Below, one piece after another: positions 1 to 64,000 of a DNA stretch of 64,000 bases (positions are counted from its first letter, which is position 1; every line of letters begins with the position of its first letter). Position numbers and translations under genes: made by a program. Under the pieces are notes generated by a model, which saw only the letters and a program-made list of their open reading frames with translations, searched no databases and was not told the origin of the DNA. The stretch comes from Desulfobulbus sp. Tol-SR (GTDB lineage: Bacteria > Desulfobacterota > Desulfobulbia > Desulfobulbales > Desulfocapsaceae). The stretch lies in the NCBI GenBank assembly GCA_000769715.1, contig JROS01000008.1, forward strand, positions 1 to 64,000, given 5' to 3'.

Positions 1-1
1 C

Positions 2-1308
2 CCCCGCCACCTGACCAGCGCCAACCGCCTTGAAGCTTTCGACCGCGTCATCATGAACCCCCTTTCTCGCTGGAGGACTGGGGGCACGACACCGTGGCCG
101 GCGGCGACAAGTTCGGCCGCCTCGCCTTCGGCATGCCGCCCGCCTCCAATGGCGACTGGGCCTGGCTGCAGCAGATTGCCAAGTCGCTCAAGGACCATGA
201 CCCGGAAACCGGCGAATCCGGCAAGGGGATGGTGGTCATGTCCCAGGGCGTGCTGTTTCGCGGCCAGCCGGAACAGACCGTGGAAGAGGATGGCCAGAAC
301 CAGAAGGCCGACGCCGAATACCTGATCCGGCGCGGCTTCGTGGTGGCGGACCTGATTGAGTGCATCGTGGTGCTGCCCTCCAAACTCTTCTACGGCAACG
401 GCGTACCCGCCTGCCTGCTGCTGCTGAACAACAACAAGCCGGAAGCACGCAAGGGCAAGACCCTGATGATCTGGAACTCGCGCCACTTCCAGAAGGCCAA
501 CCCGCAGAACCTGCTGCGCCCCTCCGACCTGATGCGCATCCTGGTGCCCTGGCGCGCCTTCGGTGATCTGGAACAGGCCAAGGCCCTGGTGGACAGCCAC
601 GCCGCGCAACTGATCCGCGAGGTGGAGGAGAACCGCGACCAGCGTCTGGCCGACATCGAGGACGCCTTTGGCCCGGTGCTCGCGCCGCTGGCACGGCTGG
701 TGGGGGAACAGGCCGAACTCGACGCGCTCGACCTCAAAGTGGCCGCCGTCAATGAAGCCATCGATCCCGAACACAAATGGTTTGGCCCGCTCGCCCCGCT
801 CAAGGCCGAGGTGGAGCAGGTGCAGGCCGAGATCGACGCCGCCGGACCCGGCGACAAGGCGGCACTGAAGGCCAACCTCGCCAAGCCGAAGAAGGCCTTC
901 GACGATGCCCGCAAACAGCTCATCGCCGCCATCAAGACCCATCTCAAGCAACTGGGCAAGGCGATCAAGGAGCTGAACAAGCTGCAGGAGGAGCGCGACG
1001 GCCGTGAGCAGGAGATCAACCTCGCCGCCGAACGCGAGATCGCCCATCTGGGCGAGGCGGCCGACGACCTGCGCCGCATCTGCAACGATCCCGACGAGGC
1101 GCGGCGCTACTTCGCCCTGGTGGACAAGGCCGAGATCGAGGAGAACGAATTCAACCTCAACCTGCCGCGCTATGTGGATACCTTTGAGCCGGAGGAAGTG
1201 ATTCCGCTCGATGATGCGCTGGAAAGGCTAACCCAGGCGAGAACTGCATCAACCGATGCACTGAAAACACTCGATAACCTACTGGGGGCGCTTGGCCATG
1301 TGGGTTGA
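2..1308 (+). pseudogene. hsdM: Type I restriction-modification DNA methyltransferase (HsdM) C-terminal part, left-truncated by the window and apparently frameshifted at nt 58-62
   Basis: Frame 2 reads RHLTSANRLEAFDRVIMNP; frame 1 continues DTVAGGDKFGRLAFGMPPASNGDWAWLQQIAKSLK..., typical HsdM. Adding one C to the C5 run (58-62) restores MNPPFSLEDWGHDTVAGGDKF. Followed by hsdS and hsdR. Confidence 0.8.
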
Positions 1309-2581
1309 TTGTTACGAAGAAGCCCCGCAAGAGTGGCCGCGAAAGCCTATCTCGGCTCTTGCTGAAATCGATCCGCCTTATGAATTGGAAGTCGGACGAG
1401 AATATCCGTTTCTCGAAATGGCGTCCGTGCAAGAAGGGTTCGGTGGAATTTCTAACTTCGATACGAGGGTCTGGGACCGCTGCGGACTTTGCCGCTTTGC
1501 GGAGAACGACATCATTCTTGGAAAGATCACCCCGTGCGCGGAGAACGGAAAGGCCGCGCTGGTTAAAGGTTTGCCGGATAAATACGGAATTGGTTCCACC
1601 GAATTTTTCGTACTTTCCGCTTTGGAAGGTGTTGAGCCGGAGTTCTTGTTTTCGCTTGTGACCGCCGGGCCGTTTCACAGGCGCCTGGTATCTCGAATGG
1701 AGGGTTCAACCGGCCGTCTTCGTATAACCCGAGACACGTTGAAAAAGTGGCTGGCGGTTCCACTACCCGACCCCGACGAACAACGCCGCATTGCCGCCGC
1801 TTTGAAACTGGCCGACGATGCCATCGCCAAGGCCAAGGCCGAGCTGGAGGCGACGCGGGAGTTGAAGCGGTCGCTGATGCAGACGCTTTTCGTCTCGGGT
1901 ATGCCCGGTAGACATTCGGAGTTCGTTGAAACGAAAATCGGACGAATCCCCAAAGGCTGGGTAGTCAAACGCATTGGTAAAGTGCTCATCGAGGCACCTA
2001 TTGCTGGCATTTCTCCGCAATCACGTCCCGAACCTCCGGGAACCCCAATTCTGAATGTAAGCTGTGTAAAAGGCGGCGTCTGTGATCCTTCCCGAGTTAC
2101 CTATGTTGATGTCACAGACGATGACATTGAGCGTTACCGGGCAGCGGTTGGCGATTTCTACGTGCTTCGAGGGAACGGCAATCGTGACTATGTCGCGACT
2201 GGCGGGCTTTTGAGGGAAACACCGCCTGAGAATTCAATCTATTCAGACAAACTGATTCGACTTCTGTTTGATCCTGAAAAGGTCGCGCTACGCTTCATTC
2301 CTTATATGTGGCAATCCCATGAGTTTCTCACACGGCTACAGTCCAAGGCGGAGTCGGGAAGCGGGCTTTGGATGATGAGCAAGCGGGATATTGTTCGTGA
2401 ATTTTTCGCTTATCCGCCTATTCCAGAGCAGGAAGAAATAGTGACGCTTCTTGATGGTGTTGAAAACAACGCAATGGCGTTGGAAAACAAATACAACGCC
2501 CTCCAACAGGTCAAAAAATCCCTGCTGCACAACCTGCTCACCGGCAAGATCCGCATCCCCGAGGGGATCATCCATGGATGA
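1292..2581 (+). CDS. hsdS: Type I restriction-modification specificity subunit (HsdS)
   Basis: 429 aa, two target-recognition-like halves (LPDPDEQRRIAAALKLADDAIAKAKAELEATRELKRSLMQTLF and PPIPEQEEIVTLLDGVENNAMALENKYNALQQVKKSLLHNLLTGKIRI repeats), between hsdM and hsdR. Confidence 0.9.
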   Translation: MAMWVDCYEEAPQEWPRKPISALAEIDPPYELEVGREYPFLEMASVQEGFGGISNFDTRVWDRCGLCRFAENDIILGKITPCAENGKAALVKGLPDKYGIGSTEFFVLSALEGVEPEFLFSLVTAGPFHRRLVSRMEGSTGRLRITRDTLKKWLAVPLPDPDEQRRIAAALKLADDAIAKAKAELEATRELKRSLMQTLFVSGMPGRHSEFVETKIGRIPKGWVVKRIGKVLIEAPIAGISPQSRPEPPGTPILNVSCVKGGVCDPSRVTYVDVTDDDIERYRAAVGDFYVLRGNGNRDYVATGGLLRETPPENSIYSDKLIRLLFDPEKVALRFIPYMWQSHEFLTRLQSKAESGSGLWMMSKRDIVREFFAYPPIPEQEEIVTLLDGVENNAMALENKYNALQQVKKSLLHNLLTGKIRIPEGIIHG

Positions 2582-5500
2582 AACACGGGAAATATCGCCC
2601 GGCTATCGCACCGCCCCGCCCACGGTAGCGCGCCCGTTCAACGAGGAGACCACGGTCGAGCGGGAGATCATCGAGCATCTGCAAACCCCGACGCTGGGTT
2701 GGACCTACCGCTCCCGCGAGCAGGTGACGGCGTTGCGCCCGGACGAGCGCGAGGTGCTGCTCTTGCCGCTGTTGCGGGAGAAGCTTAAAGCACTTAACCC
2801 CGCCATCCTCACCGACGAGGCGCGGGTGGACGTCATCATCACCAGGCTGGGCGGCTGCCGCGACAATCCGCAGTGGCTGACCTGGCTGCAGAACAGCGTC
2901 AATTACCAATTCGATCCTTCTGAGAAGGCGAAAGATGTTCGGCTGATCGACTTCGATCACCCCGACGCCAACGAGTGGTGGGTGACCAACCAGTTTCCGG
3001 TGGAGGGGCGCTCGCCCCGGCGGCCGGACATGGTACTGCTGATCAACGGCATCCCAGTGGTGGTGATCGAGGCCAAGACCGCCAGCCGCAACAAGCCCGA
3101 TTGGCGCGAGGGGGCCAAGCAGCTCGGCATGTATTCGAAAGAGATCGACCAGCTCTTCTACACCAACGCCTACGGCGTGGGGGTGAACGAGACCCGCATG
3201 ATGTACGGCGTGCCGGGGCGGCGCCTGCAGTTCTGGCTGCAATGGCGCGATCCCTGGCCGCACGGCATCGACGAGTTCGACGAGATGAAGGTCTCGCTCT
3301 ACGGCCTGTTCGACCGGGCCAACATGCTCGACTTCATTCGCCACTTCATCGTCTTCGTCACCAAGGACGGCAAAACCGACAAGGTGGTGGTGCGCTACCA
3401 GCAGTACCTGGCGGTGCGGGACATCCTCGGCCGCGCCACCGACCTGACCCTGCCGCCGGAGAAGCGGCGCGGGCTGATCTGGCACACCCAGGGCTCGGGC
3501 AAGACCCTGACCATGATCTACGCCGCCCGCAGCCTGTGGGAAGAGCCGAAGCTGAACCAGCCGACGGTGATCCTGCTGGTGGACCGGGAGCAGCTCGGCG
3601 ACCAGATGGACCGCGAGCTGATGGCCACCGGTACCGAGAACGTGCATGTGGCGGCCAGCAAGCGCGACCTGGAGGCGAAGCTGGCGGGCGACTATCGCGG
3701 GGTGATCCTCACCACCGTGCACCTGTTCGAGGGGATGGCCAAGAACATCACCAGGCAGCGCACAAACGTCATCGTCATGGCCGACGAGGCGCACCGCACC
3801 CAGGAGCGGGAGTTGGGCACCTACATGCGGGCGGCGGTGGACGGGGCCTCGCTGTTCGGTTTTACCGGCACCCCCATCGAGAAGGACGACCACAACACCC
3901 CGGTGGCCTGGGGCCAGATCAAGGACGACGGCACCATCGAGCGCTACATGGGCCGCCCGTACACCGTCACCGACGCCCTGCGCGACGGCGTGGTCAAGCC
4001 GATCCACTGGCAGCCGCGCAAGACCGATTGGCAGCTTTACGGGGCCAAGCTCGATCTCGCCTTCAAGCGGGAATACGGCCACTTGCCCGAGGCCGAGCAG
4101 AACAAGCTGGTGAGCCAATCCTCCACTCTGGATGTGCTGCTGAAACTGCCCAAACGGATTGAGCAGATCGCTGACGACGCGGTGGCCCACTTCAACGAGC
4201 ATGTGCGGCCCAACGGCTTCAAGGCGATGCTGGTCTGCAAGGACAAGGAGACAGTGCGGCTCTACACCGAGACCCTGCGCGCGCGGCTGGGAGATGAGGT
4301 GGTGATGGCGGTGATCTCCGAAGCGCCCAAGGATGACCCGGACGCGGTGAAGGCGCTCTATCTCGGCGAGACCAAGCGCAAGAAGCTGCTCAACGAGTTT
4401 CTGATCCCGGCCCAGTCCGAGTTGCCGGAGCACCAGGACAAGCCCTATCGCAAGGTGGAGCTGCTGGTGGTCTGCGACATGCTGCTGACCGGCTTCGATG
4501 CCCCCATTTTGCAGGCGCTCTATCTCGACAAGAGCCTGCGCGACCACGGGCTGCTGCAAACCATCGCCCGGGTCAACCGCCCCTACAACGAGCTGAAGGG
4601 GCATGGTCTGGTGCTCGACTACTACGGTATCTTCGACCACCTGAACGAGGCGCTGAACTACCGGCCCGAGGAACTGGGCGATATTGTTTTTCCCTTCGAG
4701 CGCATCCGCGAGCATTTCCGCAACCAGTTCGCCACTCTGTGGGCGTTCTTCCCCGAGAAGACAGTGCCGCGTGACGGGTCGCATTCGGCATTCATCGCCG
4801 CGATGAAGATCCTGCGCGACGAGGAAGGGGCGGAAAAGACCTTCGACACCGGCTACCGCAACCTGCGCGTGCTCTACGAGGCGTTGCAGCCTGACGAGCA
4901 GCTGCGCGACTATGTGCGCCCCTACGCCTGGTTGACCAAACTCTACTTGCTCTACCGCAAGAAGTTCTATCCAGACGCGGCCCTGGAGGCGACGGAAGAG
5001 GACGCCGCCCGTACCAAGGAGCTGATCCGCCAGCATATCGACGTGGAGGAACTGGAAAAGGAATTCCCCACCTACGTGCTGGACGAGCATTTTCTGACCA
5101 AGCTCAAGGACAAGAAGCCCGACGCCAAGGCGCTGGACATCGAGGCAATGCTTACCGCCGAGCTACGCATCCGTCTGGATCAGGATGAATTTCAAGCCTG
5201 GGAGCAAGGTCGCGTAATGAGCCGCCACGCCCATATCGACCTGCCTGACGGGCGACAACTCGACTACGAGATCCGCCCCTCCGCCAAGGCCCGCAGCCTG
5301 CGCCTGAAGATGACCGCGCGGGAGGGGCTGACGGTGATCGCGCCGAAGGGGCTCGACGAGCGCCAGGTAGTCGAATTGGTGACCGGCAAGCGGGATTGGA
5401 TCGCAGCGAAACTCGATCAGTTCGAGGAGGTGCGGCACCTGCTGGGCGAAAAGAAATCGGCCCGGCCCGAAGCCTTCGATCTGCCCGCGCTGGCGGAAAT

Positions 5501-5984
5501 CTGGCGGGTGGAATACCGGACCACCAGGGGCAAGACCGTCGGGGCGCGCACCGACCAACAGGGGCGGGTTTTGGTGTATGGCGCGGTGATCGATGGCGAG
5601 CGCTGCAAGACTGCCCTGCGCCGCTGGCTGGCCCGACGCGCCAAGGAAACATTGACGTCATGGTTGGATTCGCTGGCAGCCGAGAGCGGCGTGCGCTTTA
5701 ACCGGGTCATCATCAAGAATCAGCGCACCCGCTGGGGTAGCTGTTCCGCCGCCGGCGTGATCAGCCTGAATGCCAAGCTGCTCTTTCTGCCCCCAAAGCT
5801 GGTGCGTTATGTGCTGATGCACGAGTTGTGTCACACCCTGGAGCGCAACCACATCAGCCGCTTCTGGACCCACCTGCGGCAGTTCGAGCCGCAAACCGAA
5901 CTACTGCACAGCCAGATGCGGGATGCCTGGAAACAGGTGCCCCCCTGGGCGTACCCAGTGCATGCTGGCAGGGAAGGCGTCTAA
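2574..5984 (+). CDS. hsdR: Type I restriction endonuclease subunit R fused to C-terminal YgjP-like (DUF45) metallopeptidase domain
   Basis: Start MDETREISPGY at 2574, overlapping hsdS. RPDMVLLINGIPVVVIEAK (PD-ExK nuclease), HTQGSGKT (Walker A), MADEAHR, FTGTP, QTIARVNRPY. C-terminus from about MSRHAHIDLPDGRQ (~5217) has NQRTRWGSCS...VRYVLMHELCHTLERNHISRFW (YgjP/DUF45 HExxH-type). Confidence 0.88.
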   Translation: MDETREISPGYRTAPPTVARPFNEETTVEREIIEHLQTPTLGWTYRSREQVTALRPDEREVLLLPLLREKLKALNPAILTDEARVDVIITRLGGCRDNPQWLTWLQNSVNYQFDPSEKAKDVRLIDFDHPDANEWWVTNQFPVEGRSPRRPDMVLLINGIPVVVIEAKTASRNKPDWREGAKQLGMYSKEIDQLFYTNAYGVGVNETRMMYGVPGRRLQFWLQWRDPWPHGIDEFDEMKVSLYGLFDRANMLDFIRHFIVFVTKDGKTDKVVVRYQQYLAVRDILGRATDLTLPPEKRRGLIWHTQGSGKTLTMIYAARSLWEEPKLNQPTVILLVDREQLGDQMDRELMATGTENVHVAASKRDLEAKLAGDYRGVILTTVHLFEGMAKNITRQRTNVIVMADEAHRTQERELGTYMRAAVDGASLFGFTGTPIEKDDHNTPVAWGQIKDDGTIERYMGRPYTVTDALRDGVVKPIHWQPRKTDWQLYGAKLDLAFKREYGHLPEAEQNKLVSQSSTLDVLLKLPKRIEQIADDAVAHFNEHVRPNGFKAMLVCKDKETVRLYTETLRARLGDEVVMAVISEAPKDDPDAVKALYLGETKRKKLLNEFLIPAQSELPEHQDKPYRKVELLVVCDMLLTGFDAPILQALYLDKSLRDHGLLQTIARVNRPYNELKGHGLVLDYYGIFDHLNEALNYRPEELGDIVFPFERIREHFRNQFATLWAFFPEKTVPRDGSHSAFIAAMKILRDEEGAEKTFDTGYRNLRVLYEALQPDEQLRDYVRPYAWLTKLYLLYRKKFYPDAALEATEEDAARTKELIRQHIDVEELEKEFPTYVLDEHFLTKLKDKKPDAKALDIEAMLTAELRIRLDQDEFQAWEQGRVMSRHAHIDLPDGRQLDYEIRPSAKARSLRLKMTAREGLTVIAPKGLDERQVVELVTGKRDWIAAKLDQFEEVRHLLGEKKSARPEAFDLPALAEIWRVEYRTTRGKTVGARTDQQGRVLVYGAVIDGERCKTALRRWLARRAKETLTSWLDSLAAESGVRFNRVIIKNQRTRWGSCSAAGVISLNAKLLFLPPKLVRYVLMHELCHTLERNHISRFWTHLRQFEPQTELLHSQMRDAWKQVPPWAYPVHAGREGV

Positions 5985-6063
5985 ATTTCAGCCCCATAGC
6001 ATTACTCATTGCATGAGTGCCGAGCATCGTTGACGGTTATGAAAAAAATAGGAGAAGAGAAAT

Positions 6064-7464
6064 ATGCTGAAACAGTTACGAATACGAAACTTCAAAGGCT
6101 GGAAAGATACCGACACCATTCGCATGGCCCCCATTTCCTTGTTCTTTGGCGCCAACAGCTCCGGCAAATCCAGCATCGGTCAGTTTCTGATGATGCTGAA
6201 ACAAACCGTTGAGTCGCCGGACAGAAAAGCGGTTTTCTATCCAGGTGGCAAGAATTCCGCCGTTCAGCTTGGCTCTTACCAAGAGATGGTCTTTCACCGC
6301 GATCCGGCAAACAGGATCACCTTCGACTATCGGTGGTCATTGCCGGAAATGCTTAAGCTCAAAGATCCTCTCTCGGGTCAGATGTTTTCCGGCGATGATT
6401 TAGACTTCAGTGGTGAAGTTGAGCTCAGTGACGCAACGAAGCATTTGCTTCAAGTTTCATATTTCAAATATTGCCTTATGGAAGGGGCGAATCAATCGCT
6501 TTCTATCGAATTATCAAGGAAACCTGATAAGCGTGAATATGTTGCCACAGCGGAACAATATTCTCTTGTAAGAAAAAAAATGCGTGCTCGGGCCCTCAAG
6601 GATGTTGTCCGGTTCTATGGTTTTCCTGATGAGGTAGTGGCTTATTACCAAAATGCTGATTTTGTTCAGGAGCTGAATCTCGCACAGGAGAGGCTGTTCA
6701 GTTCTATCCACTACTTGGGCCCTCTGAGAACAAAGGTGGAAAGGCTTTATACATGGGGTGGGATAACTCCTGAAAGCGTTGGCTTTTCAGGTGAGAATAC
6801 TGTCGCGGCTATTCTGGCAGCGAGAGACCGTAAAATCAGTTTGGGTTATAGACGACCGGCAAAGCCGCTTGAGGAAATCATCGCGTTAAAACTCAAGGAA
6901 ATGGGGCTGATTGAAGAATTCGAGGTCAATCCCATTTCCGAGCAGCGACAGGAATACGAGGTCAAGGTCCGCACCAAGGGATCGAGAGATTGGGTCGATC
7001 TCCCCGATGTCGGCTTTGGCATATCGCAGGTGCTCCCGGTTCTGGTGCAATGCTTTTACGCACCGGCAGGATCGATCATCCTCATGGAGCAGCCGGAGAT
7101 TCACCTTCACCCGAATGCCCAATCGGCGCTGGCCGACGTGATGATCGATGTCATCAACTCCAGGGAGAACGGGGTAGACAGAGATATTCAATTAATTATT
7201 GAGACTCATTCGGAACATTTTCTCCGGCGTTTGCAGCGCCGTATTGCTGAGGATGTGGTTCCACAGGACAAAGTTTCAGCCTATTTCGCCAACATCGCCA
7301 AGACACCTGCAACTTTGGAGCCATTGCAAATCGATACCTACGGCAATATTTTGAATTGGCCGGAGAACTTCTTCGGAGATGAGATGAGTGATATCACCGA
7401 ACAGGCCAAGGCCGCCCTGAAGAAGCGCATACAGAAAGCTGAAAAACCGGAGGCTTCCGTATGA
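6064..7464 (+). CDS. AAA family ATPase, DUF3696-type (ABC/OLD-like)
   Basis: RIRNFKGWKDTDTIRMAPISLFFGANSSGKSS (Walker A), GFGISQVLPVLVQ (signature-like), SIILMEQPEIHLHP (Walker B), IIETHSEHFLRRLQRRI, C-terminal YGNILNWPENFFGDEM typical of DUF3696. Confidence 0.88.
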   Translation: MLKQLRIRNFKGWKDTDTIRMAPISLFFGANSSGKSSIGQFLMMLKQTVESPDRKAVFYPGGKNSAVQLGSYQEMVFHRDPANRITFDYRWSLPEMLKLKDPLSGQMFSGDDLDFSGEVELSDATKHLLQVSYFKYCLMEGANQSLSIELSRKPDKREYVATAEQYSLVRKKMRARALKDVVRFYGFPDEVVAYYQNADFVQELNLAQERLFSSIHYLGPLRTKVERLYTWGGITPESVGFSGENTVAAILAARDRKISLGYRRPAKPLEEIIALKLKEMGLIEEFEVNPISEQRQEYEVKVRTKGSRDWVDLPDVGFGISQVLPVLVQCFYAPAGSIILMEQPEIHLHPNAQSALADVMIDVINSRENGVDRDIQLIIETHSEHFLRRLQRRIAEDVVPQDKVSAYFANIAKTPATLEPLQIDTYGNILNWPENFFGDEMSDITEQAKAALKKRIQKAEKPEASV

Positions 7465-7991
7465 GCCTGCCGAAAATATGTCTGTTGGATACCAATGTGC
7501 CCAAAACGGCCAATCTGGCAACGCAACCGGATCCGGGTTCCGATATACCCGATCCGTGCGTGCTGGCATGTATCGAGGCTGTAGAGCTTGTCATCAAAAA
7601 GCGCGGCCTGGTCATCGATGCGGGAGACGAAATTTTCGATGAATACCGGCAGCAGCTCTCCATGAAGGGACAGCCCGGTATGGGTGATGCCTTTATGAAG
7701 TGGGTAAACGATCACCGCTATAACCCGGAGTATTGCGAAAGAGTGGTGATTACAAAAGTTGGCGATTCATATGAGGAATTCCCCAGTCATGACGGGTTGA
7801 ATGATTTTGACAGATCAGACCGGAAGTTTGTCGCGGTGACCAATGCCCACCCAGACAAGCCACCGATATTGCAGGCAACCGACAGTAAGTGGTGGGGATG
7901 GAAGGATGCTTTGGCTGAGGTCGGTATTACTGCACATTTCCTTTGTCCCGAGTATGCTGAAGACAAATATGCCGAAAAGATGGGGACGTGA
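7461..7991 (+). CDS. PIN-like nuclease domain protein
   Basis: KICLLDTNVPK at the N-terminus, IFDEYRQQL, NDFDRSDRKFVAV, ILQATDSKWW: spaced acidic residues as in PIN-like folds. ATGA overlap with upstream ATPase. Confidence 0.7.
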   Translation: MSLPKICLLDTNVPKTANLATQPDPGSDIPDPCVLACIEAVELVIKKRGLVIDAGDEIFDEYRQQLSMKGQPGMGDAFMKWVNDHRYNPEYCERVVITKVGDSYEEFPSHDGLNDFDRSDRKFVAVTNAHPDKPPILQATDSKWWGWKDALAEVGITAHFLCPEYAEDKYAEKMGT

Positions 7992-8677
7992 AAGAGAACT
8001 TCTTCAAATATCCCTCCACTCCGCACCTGGCAACCCTTCCTGGTGTCGACATCAGGGGAGATAAGGTCTTATCGGAATCCGAGCGAGATGAATTTTTTCG
8101 GCATGAGCTTATTGTCGAAGAAAAAGTGGACGGTGCCAATCTGGGAATCTCGTGTGATTCAGAAGGGAATATCCGAGGCCAGAACAGGGGGGCTTATTTG
8201 CATTTGCCCGGATCGGGGCAGTGGAAAAAACTCGGCGAATGGCTGGCGCTCCGCACCGATATGTTTTTCGATACTCTTTCAGACCGGTACATCCTCTTTG
8301 GAGAATGGTGTTATGCGCAGCATTCCGTTTTCTATAACCGGTTACCCGACTGGTTTCTTGCCTTTGATATTTATGACCGAGAGTCTCTACGCTTTCTGTC
8401 ATCGACGCGCCGTGACCGGATGATAGAAAAATTGCAAGTCTCCAAAGTGCCGAGTCTTGCACGTGGAAAATTTTCCTTTCCAGAGCTCGACAATCTGTTA
8501 TCGCAGTCAAAGCTTGCTGATCAGCCTGCCGAAGGGATTTATCTGCGATTCGATCAAGGAGACTGGCTTGGTCAACGCGCCAAGCTTGTCCGACCTGCGT
8601 TTGTGCAAGCGATAGATCAACATTGGTCGCGTTCGACCTTGAAGCTCAATCGATTGCGATCAGAAGTTCGAGGATAA
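7988..8677 (+). CDS. RNA ligase family protein (Rnl2-like nucleotidyltransferase)
   Basis: Motif I EEKVDGANLGI, FGEWCYAQHSVFYNRLPDWFLAFDIYD (motif III/IIIa), EGIYLRF (motif IV), RAKLVRPAF (motif V). GTG start overlaps preceding TGA (GTGA). Confidence 0.85.
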   Translation: MKENFFKYPSTPHLATLPGVDIRGDKVLSESERDEFFRHELIVEEKVDGANLGISCDSEGNIRGQNRGAYLHLPGSGQWKKLGEWLALRTDMFFDTLSDRYILFGEWCYAQHSVFYNRLPDWFLAFDIYDRESLRFLSSTRRDRMIEKLQVSKVPSLARGKFSFPELDNLLSQSKLADQPAEGIYLRFDQGDWLGQRAKLVRPAFVQAIDQHWSRSTLKLNRLRSEVRG

Positions 8678-8730
8678 AAACATTGATGTCTGTTGGTTCT
8701 CTCCATACCAATTGATTTGATCTTTGAAAT

Positions 8731-11094
8731 TCATCCGCAGATCTCCTGCTCGGTGCGGCTGATGATCTCCTCCTGGTGGTGGCGGTCGAGGTCGACGAAG
8801 TAGTCGCTGTAGCCGGCCACCCGCACGAGCAGGTTGCGGTACTCGTCGGGGTGCTGTTGGGCCTGGCGGAGGGTGGCGCTGTCGATCACGTTGAACTGGA
8901 TGTGGTGACCGCCGAGCCGGAAATAGGTGCGGATCAGGGCACCGAGTTTGTCGAGATCCTGGTCCGATGCCAGCACGCTCGGCAGGAAACGCTGATTGAG
9001 CAGAGTGCCGCCGGAGCGGATCTGGTCCATCTTGCTCAGCGACTTGATGACCGCCGTCGGGCCGCGGCGATCGGCGCCCTGGGAGGGTGAGGTGCCGTCC
9101 GATTCGGGCAGGTGGGCCAGGCGGCCGTTGGGGGTGGCCCCGAGCATCCGGCCGAAGTAGACATGACAGGTGGTCGACAGCATGTTGAGATGGTAGACCC
9201 CGCCCTTGGTATTGGCGCGGCCGTCGATGGCGGCGTAGAGGCTGGCGTAGACCCGCTGCATCAGTTCGTCGGCGCGGTCGTCATCGTTGCCGAAAAAGGG
9301 GGTGCGGTTCCACAGCCTCAGGCGCAGGGCCTCATGGCCCTGGAAGTTGGCGGCGAGGGCGGCGAGGAGCTGGTCCATGCTGACTGCCGCCGTATCGTAG
9401 ACATGGGTCTTGAGCGCCGAGAGCGAGTCGGTCACCGTGCCGATGCCGCAGCACTGGATGTAGGTGGTGTTGTAACGCGGCCCGCCGTCGTAGTAATCAC
9501 GGCCTTTGTCGATGCAGTCGTGGATCACCACCGAGAGGAACGGTGCCGGCGAGTACTTGGCGTACATCCGCTCGATGTAGTTGTTGACCTTGACCTTCAG
9601 GGCGACAATGTGATCGAGCTGGCGGGCGAAGGCGGCGTACAGCGCGTCGAAGTCGGCGAAGTCGCGCGGGTCGCCGGTGGCGATGCCGACCCTGGCGCCG
9701 GAGAGCGGATCGACGCCGTTGTTGAGGGTCACCTCGAGGATCTTCGGCACGTTGAGATAGCCGGTGAGGATGTAGGCCTCCTTGCCGAACGCGCCGGTCT
9801 CGATGCAGCCGCTGGTCCCGCCCTCGCGGGCATCCTCGAGAGTCTTGCCGACCCGCATCTGCTCAAGCACCACCGCGTCGGTGTTGAACACCGAGGGATA
9901 GCCGTAGCCCTGGCGGATGACCTGGGCGGCGGCCTCGAGGAAGCGCTCCGGGGTCTTGCTGCTGATGTGGACGCTCGGCTGGGGCTGCAGCAGGTGCAGT
10001 TCGTCGGCGACCTCGAGGGCGATATACGAGACCTCGCCGACGCCGTCGCTGCCGTCGGGCTTCAGGCCGCCGAGATTGATCTGGGTGAAGTCGTTGTAGG
10101 TGCCGCTCTCCTTGGCGGTCACCCCGACCTTGGGCGGGGCGGTGTGATTGTTGACCTTGATCCACAGGCAGGAGAGCAGCTCCTTGGCCCGCTCGCGGTC
10201 GAGGCTGCCGTCGGCCAGGCCCCGGTCGTAGAAGGGCTGGAGATGCTGGTCGAGGTGGCCGGGGGTCATTGCGTCCCAGCCGTTGAGCTCGGTGATGGTA
10301 CCGAGGTGGACGAACCAGTACATCTGCAGGGCCTCGTGAAGGGTATGCGGCTTTTCCGCCGGTACCCGGCGGCAGACCGCGGCGATCGCCGCCAGCTCGG
10401 CGCGGCGCTGCGGGTCGGTCTTGCCGGCCGCCATCTTTTCGGCCAGGTCGGCATGGCGGCGGGCGAAGATCATCGCCGCCTCGCAGGCGATGTGCATGGC
10501 CTGGAGCTGTTCGGCCTGATCGGCGGCGGTCGGGTCACCGAGATAGTCGAGGGATTCGAGGCGGGCGGTGATCCGCTCCTGGCACTCGCGCAGGCCGCAG
10601 CGGTAGATCGTGCCGTCGAGGGCGGTATGGCCCGGGGCCCGCTGCTCCATGAACTCGGTGAACAGTCCGGCCTCGTAAGCCGCCCGCCACTCGGCCGGCA
10701 CCTCGCGGAAGATCCGGTCGCGCATCGACCGACCCTGCCAGTAGGGGATGACGATCTCCTCGTAGGTGCGGATATCCTCCTCGGCCACCCGGTAGCTGGT
10801 CATCTCCCGGTCGTTCAATATGCGCAGGTCGAGGGCGCTGTGGCAGGTCAGCTCGGGGAAAGTCGGCACGGCCTTGGGGGCCGGCCCCCGTTCGCCGACG
10901 ATCAGCTCGTCATCACCGATAAAGATGGTCTTGTGCTCGCACAGGTGCTTGAAGCACAGGGCCCGCAGCACCGGCAGCGAGTGCCGGCCGCTGTTGTCCT
11001 GGTAGAAGCGGGTCTCCAGCACCGCCCGTTCAATCGATATCGATGGCCTGGCCTCGAAACTTGCGCGGCGAAGGCGTTCGATCCTGCTGTTCAT
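8731..11094 (-). CDS. Glycyl radical enzyme, resembling trans-4-hydroxy-L-proline dehydratase (HypD)
   Basis: Glycyl radical loop RVAGYSDYF near the C-terminus; GGTSGCIETGAFGKEAYILTGY thiyl/GCxE motif; RAPGHTALDGTIYRCGL. Start MNSRIERLRRA with GGAGG upstream. Confidence 0.88.
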   Translation of the reverse strand: MNSRIERLRRASFEARPSISIERAVLETRFYQDNSGRHSLPVLRALCFKHLCEHKTIFIGDDELIVGERGPAPKAVPTFPELTCHSALDLRILNDREMTSYRVAEEDIRTYEEIVIPYWQGRSMRDRIFREVPAEWRAAYEAGLFTEFMEQRAPGHTALDGTIYRCGLRECQERITARLESLDYLGDPTAADQAEQLQAMHIACEAAMIFARRHADLAEKMAAGKTDPQRRAELAAIAAVCRRVPAEKPHTLHEALQMYWFVHLGTITELNGWDAMTPGHLDQHLQPFYDRGLADGSLDRERAKELLSCLWIKVNNHTAPPKVGVTAKESGTYNDFTQINLGGLKPDGSDGVGEVSYIALEVADELHLLQPQPSVHISSKTPERFLEAAAQVIRQGYGYPSVFNTDAVVLEQMRVGKTLEDAREGGTSGCIETGAFGKEAYILTGYLNVPKILEVTLNNGVDPLSGARVGIATGDPRDFADFDALYAAFARQLDHIVALKVKVNNYIERMYAKYSPAPFLSVVIHDCIDKGRDYYDGGPRYNTTYIQCCGIGTVTDSLSALKTHVYDTAAVSMDQLLAALAANFQGHEALRLRLWNRTPFFGNDDDRADELMQRVYASLYAAIDGRANTKGGVYHLNMLSTTCHVYFGRMLGATPNGRLAHLPESDGTSPSQGADRRGPTAVIKSLSKMDQIRSGGTLLNQRFLPSVLASDQDLDKLGALIRTYFRLGGHHIQFNVIDSATLRQAQQHPDEYRNLLVRVAGYSDYFVDLDRHHQEEIISRTEQEICG

Positions 11095-11095
11095 G

Positions 11096-12010
11096 TCAAC
11101 CTCCAATAGTGACCTGGAATCCGGCACCCGTGATGATGCCGAGGAGTGAATTCATGTGTTTGCGGTCCGGCGCCGTCAGCGTCTCGCCGGGATAATCGAT
11201 GCCCAGTTTGCGGTATTTGGCCCGGCCGATGCCATGGTAGGGCAGCAGGTCGATGCCGGTGATGCCGGGCAGATCGCGAAGGAAGGCGAGGACGGCCCGG
11301 ATGTCGTCCTCGCCGTCATTGACCCCGGCCACCAGCGGGATGCGGATTCGCACCGGGTGGCCGGCGCGGCAGAGGGCGACGAGGTTGGCGAGGATCAGAG
11401 TATTGTCGACGCCGGTGGAGCGCAGGTGTCTGGCGCTGTCCATCATCTTGAGATCGTAGAGGAAAAGATCGGTTTCGGCGGCGATCGTCAGCACGGTGGC
11501 GGTGGGGGCGAAGCCGGTGGTGTCGACCGTCCGGTGGATCCGCCGCCGGCCGCACTCCTGCAGCAGCGCCAGCAGGAAGTCCGGCTGCAGCAGCGGCTCA
11601 CCGCCGGAAAATGTCACCCCGCCGCCGGAGGTGTCGTAGAACGGCCGGTCTTTCTCGATCTCCGCCATCACCGCCGCCACCGAGGTCCGCCAGCCGGTGG
11701 CCGCATGGGCCAGCGCCGGGCAGACCTCGACGCAGCGGCCGCATGCGATGCACAGGGCGGGGGTGCGGTCGATACCGTCGGCAGGATCGATTGCCAGGGC
11801 CTGCTGCGGGCAGGCGACGACGCACTCGCCGCAGCCGACGCAACGATCTCTTAAGGTGATGATCTCGATATTGGGCGACAGACCTTCCGGGTTATGGCAC
11901 CAATGGCAGGAAAGGGGGCAGCCCTTGAAGAAGACCGTTGTCCGGATCTGCGGTCCGTCATGCAGGGCGTAACCCTTGATGGCGAAAATGGTCGGGATCT
12001 TGTGATGCAT
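11096..12010 (-). CDS. Glycyl-radical enzyme activating enzyme (radical SAM)
   Basis: FFKGCPLSCHWCHNPEG (CxxxCxxC), two ferredoxin-like motifs CVGCGECVVACP and CIACGRCVEVCP, TFSGGEPLLQ; adjacent to the GRE. Confidence 0.93.
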   Translation of the reverse strand: MHHKIPTIFAIKGYALHDGPQIRTTVFFKGCPLSCHWCHNPEGLSPNIEIITLRDRCVGCGECVVACPQQALAIDPADGIDRTPALCIACGRCVEVCPALAHAATGWRTSVAAVMAEIEKDRPFYDTSGGGVTFSGGEPLLQPDFLLALLQECGRRRIHRTVDTTGFAPTATVLTIAAETDLFLYDLKMMDSARHLRSTGVDNTLILANLVALCRAGHPVRIRIPLVAGVNDGEDDIRAVLAFLRDLPGITGIDLLPYHGIGRAKYRKLGIDYPGETLTAPDRKHMNSLLGIITGAGFQVTIGG

Positions 12011-12255
12011 TGACTTATATAACAACAATTCCTATTCTTGAACAATCACTTATCTGCAGGCCGAGAACAATTTGTCGGGGCGGGGCGGAGGTGCTGAGCG
12101 GGGGAACCATGGAAAAAGCCATTCCGCTGGATCGTGACCGACAAACGTTCTTCCTCCCGCTATCCGGATCCAGTATAACCTGAAGAGCTGCATCACTGAA
12201 CCGCAATTCCACAGTCTTCGATCCGACGTAATCGCCTTCACCAAGGAGAAACCAC

Positions 12256-12831
12256 ATGCATCTGCTCATCGTTCTGGGAAGTCCGCGCAAAAACGGCAAC
12301 AGCGAGATTCTGGCCCAACACGTGGCCAAAGGCATGGAAGAGGGCGGCGGCACGGTCGAGTATATCCGCCTTGCCGGACTCACCCTTTCACCCTGCCAGG
12401 GCTGCGGCGGCTGCGAGAAGACCGGCGAGTGCGTCATCAAGGACGATATGGGGGCGATCTATGAACGGGCCGATGCGGCGGACCGGATCCTGGTTGCCAG
12501 TCCGGTCTATTTCTATGCCCTGACCGCCCAGACCAAGGCGTTCATCGACCGTTTCCAGGCCCGCTGGTCGAGGCGCTACCTGCTCGACAACAGGTTTCGC
12601 CTGGAGGAGCAGCGCAAGGGCTACCTGCTGTCGGTGGCCGCGACCAAGGGGGCGAAGGTCTTCGACTGCAGCCTGTTGACCATGCGCTATTTCTACGAGG
12701 CCATGGACATGACCTTTGCCGACTCCTTTCTTCTCAAGGGCGTCGATCAGCGCGGCGCAGTCCGCAATCTGCCGGAGGAACTGGCGAGGGCCGAGGCCTT
12801 CGGTCGTGATATCGTCACCGGTGCGCATTGA
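12256..12831 (+). CDS. Flavodoxin-like / NAD(P)H-dependent FMN oxidoreductase family protein
   Basis: LIVLGSPRKNGNSEILAQHVAKGMEEGG...CQGCGGCEKTGECVIKDDM...ASPVYFYALTAQTKAFIDR. Confidence 0.88.
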   Translation: MHLLIVLGSPRKNGNSEILAQHVAKGMEEGGGTVEYIRLAGLTLSPCQGCGGCEKTGECVIKDDMGAIYERADAADRILVASPVYFYALTAQTKAFIDRFQARWSRRYLLDNRFRLEEQRKGYLLSVAATKGAKVFDCSLLTMRYFYEAMDMTFADSFLLKGVDQRGAVRNLPEELARAEAFGRDIVTGAH

Positions 12832-12944
12832 TCGGACGACAGGTTTTTCCCGTCTTTGGGGCGACTGTCTGGCCGTCTCCGGCGAGTTTACAATTCGAAG
12901 GAGCGATGGGGGGCGGGAAGAGAGAGGATATACAGGGGTAATGA

Positions 12945-12986
12945 TCCCGGAACGCCGTCTGCGAGATCCGCAACGGCGTTCCGGGA
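12945..12986. terminator. Stem-loop between convergent genes
   Basis: 14-bp perfect arms tcccggaacgccgt (12945-12958) / acggcgttccggga (12973-12986), between convergent CDSs ending at 12831 and 13012; no long T tract. Confidence 0.5.
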
Positions 12987-13011
12987 CTGTCTGCTCTGCC
13001 TGCCGTTGCGG

Positions 13012-14424
13012 CTACCAGCCGAGGGTCAGGTAGTTGTGGATCGAGTTGGCGGCCTGTCGCCCGGCGCCCATCGCCAGAATGACCGTGGCGGCCCCGGTGA
13101 CGATGTCGCCGCCGGCCCAGACGCCCTTCTTGGTTGTCTTGCCGGTTGCCGTGTCGGTGACGATATAGCCCCACTTGTTCAACTGCATGTCCGATGTCTC
13201 GCTGGTCAGGAGCGGATTGGCCCCGGAACCGACGGCGACGATGCAGAGGTCGCAGTCGACCAGGTACTCCGAACCCTTGATGGGGATCGGTCGCCGCCGC
13301 CCGGAGGCATCCGGTTCACCCAGTTCCATGCGCAGGCACTCCATGCCGGTAAGCCGGCCTTTTTCATTGCCGAGGTAACGGGTCGGGTTGGTCAGCAGGC
13401 ACATCTCGATACCCTCTTCTTCGGCATGGTGGATTTCAGCCTTCCTGGCCGGCATCTCGTCGCGTGAGCGGCGGTAGACGATCTTCACCGTTTCCGCCCC
13501 CAGCCGCATCGCCGTCCGCGCCGAATCCATGGCCACGTTGCCGGCCCCGAGGACCACGACGTTTTTGCCGTGTGGGATCGGAGTGTCGACATCCGGGTAC
13601 TGGTAGGCCTTCATCAGGTTGGCGCGGGTCAGGTACTCGTTGGCCGAGAGGATACCGACAAGGTTCTCGCCGGGCAGGTTCATGAATTTCGGCAGGCCGG
13701 CGCCGACGCCGACGTAGATCGCCTCATAGCCTTCGGTGAACAGTTCGTCGAGGGACACGGTGCGGCCGACGACGGCATTGCATTCGACCTTGACTCCGAG
13801 CCTGGCCAGAAAATTGACCTCCTGGGCCACGATCGCCTTGGGCAGGCGGAATTCAGGGATGCCGTAGACCAGGACGCCGCCCGGTTTGTGAAAGGCCTCG
13901 AAGATCGTGACATCATGGCCTTTGACGATCAGGTCGCCGGCCACGGTCAGGCCGGAGGGACCGGATCCGACCACCGCCACCCTCTTGCCGGTGGCCGGCT
14001 GTTTGGGTGGCAGTTCACCAGTGCCGTGCTCGCGTTCATAATCGGCACAGAAGCGTTCGAGATTACCGATGGCGACGGGCTGTCCCTTCTTGCCGACGAT
14101 GCACTGCCCTTCGCACTGGATTTCCTGCGGGCAGACCCGGCCGCAGACGGCGGGCAGGGCGTTCATTTTCCAGAGGTGGCGGATAGCGCCGCTCATATCG
14201 CCCTGGACGATGAAATCGATGAAGCCGGGTATATCGACACCGACCGGACAGCCGTTGACGCAGCCTGGTTTTTTGCACTGCAGACACCTGGAAGCCTCTT
14301 CCTGGGCCATCTTCATTGTATAACCAGTCGGAACTTCGAGAAAATTACGGGCTCTTACCTTTGGTTCCTGTTCGGGCATGGGTACCCGGGGATTCTTCCG
14401 GGCCTTCTCTGCAATATCCGCCAT
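13012..14424 (-). CDS. gltA: NADPH-dependent glutamate synthase small-subunit-like protein / NfnB (NfnL) subunit
   Basis: CLQCKKPGCVNGCPVGVDIPGFI, CGRVCPQEIQCEGQC, GSGPSGLTVAGDL, VVVLGAGNVAMDSARTAMRLGA, WAGGDIVTGAATVILAMGAGRQAA. Confidence 0.92.
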   Translation of the reverse strand: MADIAEKARKNPRVPMPEQEPKVRARNFLEVPTGYTMKMAQEEASRCLQCKKPGCVNGCPVGVDIPGFIDFIVQGDMSGAIRHLWKMNALPAVCGRVCPQEIQCEGQCIVGKKGQPVAIGNLERFCADYEREHGTGELPPKQPATGKRVAVVGSGPSGLTVAGDLIVKGHDVTIFEAFHKPGGVLVYGIPEFRLPKAIVAQEVNFLARLGVKVECNAVVGRTVSLDELFTEGYEAIYVGVGAGLPKFMNLPGENLVGILSANEYLTRANLMKAYQYPDVDTPIPHGKNVVVLGAGNVAMDSARTAMRLGAETVKIVYRRSRDEMPARKAEIHHAEEEGIEMCLLTNPTRYLGNEKGRLTGMECLRMELGEPDASGRRRPIPIKGSEYLVDCDLCIVAVGSGANPLLTSETSDMQLNKWGYIVTDTATGKTTKKGVWAGGDIVTGAATVILAMGAGRQAANSIHNYLTLGW

Positions 14425-14510
14425 ATTATCCTCCGTGGATAGGCTCGCTTCGGCGAGGCGTCTTGTCGTGGAATTCTCTGCTTATCTGTGTTCAGCCGGG
14501 GGACGCGACC

Positions 14511-15347
14511 CTACTTGGCATCGCGAATCGTGCAATACTGCCGGTGGCACTCCCGCTCTTCTTCCTGATAGGCCTGGAGGCGCTTGATCAGTTCATCGTA
14601 ATCGACCTGGTGGCCGTCGAATTCGGGGCCGTCGACGCAGGCGAACTTGGTCTCGCCGCCGATGGTGACCCGGCAGCCGCCGCACATGCCGGTGCCGTCG
14701 ACCATGATCGGATTCAGACTGACCATCGTCGGAACATTGTAGTCCTTGGTGATCTTGCTCACCGCCTTCATCATCGGTACCGGGCCGATCGCGACGACCA
14801 GCTTGACGCCACCGGCATCAAGGATTTCCTGCATGACCTGGGTGACGAAACCGTGATGCCCATAGGAGCCGTCATCGGTGCAGACCCGCAGGTCGTGGGA
14901 TGCCTTTTTCATTTCATCTTCCAGGATCAGCAGGTCCTTGTTCCGTGCCCCGATGATGCAGGTGACATCGTTGCCGACCTCCTTGAGACCGCGGGTGATC
15001 GGATGGAGCACGGCGACACCGGTGCCGCCGCCGACGCAGATGACCTTGCCGACCTTCTCCAGGTGGGTGGCCTTGCCTAAGGGACCGATGACGTCCTGAT
15101 AGCTGTCGCCGACCTGCAGGTCGCGGAAAAGGGCGGTCGATTTGCCGACAACCATATAAATGATGGTGATCGTACCCTTCTCCGGATCGGTGTCGGCCAT
15201 CGTCAGGGGAATCCGCTCCCCGTTCTCGTTGGCTTTCAGGATGACGAACTGTCCCGGTCGAGCCTTTTTGGCGATAAGCGGGGCCTCAATCTCGTTGAGT
15301 ATTACTGTTCCACCGGTCATCTCCTGGCGTCTCACGATTTTGAACAT
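14511..15347 (-). CDS. Sulfide/dihydroorotate dehydrogenase-like FAD/NAD-binding subunit (NfnA/NfnS)
   Basis: MFKIVRRQEM start with GGAGG; ARPGQFVIL, GGGTGVAVLHPI, CVDGPEFDGH and GTGMCGGCRVTIGG 2Fe-2S cysteines; upstream of gltA homologue. Confidence 0.9.
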   Translation of the reverse strand: MFKIVRRQEMTGGTVILNEIEAPLIAKKARPGQFVILKANENGERIPLTMADTDPEKGTITIIYMVVGKSTALFRDLQVGDSYQDVIGPLGKATHLEKVGKVICVGGGTGVAVLHPITRGLKEVGNDVTCIIGARNKDLLILEDEMKKASHDLRVCTDDGSYGHHGFVTQVMQEILDAGGVKLVVAIGPVPMMKAVSKITKDYNVPTMVSLNPIMVDGTGMCGGCRVTIGGETKFACVDGPEFDGHQVDYDELIKRLQAYQEEERECHRQYCTIRDAK

Positions 15348-15557
15348 TTTTTCCTCCGTGATGAGAACATGATATGTATCGCGTGTATCGACTGCTTGGA
15401 ATCCTGTTTTCAAGACTGCAGGTAAGCATAAGTTCAGTTTTAAATCAACCCCAGATTAAAGTGATGTGGAAAGACCGAATCAAATCATTGCAAGTCGCAT
15501 ATCTCAATAAAATACGAGATGTTGCAGGACATGTAAGAGTTGTGCGCTTTGTGCGCT

Positions 15558-15947
15558 TTATGCACGGAGGACAGCCCGCAGCCGTGACAACTCGACGATG
15601 AGAATGGTTGCCCAGAGGAGGATGCTGAGGCCGGCCGCTGCAGCCGATATATCCTTGATAACCTTGATTTTGTGGTTCTCGTGGGTTTCGATGAAGTCGC
15701 ACAGGGCCTCGATGGCACTGTTGAACATCTCGGCGATCAGCATCAACGCGGTTGCCGCCATGATCAGGAGAAAATCGATCCATTGTCGGAGCAAAAAGCA
15801 GACAACCAGCGTGCTGATCGACAGAAACACCTTGTAGGAAACACTGAAATCGTAGCGGATGGCATATCGCAGGCCGGAGACGCAGACCATGATCTTGCGG
15901 ATCGGGTGATACCCTTTTTCGCCGGTGCCGAGGAACTTGTTGCGCAT
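15558..15947 (-). CDS. dgkA: Diacylglycerol kinase (DgkA family)
   Basis: 129 aa, MLIAEMFNSAIEALCDFIETHENHKIKVIKDISAAAAG. Confidence 0.88.
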   Translation of the reverse strand: MRNKFLGTGEKGYHPIRKIMVCVSGLRYAIRYDFSVSYKVFLSISTLVVCFLLRQWIDFLLIMAATALMLIAEMFNSAIEALCDFIETHENHKIKVIKDISAAAAGLSILLWATILIVELSRLRAVLRA

Positions 15948-15994
15948 GGTTGCAGGTCGGGGAAGAATTTTGTCGGTTTACCCTGCGGCGGTCC

Positions 15995-16483
15995 TTATCT
16001 GGTAGTATTCAATGGAAGATGCGGGAGAATCTTCTGCACCAGCATCACCATACCGATCGCCAGGATCAGGCCGGCAATGACATCCGAGGGATAGTGGACC
16101 TGGAGGTGGATCCGCGAATAGCCGACTCCGGCTACGATCAGCAGGCAGCTGAGCGCCGTCGGCAGGGAACGGGACGGTGGCAGCCGACGGATCGCGATCA
16201 GGGTAAGTACCAGGAAAAACGTAGCCGCCTGGGCCGTGTGGGCGCTGGGAAAGGACCAGTCGGGAGGCATCGGCACCACCAGGTTGGAGACCTCCGGACG
16301 TGGGCGGCGGACGACAAGTTTGACGAGATGGACGACAATGGTAGTGGCCGGCAGGCTGAGACCGAGCAGGGCCGCATCGTTTGGCCGTCCAGCCTTAAGG
16401 AGTACAAGAGCGAGCAGGACCGTTGACGGCAGGAGGACGTACAGTGAGCCGAGCCAGGTTACGGCGGCGAGGATGGAGTCCAT
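15995..16483 (-). CDS. Phosphatase PAP2 family protein
   Basis: KLVVRRPRP, WSFPSAHTAQAATF, YSRIHLQVHYPSDVIAG (KxxxxxxRP/PSGH/SRxxxxxHxxxD). Confidence 0.9.
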   Translation of the reverse strand: MDSILAAVTWLGSLYVLLPSTVLLALVLLKAGRPNDAALLGLSLPATTIVVHLVKLVVRRPRPEVSNLVVPMPPDWSFPSAHTAQAATFFLVLTLIAIRRLPPSRSLPTALSCLLIVAGVGYSRIHLQVHYPSDVIAGLILAIGMVMLVQKILPHLPLNTTR

Positions 16484-16817
16484 TGAAATCCGGGGAAAAA
16501 GGATGCTGTACACTGTGTTTACGCTACTATTGAAAGGCTGAAATGTCAAGGCGGGGCGGAACGATGCCTTCATCGCCCGGTGGCCGATGACCTTATCCGA
16601 TCAAAAGGTCTTGTTTCTGATAATCAGAGGTTATTTTCGGGAGGTGAAACAAGGCGAGTTGTGCGATTGTATCATATAACAATTCAGCAAGGTAAATATG
16701 CATGTATCTTTTCTTTTTCTTTGAAAATTTTCTACGGATAGGTAAAATTGTGCTGGGATAACCGGGATGGTATCTCAAAAACCGTTTTTTGAGAACAATG
16801 CACAAAGGAGTTAGAAG

Positions 16818-17027
16818 ATGGCTGAAGGTACTGTGAAGTGGTTTAATGATGCGAAGGGATTTGGTTTTATCGAGCAAGATGGGGGAAAGGATATCTTCGT
16901 TCATTACTCCGCGATCAAATCAGAAGGGTTCAAGTCACTCGAGGAAGGCGCCCGTGTCAGTTTCGATATCGTTCAGGGACCAAAGGGACCTGCTGCTGAC
17001 AATGTTGTAAAGATCAAAGGGAAATAG
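16818..17027 (+). CDS. Cold-shock protein (CspA family)
   Basis: [33 protein letters not shown]. Confidence 0.96.
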
Positions 17028-17122
17028 TCTTTCTACGCTTCTCTGCTGCCGGCATTGGCGCGGAGTTCATCTCTGATCAGGCGTCATGGAATTGGCGGTC
17101 GGTCTTTCCATGGCGCTTTTTT

Positions 17123-18022
17123 TTGTCGGCGATCCACCGCGTTCGCTCGAGAGGGTGTCGCACATCGGTTATTTCCGTAAACGCTGACGATATGAGCGGA
17201 GAACTGAAAAAAATCCTGAGGGACCAACTGGCACCCGAGGAAATGGCGATCTTCGTCCAGTCGTATGATATTGTCGGCGATATCGCCATCATCGTCATCC
17301 CGGATGCATTGCTTGGCAAAAAGAGGCTCATTGCCGGGGCCATCCTCGATCTGCATCGCCGCATCAAGGTGGTTGCCCGGCGGGCGGGCATCCATGATGG
17401 TGAATTCCGGACCCTGCCGCTGGAGATCATCGGCGGAGAAGATCGTAAGGAAACGCTCCACAGGGAAAACGGGGTGCGGCTGCTGGTCGATCCGGAGGCC
17501 GTCTATTTTTCCGTCCGCAGCGGCAATGAGCGTCAACGTATAGCCTCGCTGGTGCAACCGGGTGAACGGGTCCTGGTGTTTTTTTCCGGGATAGGCCCGT
17601 ACCCGCTGGTCATCGGCCGAACGCAGCCGCAGTGCAGGGTTATTGGTATAGAGAAAAGCCCAATCGCCCATGCCTACGCCATGAAGAATCTCGGGTACAA
17701 CAGAAGACTCACCAATGTCCTGTTCTACGAGGGCGATGTGCGGGCGGTCGTGCCGCGATTGAAGAAGACCTTCGACCGGATCGTCATGCCCCTGCCGAAA
17801 TCGGCTGAGGGCTTTCTCGATCTGGCACTGCTCTCCCTCCAGCATCAGAGGTGGCTGCACTTTTATGACATGCAGGAGAAGGGAAATTTCGCCGGATCGA
17901 TCGAGAAGGTAAAGCACATCTGCCGGCAGCAGGGAAGGTCCCTGGTGGCGGCAACGGTGACCATCTGCGGCCACTGCACCCCGCGGCTGTATCGGATCTG
18001 CGTCGACGCCTTGATCGGCTGA
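17123..18022 (+). CDS. Trm5-like class I SAM-dependent tRNA methyltransferase
   Basis: DIVGDIAIIVIPD, ETLHRENGVRLLVDPEAVYFSVR, ERQRIASLVQPGERVLVFFSGIGPYPLVIG, MPLPKSAEGFLDLAL; start could be 17192 (MSGELKK). Confidence 0.75.
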   Translation: MSAIHRVRSRGCRTSVISVNADDMSGELKKILRDQLAPEEMAIFVQSYDIVGDIAIIVIPDALLGKKRLIAGAILDLHRRIKVVARRAGIHDGEFRTLPLEIIGGEDRKETLHRENGVRLLVDPEAVYFSVRSGNERQRIASLVQPGERVLVFFSGIGPYPLVIGRTQPQCRVIGIEKSPIAHAYAMKNLGYNRRLTNVLFYEGDVRAVVPRLKKTFDRIVMPLPKSAEGFLDLALLSLQHQRWLHFYDMQEKGNFAGSIEKVKHICRQQGRSLVAATVTICGHCTPRLYRICVDALIG

Positions 18023-18025
18023 ATC

Positions 18026-18823
18026 TCAGGCCAGCCACATTTCATACAGCGTGAGCAGGATCTCGAACAGGATCAGAAAGACGATATACCACTCGACCCG
18101 CAGTGAGCGCCTGTTCTGCAGAAGGCCGAAGAGGGTTTCGGCGGTGCGCGACACCAGTTCGAGCTTGCGTTCGATGGCCAGATACCTTTCCCGCAGTTCG
18201 TAGTTGTCTTCAAGATCGGCAAAAAGTCGCTCGTACTGGGGCAGATCCCAGAGGAGTTCGGGCTTTTCACTGATCTCGACTCTTCCCACCATCCGCACCT
18301 GGATCATCAGGACATCGCCGATATGGCTGAGCAGGCTGCGGCTCTGGTGTCCGTATGTCTTTCCCAGCTGAAGTTTCGAGGCCAGCGGCTCGATGCGGTC
18401 GAACGATCTGTTGATGGTCGTCTCGTAGTAGCCCAGCACCACGCTTTTGGCGAGGGCATCGGCGATGATCTGCAGCTTCATTATATCGATGCCCGGCAGG
18501 ACAATGGTGGAGGAATCGACTCGATCCCCCTTGTCCGGCGTGATTTCAACGGTGACCTCCTCGACCTCGAGACCGTCGTAGGGTTCGATTATACTCGAGG
18601 TGATCGCGGTGAGAAAGGCGGCCTCCTCCGCGGCACTGAGGCCGAACATGACGACGACCCCGAAGCGGAACAGTACGACGACCCCCACCGCCCCGGCACC
18701 GATGGCAAGCGGCGAGGCGGCGAGGCGGCTGGTATTGCGAAAGGGATGGAGATCCAGGCGATTACCGACATACAGCGCCCGGGTGGTGAATTGGTCGAGC
18801 CCCTGCAAGGGAAAATCCGGCAT
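18026..18823 (-). CDS. RMD1/DUF155 family protein
   Basis: LSAAEEAAFL, ITPDKGDRVDSSTIVLPGIDIMKLQIIADALAKSVVLGYYE, C-terminal TM segment VEWYIVFLILFEILLTLYEM. Confidence 0.78.
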   Translation of the reverse strand: MPDFPLQGLDQFTTRALYVGNRLDLHPFRNTSRLAASPLAIGAGAVGVVVLFRFGVVVMFGLSAAEEAAFLTAITSSIIEPYDGLEVEEVTVEITPDKGDRVDSSTIVLPGIDIMKLQIIADALAKSVVLGYYETTINRSFDRIEPLASKLQLGKTYGHQSRSLLSHIGDVLMIQVRMVGRVEISEKPELLWDLPQYERLFADLEDNYELRERYLAIERKLELVSRTAETLFGLLQNRRSLRVEWYIVFLILFEILLTLYEMWLA

Positions 18824-19058
18824 GTCCTGCTCCTCCACTGTTCCTGTTGAGAGCAAATGATCTGTAATTGCATTATTATGTCACAGTTCTGACGAAGTGG
18901 CAACCTCACCTCTGGTCCAGGCCCCTGCCGCCAGAATAAATTGTATTGTGGATCGAGGGGGTTATGGTATAATTGTCGACGCATGACGGGGCGATCTCCG
19001 ATTGAAGCCGGCTCACCGATGAAACTGCCGCCAACCCGCATACAGGAGGGCTTTTCGT

Positions 19059-20147
19059 ATGTCGTTGATGCTGTTCGTCGAAAGAAAAATGCCCCCCGTG
19101 GTCCTGACCTGGTTGCGTCGGGCCTTCAGCACGAAGCAACGCATCGTTCTACGGCGCGTAGCCGGTTCCGGCTGGCTCCGCACCCTCTATTATGGATTTT
19201 TTTCCCGGGCCTTCCGGCGGGAGCAGCAGGCCGTGGCCGCCGGCCTGGCGCTATATCATTCCACGGTTGATCCGAATTCGACACGGACCCTGCTGCGGCG
19301 CAACATCCATCGCATTGAAAAAGGCCTGCTGATGCGGCCCCGTCGTGAGCGTTTCGCCCTGTCGTATATCGGCGAGACGGTCGACTGCTATCGGGAATGC
19401 CGCATGGCCGGTTGCGCTGCCGACTGGGCCAAGGATCTGGCCTGGGCCCATGATATCCTCGAGAGCTATTTTGAGGTTGTGGCAGATGAGGGTCTGGTGG
19501 AGCGGGCCCAAGCGGTCTTTCTCAGCGTTGATCATCCAGCCGAAGAGGGGCGGGGCGGCAGGGTACCCTACAGCCGGCGTGGCTCATGCCCGGTATCGTT
19601 CGACAGTTTCGCCGCCCTGGCAAAACGGCGTCGATCGGTGCGCTGGTTCCTCCAGACCGAGGTGCCCCATGTCCTGATCGACAGGGCCTTGGAGATCGCA
19701 GCCGAATCGCCGACGGCCTGCAACCGGCAGCCTTTTTTCTATCGTTTTTTCGATGAACCGGAATCGCTGCGGATATTACGACCGCTGCCGCTTGGCACGG
19801 CCGGTTTCAGCCACAATATCCCGATGCTCTGCGCCGTTATCGGGGACCTCTCCGCCTATTACGGGGAACGGGACCGGCACGGTATCTATATAGACAGTTC
19901 GCTGTCGATCATGTCCTTCATGTATGCCCTCGAAACCCTGGGCCTCAGTTCCTGCCCGCTCAACTGGCCCGATATCGAGACACTGGAGCGGAGGGCGGAG
20001 AACCTGCTCGAGCTGAAGAGACATGAACGGGTCATCATGTTTATCGCCATCGGCTACCCCGATCCGCAGGGACTTGTCGCTTATTCGCAGAAGAAGGACT
20101 TGCACAGTCTGCGCAGTTTCAACCAACCGAAATTGGCTGCCGATTGA
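19059..20147 (+). CDS. Nitroreductase family protein
   Basis: RRSVRWFLQTEVPHVLIDRALEIAAESPTACNRQPFFYRFFDEPES...LGLSSCPLNWPD...IAIGYPDPQGLVAYSQKK. Confidence 0.8.
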   Translation: MSLMLFVERKMPPVVLTWLRRAFSTKQRIVLRRVAGSGWLRTLYYGFFSRAFRREQQAVAAGLALYHSTVDPNSTRTLLRRNIHRIEKGLLMRPRRERFALSYIGETVDCYRECRMAGCAADWAKDLAWAHDILESYFEVVADEGLVERAQAVFLSVDHPAEEGRGGRVPYSRRGSCPVSFDSFAALAKRRRSVRWFLQTEVPHVLIDRALEIAAESPTACNRQPFFYRFFDEPESLRILRPLPLGTAGFSHNIPMLCAVIGDLSAYYGERDRHGIYIDSSLSIMSFMYALETLGLSSCPLNWPDIETLERRAENLLELKRHERVIMFIAIGYPDPQGLVAYSQKKDLHSLRSFNQPKLAAD

Positions 20148-20210
20148 AAACATGCAGGAAGAAAGTGGTTTGCCCTGCATCCCCACGAAAACACGAATAC
20201 TGAAAAGAGG

Positions 20211-21797
20211 ATGATCATGCATGTAACGTTTCATGGAGCGACGCGGGAGGTTACCGGGTCCTTCCACACCCTGACCACCGACAATGACAGGATCCTGCTC
20301 GACTGTGGGCTGTTCCAGGGCAGACGGAAAGAAAGTGAAGAAAAAAACCGGGTTCTCGAGGTCGATCCCCAGGCGATCACCAATGTCGTGCTCTCCCACG
20401 CTCATATCGATCACTCGGGGCGCCTGCCGATGCTGACCGGCAGGGGGTTCAAGGGCCGGGTCTTCTGCACCAGGGCCACGGCCGATGCCTGCGCCTACCT
20501 GTTGCGGGATGCGGCCAAGATTCAGGACGGCGACGCCGCCTACCTCAATTACAAGACCGCCCGCAACTTCCTCGCCAAAGTCCGGGCCGGCAACGTCGAG
20601 GCCAGGCTGTCAAAGGACGAGATGCATGAGATCGGCCTGACCCTCAAGACCGAGAACCAGTATCTCAACGTCCCGCTGATCGAAAAAATCCTGCGCGACC
20701 ACCATCTCGAGATCATCGAGCCGCTTTACTCGATTCAGGCCGCCGAGGAGTCGCTGGCGTATTTCGAGGGCGTACCGTATCGCCATCCGGTGGTCGTCGG
20801 CCAGGATCTGACCTGCACCCTCTATGATGCCGGCCATATCCTCGGCTCGGCCATGGCCGCTCTCCAGTACAAAACCGGGGAACAGCGGCGCACCCTCATG
20901 TTCTCCGGTGATATCGGCCGGTTCGGCAAACCGATCATCGAGGACCCGACGCTGCAGTTTCCCGAGGAGCACCGCGATATCGACCTGATGATCATGGAGA
21001 GCACCTACGGCGACCGCTTCCACGATCCGGTGGTCGATATGAAGCCGGCGCTCCGCCGCATCGTCGAGGAGACCTATGCCCGGGGTGGTTCGGTCCTGAT
21101 CCCGGCCTTTGCCTTCGGCCGGACCCAGGAACTGATCTATTTTCTCCATGAACTCTACATGGAGGGCCAACTGCCCAAGATCCCGGTCTATATCGACAGC
21201 CCGCTGGCCACCGACATCACCAACGTCTTCGGTGAACACCCGGAGACCTACGATCTCGACACCCACCGGACCTTCCTGCAGAACGGGCTCAATCCCTTCA
21301 GCTTCGAGTATCTGAAATTCATCCATACCGTGGAGGACTCGATGGCCCTCAACCGCGACGAGCGGCCGCATATCGTCCTCTCGGGGTCGGGAATGTGCGA
21401 GGGCGGGCGGATCCTGCATCACCTGCGGCACAAGATCCACGACGAACGCAACACGGTGCTGATCGTCGGCTATATGGGACAGAACACCCTGGGGCGGCGG
21501 ATCCAGGAACTGGGCCAGGCCTATGAGGAGGGCGGCCGCAAGGGCCCGGCGCCGATCCTCACCTTTTACAACAAGGAATACCCGCTGCGGGCCAAGGTCC
21601 ACACCGTCGGCGGCTTCAGCGCCCATGGCGACCGCGATGAACTGACCAGGGTGCTCCGGGAGTCGAATCTGCGGATCAAGAAGATCGCCCTGGTGCACGG
21701 CGAGGAGGAGCAGTCGCTGGCCTTCGCCACCTATCTGCGGGAGCAGGGTTTCGAGGTTACCGTTCCCAGTCATGGCCAGAGCATCAGCATCAACTGA
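20211..21797 (+). CDS. MBL-fold beta-CASP ribonuclease/exonuclease family protein
   Basis: LSHAHIDHSGRLP (HxHxDH), FSGDIGR, ESTYGDR, GSGMCEGGRILHHLRH, GGFSAHGDRDELT. Confidence 0.92.
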   Translation: MIMHVTFHGATREVTGSFHTLTTDNDRILLDCGLFQGRRKESEEKNRVLEVDPQAITNVVLSHAHIDHSGRLPMLTGRGFKGRVFCTRATADACAYLLRDAAKIQDGDAAYLNYKTARNFLAKVRAGNVEARLSKDEMHEIGLTLKTENQYLNVPLIEKILRDHHLEIIEPLYSIQAAEESLAYFEGVPYRHPVVVGQDLTCTLYDAGHILGSAMAALQYKTGEQRRTLMFSGDIGRFGKPIIEDPTLQFPEEHRDIDLMIMESTYGDRFHDPVVDMKPALRRIVEETYARGGSVLIPAFAFGRTQELIYFLHELYMEGQLPKIPVYIDSPLATDITNVFGEHPETYDLDTHRTFLQNGLNPFSFEYLKFIHTVEDSMALNRDERPHIVLSGSGMCEGGRILHHLRHKIHDERNTVLIVGYMGQNTLGRRIQELGQAYEEGGRKGPAPILTFYNKEYPLRAKVHTVGGFSAHGDRDELTRVLRESNLRIKKIALVHGEEEQSLAFATYLREQGFEVTVPSHGQSISIN

Positions 21798-21827
21798 TCG
21801 GATGAAAAGCGGAAGAAAGGAGGGGCC

Positions 21828-22583
21828 GTGCAGGTGTTGATCCGGATTGTGACGGCCTCGCCGCGGTGGCCGCTTGTCATCTTGCTCTGGCTGTGGATTC
21901 TGACCGGCTGCGCCGGCTCACCGCCGCTGCAGGAGCAGGATGGGGATCCGCAGGTTGTCGGCGAATGCCGCATGACCGAGCCAGGGTTGCCGCCGGTCGA
22001 CCAGGCCGGCATCGGTGCCGCCGCCCGGGCGCAGGTGAAAGGCGACGCAACCGCCGGGGAGTGTCAGGTTGCCCGGGGAACGGATGGCGACCGTTGTTTC
22101 GACCTGCAGCCGGGCAGGCGTATTCCCTGCACCAAAACGGTGCGATTGAAGAAGGGGAAGAAAAAAACCGTCAAGACCACCAGAACCACCCGGTGCCAGC
22201 CGCAGAGCCTGATCTATGCCCGTTGCCGATCCGGCATCGATATCTGCCGGCTGGGCAACACCAGCCCGGTCCAGTGGTACTCCTGCGCCATGCAACAGGG
22301 AGCGGTCTCGGAGCGGCCGCAGGCCGGATCGGTGATCATCCTTGCCGGCAACAGTCGGCGCAATATGCCGACAGGCCATCCTGCCTATGTCGAAGAGGTC
22401 TGTCCCAACATTGACGGAACCTGGTCCCTCCGCCTCAGTCATACCAACTATGATCGCCGGTGCAATCTCGATCGCGACGCCAGGGTCATCTTTTGTCCGA
22501 AAACCATGACCGCCCGTTTCGTCACCGGTCCCTGGAGTCCATGGGCCAAGGATCTGGAGGTTCTCGGGTTCATTCTCCGGTAA
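21828..22583 (+). CDS. Putative lipoprotein with CHAP-like domain
   Basis: Signal peptide/lipobox WLWILTGCAGS; PQAGSVIILAGNSRRNMPTGHPAYVEEVCPNIDGTWSLRLSHTNYD. Confidence 0.5.
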   Translation: MQVLIRIVTASPRWPLVILLWLWILTGCAGSPPLQEQDGDPQVVGECRMTEPGLPPVDQAGIGAAARAQVKGDATAGECQVARGTDGDRCFDLQPGRRIPCTKTVRLKKGKKKTVKTTRTTRCQPQSLIYARCRSGIDICRLGNTSPVQWYSCAMQQGAVSERPQAGSVIILAGNSRRNMPTGHPAYVEEVCPNIDGTWSLRLSHTNYDRRCNLDRDARVIFCPKTMTARFVTGPWSPWAKDLEVLGFILR

Positions 22584-22601
22584 ACCGGTCATGTCATAAC
22601 G

Positions 22602-22629
22602 AGGGGGAAGGGCCGCCGGCCTTCCCCCT
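22602..22629. terminator. Bidirectional stem-loop terminator
   Basis: agggggaagg...ccttccccct inverted repeat between convergent CDSs ending at 22583 and 22659. Confidence 0.65.
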
Positions 22630-22658
22630 GTTATTTCTCGCGGTGATTTCGACCCAGT

Positions 22659-24116
22659 CTATTTCACATCCTTCAACGGGATACCCATGGCCTTGGCCAC
22701 ACCCTTGCCGTAATCGGGGTCGGCCTTCAGGCAGTTGCCGATATGCCGGATCTTGATCTCCTTCGGGGCATCACCCATGGCCCGGGCGGTGTTGCCGAAG
22801 AGGGCCTCTTTCTGGGCGACGGTCATCAGGCGAAACAGTTTGCCCGGCTGGGTAAAGTAATCGTTGTCGTCCTCGCGGGCATTCCAGTGATCGGCGGTGC
22901 CGGAGAGGGCGAGGGGCGGTTCGGCGAATTCGGGCTGCTCCTGCCATTCGCCGTAGCTGTTCGGTTCATAGCCGAGGGTGCTGCCATAATTGCCGTCGAC
23001 GCGCATCATGCCGTCGCGGTGATAGCTGTGGAAGGGGCAGCGGGCCTTGTTGACCGGGATGAGGTGGTGGTTGACGCCGAGACGATAGCGCTGGGCGTCG
23101 CCGTAGGAAAAGAGCCGGCCCTGGAGCATCTTGTCGGGCGAGAAGCCGATGCCGGGGACGACATTGGCCGGATTGAAGGCGGCCTGCTCGACCTCGGCGA
23201 AGTAATTCTCGGGGTTGCGGTTCAACTCGAGGACGCCGACCTCGATCAGCGGCGCGTCCCGATGGTACCAGACCTTGGTCAGATCGAAGGGATGGTAGGG
23301 GAGCTGAGCGGCCTGCTCCTCGGTCATGATCTGCACATACATGGTCCAGCGGGGGAATTCGCCCTTCTCGATACTGCTATAGAGATCCACCTGGTGGCTC
23401 TCACGGTCCCTGCCGACCAGGGCTTCCGCCTCGGCGTCGGTCAGATTCTTGATCCCCTGCTGGGACTTGAAGTGGAACTTGACCCAGTGTCGCTTGTTCC
23501 TGGCGTTGATGAAGCTGAAGGTATGGCTGCCGAATCCGTGCATATGGCGGTAGGTGGCCGGGATGCCGCGGTCGCTCATCACGATCGTGACCTGGTGCAG
23601 GGCCTCGGGCAGCGACGACCAGAAATCCCAGTTGTTCCTGGCGCTGCGCAGGTTGGTGCGCGGGTCGCGCTTGACCGCGTGATTGAGGTCGGGAAATTTC
23701 AGCGGGTCGCGGAGGAAGAAGACCGGGGTGTTGTTGCCGACCAGGTCCCAGTTGCCCCCGTCGGTGTAGAACTTGATCGCGAAGCCGCGGATATCGCGCT
23801 CGGCGTCGGCCGCCCCGCGCTCGCCGGCGACCGTCGAGAAGCGGACGAAGAGATCGGTCTTCTTACCGACCTTGGAGAAGATTTTGGCCCTGGTATATTT
23901 GGTGATACTGTTGGTGACGGTGAAGGTGCCGTAGGCGCCGGATCCCTTGGCGTGCATCCGCCTCTCCGGTATCACCTCGCGGTCGAAATGGGCGAGCTTT
24001 TCGAGAAACCACACATCCTGCAGGAGTTGCGGCCCTCGAGGGCCGGCGGTCATGACGTTCTGATTGTCGACGACCGGGGCGCCGTTATTGCTGGTGAGCT
24101 TTCCGTTTTTCTTCAT
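22659..24116 (-). CDS. katA: Catalase (clade 3 monofunctional heme catalase)
   Basis: [79 protein letters not shown]. Confidence 0.96.
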
Positions 24117-24430
24117 GATGCCTCCTTGAATGGGTTGAATCGATCTGTTCCATGTCTGGATATTCGGGGGCAATGCGTGTGAGCAATTATATCCCGGCAA
24201 AACTGATTGTCAATTTTAAATGAGAATTATTCCTACATGGTTGTGGTTCTGGCCGCTTTAGCCGGGTATGGCTGCCGACTGGCGTGATCTGCCCTGCGGC
24301 AACCGGGCATTGTGGTATCGTGGAAGCGGAGTTTTTCCGGCCGGCTTTTGCGCTTGACTTTGCCGGTCTGAGCAGATATTAATTGCACATCTGTTTTCCA
24401 GGGGTTTCCGCACGGGAAAATGGCAAAGGT

Positions 24431-24507
24431 CGGGATGTGGCTCAGTCTGGTAGAGCACAGCGTTCGGGACGCTGGAGTCGGAGGTTCAAATCCTCTCATC
24501 CCGACCA
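24431..24507 (+). tRNA. tRNA-Pro (anticodon CGG)
   Basis: cgggatgtggctcagtctggtagagcacagcgttcgggacgctggagtcggaggttcaaatcctctcatcccgacca: acceptor CGGGATG/CATCCCG, anticodon loop TTCGGGA, GGTTCAAATC T-loop, encoded CCA. Confidence 0.96.
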
Positions 24508-24520
24508 CTTGGAGATGCAA

Positions 24521-24564
24521 GCCTTGGGGGTGGTCGACGTATCACCCCCAAGGCTTTTTTTTTT
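24521..24564 (+). terminator. Rho-independent terminator downstream of tRNA-Pro
   Basis: gccttgggggtg...caccccc aaggc stem followed by a run of T. Confidence 0.88.
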
Positions 24565-24959
24565 ACCTGCTGTTCCTCCTCCAGCCCCCAGGACAATCAC
24601 GGCTATGCTTCCTGCCCGGCTTCCCCTCGGATTATTCGTCGAAAGGCATTCATCGTTGGATCCCGCTTTGCCACTGGTCGTCAACCGTGCAGGTTGAGTG
24701 ACCCATCGATCATGGCCGTGTGGTTCCGGGGGCTACGATCATGCCACTCTGCATCGCTTCAACCATGAGCCCGCCGATTGGCTGGTGACCACCGGGACGA
24801 TACGCTTCGTAACTCACCAACCACCTGCCGCAGCCGGTGGTTGATTACTCGCCGAACTCCCTGGCGGGACTTGTTTTGATGCGATTTGTGTGTTAGTTTT
24901 GTTGGCCTTTTTCCGTCTATGCCACAATTTTGTGACAACACACTCTGAATGAGCCAGAT

Positions 24960-27416
24960 ATGACAACATCGCCGTCCATCTTACCTCAAAACGCGCAACC
25001 GACCGTACGAGTTCTCTCCTTCTTGATCTTTATCGTTGCTGGCGCCGCACTCCTGCTTGAGTTGACGCTTATCCGGGTCTTCGATGTCCTGTGGTATCCG
25101 CATATGGCCTTCATGGTCATCACCCTCGCCATGTTCGCCTTCGGCCTTGCCGGTGTGTACTTGTCACTTCGACCGAAAGTCAAGGAAACCCTGACAACGC
25201 GTTACATCGCCACCCTGGTGACGCTTATGGTGCTTTCGACACTGGCGGTTATCCCAGTGATCGATACATTCAAATTCGATTTCTCGGCTATCGGAGGCCA
25301 AGGCACTCCTCGGGCTGTTCTGAATTTCTTCATCATCTACTCATCCATCAGTATACCTTTTTTTATCACCGGTTTGATTCTTTCCAGCGGTTTCAGCGCG
25401 TACGCCGGGGATATTCGCCGGCTCTACTGTTGGGACCTGATCGGGGCCTCTCTCGGTTGCCTGCTGATAATCCCCCTGTTACCGCATTTTGGCACGGTTG
25501 GGTTGATTGTCATCGTGGCTGCGTTGGGATTGGTCGCCCTGGCGATATTGATTCCGAGCCGGATCCTGCGGTGCATCCCGCTTATAGCTGCGATCGGATT
25601 GGTGGCCGCAGTGGTATTGAAAGACGGATATTATGAGTTTTCTCCACATATGGATAAGCGGGGACTGGCAACGCTTATGGCCGATCGAGGCTTTATCGAT
25701 GGCTCATGGTGGGATCCTATTTCCAAAATAGATGTCGTTCGATACCCGAAGAAGGATGCTATCCGGTGGATAGCCTATGACGGTGGTTCCCAGACCAGTT
25801 ATTTCTACAAATTCAATGGTGATTACAAGCAGCTGAGAGAGGAACTCCCCGAAAAGGCGACCTCGCATTTCTGGGGCAGAGGGGTTCTCGTTTCCCATTT
25901 CTTGAAACAGGATACCGATCAGGAGGTCTTGATTATTGGGAGCGCCGGGGGGCAGGAGGCAAAAGGGGCACTGGTATACGGCGCAAAACATGTCGACGGG
26001 ATAGAGTTGGTTGGTAAGGTCGTTGACCTCGGCAAGGGAAAATACAATGAGTATATCGGCGGGGTCATGAATGCCCCCCAGTGTAATATACAAAAGGGAG
26101 AGGGAAGGAGCTTCCTTCGTTCAAGCCAAAAGAAATTCGACATCATCCAATTAAACAGTAACCATACCAGTTCCAGCATTGCTTCGGGAAGCGGTGCCCT
26201 GAGCGCAACCTATCTGCAAACCACTGACGCCTACAGAGAATACTTCACCCATCTTAATTCCGATGGAATATTGCATATCAACCACCATATATATCCACGC
26301 ATGGTTCTCACCGCTGCGAAGGCCTGGCGGGAATTGGGATTAACTGACTTCAAAAATCACGTCCTGGTCTTAGAAGTACCGGCCTCCTGGGATAATCTCC
26401 CGACCTTTCTGGTGAAGATGTCTCCGTGGACCAGAGAGGAGGTGTCGAGAATCAGGTCGTTCATGAACGGTTCGGTATTCGCGGTGAATCCCTATGGTCC
26501 GGCTAAGGAGAATTTCCTGAGCGATGCGTTTTTCAGCGGAGAACTGCCGGCGGAAATCGAGCAGAGGATACCGTACAATATCTCTGCCACTACCGATGAT
26601 CGGCCATTTTTCAACCATTTGATCAAGACGATGCAGCAGTTACCGGCTGTCGACAAGGATGCATTCGTCAATATGTCCGTATCCGGATTGCTGAATTCCC
26701 GCATGCAGAATGGGCTCCCTCGGGACATCATTCATCTGATTGTTACTTCAGGCGCCGCCCTCGTCTTTGCCGCGATCTTTACGATGGTCCCCCTCGTATT
26801 CTCCAGGACGGGAAAGGAAAAATGGCAAGGCAAGGGGGAAACCCTGCTGTATTTCTCCTGTATCGGCATGGGCTTCATCATCTTTGAACTGATTTCGATC
26901 CAGGTATTCATGAAGCTTATCGGCTACCCCTTGTACACCTACACAGTGGTCGTGTTCACCTATCTTATCGGCGCCGGCATCGGTAGCGTTTCTTCGGAGA
27001 TGCTGCAACTCTTCGAACGGAGACGATACTTCGTCTGTTTCATAGGGATCATACTGTCGGCTTTGGGTATCGCTTTCGGCTATCAGGCCAGTTTTGAGTA
27101 CCTGTTGACATTCGGGACGTTCCTGCGATCTTTCTGTGCCGTCCTCTTTCTCTTTCCGCTGACATTTTTTCTCGGCATGGCCTTTCCCCTCGGGATCCTT
27201 GCAACACGGGACAAACCTGCTGGAACTGTGGCCTGGGCCTGGGCGTTCAATGGGCTCTTTACGGTCATCGGAAGCATTACCGCCGTCATCCTTTCCCTGT
27301 ATCTCGGTTTCAGGAATATGCTGTTATTCGCAATTTGTTGCTACATTGTAGCGATGGTTTGTTCGTCGAGAATGATGGGAAGGGAGGGAGCAAAACAGGC
27401 CGTCAAATCGGCATAA
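24960..27416 (+). CDS. Multi-spanning membrane protein with spermidine-synthase-like domain
   Basis: N- and C-terminal TM segments flank EVLIIGSAGGQEAKGALVYGAKHVDGIELVGKVVDLGK...GEGRSFLRSSQKKFDIIQLNS. Confidence 0.72.
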   Translation: MTTSPSILPQNAQPTVRVLSFLIFIVAGAALLLELTLIRVFDVLWYPHMAFMVITLAMFAFGLAGVYLSLRPKVKETLTTRYIATLVTLMVLSTLAVIPVIDTFKFDFSAIGGQGTPRAVLNFFIIYSSISIPFFITGLILSSGFSAYAGDIRRLYCWDLIGASLGCLLIIPLLPHFGTVGLIVIVAALGLVALAILIPSRILRCIPLIAAIGLVAAVVLKDGYYEFSPHMDKRGLATLMADRGFIDGSWWDPISKIDVVRYPKKDAIRWIAYDGGSQTSYFYKFNGDYKQLREELPEKATSHFWGRGVLVSHFLKQDTDQEVLIIGSAGGQEAKGALVYGAKHVDGIELVGKVVDLGKGKYNEYIGGVMNAPQCNIQKGEGRSFLRSSQKKFDIIQLNSNHTSSSIASGSGALSATYLQTTDAYREYFTHLNSDGILHINHHIYPRMVLTAAKAWRELGLTDFKNHVLVLEVPASWDNLPTFLVKMSPWTREEVSRIRSFMNGSVFAVNPYGPAKENFLSDAFFSGELPAEIEQRIPYNISATTDDRPFFNHLIKTMQQLPAVDKDAFVNMSVSGLLNSRMQNGLPRDIIHLIVTSGAALVFAAIFTMVPLVFSRTGKEKWQGKGETLLYFSCIGMGFIIFELISIQVFMKLIGYPLYTYTVVVFTYLIGAGIGSVSSEMLQLFERRRYFVCFIGIILSALGIAFGYQASFEYLLTFGTFLRSFCAVLFLFPLTFFLGMAFPLGILATRDKPAGTVAWAWAFNGLFTVIGSITAVILSLYLGFRNMLLFAICCYIVAMVCSSRMMGREGAKQAVKSA

Positions 27417-27540
27417 GGTTCTTTCAGGGGTGACGCACTCGCGGAGCTGTTCGTTCAACCGGTCCTGCAGTTCGAACTTCCACGACCTGCGAGCGGCGAG
27501 TGTGCATGAAGATTATCGCGCCATCGCCTGAATCCCGGGC

Positions 27541-28503
27541 TCAGGACCGGCGGTCGACCGGCGGCGGATTCTGTGGCGGGCGCTGTGCCGCCGGATGATA
27601 ATGAACGAAGACCCGGCGCATGAAGTCGATCTGGCGGACAAGGATGGTTTCGATCTGGGAGGCGATTCTGTCCCCTTCGGCCACCGTGATATCGGGGGCA
27701 ACCCCGACGGTGATGTTGATCACCAGATAGGGGCCGAAGCGGTGCCCATGGATGTCCTCGATATGGTCGATGCCCGGGACGTCCTGGAGGAGGTCTGCTA
27801 TCTGTCGGCTCAGGCCCTTGCCGGGGAGGGTGTCCATCAGGTCGGCGCTGGCCTGGCGGATGATCCCGATTCCGGTGTCGAGGATGATGAGTGATACCAG
27901 GCCGCCGGCGAGGGGATCGATCCAGAGAAAGCCCATCCGGCCGAAGATGATGCCGATGGTGGCGGCGAGGGCGGAAAAGATATCGTTGCGGTGGTCGGCG
28001 GCGAGGGCGACGACCGCGGTGTTCCGGGTCTGGTCGCCGACCCTTCTGGTCCACAGGGCCAGGACGATCTTGACGATGACGGTCGCCCCGGCGATCCACA
28101 GTGCCAGGCGGGAGGCGCCGAGGAAATCGCTCTGACCGCGATGGAGATCGTAGATGTTGTCGAGTGATGACCAGAAGATCGAGATGGCGGTGGTGATGAC
28201 GAAGGCGCCGATCACGATCGCGGCGATCGATTCGAGCCGGTCGTGGCCATAGGGATGTTCCCGGTCGGCCGGCTTGCCGGAGAGGCGCATGAAGATGCTG
28301 ACCACCACGCCGTAGGCGACATCCGAGGTGGAATTGATGCCGTCGGCAAGCAGGGCCGGGCTGTGACCGACGATGCCGATACCGGTCTTCAGTACGGCAA
28401 GGACGGCGTTGGCCGCGAGTCCGAGGTGGACGGCGAACATCCCCCGCTGCTGTCGATCGCCTGGATCCATATTGCTCCGGTCGCTGGTGTTGCCTGACGG
28501 CAT
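27541..28503 (-). CDS. Cation diffusion facilitator family transporter
   Basis: LADGINSTSDVAYGVVVSI, DREHPYGHDRLESIAAI, NDIFSALAATIGIIFG, GHRFGPYLVINITVGV. Confidence 0.9.
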   Translation of the reverse strand: MPSGNTSDRSNMDPGDRQQRGMFAVHLGLAANAVLAVLKTGIGIVGHSPALLADGINSTSDVAYGVVVSIFMRLSGKPADREHPYGHDRLESIAAIVIGAFVITTAISIFWSSLDNIYDLHRGQSDFLGASRLALWIAGATVIVKIVLALWTRRVGDQTRNTAVVALAADHRNDIFSALAATIGIIFGRMGFLWIDPLAGGLVSLIILDTGIGIIRQASADLMDTLPGKGLSRQIADLLQDVPGIDHIEDIHGHRFGPYLVINITVGVAPDITVAEGDRIASQIETILVRQIDFMRRVFVHYHPAAQRPPQNPPPVDRRS

Positions 28504-28826
28504 CGGATACCCCTCCGCTTGGCCCGGTGAACCTGTGTGCTGGAATTCCTCGTGTTGCCAGGAGGATGATTATAGTGACGGCGCTATTGGTTGACAAGGC
28601 GAAAGATCTCGGGTGGAACCGGCCCGCCATTCCTGGGGCGGAAGGGAGCTCGGCCGGGGTCGGGCTGTCAACCCGGTATCAGGCCTTTTTCCTGCAGCGA
28701 GGGGTCCGTCGCTGGGCTCTTGTCAGACGACCTTTCTTTGAGTAAATACCAGATAGGGGCGCGACGGCCGACCATCGGCGGGCCTGTGCATCCATTTTCC
28801 TGAACCGCTCCGCCGCTGGAGGTTCC

Positions 28827-29768
28827 ATGGCCGAACATTCCAACTCGCTGCAATCCATCTTCTATGCCCTGGGGGCGAATCTGGCGATATTCACCGCCAA
28901 ACTGACGGCGGCGATCATGACCGGATCCGGGGCGATGCTCGCCGAGGCGGTTCATTCCCTTGCCGACTGCGGCAACCAGCTGCTGCTGCTGGTGGGATTG
29001 AAACAGGCGAAAAGGCCGGCCACGCCGGAGTATCCCCTCGGTTTCGGCAAGAGCATCTATTTCTGGTCCTTCATCGTCGCCCTGATCATGTTCAGCATGG
29101 GCGGGGTGTTTTCGATCTACGAGGGCTTCCACAAGCTCCAGCATCCGGCCGCCCTGTCATCGCCCTGGATTGCGATCGGGGTTCTCGTTTTCTCGATCGC
29201 CGCTGAATCGGTCTCGCTGTGGGGCTGTCTGCGGGAGGTCAACAAGGTGCGGGAAGGACGGAGTCTGGTCCGCTGGTTCCGCGAAAGCCGGCAGAGTGAA
29301 CTGATCGTGGTCTTCGGCGAAGACCTGGCGGCACTCTTCGGCCTCGTTCTGGCCCTGATCGCCATATGCGTGACGATCCTCACCGGCGACCCGTTCTGGG
29401 ATGCCCTGGGCAGCATCGCCATCGGCGTCCTGCTGGTCCTGATCGCCTTCTTCATCGGCGTCGAGGTCAAGAGCCTGTTGATCGGCCAGAGCACGGCGCC
29501 CCGGGTCCAGAAGGCGATCGAGGAATATCTTGCCTCGCAGCAGGAGATCGGCAGACTCCTCAACGTGATCACCCTCCAGCTCGGGCAGGACGTGATGGTC
29601 GCGGTCAAGGCCGAGATGCGGGAATGCGGCGACCAGACGGAGTTGATTGCCGCCATCAATGCCATTGAACGGCGGTTGAAGGAGAGCTTTCCCCAGATCC
29701 GCTGGACCTTCTTCGAACCCGATTGTGGCGATCGGATTGGTGACGCTGTGGTTCGTTCCGGTCACTGA
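28827..29768 (+). CDS. Cation diffusion facilitator family transporter
   Basis: SGAMLAEAVHSLADCGNQLLLLVG, PEYPLGFGKSIYFWSF, FGEDLAALFGLVLAL, FWDALGSIAIGVLL. Confidence 0.9.
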   Translation: MAEHSNSLQSIFYALGANLAIFTAKLTAAIMTGSGAMLAEAVHSLADCGNQLLLLVGLKQAKRPATPEYPLGFGKSIYFWSFIVALIMFSMGGVFSIYEGFHKLQHPAALSSPWIAIGVLVFSIAAESVSLWGCLREVNKVREGRSLVRWFRESRQSELIVVFGEDLAALFGLVLALIAICVTILTGDPFWDALGSIAIGVLLVLIAFFIGVEVKSLLIGQSTAPRVQKAIEEYLASQQEIGRLLNVITLQLGQDVMVAVKAEMRECGDQTELIAAINAIERRLKESFPQIRWTFFEPDCGDRIGDAVVRSGH

Positions 29769-29798
29769 GGCGGCCTCCAGATTAAGAGAGGCCGGAGG

Positions 29799-30338
29799 AT
29801 GTACGTCTTTTCCCTGCAACGATTCGCTCGGAGTCCCGACCCCGTCAGTCCCCGCCTGGCGATCACCGGGACGGCGCTGCGGCAGGGCGGCGTCCTCTCC
29901 CTGCATTACCGGGTCGCAGGGGATATCGGCGGTCTTGATGTGCCCGGACCCAGGCAACCGGGGCGGCGTCGGCACGAATTGTGGCGGCACAGCTGTTTCG
30001 AGTGCTTCATAGGGCAGAAGACGGCGGCGGAATACTGGGAAGTCAATCTCGCCCCGAACGGCGACTGGAATGTCTACCATTTCGACGGCTACCGCACGGG
30101 CATGGTCGAGGAGACAGCGCTCCGGAGGCTCCCCTGTGCGTTCCATGCCGGTCGCAATGAGGTCCGGGTCGGGATGGAAGTCGATCTCTCCCCGATCATC
30201 CGGGAGGAGCAGACCCTCGAGCTGGGGATCTGCGCCGTCCTCGAACACCGCCACGGGGAGGTGTCGTACTGGGCCCTTCGCCATCGGGGAGCGGGAGCCG
30301 ACTTCCATCACCGTTCGGGTTTTGAGTTGACGCTGTGA
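29799..30338 (+). CDS. DOMON-like domain protein
   Basis: RRHELWRHSCFECFIGQKTAAEYWEVNLAPNGDWNVYHFDGYRTGM. Confidence 0.65.
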   Translation: MYVFSLQRFARSPDPVSPRLAITGTALRQGGVLSLHYRVAGDIGGLDVPGPRQPGRRRHELWRHSCFECFIGQKTAAEYWEVNLAPNGDWNVYHFDGYRTGMVEETALRRLPCAFHAGRNEVRVGMEVDLSPIIREEQTLELGICAVLEHRHGEVSYWALRHRGAGADFHHRSGFELTL

Positions 30339-30368
30339 TGCGCAACGGCATCGATACATGGAGGAAGA

Positions 30369-30716
30369 ATGAAAAAAATCACCCTTATCGCCTATGATGG
30401 CGAACTCACCTGCTTTGCCCATGTCATGCTCTATGCCCTCGATTTCCACAGCAAGGGGTATGATGTCAAGGTGGTCATCGAGGGGGCGGCGACCAGGCTC
30501 ATCCCCGAACTGGCCCGTCCCGACACGCCTTTTGCCACCCTCTACAAGGAGATGATTGACAAGGGTCTGCTGGCCTGCGTCTGTGAATCCTGTTCGGTAA
30601 AGATGGGTGCCTTCAACAGCGCCCAGGAACAGGGGCTCCCCATCGACGGCGAGATGAAGGGGCATCCCTCGCTGGAGCGGTTTGTCAGCGATGGGTATGA
30701 AATCATCACATTTTGA
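30369..30716 (+). CDS. Small cytoplasmic DsrE-like protein
   Basis: 115 aa, GYDVKVVIEGAATRLIPEL...GLLACVCESCSVKMGAFNSAQEQGLPIDGEMKGHPSLERFVSDGYEIITF. Confidence 0.55.
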   Translation: MKKITLIAYDGELTCFAHVMLYALDFHSKGYDVKVVIEGAATRLIPELARPDTPFATLYKEMIDKGLLACVCESCSVKMGAFNSAQEQGLPIDGEMKGHPSLERFVSDGYEIITF

Positions 30717-30749
30717 CCTTGATCGCCAGGTGCGATGGAAGGAGGAGGA

Positions 30750-31406
30750 ATGAAGGACCCGGTGCAGCACTACTGGCAGTTGCGTCTGCAGGTGGTGAAG
30801 GAGCGACTGGTCGCCAACAACTTCGCCGCCGTCGTCGTCGATACGGCCGCCGCCGCGGCCAGGGCGGTCTGCGACGACCTCCTGCCGGCCAGCGGGGCCC
30901 GGGTTGTCTCCTATGGGGGCTCAATGACCATGAAGGCCACCGGTCTCCATGATTTCCTCAACGGTGCCGACTGCGGCTACGAGGTCATCCGTCCGGATGA
31001 ACCGGGGATTGCGGCGGGGGAAAAGCTCGAACGCCGCCGCCGGGCCCTGCTCGCCGACGTCTATTGCAGCGGCGTCAACGCGGTCGCCGAGGCCGGGCAT
31101 GTGGTCAATCTCGATATGATCGGCAACCGGGCCGCGGCCATCACCTTCGGTCCGAAGGCGGTCATCCTCCTCGCCGGGCGCAACAAGATCGTTCCCGATC
31201 TCGAGGCCGCCATGCTGCGGATCAAGAACTATGCCGCACCGGCCAACGCGATGCGGCTCGACTGCAAGACCCCCTGTGTCCAGACCGCCCGGTGTGCCGA
31301 CTGCCGGAGTCCGGGGCGGATCTGCAACAGCTGGACGATCACCGAGAAGTCCTATCCCAAGGGACGGATCACGGTCGTGCTGATCAATGCCGACCTCGGC
31401 CTGTAA
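30750..31406 (+). CDS. LUD domain (lactate utilization-like) protein
   Basis: VVSYGGSMTMKATGL, LLADVYCSGVNAVAEAGHVVNLDMIGNRAAAITFGPKAVILLAGRNKIV, C-terminal Cys cluster. Confidence 0.82.
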   Translation: MKDPVQHYWQLRLQVVKERLVANNFAAVVVDTAAAAARAVCDDLLPASGARVVSYGGSMTMKATGLHDFLNGADCGYEVIRPDEPGIAAGEKLERRRRALLADVYCSGVNAVAEAGHVVNLDMIGNRAAAITFGPKAVILLAGRNKIVPDLEAAMLRIKNYAAPANAMRLDCKTPCVQTARCADCRSPGRICNSWTITEKSYPKGRITVVLINADLGL

Positions 31407-31441
31407 CGGTCGGGGAATTCCCTCGCCGATCACAATCCGGT

Positions 31442-33304
31442 ATGGAACCTGAAAAATCGCTCATCCCACCCTGGCCGGTGGAACTGCTCGCCCCGGCGCG
31501 GAACCTTCACTGCGGTATCGCCGCCATCGATCATGGCGCCGACGCCGTCTATCTCGGGGCGCCGCGATTCAGCGCCCGGGCCGCCGCCGGCAATGACCTC
31601 GCCGCCATCGAGCGGCTGGTGCGTTACGCCCACCAGTACTTCGCCCGGGTCTATGTCGCCCTCAACACCCTCCTTACCGATGCCGAACTCGACGAGGCTG
31701 TCGCCATCGCCCATGGCGTGTGGAATGCCGGCGCCGATGCCCTGATCATCCAGGACCTGGGCCTGCTTGAGTGCGACCTGCCGCCGATTCCGCTCCACGC
31801 CTCGACCCAGACCGACAACCGGACGGTCGACAAGGTACGGTTTCTTCAACAGGTCGGCTTCTCCCAGGTCGTCCTGGCCCGGGAACTCGGCCTCGCTCGG
31901 ATCGGCGCGATCCGGGCCGCCACCACGGTCCCTCTCGAATGCTTCGTCCACGGCTCCCTCTGTGTCTGCTATAGCGGCCGCTGCTCCATCAGCGAGCAGG
32001 TCGTCGGCCGCAGCGCCAATCGCGGCGAGTGCGCCCAGTTCTGCCGCCATCTCTACAGTCTCCGAGACGGCAGGGGGAAAAAGCTGGGCCGGGACCGCTA
32101 CTTCCTTTCCCTCAAGGATCTCGACCTGTCGAGCCACCTCGGCGCGCTGCTGGCGGCCGGGGTCAGTTCCTTCAAGATCGAGGGCCGGCTCAAGGACGAA
32201 CGCTATGTCAAGAACGTCACCGCCGCCTACCGGCTGCTCCTCGACCGGCTGCTCGAGGCCGACGGCAGCCGGCGGCGCTCGTCCTCCGGTCGCTGCCGCT
32301 TCGATTTCGTGCCCGATCCGGCCAGGACCTTCAGTCGCGGCGGGACCGACTATTTTCTGGTCGATCCCCGCAACCGGCCGGGAGCGATCGACAGCCCGAA
32401 GGCGATCGGGCAGCCGGTCGGCGTGGTCGGCAGGGTCGAGCGGCAGTATTTCACCCTCGACACGGAGATGGTGATCAGCAATGGCGACGGGCTCTGTTTT
32501 TTCGACCGGCAGGGGACACTGGTCGGCATCAAGGCCAACCGCGTCGAGGGAGCCAGGATCTATCCGCAGGAGGCGGTGCCGCTCGAACCGGGGACCATGA
32601 TCTACCGCAACTTCGACAGCGTCTTCTCGCGCCAGCTGGCAGCCAGCAGGGACTGCCGGAAAATCGCGCTCGACCTCCGGGTGGAGGAGACGGCGGACGG
32701 GTTGCGCTGCGTGGTCGAGGATGAGGACGGTTGCACCTCGACCGTTGCCCGGCCGATGGAGAAGGTTGACGCAACGATCCCCGGCCGGATCGAAGAGATC
32801 GTCAGGCGGCAGATGGGGAAAAGCGGCGGCACCATCTTTTCCGTCCGGCAGGTCGAGGTCGCCGTCGCTCCATCGCTCCACGTCCCGGCGGCCGCCCTCA
32901 ACGACCTGCGGCGCGCGGCCCTGGCCCACCATGTCGAGACCCGTCTGGCCCGCCATGTGCGGCCGGGTAGAAAGGAGGAGGCCGGGGGGGCGGTCTGGCC
33001 GGCGGCGGAAACGGCGTGTCTAGCCAATATCACCAACGAGCCGGCGCGGCGGTTCTACCGCCGCCACGGCGTGGCCGCCTTCCCCCCGGCCGTTGGCGCT
33101 GCGGAAACGGCGGACGAAGCGGTCCTGATGACCTGCCGCTACTGCCTCAGGCGGCAGCTTGGCATCTGCCCGAAGGACAACAGGGATCCGGCGGCGATCG
33201 ATGAACCGCTGGTTCTCTGCGACAATACCGGCTGTTATGAATTGCGGTTCGACTGCGGCCGTTGCGAAATGCTGGTGCTGCAGACCAAAAAAGCCTCCCC
33301 TTGA
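31442..33304 (+). CDS. U32 family peptidase
   Basis: ELLAPARNLHCGIAAIDHGADAVYLGAPRFSARAAAGND, ECFVHGSLCVCYSGRCSISEQVVGRSANRGECAQFCRHLY, SSFKIEGRLKDERYVKNV. Confidence 0.92.
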   Translation: MEPEKSLIPPWPVELLAPARNLHCGIAAIDHGADAVYLGAPRFSARAAAGNDLAAIERLVRYAHQYFARVYVALNTLLTDAELDEAVAIAHGVWNAGADALIIQDLGLLECDLPPIPLHASTQTDNRTVDKVRFLQQVGFSQVVLARELGLARIGAIRAATTVPLECFVHGSLCVCYSGRCSISEQVVGRSANRGECAQFCRHLYSLRDGRGKKLGRDRYFLSLKDLDLSSHLGALLAAGVSSFKIEGRLKDERYVKNVTAAYRLLLDRLLEADGSRRRSSSGRCRFDFVPDPARTFSRGGTDYFLVDPRNRPGAIDSPKAIGQPVGVVGRVERQYFTLDTEMVISNGDGLCFFDRQGTLVGIKANRVEGARIYPQEAVPLEPGTMIYRNFDSVFSRQLAASRDCRKIALDLRVEETADGLRCVVEDEDGCTSTVARPMEKVDATIPGRIEEIVRRQMGKSGGTIFSVRQVEVAVAPSLHVPAAALNDLRRAALAHHVETRLARHVRPGRKEEAGGAVWPAAETACLANITNEPARRFYRRHGVAAFPPAVGAAETADEAVLMTCRYCLRRQLGICPKDNRDPAAIDEPLVLCDNTGCYELRFDCGRCEMLVLQTKKASP

Positions 33305-33585
33305 GGCAGGGAAGGCATTGATCTTCCGGCCGAGGTATGCTGTACTGAAGCTGGATGCCGGTGATCCGTTGCGACGCATCGCCACCTGGTCCGTCAGGGT
33401 CGGCCGCCGCTGCCGGGAGGACCAGGGGGGGTGGCAATCTCCCCTGCCGGGTCGGAGATGACGGCTGCTGTCCCTGGCTCCGGCCCGGTTCCCTGTTGCG
33501 TGCTGTCAGATCTTGATTATCGTAGGAAGATCAACACTAGCCGCGATCTATGCAGTCGGGCTGCGCCGACAGCCGGAGGAGTGCT

Positions 33586-34551
33586 ATGGAATACAAGGAT
33601 TATTATAAGACCCTCCATGTTGCCAAGGACGCTTCGGCGGAGGAGATCAAAAGGGCCTATCGACGACTGGCCCGCAAGTATCACCCCGATGTCAACAAGG
33701 AGAGGGATGCCGAAGCGCGGTTCAAGGAAATCAATGAGGCCTATGAAGTCCTGAAGGACGAAGAAAAACGCAAGGCCTATGACAGCTTTGGTGCCAACTG
33801 GAAGGCCGGTCAGGATTTCCGCCCGCCCCCCGATTGGGAGCAGCGGTTCCGGACCGGCGGATTCAGCACCGGCGGGGCGTCGCCGCACCAGTTCAGCGAC
33901 TTTTTCGAGTCATTGTTCGGTGGCGGCTCGAGCCGGCAGGCTCCGGAGGGATTCTCGTTTTTCGACCAGGGCTTCCAGGATATCGGACGCGACCTCCATG
34001 CGCAGATATCGATCTCGCTGGAAGACAGTTATTTCGGGGCCAAAAAGACGATCACCCTGAACCGGACGGTCGATGAGGGGGGCGGACGCATCAGTGTCCA
34101 GCCCCAATCACTGCAGGTCACGATTCCGAAGGGAGTCATCGAAGGACAGCAGATCCGGCTCGAAGGGCAGGGCGAGGCAGGCGCGGGGAGAGGGGGCGCG
34201 CATGGCAATCTCTTCCTCGAAATCGTCTTCCTGCCACACCAGATTTTCACGGTCGTCAAGAGGGATATTTACCTCACCTTGCCGATCACCCCGTGGGAGG
34301 CGGCGCTGGGCGCGACCATTGCCGTGCCGACGCTGGGCGGCAAGGTCGATCTGAAACTGCCCGCCAATTCCCAGAGCGGCCAGAAATTGCGGCTCAAGGG
34401 CCGGGGGCTGTGCTCGAAATACCAGGCCGGCAACCAGTATGTGACCCTGGCCGTTCATGTCCCGGAGGCCAGAACGGCCGAACAGAAGGAACTGTATCTG
34501 CGGATGGCGCAACTGATGCCCTTCAATCCCCGGTCCGGTCTGGGAGGATAA
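33586..34551 (+). CDS. DnaJ/CbpA-like co-chaperone
   Basis: MEYKDYYKTLHVAKDASAEEIKRAYRRLARKYHPDVNKE (HPD), DnaJ C-terminal domain. Confidence 0.93.
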   Translation: MEYKDYYKTLHVAKDASAEEIKRAYRRLARKYHPDVNKERDAEARFKEINEAYEVLKDEEKRKAYDSFGANWKAGQDFRPPPDWEQRFRTGGFSTGGASPHQFSDFFESLFGGGSSRQAPEGFSFFDQGFQDIGRDLHAQISISLEDSYFGAKKTITLNRTVDEGGGRISVQPQSLQVTIPKGVIEGQQIRLEGQGEAGAGRGGAHGNLFLEIVFLPHQIFTVVKRDIYLTLPITPWEAALGATIAVPTLGGKVDLKLPANSQSGQKLRLKGRGLCSKYQAGNQYVTLAVHVPEARTAEQKELYLRMAQLMPFNPRSGLGG

Positions 34552-34554
34552 GCC

Positions 34555-34854
34555 ATGATGGAAAAATATTTTATCACTGTCCTGGACGAAGACATGACCT
34601 GGGGGTTCAGCGAAATCTGCACCATCTGCCGGGTCGATCATGAACTGGTCTTCGAGATGGTCAACGAGGGCGTCCTGACCCCGGAGGGTTCGTCGCCGGA
34701 AACGTGGCGTTTCAATGCCGTGGCGATCAAACGGATCCAGGTCACATGCCGGTTGCAGCACGACCTCGGCGTCAACCTGCCGGGCGCCGCCCTGGCCCTC
34801 GATCTCCTCGAAGAACTGGAAGAACTGCGCAGCCGGCTCCGGCAGATCACCTGA
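34555..34854 (+). CDS. Chaperone modulator CbpM-like (MerR-like fold)
   Basis: 99 aa directly downstream of CbpA-like gene; FSEICTICRVDHELVFEMVNEGVLTPEGSSPETWRF...RLQHDLGVNLPGAALALDLLEEL. Confidence 0.82.
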   Translation: MMEKYFITVLDEDMTWGFSEICTICRVDHELVFEMVNEGVLTPEGSSPETWRFNAVAIKRIQVTCRLQHDLGVNLPGAALALDLLEELEELRSRLRQIT

Positions 34855-34984
34855 CTTCATGCGGATCGGAACGGCATGAAGATATCGCTGGGACGCACCA
34901 GTTCGGTGAGGCGGCACGATCCGGGAGGGTGTGGAACAATTTTGGAAAGAAGCTGGCAATTCGTATTTATTGGAGAAAAATTAA

Positions 34985-35269
34985 ATGGTTACCTCTATTA
35001 TTCTGTTGAATGTCGAGCGGTCGAAGATCAATGAAGTGGCCCAGCAGCTGGCCGATATGGAAGGCGTCTCCGAGGTGTTTTCGGTGAGCGGGACCTACGA
35101 TCTGGTCGTCATCTGCCGTGTTCCCGCCAACGACGATCTTTCCGATCTCGTCACCAGAAGGCTGCTGACGATCCAGGCGATTTTGAAGACCGAGACCATG
35201 CTGGCCTTCAAGGCCTTCTCCCGTCATGACCTCGAGACCATGTTCACGATCGGGCTGGATGGAAAATAA
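34985..35269 (+). CDS. Stand-alone Lrp/AsnC ligand-binding (RAM) domain protein
   Basis: 94 aa: VAQQLADMEGVSEVFSVSGTYDLVVICRVPANDDLSDLVTRRLLTIQAILKTETMLAFKAFSRHDLE; no HTH. Confidence 0.85.
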   Translation: MVTSIILLNVERSKINEVAQQLADMEGVSEVFSVSGTYDLVVICRVPANDDLSDLVTRRLLTIQAILKTETMLAFKAFSRHDLETMFTIGLDGK

Positions 35270-35277
35270 CGGGGCTT

Positions 35278-36945
35278 TCAGGCCGAGCCCGAGGATGCCT
35301 GTTTCTTCTGAAGCGGTTCCGTGGTTGCCGAAACCGTCGATTGCAGAAAGGGCCGTTCGATATAGGTATAGGTGATGGCGGCAAGGCCATAGGTGGCGAG
35401 ACCGGCGAGGATGAACATCGGCAGTCCGCTCAGACGGATGCCGTAATAGTCCTCGACCTCGGACCTGATGAAGGCGAGCAGGGTCGGATGCAGCAGGTAG
35501 AAGCTGAACCCGACGAGACCGACGGCGCGCAGCGGCAGAAAGCTGATGATCCGGCTCAGGCAGGTGTTGTTGGCGAGGACGAGCAGCAGGATGAGCATCC
35601 CGGCGAAGAATCCGAAGGTCCCGGGATTCCTCAGGGCATCGAAGTGGGTCCACCCCGGCACCAACCGGGCCGACAGGACCACCAGTAGCACCAGCAGGAT
35701 GATCCCGGTCACCGAACAGAACCGCCGGACATGGGTCCGGTCCAGTCTCAGGAACAGGCGATTGGTCCCCAGCCAGTGGTAGAGGTAAGAGAACATCATG
35801 CCGGAGAGGAAGATGCCGATCATCGGCTCCAGTTTCTTGCCGTAGCCGTAGAGCGCGAGGTAGCGGGTGGACATGTACGTGTTCGCCGCGACCAGCAGCA
35901 CCAGCAGGAAGATGACGGTCGGCAGCCGGTTGCCCCGCAACAGCAGGTAGATGGCGGCGACGACCAGCGGCAGGACGAGGTAGAAGAACATCTCCTGCGG
36001 CAGGGTCCAGAGATGGCTGTCACCCTGGAGAAAGAGAATGTGGCGGATGAACTGGTCGGTCTTGCCGCTGAACATCAGAGACGCCGTGAGCACCGCGTAG
36101 TACATCGGCAGAATTCGTTTCAACCTGCGGACCAGGTAGGTGGCCATGAAACCGGGTGACACGGCCCTGGCCGGTTCCTTGATGAACGGTGCTGCCAGCA
36201 GAAAACCGCTGAGGCAGAAGAAGAGCCAGACGCCGAGGGACCCGATCCCCTTCAGCACCCCGGTATGCTCTGCCAGCACCATCAGCGCCGCCACCCCCCG
36301 GACGCCGTCGAGCGCCCCCAGATGCACCCCGATCGATGATGATTTGCCCTGCAGATCGGTGATTGCCGGGAAGGTTGAAAAACTGCTGTGGGCAAGGAGG
36401 AGGATAAGGGTCAGGGCATAGACAATCGGCAGGAAGGTGCCGACCACCGCATTTTCTTCCCGCAGTTCCCCCTTGAGGACGATGAATGGGTCGATGCCCT
36501 CGGTCCGGACCAGCACATGATCGCCTTCCAGGGTATAGGACCGGATGCCGCTGGCCGGGCTGAAACTGTCGAAGATCTGTCGGGAAGTGAAGGTTTTTTT
36601 ACCGCCGAAATGACTTTTCAGCACCAGGCCGTACAGCTTTACCTCCCCTCCTTGCCGTCCCAGATCGAGCCGGATTTTCCTCGCCACCCCGTCGGCCAGG
36701 TCGATCTGTTGTATCTCCCTGACGCCGGGGGTGAAGGCCTCGGAACTCCGGTGGTGCTGTTCCCTGAAGGTTGTCACGCTGCTGGCGTAGTAGAGTTCGA
36801 TCACATCGGCATGATCGAAGCTGGCCTCGACGGTCGCCGAAAAATAGCTGGACAGGGCGATATAGGAGAGGAGCTGCCGGATCAGCAGGAACAAGAGCAG
36901 CGCCGCGGCTATCTTCCACAGAGGATGGGACCGGTTGATCTGCAT
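35278..36945 (-). CDS. Acyltransferase family 3 (OafA/YrhL-like) membrane protein
   Basis: LGALDGVRGVAALMVLAEHTGVLKGIGSLGVWLFFCLSGFLLAAPFIKE, multiple TM segments. Confidence 0.87.
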   Translation of the reverse strand: MQINRSHPLWKIAAALLLFLLIRQLLSYIALSSYFSATVEASFDHADVIELYYASSVTTFREQHHRSSEAFTPGVREIQQIDLADGVARKIRLDLGRQGGEVKLYGLVLKSHFGGKKTFTSRQIFDSFSPASGIRSYTLEGDHVLVRTEGIDPFIVLKGELREENAVVGTFLPIVYALTLILLLAHSSFSTFPAITDLQGKSSSIGVHLGALDGVRGVAALMVLAEHTGVLKGIGSLGVWLFFCLSGFLLAAPFIKEPARAVSPGFMATYLVRRLKRILPMYYAVLTASLMFSGKTDQFIRHILFLQGDSHLWTLPQEMFFYLVLPLVVAAIYLLLRGNRLPTVIFLLVLLVAANTYMSTRYLALYGYGKKLEPMIGIFLSGMMFSYLYHWLGTNRLFLRLDRTHVRRFCSVTGIILLVLLVVLSARLVPGWTHFDALRNPGTFGFFAGMLILLLVLANNTCLSRIISFLPLRAVGLVGFSFYLLHPTLLAFIRSEVEDYYGIRLSGLPMFILAGLATYGLAAITYTYIERPFLQSTVSATTEPLQKKQASSGSA

Positions 36946-37025
36946 TGGGTCAGGATGGGTGGTCGATCCATGTGAGGTTCATGGCCCCGGCATCGGGCGG
37001 TGGAAAACCATGAACCGGATACCTG

Positions 37026-37685
37026 CTAAAACAGCGTCGAGCCCAGTGATCGCAGCTTTTCGATCTGTTCCTTGGCGGCTCTGGCCAGTTCGTCGACCTG
37101 CTGCTGGGATTGCGGGCTGGTCTTGAACGTCGGTTTCTGCAGCAATGCGTAAATGATATCGACGGCATCATCGACAGTCATCATGCTGATGTTGATCACC
37201 ATGTCGTAAAGGCGGCTGTCCCATGGATCCATGCCGTAGACCTGAATGCCCCACTTGCGGCGTTCCTCGTCGTCTTTCTTCAGGACGTAGAGGGCCTGTT
37301 CGGCGGAGATGTTTTCCCTGTTCATCTCTTCCTTGACGCGGGTATTGATATCGGCGTTGATCCTGATCTTCAGGACGTGAGGGATATTGCGGAGGAAGAA
37401 ATGGCCGGCCAGACCGTGATAGACCAGATTGTCCTTGCGGGCGTGATCGAGGAGGGCGGAACGGTAGTACTTGACATAACGCTCGGAGCCGCCCCAGAAT
37501 CTCTCCAGCACCTTCGGGCAGTCATTGAGGGCGCGAACCAGTTTGATCTCCGGAATATTGAATTCTTCCGAGGCCTCGAGCAGGACATCGCGCGAGATGC
37601 ATTGATACCCCATCTTGGCCGCCAGCCTTTCGGCCACCTCCTTGCCCCTGCTATATGATCCCCTGGTAATCGTGACGATCGACAT
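37026..37685 (-). CDS. Cytidylate kinase-like family protein
   Basis: MSIVTITRGSYSRGKEVAERLAAKMGYQCISRDVLLEASEEF...GLAGHFFLRNIPHVLKIRINADINTRVKE. Confidence 0.78.
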   Translation of the reverse strand: MSIVTITRGSYSRGKEVAERLAAKMGYQCISRDVLLEASEEFNIPEIKLVRALNDCPKVLERFWGGSERYVKYYRSALLDHARKDNLVYHGLAGHFFLRNIPHVLKIRINADINTRVKEEMNRENISAEQALYVLKKDDEERRKWGIQVYGMDPWDSRLYDMVINISMMTVDDAVDIIYALLQKPTFKTSPQSQQQVDELARAAKEQIEKLRSLGSTLF

Positions 37686-38055
37686 GACCTTCTCCTTGAA
37701 TCGAATTGCGAACATTGAATCGTCCGGCCGTCGTCGTGCGGGTGTGGTTCTGGCAACGGGCGGGCACGAACACTGTGAAAATTTCCGGCCATAGTCATAA
37801 AGGGCAAATTGCAGCCTGTCAATAAAAAGGAAGATGGAGAAAACCACTTCCTCCCGCTTTCGATTTCCAGTCGTCGTCACGGCGGGCCTGGGTTCGGAAT
37901 TTCGGTCCGCCGGGGAAACGGAACGGTGCATCCCGGGCGGAATATGGTATTTTTCAAGCAGGTGGGTTGAGATTGGATCCAGGCAAAAACGGTATGGGTG
38001 GGGGCGGCTGTGCCGGGCCTCTCGTCAGAGGAATTACAATTGAGGACGTGGAGAT

Positions 38056-39465
38056 ATGAAACAACTGTTATCGCTGATCGAAAGGATCGCTACCCGGGTC
38101 AACGTCAATCTGGAGGAGTTCGGCTTTGATGTCGGTCCGTTTATCAACGCCTCCACCAACCTGGGAAAGATGCTGAATTATTACGCCTCCTATGCGGTGA
38201 CGTCGAAACATCCGCTGAAACTCCAGTTCAGCAACTCCAATATCGCCGCCAGCTATTTTCTCGGCCAGTGCATCGTCAACCGCTCCGTCGTCTACAAGAG
38301 CGATGTGCGGGGCGACGAGCTCAAGCGGAAGGGGGAGACGGTCTATGGGGCCAAGGAACTGCCGCTGGTGGAGGACGAGGTCATCACCATCAGGGACAGT
38401 TTCCTGTTCCGCACCCTCATCCACAGCAAGTCCCACAACCTCGAGACACCGGAGGAATTCTTCATCCGCAATACGGTGGCCGGCCATTTTGCCAATATCC
38501 ATGGTGCGACCATGGAGGGGTGCTACATCGGGGTCTTCGCCACGGTCGATCACATGTCGCTGCACTCCTGCATCATCGGCGAGTTTTCCTATGTCCAGGC
38601 GGAGGAGCTGTTCCACCGGGCGATCAAGCCGGGTACTGTATGGATTGCCAATGATGCCTTCTCCTTCCAGTATACCTATCCCGCGGAGGTGCTGAAGCGC
38701 TACGTGGCGATGGATGCGTCATTCCGGCCGGTGGGGCTGCTGATCGACTTCGTCGAAAGCCGCAAGACCGATTTCGAACGCCTGTTCGAGCAGCTCAACA
38801 TGGATACCCTCGACACCCCGCAGAGTTCGACCGTCAACCGCTTCGCCCTGATCAAGGGCAGAACCCGGATCGGCAAAAATGTCCTGATCTGCCAGAGGGC
38901 CTATCTCGAGAATGCCGAGATGGGCGTCGGTTCCAACGCCCAGGAGAACACCTATATCATCAGCTCGACACTGTCCGGCTACGATGTCACCGCCCATGGG
39001 GCCAAGATCATCCACTCGACCCTCGGCGAGAAGGTCTTCGTCGCCTTCAACTCCTTCCTCAACGGCAAGACCGCGGCCCGGATCGAGATCGGCCCGAACT
39101 GCATCATCATGCCGCACACCATCATCGATGCGGTCGAGCCGATCACCATTCCCGCCAACCACCTGGTCTGGGGATTCATCGGTTCGCAGCAGGACCTGCA
39201 GGGCAATTCGATCTCCCTGGACGAACTCGACGACAAGAAGGAGCTGACCATGGGCAATATGACGTTTCATGGCGACGGCCATGCCTTTGTCGAGGCCTTC
39301 CGCAAGCGGTTCGAGCATATACTCGAGCTGAACGGCGCCTACTACGCCAAAGGAAAGAACCGGGGCCATGCCCAGAGTGACCAGAGTGCGTCCTTCAATA
39401 TGATCCAGCCGTACCGGACCGGTCCAAACCGGGGGATCTATCCGACGATATCCATTGAACCATGA
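38056..39465 (+). CDS. Left-handed beta-helix (hexapeptide-repeat) transferase-like protein
   Basis: Hexapeptide-type repeats in GRTRIGKNVLICQRAYLENAEMGVGSNAQENTYIISSTLSGYDVTAHGAKIIHSTLGEKVFVAFNSFLNGKTAARIEIGPNCIIMPHTII. Confidence 0.6.
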   Translation: MKQLLSLIERIATRVNVNLEEFGFDVGPFINASTNLGKMLNYYASYAVTSKHPLKLQFSNSNIAASYFLGQCIVNRSVVYKSDVRGDELKRKGETVYGAKELPLVEDEVITIRDSFLFRTLIHSKSHNLETPEEFFIRNTVAGHFANIHGATMEGCYIGVFATVDHMSLHSCIIGEFSYVQAEELFHRAIKPGTVWIANDAFSFQYTYPAEVLKRYVAMDASFRPVGLLIDFVESRKTDFERLFEQLNMDTLDTPQSSTVNRFALIKGRTRIGKNVLICQRAYLENAEMGVGSNAQENTYIISSTLSGYDVTAHGAKIIHSTLGEKVFVAFNSFLNGKTAARIEIGPNCIIMPHTIIDAVEPITIPANHLVWGFIGSQQDLQGNSISLDELDDKKELTMGNMTFHGDGHAFVEAFRKRFEHILELNGAYYAKGKNRGHAQSDQSASFNMIQPYRTGPNRGIYPTISIEP

Positions 39466-39778
39466 TATCCTGCTGCATTCCGATCCGACCGTACGGTTGA
39501 GTGGAGCGGTACCGGCCGGCGTCAAGGCATTGCGCCGGATGCCACGATGATGGTATGGTGCCGCGTTGGGTATACGGCATGATGGTGCAGGGGGATCCTG
39601 TGCAACCGCTAAAATTACGAGTGAGGTTCCCGGGGATAAAGACAACCGCTCCTTGATGGAGATATCAATGATTGGCCATCGCCGGTTCCGGCATATTTCT
39701 CAGGAGATGCCCGGAGCGGCCGTTCAAGAGATCACAACGACACATGTGCAATGACCAACCACGTATGAGAGAGTACGC

Positions 39779-40960
39779 ATGAATGCATCGAGAGAGCCGG
39801 AAATTGTCCGTGATATCGGAGAATTCAAGATCCAGGGACTGGCGATCCCGTACCCCGAATTTGTTCCCAGGCTGTATAATCTCTGTCTGTCCCTCGGGTT
39901 CAGGAGAGGGTATATCATGCCCTCCCGGGCCTTCTGTTCCGACGAAAATCAGGGCTTTCCCATCATCCTGCTGACCAAGCACTTCGGCACCTTCCCCTTC
40001 AACCACGGACGCGTCGGCGGCATCATCGCCACCGATCGCCATGGACCGCATGCCCACCATGGCGAGGATTCGGTGATCGTCCAGGCCAGCCATGTCGGCT
40101 ACGACCCGAAAACCGGGATCTACGGCACCTGCGAGCGGCCGAAGACGGAGGGCAACTGCTCCACCCCCTCGTGCGGCAAGATCACCCACGCCATCGCCCC
40201 GTATCTCGAGCAGTACCAGTTTGCCCAGAAACGGATCTTTCTCAGCCGGGACACCGATGGCCGGTGCCTGATCACCGCCAAGGACTCGTTCATCGACTTC
40301 GCCTCGAAACCGGTGACGGACGGGCTGGTGCTGCGGCTGCGGGACATCGCCAGGATCAACGGCGACGGCCGGATCGTCCCGGTCGCCACCCACAGCACCT
40401 CCCATTCCTACGAGGTCTCCGACAGCTTCCGGGAACGTCTGGAGAAAGACGGCTATGTTTGGAAGGGCGGGACCGGGGAGACGATGGGGGATCTGTTGTC
40501 CGCCGATCTTTTCTATTTCCGCGAAGACCTCCACGAGACGGACGAATCGATCCTGCTCGAGCGCAACCTGATCGAGTTCATGCCGCTGATCGTCACCCAC
40601 AAGAGCCCGGCGATGAAGGCGGCCAAGATCAACATCCAGATGGAATTCGCCCGCACGGTCGAGTCGATCCGCCGCGGCACCGAGTACAACGGCAAGAATC
40701 TGCTCTATATCGCCGGGCTGAATGTCGATATTTCGACGTATGAAACCTTTCCTTCCACGACCTATTTCGTTCCCTGGGCCGCCCACATCCAGTTGAAGGA
40801 CGCCTGTCCGATCTCCGGCGGGATGCACCCCCTGGAACAGGACGAGCTGTTTGCCAAACTGATGGAACAGGAAATGGTCAATCCCGATCAGACCGACCTC
40901 AAGGAACAGATCATCCGCATGATCTTTTCGCCGCGATTCGATATCCGGACCCCCCGCTGA
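39779..40960 (+). CDS. Putative LCIB/C-like (theta-type) carbonic anhydrase domain protein
   Basis: FCSDENQGFP...HHGEDSVIVQASHVGYDPKTGIYGTCERPKTEGNCSTPSCGKI resembles the CxDE...HxGxxxxxG...SxxCG arrangement of LCIB-type proteins; motif-level resemblance only. Confidence 0.45.
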   Translation: MNASREPEIVRDIGEFKIQGLAIPYPEFVPRLYNLCLSLGFRRGYIMPSRAFCSDENQGFPIILLTKHFGTFPFNHGRVGGIIATDRHGPHAHHGEDSVIVQASHVGYDPKTGIYGTCERPKTEGNCSTPSCGKITHAIAPYLEQYQFAQKRIFLSRDTDGRCLITAKDSFIDFASKPVTDGLVLRLRDIARINGDGRIVPVATHSTSHSYEVSDSFRERLEKDGYVWKGGTGETMGDLLSADLFYFREDLHETDESILLERNLIEFMPLIVTHKSPAMKAAKINIQMEFARTVESIRRGTEYNGKNLLYIAGLNVDISTYETFPSTTYFVPWAAHIQLKDACPISGGMHPLEQDELFAKLMEQEMVNPDQTDLKEQIIRMIFSPRFDIRTPR

Positions 40961-41096
40961 ACCCCTCCACCCGTGGCCGCCGGATCCTTGCGATCGGGTG
41001 GCTGCAGGTGGTCATCGGCCGCATTAATCCATGCAAATTTATCGAATCATTGTATAATCACACGTCCGTGTTTTTTCTGACAGCGGGAGTTTTTGC

Positions 41097-41126
41097 TTGA
41101 CGCGGTAATGGTTGGATAAGTATACA
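41097..41126 (+). promoter_or_regulatory. Candidate sigma70-type promoter upstream of the hyf-like operon
   Basis: TTGACG (41097-41102), 18-nt spacer, TATACA (41121-41126). Confidence 0.35.
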
Positions 41127-41299
41127 GTCATGATTTTGCAGCGCCAACCATGGGCCGGAATCTGATCTTGAGCGTATTCTCCCCCCATAGCTGACGATGA
41201 CGAAGAGGGAATCCCTCTTGCGCCAAAACAGAACGGCTCAAAAGTCGAGTGCAGGGTGTTGACCTACACAGCTTTTGAGGTGATGGCTCCAGTCATGCA

Positions 41300-43297
41300 G
41301 TGGAGGGAGGTATCGAGAGACTCTTCATTTCAAGGGGATCGATGGATACTCTTTTTTCTGCACTGGCGGTAATCCTGGCGGGGGGAATCCTGCCGCTGCT
41401 GCTGTATCGGCGGTTCAACCTGATGAAGGCGTCAGCCGTCATCGCCATCGCCACCGGTTCCCTTCTCGGATTGATCGCCATCCTGCCGGTGATGCAGGAT
41501 ACCGGCCCGCCGCCATCGACCTGGTCCTGGCAGCAATTCCTCACCCTGTCGTGTTCGATCGACTCGCTTTCCGCGTTCTTCCTCGTCCCCATCTTTATCA
41601 TCTGCCCGCTGGCCGCGCTCTATGGTTTCCATTACATGGACAAATCCGAGGAGTCGTGGCGCGTCGCCGTCAATTACCTCTGCCTGTCGCTGCTGATCGT
41701 GTCGATGGTGCTGGTGGTCTGCGCCGGTTCGCTCATCACCTTCGCCCTGGCCTGGGAGCTGATGTCGCTGTCCTCGTACTTCCTCGTCGTTCACGAATTC
41801 CAGAAAAAGGCAACGAGGAGCGCCGGCTATCTCTATTTCGTCTTTGCCCAGGCCGGCGCCATGTGTATCTTCGCCGCCTTCGGTCTGATTTACAGCGTCA
41901 CCGGCAGCTTTTCCTTCGATCAGCTCGACCAGCTGCCCTCCCGGATCAAGATGGCGGTCTTCCTCCTGGCGCTTCTCGGCTTTGGCTCGAAGGCGGGCAT
42001 CTTTCCCCTCCATATCTGGCTGCCGCACGCCCACCCGGCCGCCCCCAGCCATATCTCGGCGATCATGTCCGGGGTGATGATCAAGATGGGGATCTACGGC
42101 ATCCTCCGGATCTATGCGCTGCTTGGCGACACCTCGCTGCTGCCCGGCCGGGTCATCCTTGCGGTCGGCATTGTCTCCGGGGTCCTGGGGGTCGTCTACG
42201 CCCTCGGCAAGCATGATATCAAACGGCTGCTGGCCTACCACAGCGTCGAGAACATCGGCATCATCCTGATCGGCGCCGGTCTGGGGATGATCGGGGTGTC
42301 GACCGGCAACAGGGCGATGGCGATCTTCGGATTTGCCGGCAGCCTGCTCCATGTCCTCAACCACTCTATCTTCAAATCGCTGCTGTTCATGGGGGCCGGG
42401 GCCGTGCTCCAGAAGACCGGGACCAGGCATGTCGACGACCTGGGCGGTCTGATCAAGCGGATGCCGACCACCGGCAGGACCTTTCTGGTCGGCTCCATCT
42501 CGATCTCCGGCCTGCCGCCGTTCAACGGCTTCATCAGTGAATTTCTGATCTACTTTGCCGCCTTCCAGGGACTGACGCTGCCCGGCGTCTCCTTTCTCTT
42601 CGCCAGCCTGGCGATCATCTCCCTGGCGGTGATCGGCGGCCTGGCCGCCACCTGTTTCACCAAGGTGGTCGGCATCGTCTTCCTAGGTGAACCGAGAACC
42701 GCAGGGGCGGCCCTGGCCTCCGAGGTGCAGGCGTCGATGACCCTGCCGATGCTCCTGCTCGCCCTGTTCTGTCTCGTCATCGGCATCTTCCCGGCGCCGT
42801 TCGTGCAGTTGGCTGTGTTCGGCCTTCGCGATATGACGGTGATCGGGGCGATCGACCCGGCGACCGGGCAGGCACTGGTCGCCGATCTGGCCTTTGCCGC
42901 CCGGCTCTTTCTCGGCATCCTTCTCGGCGTCATGCTGCTGCGCCGGGTTCTGTACGCCAGAAAGGAGATCACCAGCGGGCCGACCTGGGGCTGCGGCTTC
43001 ACCCAGCCGAATGTCCGGATGCAGTACACCGGCACCTCCTACGCCATGAGTGTCGTTGAGTTTTTTCAACCTTTCGTCAGGATACGGACGGCATACTCGG
43101 GGATCCGCAGGATATTCCCCGGACAGACGACCTATGAAACGCGGGTTGACGATATCGCCGAAATCGCCATGTACCAGTATCTTCTCCAGCCCCTGGTCAA
43201 GCTTCTGGACAGGTTGCGCTGGATTCAGCATGGTCACATCCAGCTCTATATCGCGTACATTGTCTTGACCATCGTGGTGCTGCTGCTTGTCTTCTGA
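41300..43297 (+). CDS. hyfB: Hydrogenase-4-like membrane subunit B (NuoL/MrpD-type antiporter-like)
   Basis: 665 aa; GSKAGIFPLHIWLPHAHPAAPSHISAIMSGVMIKMGIYGI, LLAYHSVENIGIILIGAGLGMIG; possible start 41342. Confidence 0.85.
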   Translation: MEGGIERLFISRGSMDTLFSALAVILAGGILPLLLYRRFNLMKASAVIAIATGSLLGLIAILPVMQDTGPPPSTWSWQQFLTLSCSIDSLSAFFLVPIFIICPLAALYGFHYMDKSEESWRVAVNYLCLSLLIVSMVLVVCAGSLITFALAWELMSLSSYFLVVHEFQKKATRSAGYLYFVFAQAGAMCIFAAFGLIYSVTGSFSFDQLDQLPSRIKMAVFLLALLGFGSKAGIFPLHIWLPHAHPAAPSHISAIMSGVMIKMGIYGILRIYALLGDTSLLPGRVILAVGIVSGVLGVVYALGKHDIKRLLAYHSVENIGIILIGAGLGMIGVSTGNRAMAIFGFAGSLLHVLNHSIFKSLLFMGAGAVLQKTGTRHVDDLGGLIKRMPTTGRTFLVGSISISGLPPFNGFISEFLIYFAAFQGLTLPGVSFLFASLAIISLAVIGGLAATCFTKVVGIVFLGEPRTAGAALASEVQASMTLPMLLLALFCLVIGIFPAPFVQLAVFGLRDMTVIGAIDPATGQALVADLAFAARLFLGILLGVMLLRRVLYARKEITSGPTWGCGFTQPNVRMQYTGTSYAMSVVEFFQPFVRIRTAYSGIRRIFPGQTTYETRVDDIAEIAMYQYLLQPLVKLLDRLRWIQHGHIQLYIAYIVLTIVVLLLVF

Positions 43298-43342
43298 TAC
43301 GAGACGTGCCGGACTGGCCCCCCATCGCAGGCTGAGGTAGGA

Positions 43343-44260
43343 ATGGAATCATTTGTGTCGTTTGTGTTGGCGCTGCTCCTGGCGCCGCTCTTTCCCGGCG
43401 TCATCAACAAGACCAAGGCCATTGTAGCCGGCAAGCAGGGTCCGCCGCTGCTGATGAAATACTACACCCTGGCCAAGCTGTGCCGCAAGGGATCGGTCTA
43501 CAGCACCAGTTCGAGCTTCGTCTTCAAGATGGGACCGACGGTGTCGTTCGCCGCCGCCCTGATGCCGCTGCTGTTCCTCCCGCTGGCGGGGACGGCCCCG
43601 GTCTTTTCCTTCCACGGCGACGTCATCGTCCTGTTCTACATCATGGGGATCGGTCGCTTCTTCACCATCGCCGCCGCCCTGGATACCGCCTCGCCCTTCG
43701 AGGGGATGGGGGCGGCCCGCGAGGCCTTCTTCTCGACCCTGGCCGAGGCCACGATCTTCGCCGTGCTGATCCTGTTCTACCGGATGAGCGGATCGCTCAG
43801 CTTCGCCGACTATTTCCATGGCGCCAAGGCCGTCTCGCTCGCCGGCCCGACCGGGGCCCTGCTGCTGTTCGTCATCGTCGCGATGTTCATGGTGCTGCTG
43901 ACCGAGAACTCGCGGGTGCCGGTCGACGATCCCCAGACCCATCTCGAGCTGACGATGATCCACGAGGTCATGATCCTCGATCACAGCGGTCCCGATCTCG
44001 CCCTGATCGAGTTGGGGGCCTTCTTCAAGTTGTTGTTTTACTCCGTGTTCATCACCCATCTGCTCCAGCCCCTGGTCCCGGCCGGCCCCCTCGTCAACGG
44101 CCTGCTGTTCTATGGGATTCTGGCCCTGGTCTATGTCGCCGTCGGCGTTACCGAATCGACGATGGCCAGATTCAAGATGAACCTGGTGCCCAAGTACATC
44201 CTGACCTCCTTCACCCTGGTGTTTTTCGCCGCCATTCTGACGATGGGATTCATGCAATGA
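43343..44260 (+). CDS. hyfC: Hydrogenase-4-like membrane subunit C (NuoH-type)
   Basis: FPGVINKTKAIVAGKQGPPLLMKYYTLAKLCRKGSVYS, ENSRVPVDDPQTHLELTMIHEVMILDHSGPDLALIE. Confidence 0.9.
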   Translation: MESFVSFVLALLLAPLFPGVINKTKAIVAGKQGPPLLMKYYTLAKLCRKGSVYSTSSSFVFKMGPTVSFAAALMPLLFLPLAGTAPVFSFHGDVIVLFYIMGIGRFFTIAAALDTASPFEGMGAAREAFFSTLAEATIFAVLILFYRMSGSLSFADYFHGAKAVSLAGPTGALLLFVIVAMFMVLLTENSRVPVDDPQTHLELTMIHEVMILDHSGPDLALIELGAFFKLLFYSVFITHLLQPLVPAGPLVNGLLFYGILALVYVAVGVTESTMARFKMNLVPKYILTSFTLVFFAAILTMGFMQ

Positions 44261-44910
44261 TCAATCTCTCCGACGCCATTCCGGTTCTCATCCTGCTGTC
44301 CGTGCTGATTTCGCTCGAGACCAACCGCATGATCACCCTGGTGAAGATCATGGGCCTGCAGGGGGTCATGGTGTCGCTGGTGCCGTTGTTTCTCGAACAG
44401 CACCAGGACATCGGCAGCGGCGGGATCATCTTTTTCCAGATCATGATCCTGATCAAGGGCCTGCTGATCCCCGGCCTATTGTATTTCGCCGTCCAGCGGG
44501 TGGCGATCAAGCGCGAGGTCGAGCCGCTGATCGGCTATCATGCCTCGCTGTTCTTCGGCCTGATGATGATCCTGGTCTCCCTCTTCATTACCGAGAAACT
44601 GCAGCTCACCCTGCCGGGCGGCCATTCGCTGCTGCTGATCACCGCGATCACCACCCTCGGCGCCGGCCTGTTTCTGATGATGTCGCGGACCAAGGCGATC
44701 ACCCAGGTCATCGGCTATCTGATGCTGGAGAACGGCATCTACCTGGTCGGCACCGCCCTGACCAAGCAGAGCCATACCCGCTATGTCGTCGAGTTCGGGG
44801 TGCTGCTCGATGTGCTGGTGGGGGTGATGATCATGGGAATCATCCTCCACAATATCAACCGGGCCTTCGATGATGTCGACACTGCCCTTCTTGGGCGTTT
44901 AAAGGACTGA
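44257..44910 (+). CDS. hyfE: Hydrogenase-4-like membrane subunit E
   Basis: LMMSRTKAITQVIGYLMLENGIYLVGTAL, VLLDVLVGVMIMGIILHNINRAFDDVDT; ATGA overlap with hyfC. Confidence 0.85.
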   Translation: MINLSDAIPVLILLSVLISLETNRMITLVKIMGLQGVMVSLVPLFLEQHQDIGSGGIIFFQIMILIKGLLIPGLLYFAVQRVAIKREVEPLIGYHASLFFGLMMILVSLFITEKLQLTLPGGHSLLLITAITTLGAGLFLMMSRTKAITQVIGYLMLENGIYLVGTALTKQSHTRYVVEFGVLLDVLVGVMIMGIILHNINRAFDDVDTALLGRLKD

Positions 44911-44914
44911 GAAT

Positions 44915-46342
44915 ATGCTGGAATTCGTCTTTCTGCTGCCGATCCTCATGGGGGGCGCGGCGTTCTTTCTACCGGTCTTTCTCGGCCGGGGCATCCTGAT
45001 CGTGGCCGCCCTGCTGCACCTGCAGCTGACGGTGATGGGCTGGCTGGGCAAGCTCGAACCATATTTCCCCGACTATTTCAGCTCCTCGCCGGAGGGGTTG
45101 CTGGTCCTCCTCGTCACCTCCTTCATCTTCCTGTTCATCGCAATCTACGCCATCTCCTACATGAGCGAGACCGAGATGCAGAGCGAGCACATCTTCATCA
45201 GCTGCATGCTGCTGTTTCTCGGGACAATGAGCATGGTGACCCTGGCCGATCACCCGATCGTCCTGTGGATCGCGATCGAGGCGACCACCCTGGTCAGTGC
45301 GCCGCTGATCTTCATCAACCGTTCGAAGGAGGCCCTCGAGGCCACCTGGAAATATGTCCTGATCTGTTCGGTGGGCATTGCCCTCGCCCTGCTCGGCTGT
45401 TTCTTCATCACCCTGGCGATGGACATCAAGGAGATCGATGCGCCGTTGACTTTCTCCTCGCTGAACGCGGTGGCCGGCCAGCTCGACCCGATCTGGCTCA
45501 AGGCCGGATTCATCTTCATCATGATCGGTTTCGGCACCAAGATGGGTCTGGCGCCGATGCACACCTGGCTGCCCGACGCCCACAGCCAGGCGCCGAGCCC
45601 GGCATCGGCCCTGCTGTCCGGGGCCCTGCTGAACTGCGCCTTCCTCGGCATCTACAAGGTCCATATCCTGATGCACGTCGCCGGTCTGGGCGCCTATTCG
45701 AGCAATATCCTGATCGGCTTCGGCCTGGTGTCGATGTTCGTCGCCGGCATCTTCATCCTCAACCAGCCCGACTACAAACGGATGCTCGCCTATTCGAGCG
45801 TCGAGAACATGGGGGTCATCGCCATCGGCGTCGGCATCGGCGGGATCGCCCTGTACGGCGCTATCCTCCATCTGATCCACCACTCGCTGATCAAGTCGTC
45901 GCTGTTCCTGTCGGCCGGCAATATCCTGCTCGGCTTCGGCTCCCGGCTGGTCAAGAAGACCGGCAACCTCGCCCGGCTCTTTCCCAAGACCTTCGTTGCC
46001 TTCTTCGCCGGGTTCGCCGGGGTGTCCGGTTTCCCCCCCTTCGGCATCTTCATCAGCGAACTGTTGATCATCATGGGGGCCTTCCAGAGGGGGCGATTCG
46101 TCGTCCTCGCCGCCTTCATCTTCTGCCTCACCCTGGTGTTCGCCGGGGCGGCGCGGATCGTCATGCGGATCTCCTTTGCCAACGCCGGCGAGGAAATCCT
46201 GGTCGAGGAGCGGATGTTGCGCGTCATCCCCTCCTATGTCCTCCTCCTGACCTCCATCGGGCTGTTCTTGTGGATGCCGGAGATCATATTCCAAGTCATC
46301 ATCGATACAATCAAGGTACTCGGAGGCAGCGTCAATGGATAA
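44915..46342 (+). CDS. hyfF: Hydrogenase-4-like membrane subunit F (NuoL/M/N-type)
   Basis: GFGTKMGLAPMHTWLPDAHSQAPSPASALLSGALLNCAFLGIYK, MLAYSSVENMGVIAIGVGIGG, LIHHSLIKSSLFLSAGNIL. Confidence 0.88.
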   Translation: MLEFVFLLPILMGGAAFFLPVFLGRGILIVAALLHLQLTVMGWLGKLEPYFPDYFSSSPEGLLVLLVTSFIFLFIAIYAISYMSETEMQSEHIFISCMLLFLGTMSMVTLADHPIVLWIAIEATTLVSAPLIFINRSKEALEATWKYVLICSVGIALALLGCFFITLAMDIKEIDAPLTFSSLNAVAGQLDPIWLKAGFIFIMIGFGTKMGLAPMHTWLPDAHSQAPSPASALLSGALLNCAFLGIYKVHILMHVAGLGAYSSNILIGFGLVSMFVAGIFILNQPDYKRMLAYSSVENMGVIAIGVGIGGIALYGAILHLIHHSLIKSSLFLSAGNILLGFGSRLVKKTGNLARLFPKTFVAFFAGFAGVSGFPPFGIFISELLIIMGAFQRGRFVVLAAFIFCLTLVFAGAARIVMRISFANAGEEILVEERMLRVIPSYVLLLTSIGLFLWMPEIIFQVIIDTIKVLGGSVNG

Positions 46343-47849
46343 CCTCCTGCAGATAGCCAACGGCGAGGTCGTCAGGCGAGCCGACATCCCGGACGTCAGT
46401 GTCGAGACCTTCGGCATGACCCTCGCCGAGTTCGTCAAAAACGGCGGGTTCGTGGTCCAGTTCTTCGCCTTCGCCGAAAGCGAAGTCACCCGGCTGCTGG
46501 CCGTGGTCCGCAATGACAAGTTGTTCGTGACCAGCTGCGAGGTCGGGGCCGAATTCCCGTCGCTGACCGGCTGGGTCAGTGAAAAATTTCACCTGTTCGA
46601 GCGGGAGATCGCCGAACAGTACGGTATCCGCCCGACCGCCCACCCCTGGTTGAAGATGGTCCGCTACCACCCCAACTACAGCGGTGCCGCCGATGTCTTC
46701 GGCAACGATTACGCCAAGGATGAGATCCCGGGGAAATACGACTGCTTCAAGGTCGAAGGCGAGGCGATTCACGAGGTGGCGGTCGGGCCGGTCCATGCCG
46801 GCATCATCGAGCCGGGGCATTTCCGATTTCAGTGCGCCGGCGAGGAGGTTCTCCATCTCGAGATCCAGCTCGGCTATCAGCATCGCGGGGTCGAGCAGCT
46901 GCTGCCGACGGTGCCCCAGCGGCGGCTGCCGATCATCTGCGAGGCGATCGCCGGCGATACCGCCATCGGCCATAACCTCTGCTGCTGCCAGGCGCTCGAG
47001 GCCCTGGCCGGGCTGACGGTCGACGCCGGGGCCAGGGTCGTACGGACCATCGCCCTCGAACTGGAGCGGATCGCCAACCACCTCGGCGACCTCGGGGCCC
47101 TGAGCGGCGATGTCGCCTTCAACCCGCCGGCCGCCTATTTCGGCCGGATGCGCGGCGATTTCCTCAACCTCCTGCAGGTCCTGTGCGGCAACCGGTTCGG
47201 CAAGGGGCTGGTCCGGCCGGGCGGGGTGGCCTTCGTCATGGGGGAGGAGCAGCGGCAGCTCATCGCCGCCAAGCTTCACGAGATCACCCCGCAGGTCAAG
47301 AATGTCTGCGACCTGCTGTTCTCCGCCCATACCGTCCAGGCCCGGTTCGAGAATACCGGGATCGTGAGCCGGGAGATGGCCGAGGACCTGGGGCTGGTCG
47401 GCTACGCCGGCAGGGCCTGCGGCCTTGCCTATGACGCGCGGGTCGTCTTTCCGACCGAATGCTACCCCGAACTGCCGCACAACACCAACCAGATGACGAG
47501 CGGCGACGTCTACAGCCGGGCCACCGTCCGGCGCGAGGAGATCATGCATTCGATCGCCCTGATCGAGCTCCTCCTGAAACGACCGGAAACGACGGCGAAG
47601 GCGGTGATGATGGAGGAGCGCCGGCTCGCCGCCGATTCGCTGGTGGTCACCATCAACGAGGGCTGGCGAGGCGAGGTCTCGCACTCCGTCCTGACCGGCC
47701 CCGACGGCACCATCGTCCGCTACAAGGTCAAGGACCCGTCGTTCCACAACTGGACCGGTCTGGCGATGTCACTGCGGAACCAGGGGATCTCCGACTTCCC
47801 GCTGTGCAACAAGAGCTACAATCTCTCCTATTGCGGCTTCGACCTGTGA
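46335..47849 (+). CDS. hyfG: Hydrogenase-4/Ehr-like large-subunit homologue (HyfG/NuoCD-like) lacking canonical NiFe ligands
   Basis: N-terminal NuoC-like FHLFEREIAEQYGIRPTAHPWLKMVRYHP; LGYQHRGVEQLLPTVPQRRLPIICEAIAGDTAIGHNLCCCQALE; ends FPLCNKSYNLSYCGFDL. Confidence 0.88.
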   Translation: MDNLLQIANGEVVRRADIPDVSVETFGMTLAEFVKNGGFVVQFFAFAESEVTRLLAVVRNDKLFVTSCEVGAEFPSLTGWVSEKFHLFEREIAEQYGIRPTAHPWLKMVRYHPNYSGAADVFGNDYAKDEIPGKYDCFKVEGEAIHEVAVGPVHAGIIEPGHFRFQCAGEEVLHLEIQLGYQHRGVEQLLPTVPQRRLPIICEAIAGDTAIGHNLCCCQALEALAGLTVDAGARVVRTIALELERIANHLGDLGALSGDVAFNPPAAYFGRMRGDFLNLLQVLCGNRFGKGLVRPGGVAFVMGEEQRQLIAAKLHEITPQVKNVCDLLFSAHTVQARFENTGIVSREMAEDLGLVGYAGRACGLAYDARVVFPTECYPELPHNTNQMTSGDVYSRATVRREEIMHSIALIELLLKRPETTAKAVMMEERRLAADSLVVTINEGWRGEVSHSVLTGPDGTIVRYKVKDPSFHNWTGLAMSLRNQGISDFPLCNKSYNLSYCGFDL

Positions 47850-47907
47850 TGCAGACCGCTCGCCGCTTGGAGATCACCGCGCCCCGGCGCGATAGAAGGG
47901 TATTGCC

Positions 47908-48651
47908 ATGTTGAAGATCATCAAGAACAGACTGGATCAGGGCTACAGAACCTCGTCCTATCCGAAGCAGCCGATTGCCCTGTACGAGCGCTTCCGTGGC
48001 CGGCCGGAGATCAACCGGCAAGGCGATCCGGCCCTGGTCCGTCAGTGTGCCGAGGCCTGTCCGCAGGAGGCCATCGATGCCGCAAGCGGCGCCCTCGATC
48101 TGGGCCGCTGCACCTTCTGCGGTCTGTGCGAGATGCTGTCGCAGGGGAAGTTCGTCCGCTTCACCCAGAACTTCGAGTTGGGCGCGGCCACAAGGGCCGA
48201 TCTGATCACCGATGGCAGCTACGCCGATCTGGCCGGCCATGCCAGGCAGCACTTCAAAAAGCTCTTCGGCCGGTCGCTGCAGCTGCGCCAGGTCTCGGCC
48301 GCTGGCTGCAACGCCTGCGAGGCCGATACCAACGTCCTCAGCACCCCGTTTTTCGACCTGTCCCGGTTCGGCATCGACTTTGTCGCCTCACCGCGCCATG
48401 CCGACGGCATCCATGTCACCGGGCCGATCTCCCGCAACATGAAAGCGGCCCTGCTTACGACCTATGAGGCCGTTCCATCGCCCAAGGTGGTGATTGCCAG
48501 CGGCGCCTGCTCGATCTCGGGCGGGCCGTTCTACGGCAGCGACGAGGTCGTCGGCGATCTGGGCAGCCTGCTCCCGGTCGACCTCTATATTCCCGGCTGC
48601 CCACCCCATCCGCTGACCACCCTGCACGCCCTGCTGACCTTTTTCAAATAG
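47908..48651 (+). CDS. hyfI: Hydrogenase-4-like small subunit (HyfI/NuoB-like) with N-terminal single ferredoxin-like cluster motif
   Basis: CAEACPQEAI...CTFCGLC; AAGCNACEADTNVL, VIASGACSISGGPFYG, IPGCPPHPLTTL. Confidence 0.88.
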   Translation: MLKIIKNRLDQGYRTSSYPKQPIALYERFRGRPEINRQGDPALVRQCAEACPQEAIDAASGALDLGRCTFCGLCEMLSQGKFVRFTQNFELGAATRADLITDGSYADLAGHARQHFKKLFGRSLQLRQVSAAGCNACEADTNVLSTPFFDLSRFGIDFVASPRHADGIHVTGPISRNMKAALLTTYEAVPSPKVVIASGACSISGGPFYGSDEVVGDLGSLLPVDLYIPGCPPHPLTTLHALLTFFK

Positions 48652-48694
48652 ACGACAGGCCCTTCCGGCATTGCCGCAACGGCCTATCGCTCTC

Positions 48695-49975
48695 TCAACC
48701 GCAGCCTTCCCCTCCGCCGCTGCAGCCGCCGGCGGCACAGGACTTTCTCCTCTTGCCCCTGAGCATACCGGTCCTGCCGCCGCTGTAGATGAGCGTCAGG
48801 GCCTCCTCGACGAACCCCGCCGCCTCGACCGGCTCGATCCCCGATTTGCTCAGGATCTCGGCGGGTGTGGCGCCGATGCCGCTGACCAGCACCGCCCGGC
48901 AGTCACCGAGGACCCGGGCCAGCTTGTGCCAGCGAGTGATGCCGCCGCCGCTGGGGGGGGCTTGACGCTCTTCGACCTGCCGGAATCGGCCGTCGAGCCG
49001 TTCCCAGATCTGGAAGCTGCGGGCCTCGCCGAGGTGCTGGTTGACGAGGATGCCCTCGCGGCTGGCGACGGCAACGTAGGGCCGTTTGACGCCCTCGGGG
49101 ATGACGGCGGCGGCGCAGGACGAGAGACAGCTGCGGAATTCCTCAGTCCGGTCGTCGTCGAGCAGGCCGACCGCATCGGCCCGGCAGCGGGTGCAGTGGC
49201 GCATCTGCGGCAGGTAGGTCTCGGCCATGTCGCGGATCGCCCGCATGGTGTCCTGGTCCGGCTGCGCAAGTCTGCCGAAGGGAGTGTTGACGTTGGGGAA
49301 CATGGCCATGCAGTTGAGCAGGTCGACGCCGAGTTCGCGCATCCGGGAGGCGACCGCCTCGACGTGGTGGTCGTTGACCCCGGGGATCACGATGCAGTTG
49401 ACCTTGATGATGATCCCGGCCTCCTTCAGCCGGCGGATGGCGGCAAGCTGCCGCTCCAGGAGCAGGGTCGCCCCCTGCCGGCCGCGGTAGACGATGTTGC
49501 CGTCCGAGACCCAGGCATAGATCTTCTCGCCGATGGCCGGATCGACGGCGCAGACGGTGATGGTCACGTGGGACACCCCGATCTCGGCGAGGGCGTCGAT
49601 ATGGGGACCGATGCCCATGCCGTTCGACGAAACGCAGAGCAGGGTGTCGGGATGCCGGCGGCGGATCAGGCGCAGGGTGGCCATCGTCTCCACCGGGTTG
49701 GCGAAGGGGTCGCCGGGCCCGGCGATGCCGGCAACGGTGATCCGCGGCTCCTTTTCCATAACCCTGTCCATATAGATGCCTGCCTGCTGTGGACTGAGCA
49801 GAGAACTGGTGACCCCGGGCCGCGACTCGTTGACGCAGTCGTAACGGCGGTCGCAGAAGTTGCACTTGATGTTGCACCTGGGGGCGACCGGCAGGTGGAC
49901 CCGGCCGAATTTGCCTTTGGCCTCGGGGTTGAAGCAGGGGTGACGGTGAAAGTCCTTGATGGTGAGCGAATCCAT
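48695..49975 (-). CDS. nifB: Nitrogenase cofactor biosynthesis protein NifB (radical SAM + NifX-like domain)
   Basis: HPCFNPEAKGKFGRVHLPVAPRCNIKCNFCDRRYDCVNESRPGV; C-terminal NifX-like domain and Cys/Gly-rich tail CAAGGCSGGGEGCG. Confidence 0.96.
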   Translation of the reverse strand: MDSLTIKDFHRHPCFNPEAKGKFGRVHLPVAPRCNIKCNFCDRRYDCVNESRPGVTSSLLSPQQAGIYMDRVMEKEPRITVAGIAGPGDPFANPVETMATLRLIRRRHPDTLLCVSSNGMGIGPHIDALAEIGVSHVTITVCAVDPAIGEKIYAWVSDGNIVYRGRQGATLLLERQLAAIRRLKEAGIIIKVNCIVIPGVNDHHVEAVASRMRELGVDLLNCMAMFPNVNTPFGRLAQPDQDTMRAIRDMAETYLPQMRHCTRCRADAVGLLDDDRTEEFRSCLSSCAAAVIPEGVKRPYVAVASREGILVNQHLGEARSFQIWERLDGRFRQVEERQAPPSGGGITRWHKLARVLGDCRAVLVSGIGATPAEILSKSGIEPVEAAGFVEEALTLIYSGGRTGMLRGKRRKSCAAGGCSGGGEGCG

Positions 49976-50016
49976 GGCGTTTTCCAGTACAGTCGTTTTC
50001 GTAAGGGAGAAAGGAG

Positions 50017-51372
50017 TTACATGTAGGTGTAGCCCACTTCCGAATCATCCTGTTTCTTGGCGATGAGGGTGTTGACGACGGAGTCGAACAGGGCCTGGGC
50101 ACCGTGGTAGCCGAGGTGGAGGAGGCGCTGGCCACCCATCCGGTCGTGGATCGGGAAGCCGACCCGGACCAGCGGGATGCCCTTTTTCCGGGCGAAGGTG
50201 TAGCCCTTGCTGTGGCCGACCAGCAGGTCGACCGCAAGATTATCGGCCAGATCCTCGATATCGTGGAAATCGACATCCTCCCTGACCTCCGGCAGCGCGA
50301 CGGGCAGGCCGGCCAGGACTGCGGCGATGGCCTCGCGGAAGCGGCCGCTTTTGCCGCCGGAGGCGCAGAGGACGGATTTGATCCCGATCTCGGCGAGGAA
50401 GGAGGTCAGGCCGACCACCAGGTCCTCCTCGCCGTAGACGATCGCCCGCTTGCCGGAGAGGTACTTGTGGCCGTCGACCATCGCGTCGATCAGCCGGCCC
50501 CGGGCGGCGCTGTAGCGCTCGGGAACCGGCCGACCGCTCAACGCCGCCAGTTCGGCCGTCAACCGGTCGGTCTCGCGGATGCCGATCGGCATGCCGAGAC
50601 GGCACAGCGGGGTGCCGTACAGCCGCTGGAGGGAGGAGCCGGCCGATCGCTCCGGCAGGGTGGCGCCGCACTCGATGGTCATCCGAGCTCCGCCCATGGC
50701 GCGGATCGCCGCCAGCGGGGTGCCGCCGGCCGGGATCAGCGGATAGTCGTTGAGGGCCTGGCCGTCCAGCGATTCGGCGTAATCGGGAAAGAGGGTGAAG
50801 GACAGGCCGAAGTCGCCGAGCATCTCCTTGAGGTAGCGGAGATCGGCGGCCGAGACGAAGCCGGGCAGGACATTGACCCCGGCGTGGGGCGCTGTCGGTT
50901 CGGTCAGCTGTTCGGCCACCGCCTGCAGGGCGGCGTTGAATCCTTCCATGTGGGTGCCGCCGTAGCTCGGGGTCGAGACCGAGACGATCCGCGGATGGCC
51001 TTCGCCGGTGTGGAATTCTCCCTCATACTCGCTGATGATCATCTTGACGTCGTCGCCGATGGTCTCGGTCAGGCAGGTGGTGGCCACCCCGATCAGCTGC
51101 GGGGCGTACTTTCTGGTGACGTTGCGCAGGCCGAGCTTGAGGTTGGCGGCGCCGCCGTAGACCGCGTGCTTTTCCCCCAGCGAGGAGGAGGCGATATCGA
51201 TCGGTTCGTTGAAATGGCTGATGATATAGCGCCGCATGTAGGTGGCGCAGCCCTGGGAGCCGTGGAGGAAGGGCACCGTGCCTTCGATGCCGCGGAAGGC
51301 GAGGCTGGCCCCGAGTGGCCGGCAGAGCTTGCAGGCGTTGGTGGTCGAGGTGTAAGGGGGCATCGTGGTCAT
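50017..51372 (-). CDS. nifN: Nitrogenase iron-molybdenum cofactor biosynthesis protein NifN
   Basis: NACKLCRPLGASLAFRGIEGTVPFLHGSQGCATYMRRYIISHFNEPIDIASSSLGEKHAVYGG; next to nifE and nifB. Confidence 0.93.
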   Translation of the reverse strand: MTTMPPYTSTTNACKLCRPLGASLAFRGIEGTVPFLHGSQGCATYMRRYIISHFNEPIDIASSSLGEKHAVYGGAANLKLGLRNVTRKYAPQLIGVATTCLTETIGDDVKMIISEYEGEFHTGEGHPRIVSVSTPSYGGTHMEGFNAALQAVAEQLTEPTAPHAGVNVLPGFVSAADLRYLKEMLGDFGLSFTLFPDYAESLDGQALNDYPLIPAGGTPLAAIRAMGGARMTIECGATLPERSAGSSLQRLYGTPLCRLGMPIGIRETDRLTAELAALSGRPVPERYSAARGRLIDAMVDGHKYLSGKRAIVYGEEDLVVGLTSFLAEIGIKSVLCASGGKSGRFREAIAAVLAGLPVALPEVREDVDFHDIEDLADNLAVDLLVGHSKGYTFARKKGIPLVRVGFPIHDRMGGQRLLHLGYHGAQALFDSVVNTLIAKKQDDSEVGYTYM

Positions 51373-51373
51373 G

Positions 51374-52726
51374 TCATATCTCCTTGGTGCGGCGGGGGAC
51401 GAACTGCCAGACCGGGCTCATCACCGAGTCGTGGACCTCGCGGGCGAAGTTGAGCATGCCCGCGAAACCGGCCAGCATCTCCTTGCGCTCGTGGTTGTGA
51501 TCGCAGAAGGCCACGCCCAGTTTGTAGGCGATCGGCCGCTCCTTGACCCCGCCGACGAAGACGTCGACCTCCTTCTCCTGGAGGAAGGCCGAGAGCTCGA
51601 GGGGATTGGAGTCGTCGACGATGATCGTTCCCTCGTCGGTGATCTGCTGCAGTTCTTCGTAATCTTCCGCAGTTCCGGTCTGCGACCCGACCATCACCAC
51701 GTCGATGCCGATCAGGCGGAAGGCCTTGACCAACGAGAAGGCCTTGAAGGCCCCGCCGACGTAGATCGCCGCCTTTTTGCCGGCCAGCGCCGCCTTGTAG
51801 CGCTGCAGTTCCGGCAGCAGCTTCTCCAGTTCCTCGCGGACGATGGCCCGGGCCTTCTCCATCATCTCCGGGTCGGCGAAGAAGGTCGCCACCGTGTAGA
51901 GGGCCTCGGCCATGTCCTCGACACCGAAATAGGAGACCCTCACCGAGGGGATGCCGTACTCCTCCCGCATCATGGTGGCGAGATCCATCGTCGCGCCGGA
52001 GCACTGGACGACGTTGAGGCCGGCGCCGTGGGCCCGGCGGATGTCGTCGACCCGGCCGTCGCCGGTGATGTTGGCCACCACCTCGATGCCCATGCGCTGG
52101 AAATAGTCGCGGATCAGCCAGATCTCGCCGGCCAGGTTGAAGTCGCCGAGGATATTGATGCTGTGCTTCGCTATGCCGGCGGTGTCGCCGGTGCCGACGA
52201 GACGGGCCATGGCGCGGCAGGCGGCCTGGTAGCCCTCGCGCTTGTTGCCCTTGAAGCCTTCGGACATCACCGGCAGGACCGGGATGCCCTTTTCCTCCGT
52301 CACCCGCCGGCACACGGCCTCGAGATCGTCGCCGATGAGGCCGACGATGCAGGTGGAGTAGACGAAGGCGGCCTTCGGCCGGTGGCGGTCGATCAGTTCG
52401 ATCAGGGCGGCGTACAGTTTCTTCTCGCCGCCGAAGATCACATCCATCTCCTGCAGGTCGGTGGAGAAGGAGAGGCGGTGCAGTTCCGGCCCGGAGGACA
52501 GGGCGCCGCGAATGTCCCAGGTGTAGACGGCGCAGCCGATGGGGCCGTGCACCAGGTGCAGGGCGTCGGCGATCGGGTAGAGGACCACCCGCGAGCCGCA
52601 GAAGACGCAGGCCCGCTGGCTGACGGCCCCGGCCAGGCTGTCCTTGTTGCAGTCGATGGCGAAGGGGGCCGTACCCTTGCGGTGGATCTGGTTCTCGCGG
52701 CCGTGGAGAACGGTAGCTGTCTGCAT
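51374..52726 (-). CDS. nifE: Nitrogenase iron-molybdenum cofactor biosynthesis protein NifE
   Basis: ACVFCGSRVVLYPIADALHLVHGPIGCAVYTWDIRGALSSG, LSFSTDLQEMDVIFGGEKKL, STCIVGLIGDDLEAV. Confidence 0.93.
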   Translation of the reverse strand: MQTATVLHGRENQIHRKGTAPFAIDCNKDSLAGAVSQRACVFCGSRVVLYPIADALHLVHGPIGCAVYTWDIRGALSSGPELHRLSFSTDLQEMDVIFGGEKKLYAALIELIDRHRPKAAFVYSTCIVGLIGDDLEAVCRRVTEEKGIPVLPVMSEGFKGNKREGYQAACRAMARLVGTGDTAGIAKHSINILGDFNLAGEIWLIRDYFQRMGIEVVANITGDGRVDDIRRAHGAGLNVVQCSGATMDLATMMREEYGIPSVRVSYFGVEDMAEALYTVATFFADPEMMEKARAIVREELEKLLPELQRYKAALAGKKAAIYVGGAFKAFSLVKAFRLIGIDVVMVGSQTGTAEDYEELQQITDEGTIIVDDSNPLELSAFLQEKEVDVFVGGVKERPIAYKLGVAFCDHNHERKEMLAGFAGMLNFAREVHDSVMSPVWQFVPRRTKEI

Positions 52727-52777
52727 GCGACACCTCGTGGTAAAGATGGGAGTGGAATAGCTTTCGCCATTACTACA

Positions 52778-52793
52778 GCAACCACTGTGCCAG
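52778..52793 (-). promoter_or_regulatory. Sigma54 (-24/-12) promoter for nifE
   Basis: Reverse complement TGGCACAGTGGTTGCT matches TGGCAC-N5-TTGC, ~50 bp upstream of the nifE start. Confidence 0.85.
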
Positions 52794-53202
52794 AATCGAA
52801 AAATCTCAAATACAGATGTGATAACAGGATGATATAAGATAGATCGCGAATTCCTGGGAGGTGCGGTCAGTCGGCCATGGGAAACAATCTTCAGAAATGG
52901 CAGGTTTGCTACAAAAATGTAGGAAATGGCCAAGGGTGAGGGAGGCAGGCGGAAGGATTCCCTGCGGAAGGCGCGGGCCAGGAGTAAAAAAGGTCTCTTT
53001 CCCGGCCCGACCGGTTGAACTGAATGTGAAATTTCTGTAGTGTGGCTGGTACGGCCCCGCCAGGCGGGCGCGTGCCTCGATGACCACCTGCGGTCCCGGA
53101 GGCGGGTGGGCGGCGCAGGTCTTCACCGCATTTATCGCCTGCAGCGTCTTCTGCCCCGGCAGGGAAAGGCCCCCTCTGCCCCTTGCATCACGGAATCATA
53201 TC

Positions 53203-54546
53203 ATGTTTGAAGGATCCATCCCCTCGACCGGCCCAGTTCCCCTCCCTGCACCTTCCCGTTCCCCATCGGCGGCGTCGGAAGTGTGTACCGATCGCCGGGG
53301 GGACATTCGAATCCGCATCCGCTGCCGGGGAGCGGACAGCTATGCGAAGGTCAGCTATCCCCAGCAGTACGGGATCTATGCCGAGATTGAGACCGCCGCT
53401 GCCGTCATGCGCTTCAATCCCGGCGGCGAGATCGTCCATCTCCAGGGCAAGGGGAGAGACTGGCCGCATCCCCAGGAGTGGATCAAGCGGACCATCGGCG
53501 ACGACTGGGTCTATTATTCGACCGGCGGCTATTCCGGGGTGGTCGAGGCGATCGGTGAATACTACCTGCCCAACACTCCCTACCCCACCAATTCCCTGCT
53601 CGGCGGCCGCCCCTTCGAGCATGCCGCGGTTGTCCGCCTGCTCGAATCCTGGCCTTCCCTGCTGGCCGCGGCGGCGGCCCGTCTGATGCCCCAGGCGCCG
53701 GCTGCGATTCGGGATTTTCTGGCCCGGGCCGGTGGCTGCGATCCGACCGTACTGCGGCAGCGGGCCGAGCAGCTGTTTTCGATCATCGGTGGGAGGGTGA
53801 CGGTCCTGCCGCCCGATGCCCGCCATGTCGATTACGACCTGGTGCCGGTCCATATCAGCGAGGGCTGTCTGTATAAATGCCGGTTCTGTCGGGTGAAAAC
53901 GGAGCGGCCGTACCGGGACAAGGAGTGGAGCGAGATTGAGCGGCAGATCGCCGACCTGCGGCGGTGGTTCGGTCCCAACAGCGTCAACTACAACTCGCTC
54001 TTCCTCGGTGAGCATGATGCCCTGGCGGCGGATCCGGATCTGATCATCGCCGCCATCGCCCGGGCCAGAGAGGTGCTGGGTCTTGCCGGTTCCGCGATGG
54101 CGGGCGGCAACGTCTTTCTCTTCGGCAGCGTCGATTCGCTGCTGCACGCCCCGCCCCGCCTGTTCGCCGAACTGGAGCGGCTGCCATGTTCGGTCTATAT
54201 CAATATCGGCCTGGAATCGGCGGATCAGGAAACCCTCGACAAGCTCGGCAAACCGCTGTCCGCCGCCCGGGTGGTGGAGGCCTTTCACCGCATGCAGGAG
54301 ATCAACGGCAATTTCAACCGGATCGAGATGACGGCCAACTTCGTCATGGACGAACTGGCCGCCGGTCATATCCCGGCCATGCTGCAGCTGCTCCGGGACG
54401 GCGTCCCGAGGAACCGCCCCAAGGGCAGCATCTACCTGTCGCCACTGCGCGTCGGCCGGCCTTCGCGGTCCCTGGTGATGGATTTCTATCGCCTGAAGAC
54501 CCTCAGCCGACTGCCGACCTTCCTCTACATCATCCAGCGGCTGTAG
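53203..54546 (+). CDS. Radical SAM protein of unknown function, divergent from nifE
   Basis: VHISEGCLYKCRFCRVKTERPYRDKEW (CxxxCxxC), GNVFLFGSVDSLLHAPPRLFAELERL, INIGLESADQETLDKLGKPLSAARVVEAF. Confidence 0.85.
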   Translation: MFEGSIPSTGPVPLPAPSRSPSAASEVCTDRRGDIRIRIRCRGADSYAKVSYPQQYGIYAEIETAAAVMRFNPGGEIVHLQGKGRDWPHPQEWIKRTIGDDWVYYSTGGYSGVVEAIGEYYLPNTPYPTNSLLGGRPFEHAAVVRLLESWPSLLAAAAARLMPQAPAAIRDFLARAGGCDPTVLRQRAEQLFSIIGGRVTVLPPDARHVDYDLVPVHISEGCLYKCRFCRVKTERPYRDKEWSEIERQIADLRRWFGPNSVNYNSLFLGEHDALAADPDLIIAAIARAREVLGLAGSAMAGGNVFLFGSVDSLLHAPPRLFAELERLPCSVYINIGLESADQETLDKLGKPLSAARVVEAFHRMQEINGNFNRIEMTANFVMDELAAGHIPAMLQLLRDGVPRNRPKGSIYLSPLRVGRPSRSLVMDFYRLKTLSRLPTFLYIIQRL

Positions 54547-55027
54547 GCCGCGGGAGGGCCCCGGCGGTCGGATCATCACCCCCTGGCGGCGGCGGTGGAA
54601 CCGGATAGAGGGAGGGGGCGAGCAGTGCCCTCATCCTGAGACCGATGGCCACGATCCGCCCGATATCGGCCGGGGCGGGGGGCTGGCGATGGTAGGTCTC
54701 CAGGGCGCAGATCTGCTGAAAATCGTCGAGGTAGGCGAAATCCGCGGTCAGGCCCGGCAACGGTCCGAGATGGCGCTCGAGGGCGGCCAGCAGGTCGACC
54801 ATGGTGTGGTTGTCGGCGAGGTCGCCCCGCCGCATCAGCAGGGCCATGATCAGCTTCTCGATCGCCATCGCCACCAGATTGTACACGATCTCGGGGGTGA
54901 ACCGGGGATTGCCGCGCTGGTGGGCGCTCACCGCGGTGCGCAGAAACTGTTCGCCGTCACGGCGATAGAGCTGCCAGCCGTCGAGCGGGATGATGTTGTG
55001 GCGCGGCTGGATCGGCAGGATATTCAT
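54530..55027 (-). CDS. HEPN-like small helical protein in nif locus
   Basis: VAMAIEKLIMALLMRRGDLADNHTMVDLLAALERHLG...FAYLDDFQQICALETYH resembles HEPN-type helical proteins; weak motif evidence. Confidence 0.45.
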   Translation of the reverse strand: MNILPIQPRHNIIPLDGWQLYRRDGEQFLRTAVSAHQRGNPRFTPEIVYNLVAMAIEKLIMALLMRRGDLADNHTMVDLLAALERHLGPLPGLTADFAYLDDFQQICALETYHRQPPAPADIGRIVAIGLRMRALLAPSLYPVPPPPPGGDDPTAGALPRPTAAG

Positions 55028-55048
55028 CAGGACTCCCTCCTTCTTTTG

Positions 55049-55549
55049 TCATGACGGTATCGGATCCGGCGCCGGACCGGAACCGTCATGGTGATAGCGG
55101 CGCAGGCAGACCAGGCCGGTCCCTCGCCACCCGAGATGGTGGTAGAAGGCGAGGGCCCGATCGTTGCCGCGATCGGCGAGCAGCTGCAGCCTCGCCGCCC
55201 CATGCCCGGCCGCCCAGCCGGCGACGGCGTCGAGGAGCCGGCGCCCGATCCCCCGGCCCCGGCTGTCCTCGTCGACCACGAGGTCTTCGAGCAGCAGGGC
55301 GTAGCCGCCCTCGGCGGTGGAGATGGTGAGCTGGCCGCTGCACATGCCGACCACCAGGCCGTCTCGTTCGGCGACCATGATCCGGCTGAAGGGATGGGTG
55401 ATGAGCATGTCGAGGCCGCGACGCTGACGGCCGCCATCGACCTCGAAATCCGCCTCGAGGGTGAAGAGCAGGGCCAGCAGACGGACGAGCGAGGGGATAT
55501 CGGCCGGACGGGCCGGCCGTATCACGACTTCCGCACTACTTGCAGCCAT
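55049..55549 (-). CDS. GNAT family N-acetyltransferase
   Basis: VVIRPARPADIPSLVRLLALLF, LLEDLVVDEDSRGRGIGRRLLDAVAGWA, LQLLADRGNDRALAFYHHLGWRGTGLVCLR. Confidence 0.92.
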   Translation of the reverse strand: MAASSAEVVIRPARPADIPSLVRLLALLFTLEADFEVDGGRQRRGLDMLITHPFSRIMVAERDGLVVGMCSGQLTISTAEGGYALLLEDLVVDEDSRGRGIGRRLLDAVAGWAAGHGAARLQLLADRGNDRALAFYHHLGWRGTGLVCLRRYHHDGSGPAPDPIPS

Positions 55550-55551
55550 CG

Positions 55552-55854
55552 TCAGCCGATCAGGTATTCGCCGGGCGGAGTGCCGTCCTCGATCCCGTCG
55601 AGGATGGCGTCGATGACCGCTTCGCTGGCGACTCCCTTGAACCACCAGTTATCGGGCTGGATCACCATGATCGGCCCGGCCTCGCACTGCTTGAGGCAGC
55701 CGGTGGCGACGACCTGCATGTCGAGGCCGCGGTCGAGGATCTCCTCCTCGAGGTACTGCAGGAACCCGTCGGTCTGCTTGTGGCAGATGCCCTTGGGGTC
55801 GCCCTTGACTCTGAAACTCTGACAGACCAGGATCTGTTTTTCCGGGGTGGCCAT
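55552..55854 (-). CDS. Thioredoxin-like [2Fe-2S] ferredoxin
   Basis: 100 aa: MATPEKQILVCQSFRVKGDPKGICHKQTDGF...VVATGCLKQCEAGPIMVIQPDNWWFKGV (C-x12-C...CxxxC). Confidence 0.9.
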   Translation of the reverse strand: MATPEKQILVCQSFRVKGDPKGICHKQTDGFLQYLEEEILDRGLDMQVVATGCLKQCEAGPIMVIQPDNWWFKGVASEAVIDAILDGIEDGTPPGEYLIG

Positions 55855-55874
55855 ACTCTTCTCCGTGATGGTTG

Positions 55875-56996
55875 TCAGCCGGATTTCCGGCCGGATTTGC
55901 CTTTTTTGCCGCCACCGTAGAGGGCGTCGACGGTTCCTTCGATATTGTCGTGGCCGAGCAGGACGGTGATTCCGACCCGGGCCAGTTGCTGCCGGGGGGT
56001 CTCCCCGGCACTGGCGGCGAGGATGGCAAAGCAGTCGGCCAGCCGGTCGGCCAGTTGCCGCCAGCGGTCGGTGCCGCCGCCGGGTTCGGGGGCCGGTCTG
56101 GTGCCCAGAAGGCTGACCAGGTCGTCTTCGCGCCGGCCGTAGACCAGAAAGGTCCGGGTCTGGCCGAGGTGCAGGTCGATGTCGACGCCGTTCGAACTGG
56201 CGACGGCCACATTGGGGCGGCTCGCCGTCGCCTGCGGCAGCCTGGAGAGGACGGTGGGCGGCGCCGTCATGCATCCCTTGTCCGGGGCTGCCGTTTCGAC
56301 CGGTAGATGCCGGGCGCACCGCCGGCCGGCATCCGCCAGCCAGGCCGGATCGACCGCCGGCAGAACGATGTCGGCGCCATGTTCCTCGGTCTGACAGGGA
56401 ACCAGGACCATGCCGTCGGCACCGAGGGCGGCCATGGCGCAGGCGATCTCCTCGAGGTGGTCGCCGTTGTGCTCGGGATAGACCGTGGTCACGATGGTCA
56501 CCGTCAGCCCCGCCTCCTTGCCGGCGATGACCGTCTGTCGCTGTTCCGCCACCAGGATCCGGGCCGCCTCCGGCAGAGCCAGGGTCTTCAACCCGGGCCG
56601 GATCCAGGCGTAGATCTTTTCGAGATATGAGGGGTCGACGGCGTTGACCTGGAGCCGGATCTCCGCCAGTCCGGCCTGCTGCAGCACCTTCGCCAGCCCG
56701 TCGCCACCGATCCCGAGGGTCGCCAGGGACAGGCGGGCCAGGGGGTAGCGGGCGACCAGCGCATCCAGGGTGGCGAGGGCACGATCGGCCGTGGCCAGCG
56801 GATCGCCGGGACCGGTGAGTTCGATCCGGCAATCCTCACCGACCGCCATCGCCTCCACGAGGCGGACGGCCTCGGACGGCGTCAGGGCCTGCGCGGCCGG
56901 CGGCTGCAGCGGGGCAAAACGTATTCTGCTGCTCGCTTTGGGGGCGACGGGGAGGCGGATGATGCGCCTGGTCGCGGGGAAGTTCAGGACAGTCAT
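55875..56996 (-). CDS. NifB-like protein lacking radical-SAM cysteines, with C-terminal NifX/NafY-like domain
   Basis: RLPVAPKASSRIRFAPL aligns with NifB HLPVAPRCNIKCNFCDRR with all three Cys replaced; ELTGPGDPLATADRALATL, VNAVDPSYLEKIYAWI; C-terminal NVAVASSNGVDIDLHLGQTRTFLVYGRRE...GITVLLGHDNIEGTVDALYGGGKK. Confidence 0.8.
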   Translation of the reverse strand: MTVLNFPATRRIIRLPVAPKASSRIRFAPLQPPAAQALTPSEAVRLVEAMAVGEDCRIELTGPGDPLATADRALATLDALVARYPLARLSLATLGIGGDGLAKVLQQAGLAEIRLQVNAVDPSYLEKIYAWIRPGLKTLALPEAARILVAEQRQTVIAGKEAGLTVTIVTTVYPEHNGDHLEEIACAMAALGADGMVLVPCQTEEHGADIVLPAVDPAWLADAGRRCARHLPVETAAPDKGCMTAPPTVLSRLPQATASRPNVAVASSNGVDIDLHLGQTRTFLVYGRREDDLVSLLGTRPAPEPGGGTDRWRQLADRLADCFAILAASAGETPRQQLARVGITVLLGHDNIEGTVDALYGGGKKGKSGRKSG

Positions 56997-57085
56997 GACA
57001 TGGATCCTGTGGCTGGGAGTGGCTGTTGTATCCGGAGCTGCGGCCCCCCGCGCAGGCGCGGGATACTGCCGCCGCAATTCCGGGC

Positions 57086-58459
57086 CTAGAAGACCAGCTC
57101 GAATTTTTCTTCCGGGGCGTCGCGATCGGTCCGGTCGAGGAGGGCCGAGAGGATCTTTTCCAGCAGCCGCAGGCCGCCCTTGTAGCCGACGGTCGGGAAG
57201 TACTGGTGCCCCTGGCGGTCGAGGATCGGGAAACCGAACCGGACCAGCGGGGTGTCCTCGTCGCGGGCGATATACTTGCAGTAACTGTTGCCGATGATCA
57301 GATCGACCGGGTCGTTCTTGATCCACTGGTGCAGCAGGAACATATCGCCCTTGGCCCTGACGTTGACCGGGAAGGGCATATCCCTGGTGATATCCCTGAT
57401 CCGCTTCTCGAACCGTTTGCCCGGGGTGCCGGTGACGAGGTGGACCGGACACATGTCGATCGACACCAGGAACTCGGTCAGGGCGATGAGCTGGTCGGGA
57501 TCGCCGGCCAGCGCCACCCTCTTGTGGTAAAAGTACTGGTGCATGTCGGAGATCAGGTCGACCAGCTGGCCGCGCTCGTAGGAAATCTCCTCGGGCACCG
57601 TGGTCCCGCCGACGGTCCGCAGGGCATCGATGAATCGGTCGGTGGCCTTCAGGCCGAAGGGCATGTCGAGGACCCGGCACGGCACCTTGTGCCTGGTGTC
57701 GAGCAGCCGCGCGGCGTCGGCCGAGCACCACTCGCCCAGCGCCAGGGTGCCGATGGCGGCGCTGCAGTTCTTGAGTTCGGCGATCGTCACCCCGCCCTTC
57801 GGGAACATGGTGTACTCGCCGTTGAGCGGACCATTGAGGACCCCGGAGGTGTCGGGGAAGAGGGTGATGTCGACGCCGACGGTGGCCGCCAGGCGCTTGA
57901 TCTCCTCCATGTCGCTGGGCTCGACCCAGCCGGGGATGATGTTGACCTTGCCGTTCTTCCTCTCGGTCGGCAGGGCCATATTGGCCATGGCCTTGACCAT
58001 GTTGGAAAAGCCGGTGACGTGCGACCCGACATAACTCGGGGTCGGGGCGCCGATGACCTCCTTCCCTGCAGGGGCCTTGCCTTCATCCCTGGCCTTTTTG
58101 ATGATCTGCGGCAGGTCGTCGCCGATCGTCTCCGACAGACAGGTCGTATGAATGGCTATGATTTCGGGATCATAAACGGTAAAGATGGTTTCGATCGCCT
58201 GCAGCAGGTTGGCCTGGCCGCCGAACACCGATGAACCCTCGGTGAACGAGCTGGTGGCGGCCGAGATCGGCTCCTTGTAGTGCCGGGTCAGGGTGCTGCG
58301 GTGGTAGGCGCAGCAGCCCTGCGAACCGTGGCTGTGCGGCAGGCAGCCGTGGATGCCGAGCGCCGCGTACATCGCCCCGATCGGTTGACAGGTCTTGGCC
58401 GGATTGATCGTCAAGGCCGATCGCTCCGTGATTTCTTGTGGTGTATGTCTCAGTAGCAT
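57086..58459 (-). CDS. nifK: Nitrogenase molybdenum-iron protein beta chain (NifK)
   Basis: TCQPIGAMYAALGIHGCLPHSHGSQGCCAYHRSTLTRHYKEPISAATSSFTEGSSVFGG; adjacent to nifD. Confidence 0.95.
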   Translation of the reverse strand: MLLRHTPQEITERSALTINPAKTCQPIGAMYAALGIHGCLPHSHGSQGCCAYHRSTLTRHYKEPISAATSSFTEGSSVFGGQANLLQAIETIFTVYDPEIIAIHTTCLSETIGDDLPQIIKKARDEGKAPAGKEVIGAPTPSYVGSHVTGFSNMVKAMANMALPTERKNGKVNIIPGWVEPSDMEEIKRLAATVGVDITLFPDTSGVLNGPLNGEYTMFPKGGVTIAELKNCSAAIGTLALGEWCSADAARLLDTRHKVPCRVLDMPFGLKATDRFIDALRTVGGTTVPEEISYERGQLVDLISDMHQYFYHKRVALAGDPDQLIALTEFLVSIDMCPVHLVTGTPGKRFEKRIRDITRDMPFPVNVRAKGDMFLLHQWIKNDPVDLIIGNSYCKYIARDEDTPLVRFGFPILDRQGHQYFPTVGYKGGLRLLEKILSALLDRTDRDAPEEKFELVF

Positions 58460-58483
58460 GGCGTTACCTTCTCTGTGTAATCG

Positions 58484-60127
58484 TTATTCCCAGACGTAGG
58501 TGGCTGAGAGTTCGGGGTGCTCCTGCCAGGGGGCCTTCATCAGGCCCCAGACCCGGCTGTTGACCAGTCGGTCGATTTCCCGGTAGAAGTTGACCGCCCC
58601 CTTGAACCCGGCATACGGGCCACCGGAGTCGTAGCTGTGGAGCTGCTTCATCGGGATGCCCAGCTTCTGGATGGAGAACTTCTCCTTGATGCCGGCGCAG
58701 AACAGATCCGGTTTCAACAGTTCCACCAGCTTCTCGGCCTCGTACTGGTTGAGGTCGTCGATGATGATGGTGCCCTGGTCCATGTCGGCGTTGAGCCCGT
58801 CATAGTCCTTGAACTCGTAGCCGCCGGCGACGAGCGCCTGCATTTCCTCCGCCGACTTGCGCGGTTTGTAGAGATGCGGGTCCGGTTCGACCTCGATCTC
58901 CTCAATGTTGCGGCTGTCGGCGTCGACCTTGAGGTTGGGCAGGACCTGCCGCCCCTCGTAATCGTCGCGATGGGCGAATTCGTAACCGGCCGACAGCACC
59001 TTCATCCCCATCTCCTTGAACAGTTCCTGGTAGTGATGGGCCCGGGAGCCGCCGACGAACAGCATCGCCTTCTTGCCCTCGGTGCGCGGCAGGACATCGA
59101 GCCGGGCGGCCTCGACCTCGGGCATCTCCTCGGCGATCACCGCCTCGACCTGCGCCGTCAGTTCCGGGTCGCCGAAGTACTGGGCGATCTTCCGCAGCGA
59201 CTTGGCGGTGGCGGCAGCGCCGATGAAGTTGACCTTGATCCAGGGGATGCCGTACTTCACCTCCAGCATGTCGGCGACGTAGTTGATCGAGCGGTGGCAC
59301 ATGACGCAGCTCAGGTCGGCCTGGTTGGCCGAGGCGAACTGGTCGTAGGTCGAGTTGCCGGAGAAGGTGGCGATATTGGTGATGCCGCACTTCTTCAGGA
59401 TCCGGTCGATCTCGAAACCGTCGCCGCCGATGTTGTACTCACCCAGGAGGTTGATCTTGTACTTGTCGGTCTTGAGCCGGTCCGACTTGCCGACCACGTG
59501 GGTGAAGACCTGGTTGTTGGCGATGTGATGGCCCGCCGACTGCGACACGCCCTTGTAGCCCTCGCAGCTGAAGGCGAAGACGTTGCAGTCGCCGAGCTTG
59601 TCCTTCATCCTTTTGGCGACGGTGTGGATATCGTCGCCGATCAGGCCCACCGGACAGGTGGCGAAGACGGCGATCGCCTTCGGGTGGAACAGGTCGTAGG
59701 CCTCCTGGATCGCCGCCGCCAGCTTCTTTTCCCCGCCGAAGATTATGTCCGAGTCCTGCATGTCGGTGGACAACGCATAGGGGATGAAATTCTCGTGGTT
59801 GTCGCCGCCGGCACTGGTCTGGTTACGCCGGGTCAGCCAGGCATAGAAACTGCATCCGATCGGGCCGTGCACCAGGTTGACGATGTCGCTGGTCGGGCCC
59901 ATGATGACGCCCTTGCAGCCGGCATAGGTACAGCCGCGCATGGTGATGATGCCGGGGATGGTCCGGACGTTGGCGACGATCTCGGGCGGCGGCGCACTCC
60001 CATGGGCCTCGTTGATCATGATCTGCTTGGCGCGCTTGCGGGCGACCTTGGCCGGATACCTCTGCAGCAGCTCGGCCTTGATATCGGTCGGTTCCCACTG
60101 CACGATTTTCTTTTTCGCTGTTGCCAT
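58484..60127 (-). CDS. nifD: Nitrogenase molybdenum-iron protein alpha chain (NifD), group II-like
   Basis: RGCTYAGCKGVIMGPTSDIVNLVHGPIGCSFYAW, LSTDMQDSDIIFGGEKKL, FATCPVGLIGDD, LHSYDSGGPYAGFKGAVNF; insertion region before the C-terminus. Confidence 0.96.
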   Translation of the reverse strand: MATAKKKIVQWEPTDIKAELLQRYPAKVARKRAKQIMINEAHGSAPPPEIVANVRTIPGIITMRGCTYAGCKGVIMGPTSDIVNLVHGPIGCSFYAWLTRRNQTSAGGDNHENFIPYALSTDMQDSDIIFGGEKKLAAAIQEAYDLFHPKAIAVFATCPVGLIGDDIHTVAKRMKDKLGDCNVFAFSCEGYKGVSQSAGHHIANNQVFTHVVGKSDRLKTDKYKINLLGEYNIGGDGFEIDRILKKCGITNIATFSGNSTYDQFASANQADLSCVMCHRSINYVADMLEVKYGIPWIKVNFIGAAATAKSLRKIAQYFGDPELTAQVEAVIAEEMPEVEAARLDVLPRTEGKKAMLFVGGSRAHHYQELFKEMGMKVLSAGYEFAHRDDYEGRQVLPNLKVDADSRNIEEIEVEPDPHLYKPRKSAEEMQALVAGGYEFKDYDGLNADMDQGTIIIDDLNQYEAEKLVELLKPDLFCAGIKEKFSIQKLGIPMKQLHSYDSGGPYAGFKGAVNFYREIDRLVNSRVWGLMKAPWQEHPELSATYVWE

Positions 60128-60147
60128 ATCAATGTCTCCTTCTGCGG

Positions 60148-60522
60148 TCAGGCAATGGATTTTTCGCCGGTCTCACCGGTCCGCACCCGGATCGAATCGC
60201 CGACGGGCAAGACGAAAATCTTGCCGTCGCCGGGTTTGCCGGTCTGGTTGGCGAGGATGATTGCCTGGACGACGTCGTCGACCAGTTCGTCACGGGTGAT
60301 GACGCTGACCATCCGTTTGGGGTAGAGCTTGCCCTTCTCGCCGAGCAGCGAGGCCGCCTCTTCGTAGCCCTGGCCGGCCCCCTCGAGGACCGCCGGGTTG
60401 ATGAATCCCTTTCCCCGGCCCTGGGCCTCGTGGGCGAAGAAGGCATCGATCCCGGCCTCGGTCAGGGCCTTCTTGGTCTGGTTCATCATATTCATCCGTA
60501 CGACTGCGATAATCTCCTTCAT
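60148..60522 (-). CDS. nifI2: Nitrogenase PII-like regulator NifI2
   Basis: MKEIIAVVRMNMMNQTKKALTEAGIDAFFAHEAQGRGKG...KRMVSVITRDELVDDVVQAIILANQTGKPGDGKIFVLPV; between nifH and nifD. Confidence 0.94.
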   Translation of the reverse strand: MKEIIAVVRMNMMNQTKKALTEAGIDAFFAHEAQGRGKGFINPAVLEGAGQGYEEAASLLGEKGKLYPKRMVSVITRDELVDDVVQAIILANQTGKPGDGKIFVLPVGDSIRVRTGETGEKSIA

Positions 60523-60875
60523 GCCGGTACCCCCTCGGCGCTGGCGGCGGTCTCACGGACGCCGGAGCTGATGGTGTAGACATCCTCGACCGGGGAGACG
60601 AAGATCTTGCCGTCACCGAAGGCCCCCTTGCTGCTGGTTCGAGCCGTCTTCATGATGGTGTCGATCACGAAGTCGCGGTCGGCGGCGTTGACGACGGATA
60701 CCAGCATGGTCTTGGGAATCTCGTCATAGGTCACTTCGCCGATCTTGATGCCGCGCTGTTTGCCGCGCCCGGCCACCGAGTACTTGGTTACCGCCGGGAA
60801 GCCGGCATCCATCAGGGCGGCGAGGACGGCGTCGGACTTTTCCGGGCGGATAATGGCTCTGATCATGATCATCAT
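60519..60875 (-). CDS. nifI1: Nitrogenase PII-like regulator NifI1
   Basis: MIRAIIRPEKSDAVLAALMDAGFPAVTKYSVAGRGKQRGIKIGEVTYDEIPKTMLVSVVNAADRDFVIDTIMKTART; between nifH and nifI2. Confidence 0.94.
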   Translation of the reverse strand: MMIMIRAIIRPEKSDAVLAALMDAGFPAVTKYSVAGRGKQRGIKIGEVTYDEIPKTMLVSVVNAADRDFVIDTIMKTARTSSKGAFGDGKIFVSPVEDVYTISSGVRETAASAEGVPA

Positions 60876-60907
60876 TGTAATGTTCTCCTTCTTTGAATAG
60901 GTGATTG

Positions 60908-61879
<972 letters not shown>

Positions 61880-62342
61880 TCAAGTATAATAGAGAAGTTA
61901 TGATCTCAGGCGGTCATCCTGGGGGTAACGCCGGCGGTGAGACGGTCGTTCGGGTTATGTACCGAACAACCACCAAAGTGTACCGACGCTACAATTTGGT
62001 AGATAGACTGTCGTGATCCGGGGTGGATGGAGAGGGGTTCGTCTGGCTGGAAGATTGTAGCGGGAACATTTGTTGTTTTCAAAAAACAAACAATAATGTA
62101 ATCTGATGCAATCAAAAAGGACAATATTGTCATTGTGTCCTCAGGGGAGATTCGTTGGAGAAAAGGATAACGGCAGATAAAGACAGCAATAAAATCAGAT
62201 GATCAGTGGTGGTGTGAAAATTGCAACTTCGTTGTTTGGCAGAGAGATGGACGAAGGGATCGATGCCGGATTGGAAAAGAGGTGGAGGCAACCCGCCAGG
62301 CAGCGCAGGGTTGAGGATACCCGGGATCGCGGGAGGTAAACG

Positions 62343-63938
62343 ATGAGCGATGTATTGACCGAAAACAAGCGACCGACGACCGAAGGGCTGGAGTTGCTGG
62401 CGTTGCACTGCATCACCCGGCTTATCGGGACGGCGGCCAATCTCGAGACGACCTTGACCAGCATCCTCCAGGTCCTGCACGACACGATGCGGATGGAGCG
62501 GGCGACCCTGCTGCTGATGGATGAGGAGACCCAGCGTTTGACCATCCATGCCTCCTGCGGCCTGTCGGTGGCCGAGGAGATGCGTGGGGTCTATAAACCC
62601 GACGAGGGGGTCTGCGGCCAGATCTTCCAGAGCCGTTCCCCCTTCGTCGTTCCCGATATCCACAGTGAACCGCTGTTTCTCAACCGGACCGGGGCCAGGC
62701 CGCGATTGACCAAGACCAAAATCTCGTTTCTCGGGGTACCGATCCTGGTCGAAGGGGCGCCGGTGGGGGTACTGTCGGTCGACCGGCTGTTCGGGCCGGA
62801 GGTGTCGTTCGAGGAGGACATTCGTTTTCTCACTGTCCTGGCCACCCTGATCGGCCAGTTCCTGCGCCTGCACGAAGAGATCCGGCGCAAGGAGGCGCGG
62901 CTGAAGGAGGAAAACCGCTCGCTGAAAGCCAAACTGCACGGGATGCATGACGGCCACTTCATCATCGGCCATTCCAAGCCGATGCAGGAGGTGTACGGCA
63001 TCATCGAGAAGATCTCCCAGAGCGACGTCACCGCCCTGTTGCTCGGGGAATCGGGCACCGGCAAGGAATTGGTGGCCCGGGCTCTTCACGAGTCCGGCAA
63101 CCGCAAGGACAAGCCCTTCATCAAGGTCAACTGTGCCGCCCTGCCCGAGACCCTGCTCGAGAGCGAACTCTTCGGTCACGAACGGGGGGCCTTCACCGGC
63201 GCCCATGCCACTCGCCAGGGACGATTCGAGCTGGCCGACAACGGTGTCATCTTCCTCGACGAGATCGGTGAAATGCCCCTGTCCCTGCAGGCGAAAATGC
63301 TGCGGGTACTGCAGGAGAAACAGTTCGAGCGGATCGGCGGCACCAGGACCTTTTCCGTCGATGTCCGGATCATCGCCGCCACCAACGTCAGCCTTGAACA
63401 GGCGGCCGCCGCCGGCAGATTCCGCGCCGACCTCTATTACCGCCTGAACGTGGTGCCGATCCATCTGCCACCGCTGCGTGACCGCCGGGAGGATATCCCG
63501 CTGCTGCTCAATCATTTTCTGCAGAAGAGCAACCAGCGTAACGGTCGCAACATCAAGCTGACCTCCGAATTGCTGGATTTTCTCGTCGACTACCGGTGGC
63601 CCGGCAATGTTCGGGAAATGCAGAACCTGGTGGAGCGGATGGTGATCCTCGCCGAAGGGGAGCGCCTGACCCTGGCGGATCTCCCGGTGGAGCTCGTGGC
63701 GCCCGGCGGCGCCACGAATGCCGGCCCCTCGGCCTTGCCGATGTTCGAATCCGTTTCGATTCCCGCCGAGAAAAAAGGGAGAAGGTCCCTGCAGGATATC
63801 GAACGGGCGGAGATCGAACTGGCCCTGCGGCGCCACGGCTGGGTCCAGGTCCGGGCCGCCCGGGAACTTGGCCTGACCCAGCGGCAGATGGGCTACCGGA
63901 TCAGGAAATACAATCTATCCCGTTTCGATGCCTACTGA
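62343..63938 (+). CDS. nifA: Nif-specific sigma54-dependent transcriptional activator NifA
   Basis: N-terminal GAF domain, GESGTGKELVARALHESGNRKDKPFIKVNCAALPETLLESELFGHERGAFTGA, ESELFGHE/GAFTGA, C-terminal Fis-like HTH; divergent from nifH. Confidence 0.93.
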   Translation: MSDVLTENKRPTTEGLELLALHCITRLIGTAANLETTLTSILQVLHDTMRMERATLLLMDEETQRLTIHASCGLSVAEEMRGVYKPDEGVCGQIFQSRSPFVVPDIHSEPLFLNRTGARPRLTKTKISFLGVPILVEGAPVGVLSVDRLFGPEVSFEEDIRFLTVLATLIGQFLRLHEEIRRKEARLKEENRSLKAKLHGMHDGHFIIGHSKPMQEVYGIIEKISQSDVTALLLGESGTGKELVARALHESGNRKDKPFIKVNCAALPETLLESELFGHERGAFTGAHATRQGRFELADNGVIFLDEIGEMPLSLQAKMLRVLQEKQFERIGGTRTFSVDVRIIAATNVSLEQAAAAGRFRADLYYRLNVVPIHLPPLRDRREDIPLLLNHFLQKSNQRNGRNIKLTSELLDFLVDYRWPGNVREMQNLVERMVILAEGERLTLADLPVELVAPGGATNAGPSALPMFESVSIPAEKKGRRSLQDIERAEIELALRRHGWVQVRAARELGLTQRQMGYRIRKYNLSRFDAY

Positions 63939-64000
63939 ATGGAACAGGATCCTGTTTTTCGCTCCAACGCCTGTCTCACTCTTCTATGACAGGGCGGCGT

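Follow-up and report, generated by a model that had tools for sequence, protein, structure and literature searches.

What use has a nif operon for a second NifB-like protein from which the cluster-binding cysteines of NifB are gone? The question is raised by a gene, here named psB, in the window, meaning the whole stretch of 64,000 nucleotides of Desulfobulbus sp. Tol-SR DNA that was analysed. The psB ORF, on the minus strand, starts with an ATG at 56996, ends with the stop codon at 55875 and encodes 373 residues. Its location in the nif cluster downstream of nifK had been read correctly from the letters alone. The gene, the parts of its product and the relevant neighbours are as follows.

55875..56996, minus strand: psB, coding sequence of a NifB-like pseudoenzyme, recognised from its ORF, its BLASTP match to NifB and ~100 intact orthologues
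57086..58459, minus strand: nifK, directly upstream of psB on the same strand, across an 89-bp gap
55552..55854, minus strand: [2Fe-2S] ferredoxin, fdxn_Clost-related (NF041612, E 4e-15, below the model cut-off), directly downstream of psB across a 20-bp gap
48695..49975, minus strand: true nifB of the same cluster, 426 aa, with every Cys ligand present
56231..56966, minus strand: NifB-type radical-SAM barrel without cluster ligands, residues ~11-255 of psB (AlphaFold and Foldseek; ligand columns lost)
56901..56936, minus strand: former CxxxCxxC loop, A21-S-S-R24-I25-R26-F27-A28, after which comes the deletion of the CVNESRPGV loop
55878..56231, minus strand: NifX/NafY-type domain, residues ~256-373 of psB (PF02579), with His276 (in D-L-H-L-G) and Cys322 invariant in 99/99

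The nif operon runs nifH, two PII genes, nifD, nifK, psB, ferredoxin, GNAT acetyltransferase, unknown ORF, nifE, nifN and nifB. The GNAT acetyltransferase gene (55049-55549, minus strand) adjoins the ferredoxin and is kept in the same operon across most loci, and most Desulfobulbales loci have, alongside the nif genes, a counterpart (33-64% identity) of a 165-aa ORF (54530-55027, minus strand) that matches neither Pfam nor NCBIfam. Between this ORF and nifE, inside the cluster and on the opposite strand, lies a gene for a radical SAM protein (53080-54546, plus strand) whose nif-adjacent position recurs in just two close relatives, L039 and L040. A NuoB/hydrogenase small-subunit-like gene (PF01058; 47908-48651, plus strand) adjoins nifB, as it does in the close relatives L125, L127 and L173.

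NifB is the enzyme that makes the core of the metal cofactor of nitrogenase. psB is a full-length relative of the window's own NifB, with 29% identity over 383 columns (BLASTP E 4e-40), bearing out the claim that the protein outside the lost motif still tracks NifB. The true NifB passes the cut-off of the NCBIfam nifB model TIGR01290 (386.9 bits, cut-off 343.65); psB, at 88.9 bits, falls far under it, and its Pfam Radical_SAM match stays just below cut-off and excludes the end with the motif. Ligand columns were compared in an alignment of 99 distinct psB and 65 distinct NifB sequences, using the SAM-cluster, K1 and K2 assignment published for M. acetivorans NifB (PMC6053413); the correspondence rests on that assignment and on spacing, and the third K2 ligand of the M. 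acetivorans protein is unmapped. C34, C38 and C41 of NifB, which form the CxxxCxxC motif, correspond to A21, I25 and A28 of psB. The alignment thus confirms the loss of the three radical-SAM cysteines noticed from the sequence alone, finds the same in the 99 distinct orthologues, and shows that C14, C47, C114, C261 and C264 are lost in the window psB as well, bearing out the absence of downstream ligands that had also been noticed.

Across the 65 NifB sequences, the cysteines of the SAM cluster (C34, C38, C41), K1 (C14, C47, C114) and K2 (C261, C264) are invariant. At the psB positions equivalent to C34, C38, C47 and C261, Cys occurs in none of the 99 sequences, at C41 in 12, at C114 in 11 and at C264 in seven; the C14 column, in the gappy N-terminal region, holds Cys in 30/99. 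All seven cluster ligands are present in 65/65 NifB, against none in 74/99 psB and at most two in any psB. A CxxxCxxC motif anywhere in the protein was found in 0/107 psB orthologues versus 78/78 true NifB, and the CVNESRPGV loop is deleted in the window psB and in nearly all others. Because the same losses recur in 99 orthologues and CxxxCxxC is absent from all 107, the observation made in the window is not due to chance.

Compared with two-domain bacterial NifB (radical SAM plus NifX-like), psB shares the domain order, the barrel fold, the GPGDP, Gln and Asn residues and the nif-cluster location. It differs in lacking the aligned SAM, K1 and K2 cysteines, the CVNESRPGV loop and the CxxCRADAVG region, in forming a separate clade, and in occurring, wherever this was checked, in a genome that also has a true NifB. 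Judged by its missing motif, its missing K1 and K2 ligands and its score below the TIGR01290 cut-off, psB is not a functional NifB. Loss of the radical-SAM, K1 and K2 sites means, following established NifB biochemistry, that psB would be unable to make NifB-co by the known NifB mechanism.

Such losses might be expected of a decaying nifB duplicate (a pseudogene) or an annotation artefact, and two observations lean that way: the barrel evolves faster than NifB, and 3/32 sampled psB orthologues have long branches. The ORFs themselves speak against it, since all 107 read through apart from genuine C-terminal stops, with ~100 distinct intact ORFs and no frameshifts; apparent internal stops in three genomes proved to be C-terminal stop codons overrun by the search. 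Over 68 pairs, NG86 dN/dS reaches 0.291 at most and has its median at 0.189, with a lower median in the NifX half (0.116) than in the barrel (0.211), making the NifX half the slower-evolving one; pairs of NifB and of NifK give even smaller values, mostly 0.04-0.2 and 0.02-0.1, respectively. A quick tree groups psB in a single clade (SH-aLRT 100) to which no NifB belongs, not even those from psB genomes, with a long stem of 1.53 changes per column; the tree gives neither a sure position for long rows nor a sure date for the duplication.

These results, together with a whole-gene dN/dS of at most 0.29, invariant residues and a confidently predicted fold, make the decay or artefact explanation hardly credible, and it is refuted for the psB family as a whole. 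The sequence-only reading had called the gene probably not decayed, and ~100 intact ORFs, purifying selection, a single clade and fixed synteny uphold it; a check for orthologues that are sporadic, frameshifted or under relaxed selection did not overturn it. The Cys loss is conserved under purifying selection (median dN/dS 0.19). At one locus (L161, genome G015), the nifK match is broken into three pieces and the psB branch is long; decay of the nif genes in this lineage or sequencing error may be the cause.

A scan of 85,462 species genomes yielded 144 relatives, of which 80 were kept, mostly Desulfobulbales with additional Desulfovibrionales and Desulfobacterales; several carry broad names only, such as 'Deltaproteobacteria', which the taxonomy tool puts under Myxococcota. 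The loci closest to the window psB belong to Desulfobulbaceae/Desulfocapsaceae records. Among 58 Desulfobulbales genomes, psB is present in 34/37 with nifK and 0/21 without it (Fisher p 6e-13, uncorrected for kinship), a tally that rejects a sporadic distribution. In a phylum-wide sample of 297 genomes, psB occurs in 10, all with true NifB and all with nifH over cut-off. The plasmid collection contains no psB orthologue, only NifB-like matches of at most 33% identity.

The gene order is equally constant, with psB immediately flanked by nifK upstream and the ferredoxin downstream, on the same strand, in 103/104 loci with the neighbour in view. The only clear break in adjacency is in the cable bacterium Candidatus Electrothrix gigas (L111), where the psB-ferredoxin pair lies ~5 kb from nifK. 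A nifK-ferredoxin junction without psB is found in G040, G045 and Nitratidesulfovibrio vulgaris, the plasmid nif cluster of the last having the ferredoxin directly after nifK. Since three nifK genomes of the order and N. vulgaris have nif clusters without psB, the gene is not essential everywhere. Cys loss, selection, clade, synteny and restriction to nif genomes agree with the proposal of a catalytically dead NifB paralogue kept in the nif operon, and sequence comparison gives good support for psB as an ancient nifB duplicate, long retained in the nif operon of many sulfate reducers and their relatives.

The predicted structure, an AlphaFold2 model from a 27-row alignment (mean pLDDT 87.4), confidently indicates a NifB barrel joined to a NifX domain. 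Foldseek against the PDB ranks NifB structures first (7jma, 6y1x and 7bi7; E 6e-16 and target TM 0.87 for 7jma) and also matches NifX (9ian_F, E 5e-7). The barrel retains GPGDP in >90% of orthologues and Gln152 and Asn177 in all of them. Within the former cluster loop, R24 is conserved in 92/99 and R26 in 87/99, forming an R-x-R-F signature that argues for a new use of the emptied site rather than mere loss, and a new conserved motif, W131-I-R133-P134 (W-I-R-P), appears elsewhere in the barrel.

The claim that the NifX-like C-terminus is intact holds: the window psB scores 36 bits against PF02579 (cut-off 26.3), and all 27 aligned members match this family. All 99 psB share eight residues with the NifX half of NifB (H314, R337, R348, W349, D358, C359, G368 and P371), and psB His276 is invariant. 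Profile/HMM alignment of the NifX half places His276 at NifX His35 (9ian) and at the His of the D-G-H-F-G motif of the NafY core (1p90). In the NifEN-NifX cryo-EM structure, His35 of NifX is the ligand of the apical iron of NifB-co (PMC13128457), and the equivalent NafY His121 is a FeMo-co ligand (PMC11938142); we infer that His121 is the His of the 1p90 motif. The residue two positions before the His is Asp in 96/99 psB (Asp274), as in NifX and NafY, and Asn in 65/65 NifB, giving D-x-H-(F/L)-G in psB and N-x-H in NifB. As true NifB also has a NifX-like domain, inheritance alone could explain part of the retention of this domain, but part only, accounting by these comparisons for neither the invariance of the His nor the shift to D-x-H.

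Among known cofactor carriers, NifX, which carries NifB-co, resembles psB in its NifX-type domain, the D-x-H-(F/L)-G motif and the His35-His276 correspondence; psB differs by the fusion of this domain to a dead NifB barrel and by a score of 15.6 bits against the NCBIfam nifX model TIGR02663 (cut-off 112). NafY and NifY, FeMo-co carriers and assembly factors of apo-NifDK, share the two-domain layout of targeting plus NifX-type domain, and no PDB entry matches the psB NifX-type domain better in sequence than the NafY core 1p90, but the N-terminal module is a NifB barrel in psB and, going by the title of the NafY paper, a sterile-alpha-motif domain in NafY. AnfO also joins a NifX-like to a second domain and handles cofactor (PMC11938142); it belongs to the Fe-only system, and the Pfam AnfO domain was not found in psB. 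NafY and AnfO thus provide precedent for two-domain carriers built from a NifX-like and a targeting domain, and psB, by sequence, falls outside both NifX and NafY as their models define them.

Canonical standalone NifX over cut-off occurs in 14 genomes of the phylum sample and never together with psB (0/10 vs 12/60, Fisher p 0.19), a non-significant trend from only 10 psB genomes; replacement of standalone NifX by psB is therefore a trend and not a result. Many diazotrophs of the sample have neither protein. Weak NifX-like short ORFs lie just after nifB in six Desulfobulbales genomes (L119-L124), five of which also have psB, and the strongest nifB-adjacent ORF of this kind is in G045, a genome without psB. 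Six other PF02579 proteins are encoded on other contigs of the source genome, all short or in unrelated context and none with the D-x-H-F/L-G motif; they are possible NifX substitutes.

We regard psB as probably a pseudoenzyme that carries or inserts NifB-co or FeMo-co in the manner of NifX, NafY or NifY, with the dead barrel as docking module. An ancient nifB duplicate would have lost the radical-SAM, K1 and K2 cluster sites and retained the NifB-shaped barrel and a NifX-type domain with His276. NifB-co or FeMo-co would be bound through the NifX-type domain, with His276 as putative ligand, and the barrel would dock so that cofactor may be passed between NifB, NifEN and apo-NifDK. For the earlier suggestion of a NifB-co/FeMo-co carrier, scaffold or regulator, the support is indirect only and comes from the invariant cofactor-binding His and the NifX-type domain. 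Other diazotrophs keep the NifX-domain insertion factor gene nifY in the neighbourhood after nifK. With psB likewise placed after nifK, the apo-NifDK step would be favoured. NifY and NafY bind NifDK lacking FeMo-co and leave once the cofactor enters (PMC6016461); the nifK-psB order fits a similar role for psB on apo-NifDK, without proving it.

The retention of the barrel could instead mean that psB acts chiefly on NifB, as its regulator or assembly partner, pairing with it or competing for the NifU cluster donor or NifEN and so adjusting NifB-co flux, with the NifX domain contributing without being the main point. Purifying selection on the whole barrel (dN/dS 0.21), the retained GPGDP, Gln152 and Asn177 and new invariants such as W-I-R-P together go beyond what a simple carrier would be expected to require; we nevertheless think it unlikely, as the gene follows nifK and is not beside nifB, and the NifX half is under the tighter constraint. 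The same retained residues, together with R24 and R26 at the old cluster site, would also suit a protein with other chemistry, kept or gained, that binds SAM or another anionic ligand in the barrel at GPGDP and the R-x-R-F loop, or uses new ligands to hold a metal cluster. Cys at C295 in 85/99 psB, and an N-terminal Cys in ~30% of orthologues that could serve clusters in some of them, point in this direction. The N-terminal Cys is missing from the window protein and most orthologues, the barrel holds no conserved Cys set among the 99 aligned psB, and the SAM-anchoring cluster is gone, leaving this the more doubtful of the two.

Arragain et al. left 28% of records out of their 2017 NifB survey; most of these lacked CxxxCxxC, and they were taken for NifX on account of their NifX domain (PMC5715403). 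Those records resemble psB in their NifB annotation, missing CxxxCxxC and NifX domain; the survey describes no degenerate barrel, clade or synteny, and whether psB is among the excluded records cannot be read from its text. The literature searched, which left subscription journals and preprints largely outside, yielded no account of a degenerate NifB barrel maintained within a nif operon.

The transfer of NifB-co and FeMo-co among NifB, NifEN and NifDK is a part of nitrogenase assembly that cryo-EM has only recently begun to address. Returning to the carrier and insertion role, a more speculative extension, for which we claim less than even odds, is that, in this lineage specifically, a dead NifB has become a stable subunit of the machinery for cofactor transfer. 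The emptied barrel would then be a new binding module, R-x-R-F and W-I-R-P forming an anion or cofactor pocket or a docking face for apo-NifDK, and synthesis and hand-off would be split between two NifB paralogues. psB amounts to a natural separation-of-function NifB mutant in most diazotrophs of one order, which shows that the NifB body is of use without catalysis, and it allows the contributions of barrel and NifX domain to be examined one at a time. For the engineering of nif in anaerobes it is a candidate additional component, and a 'NifB' gene count for sulfate reducers or cable bacteria could include this non-catalytic paralogue.
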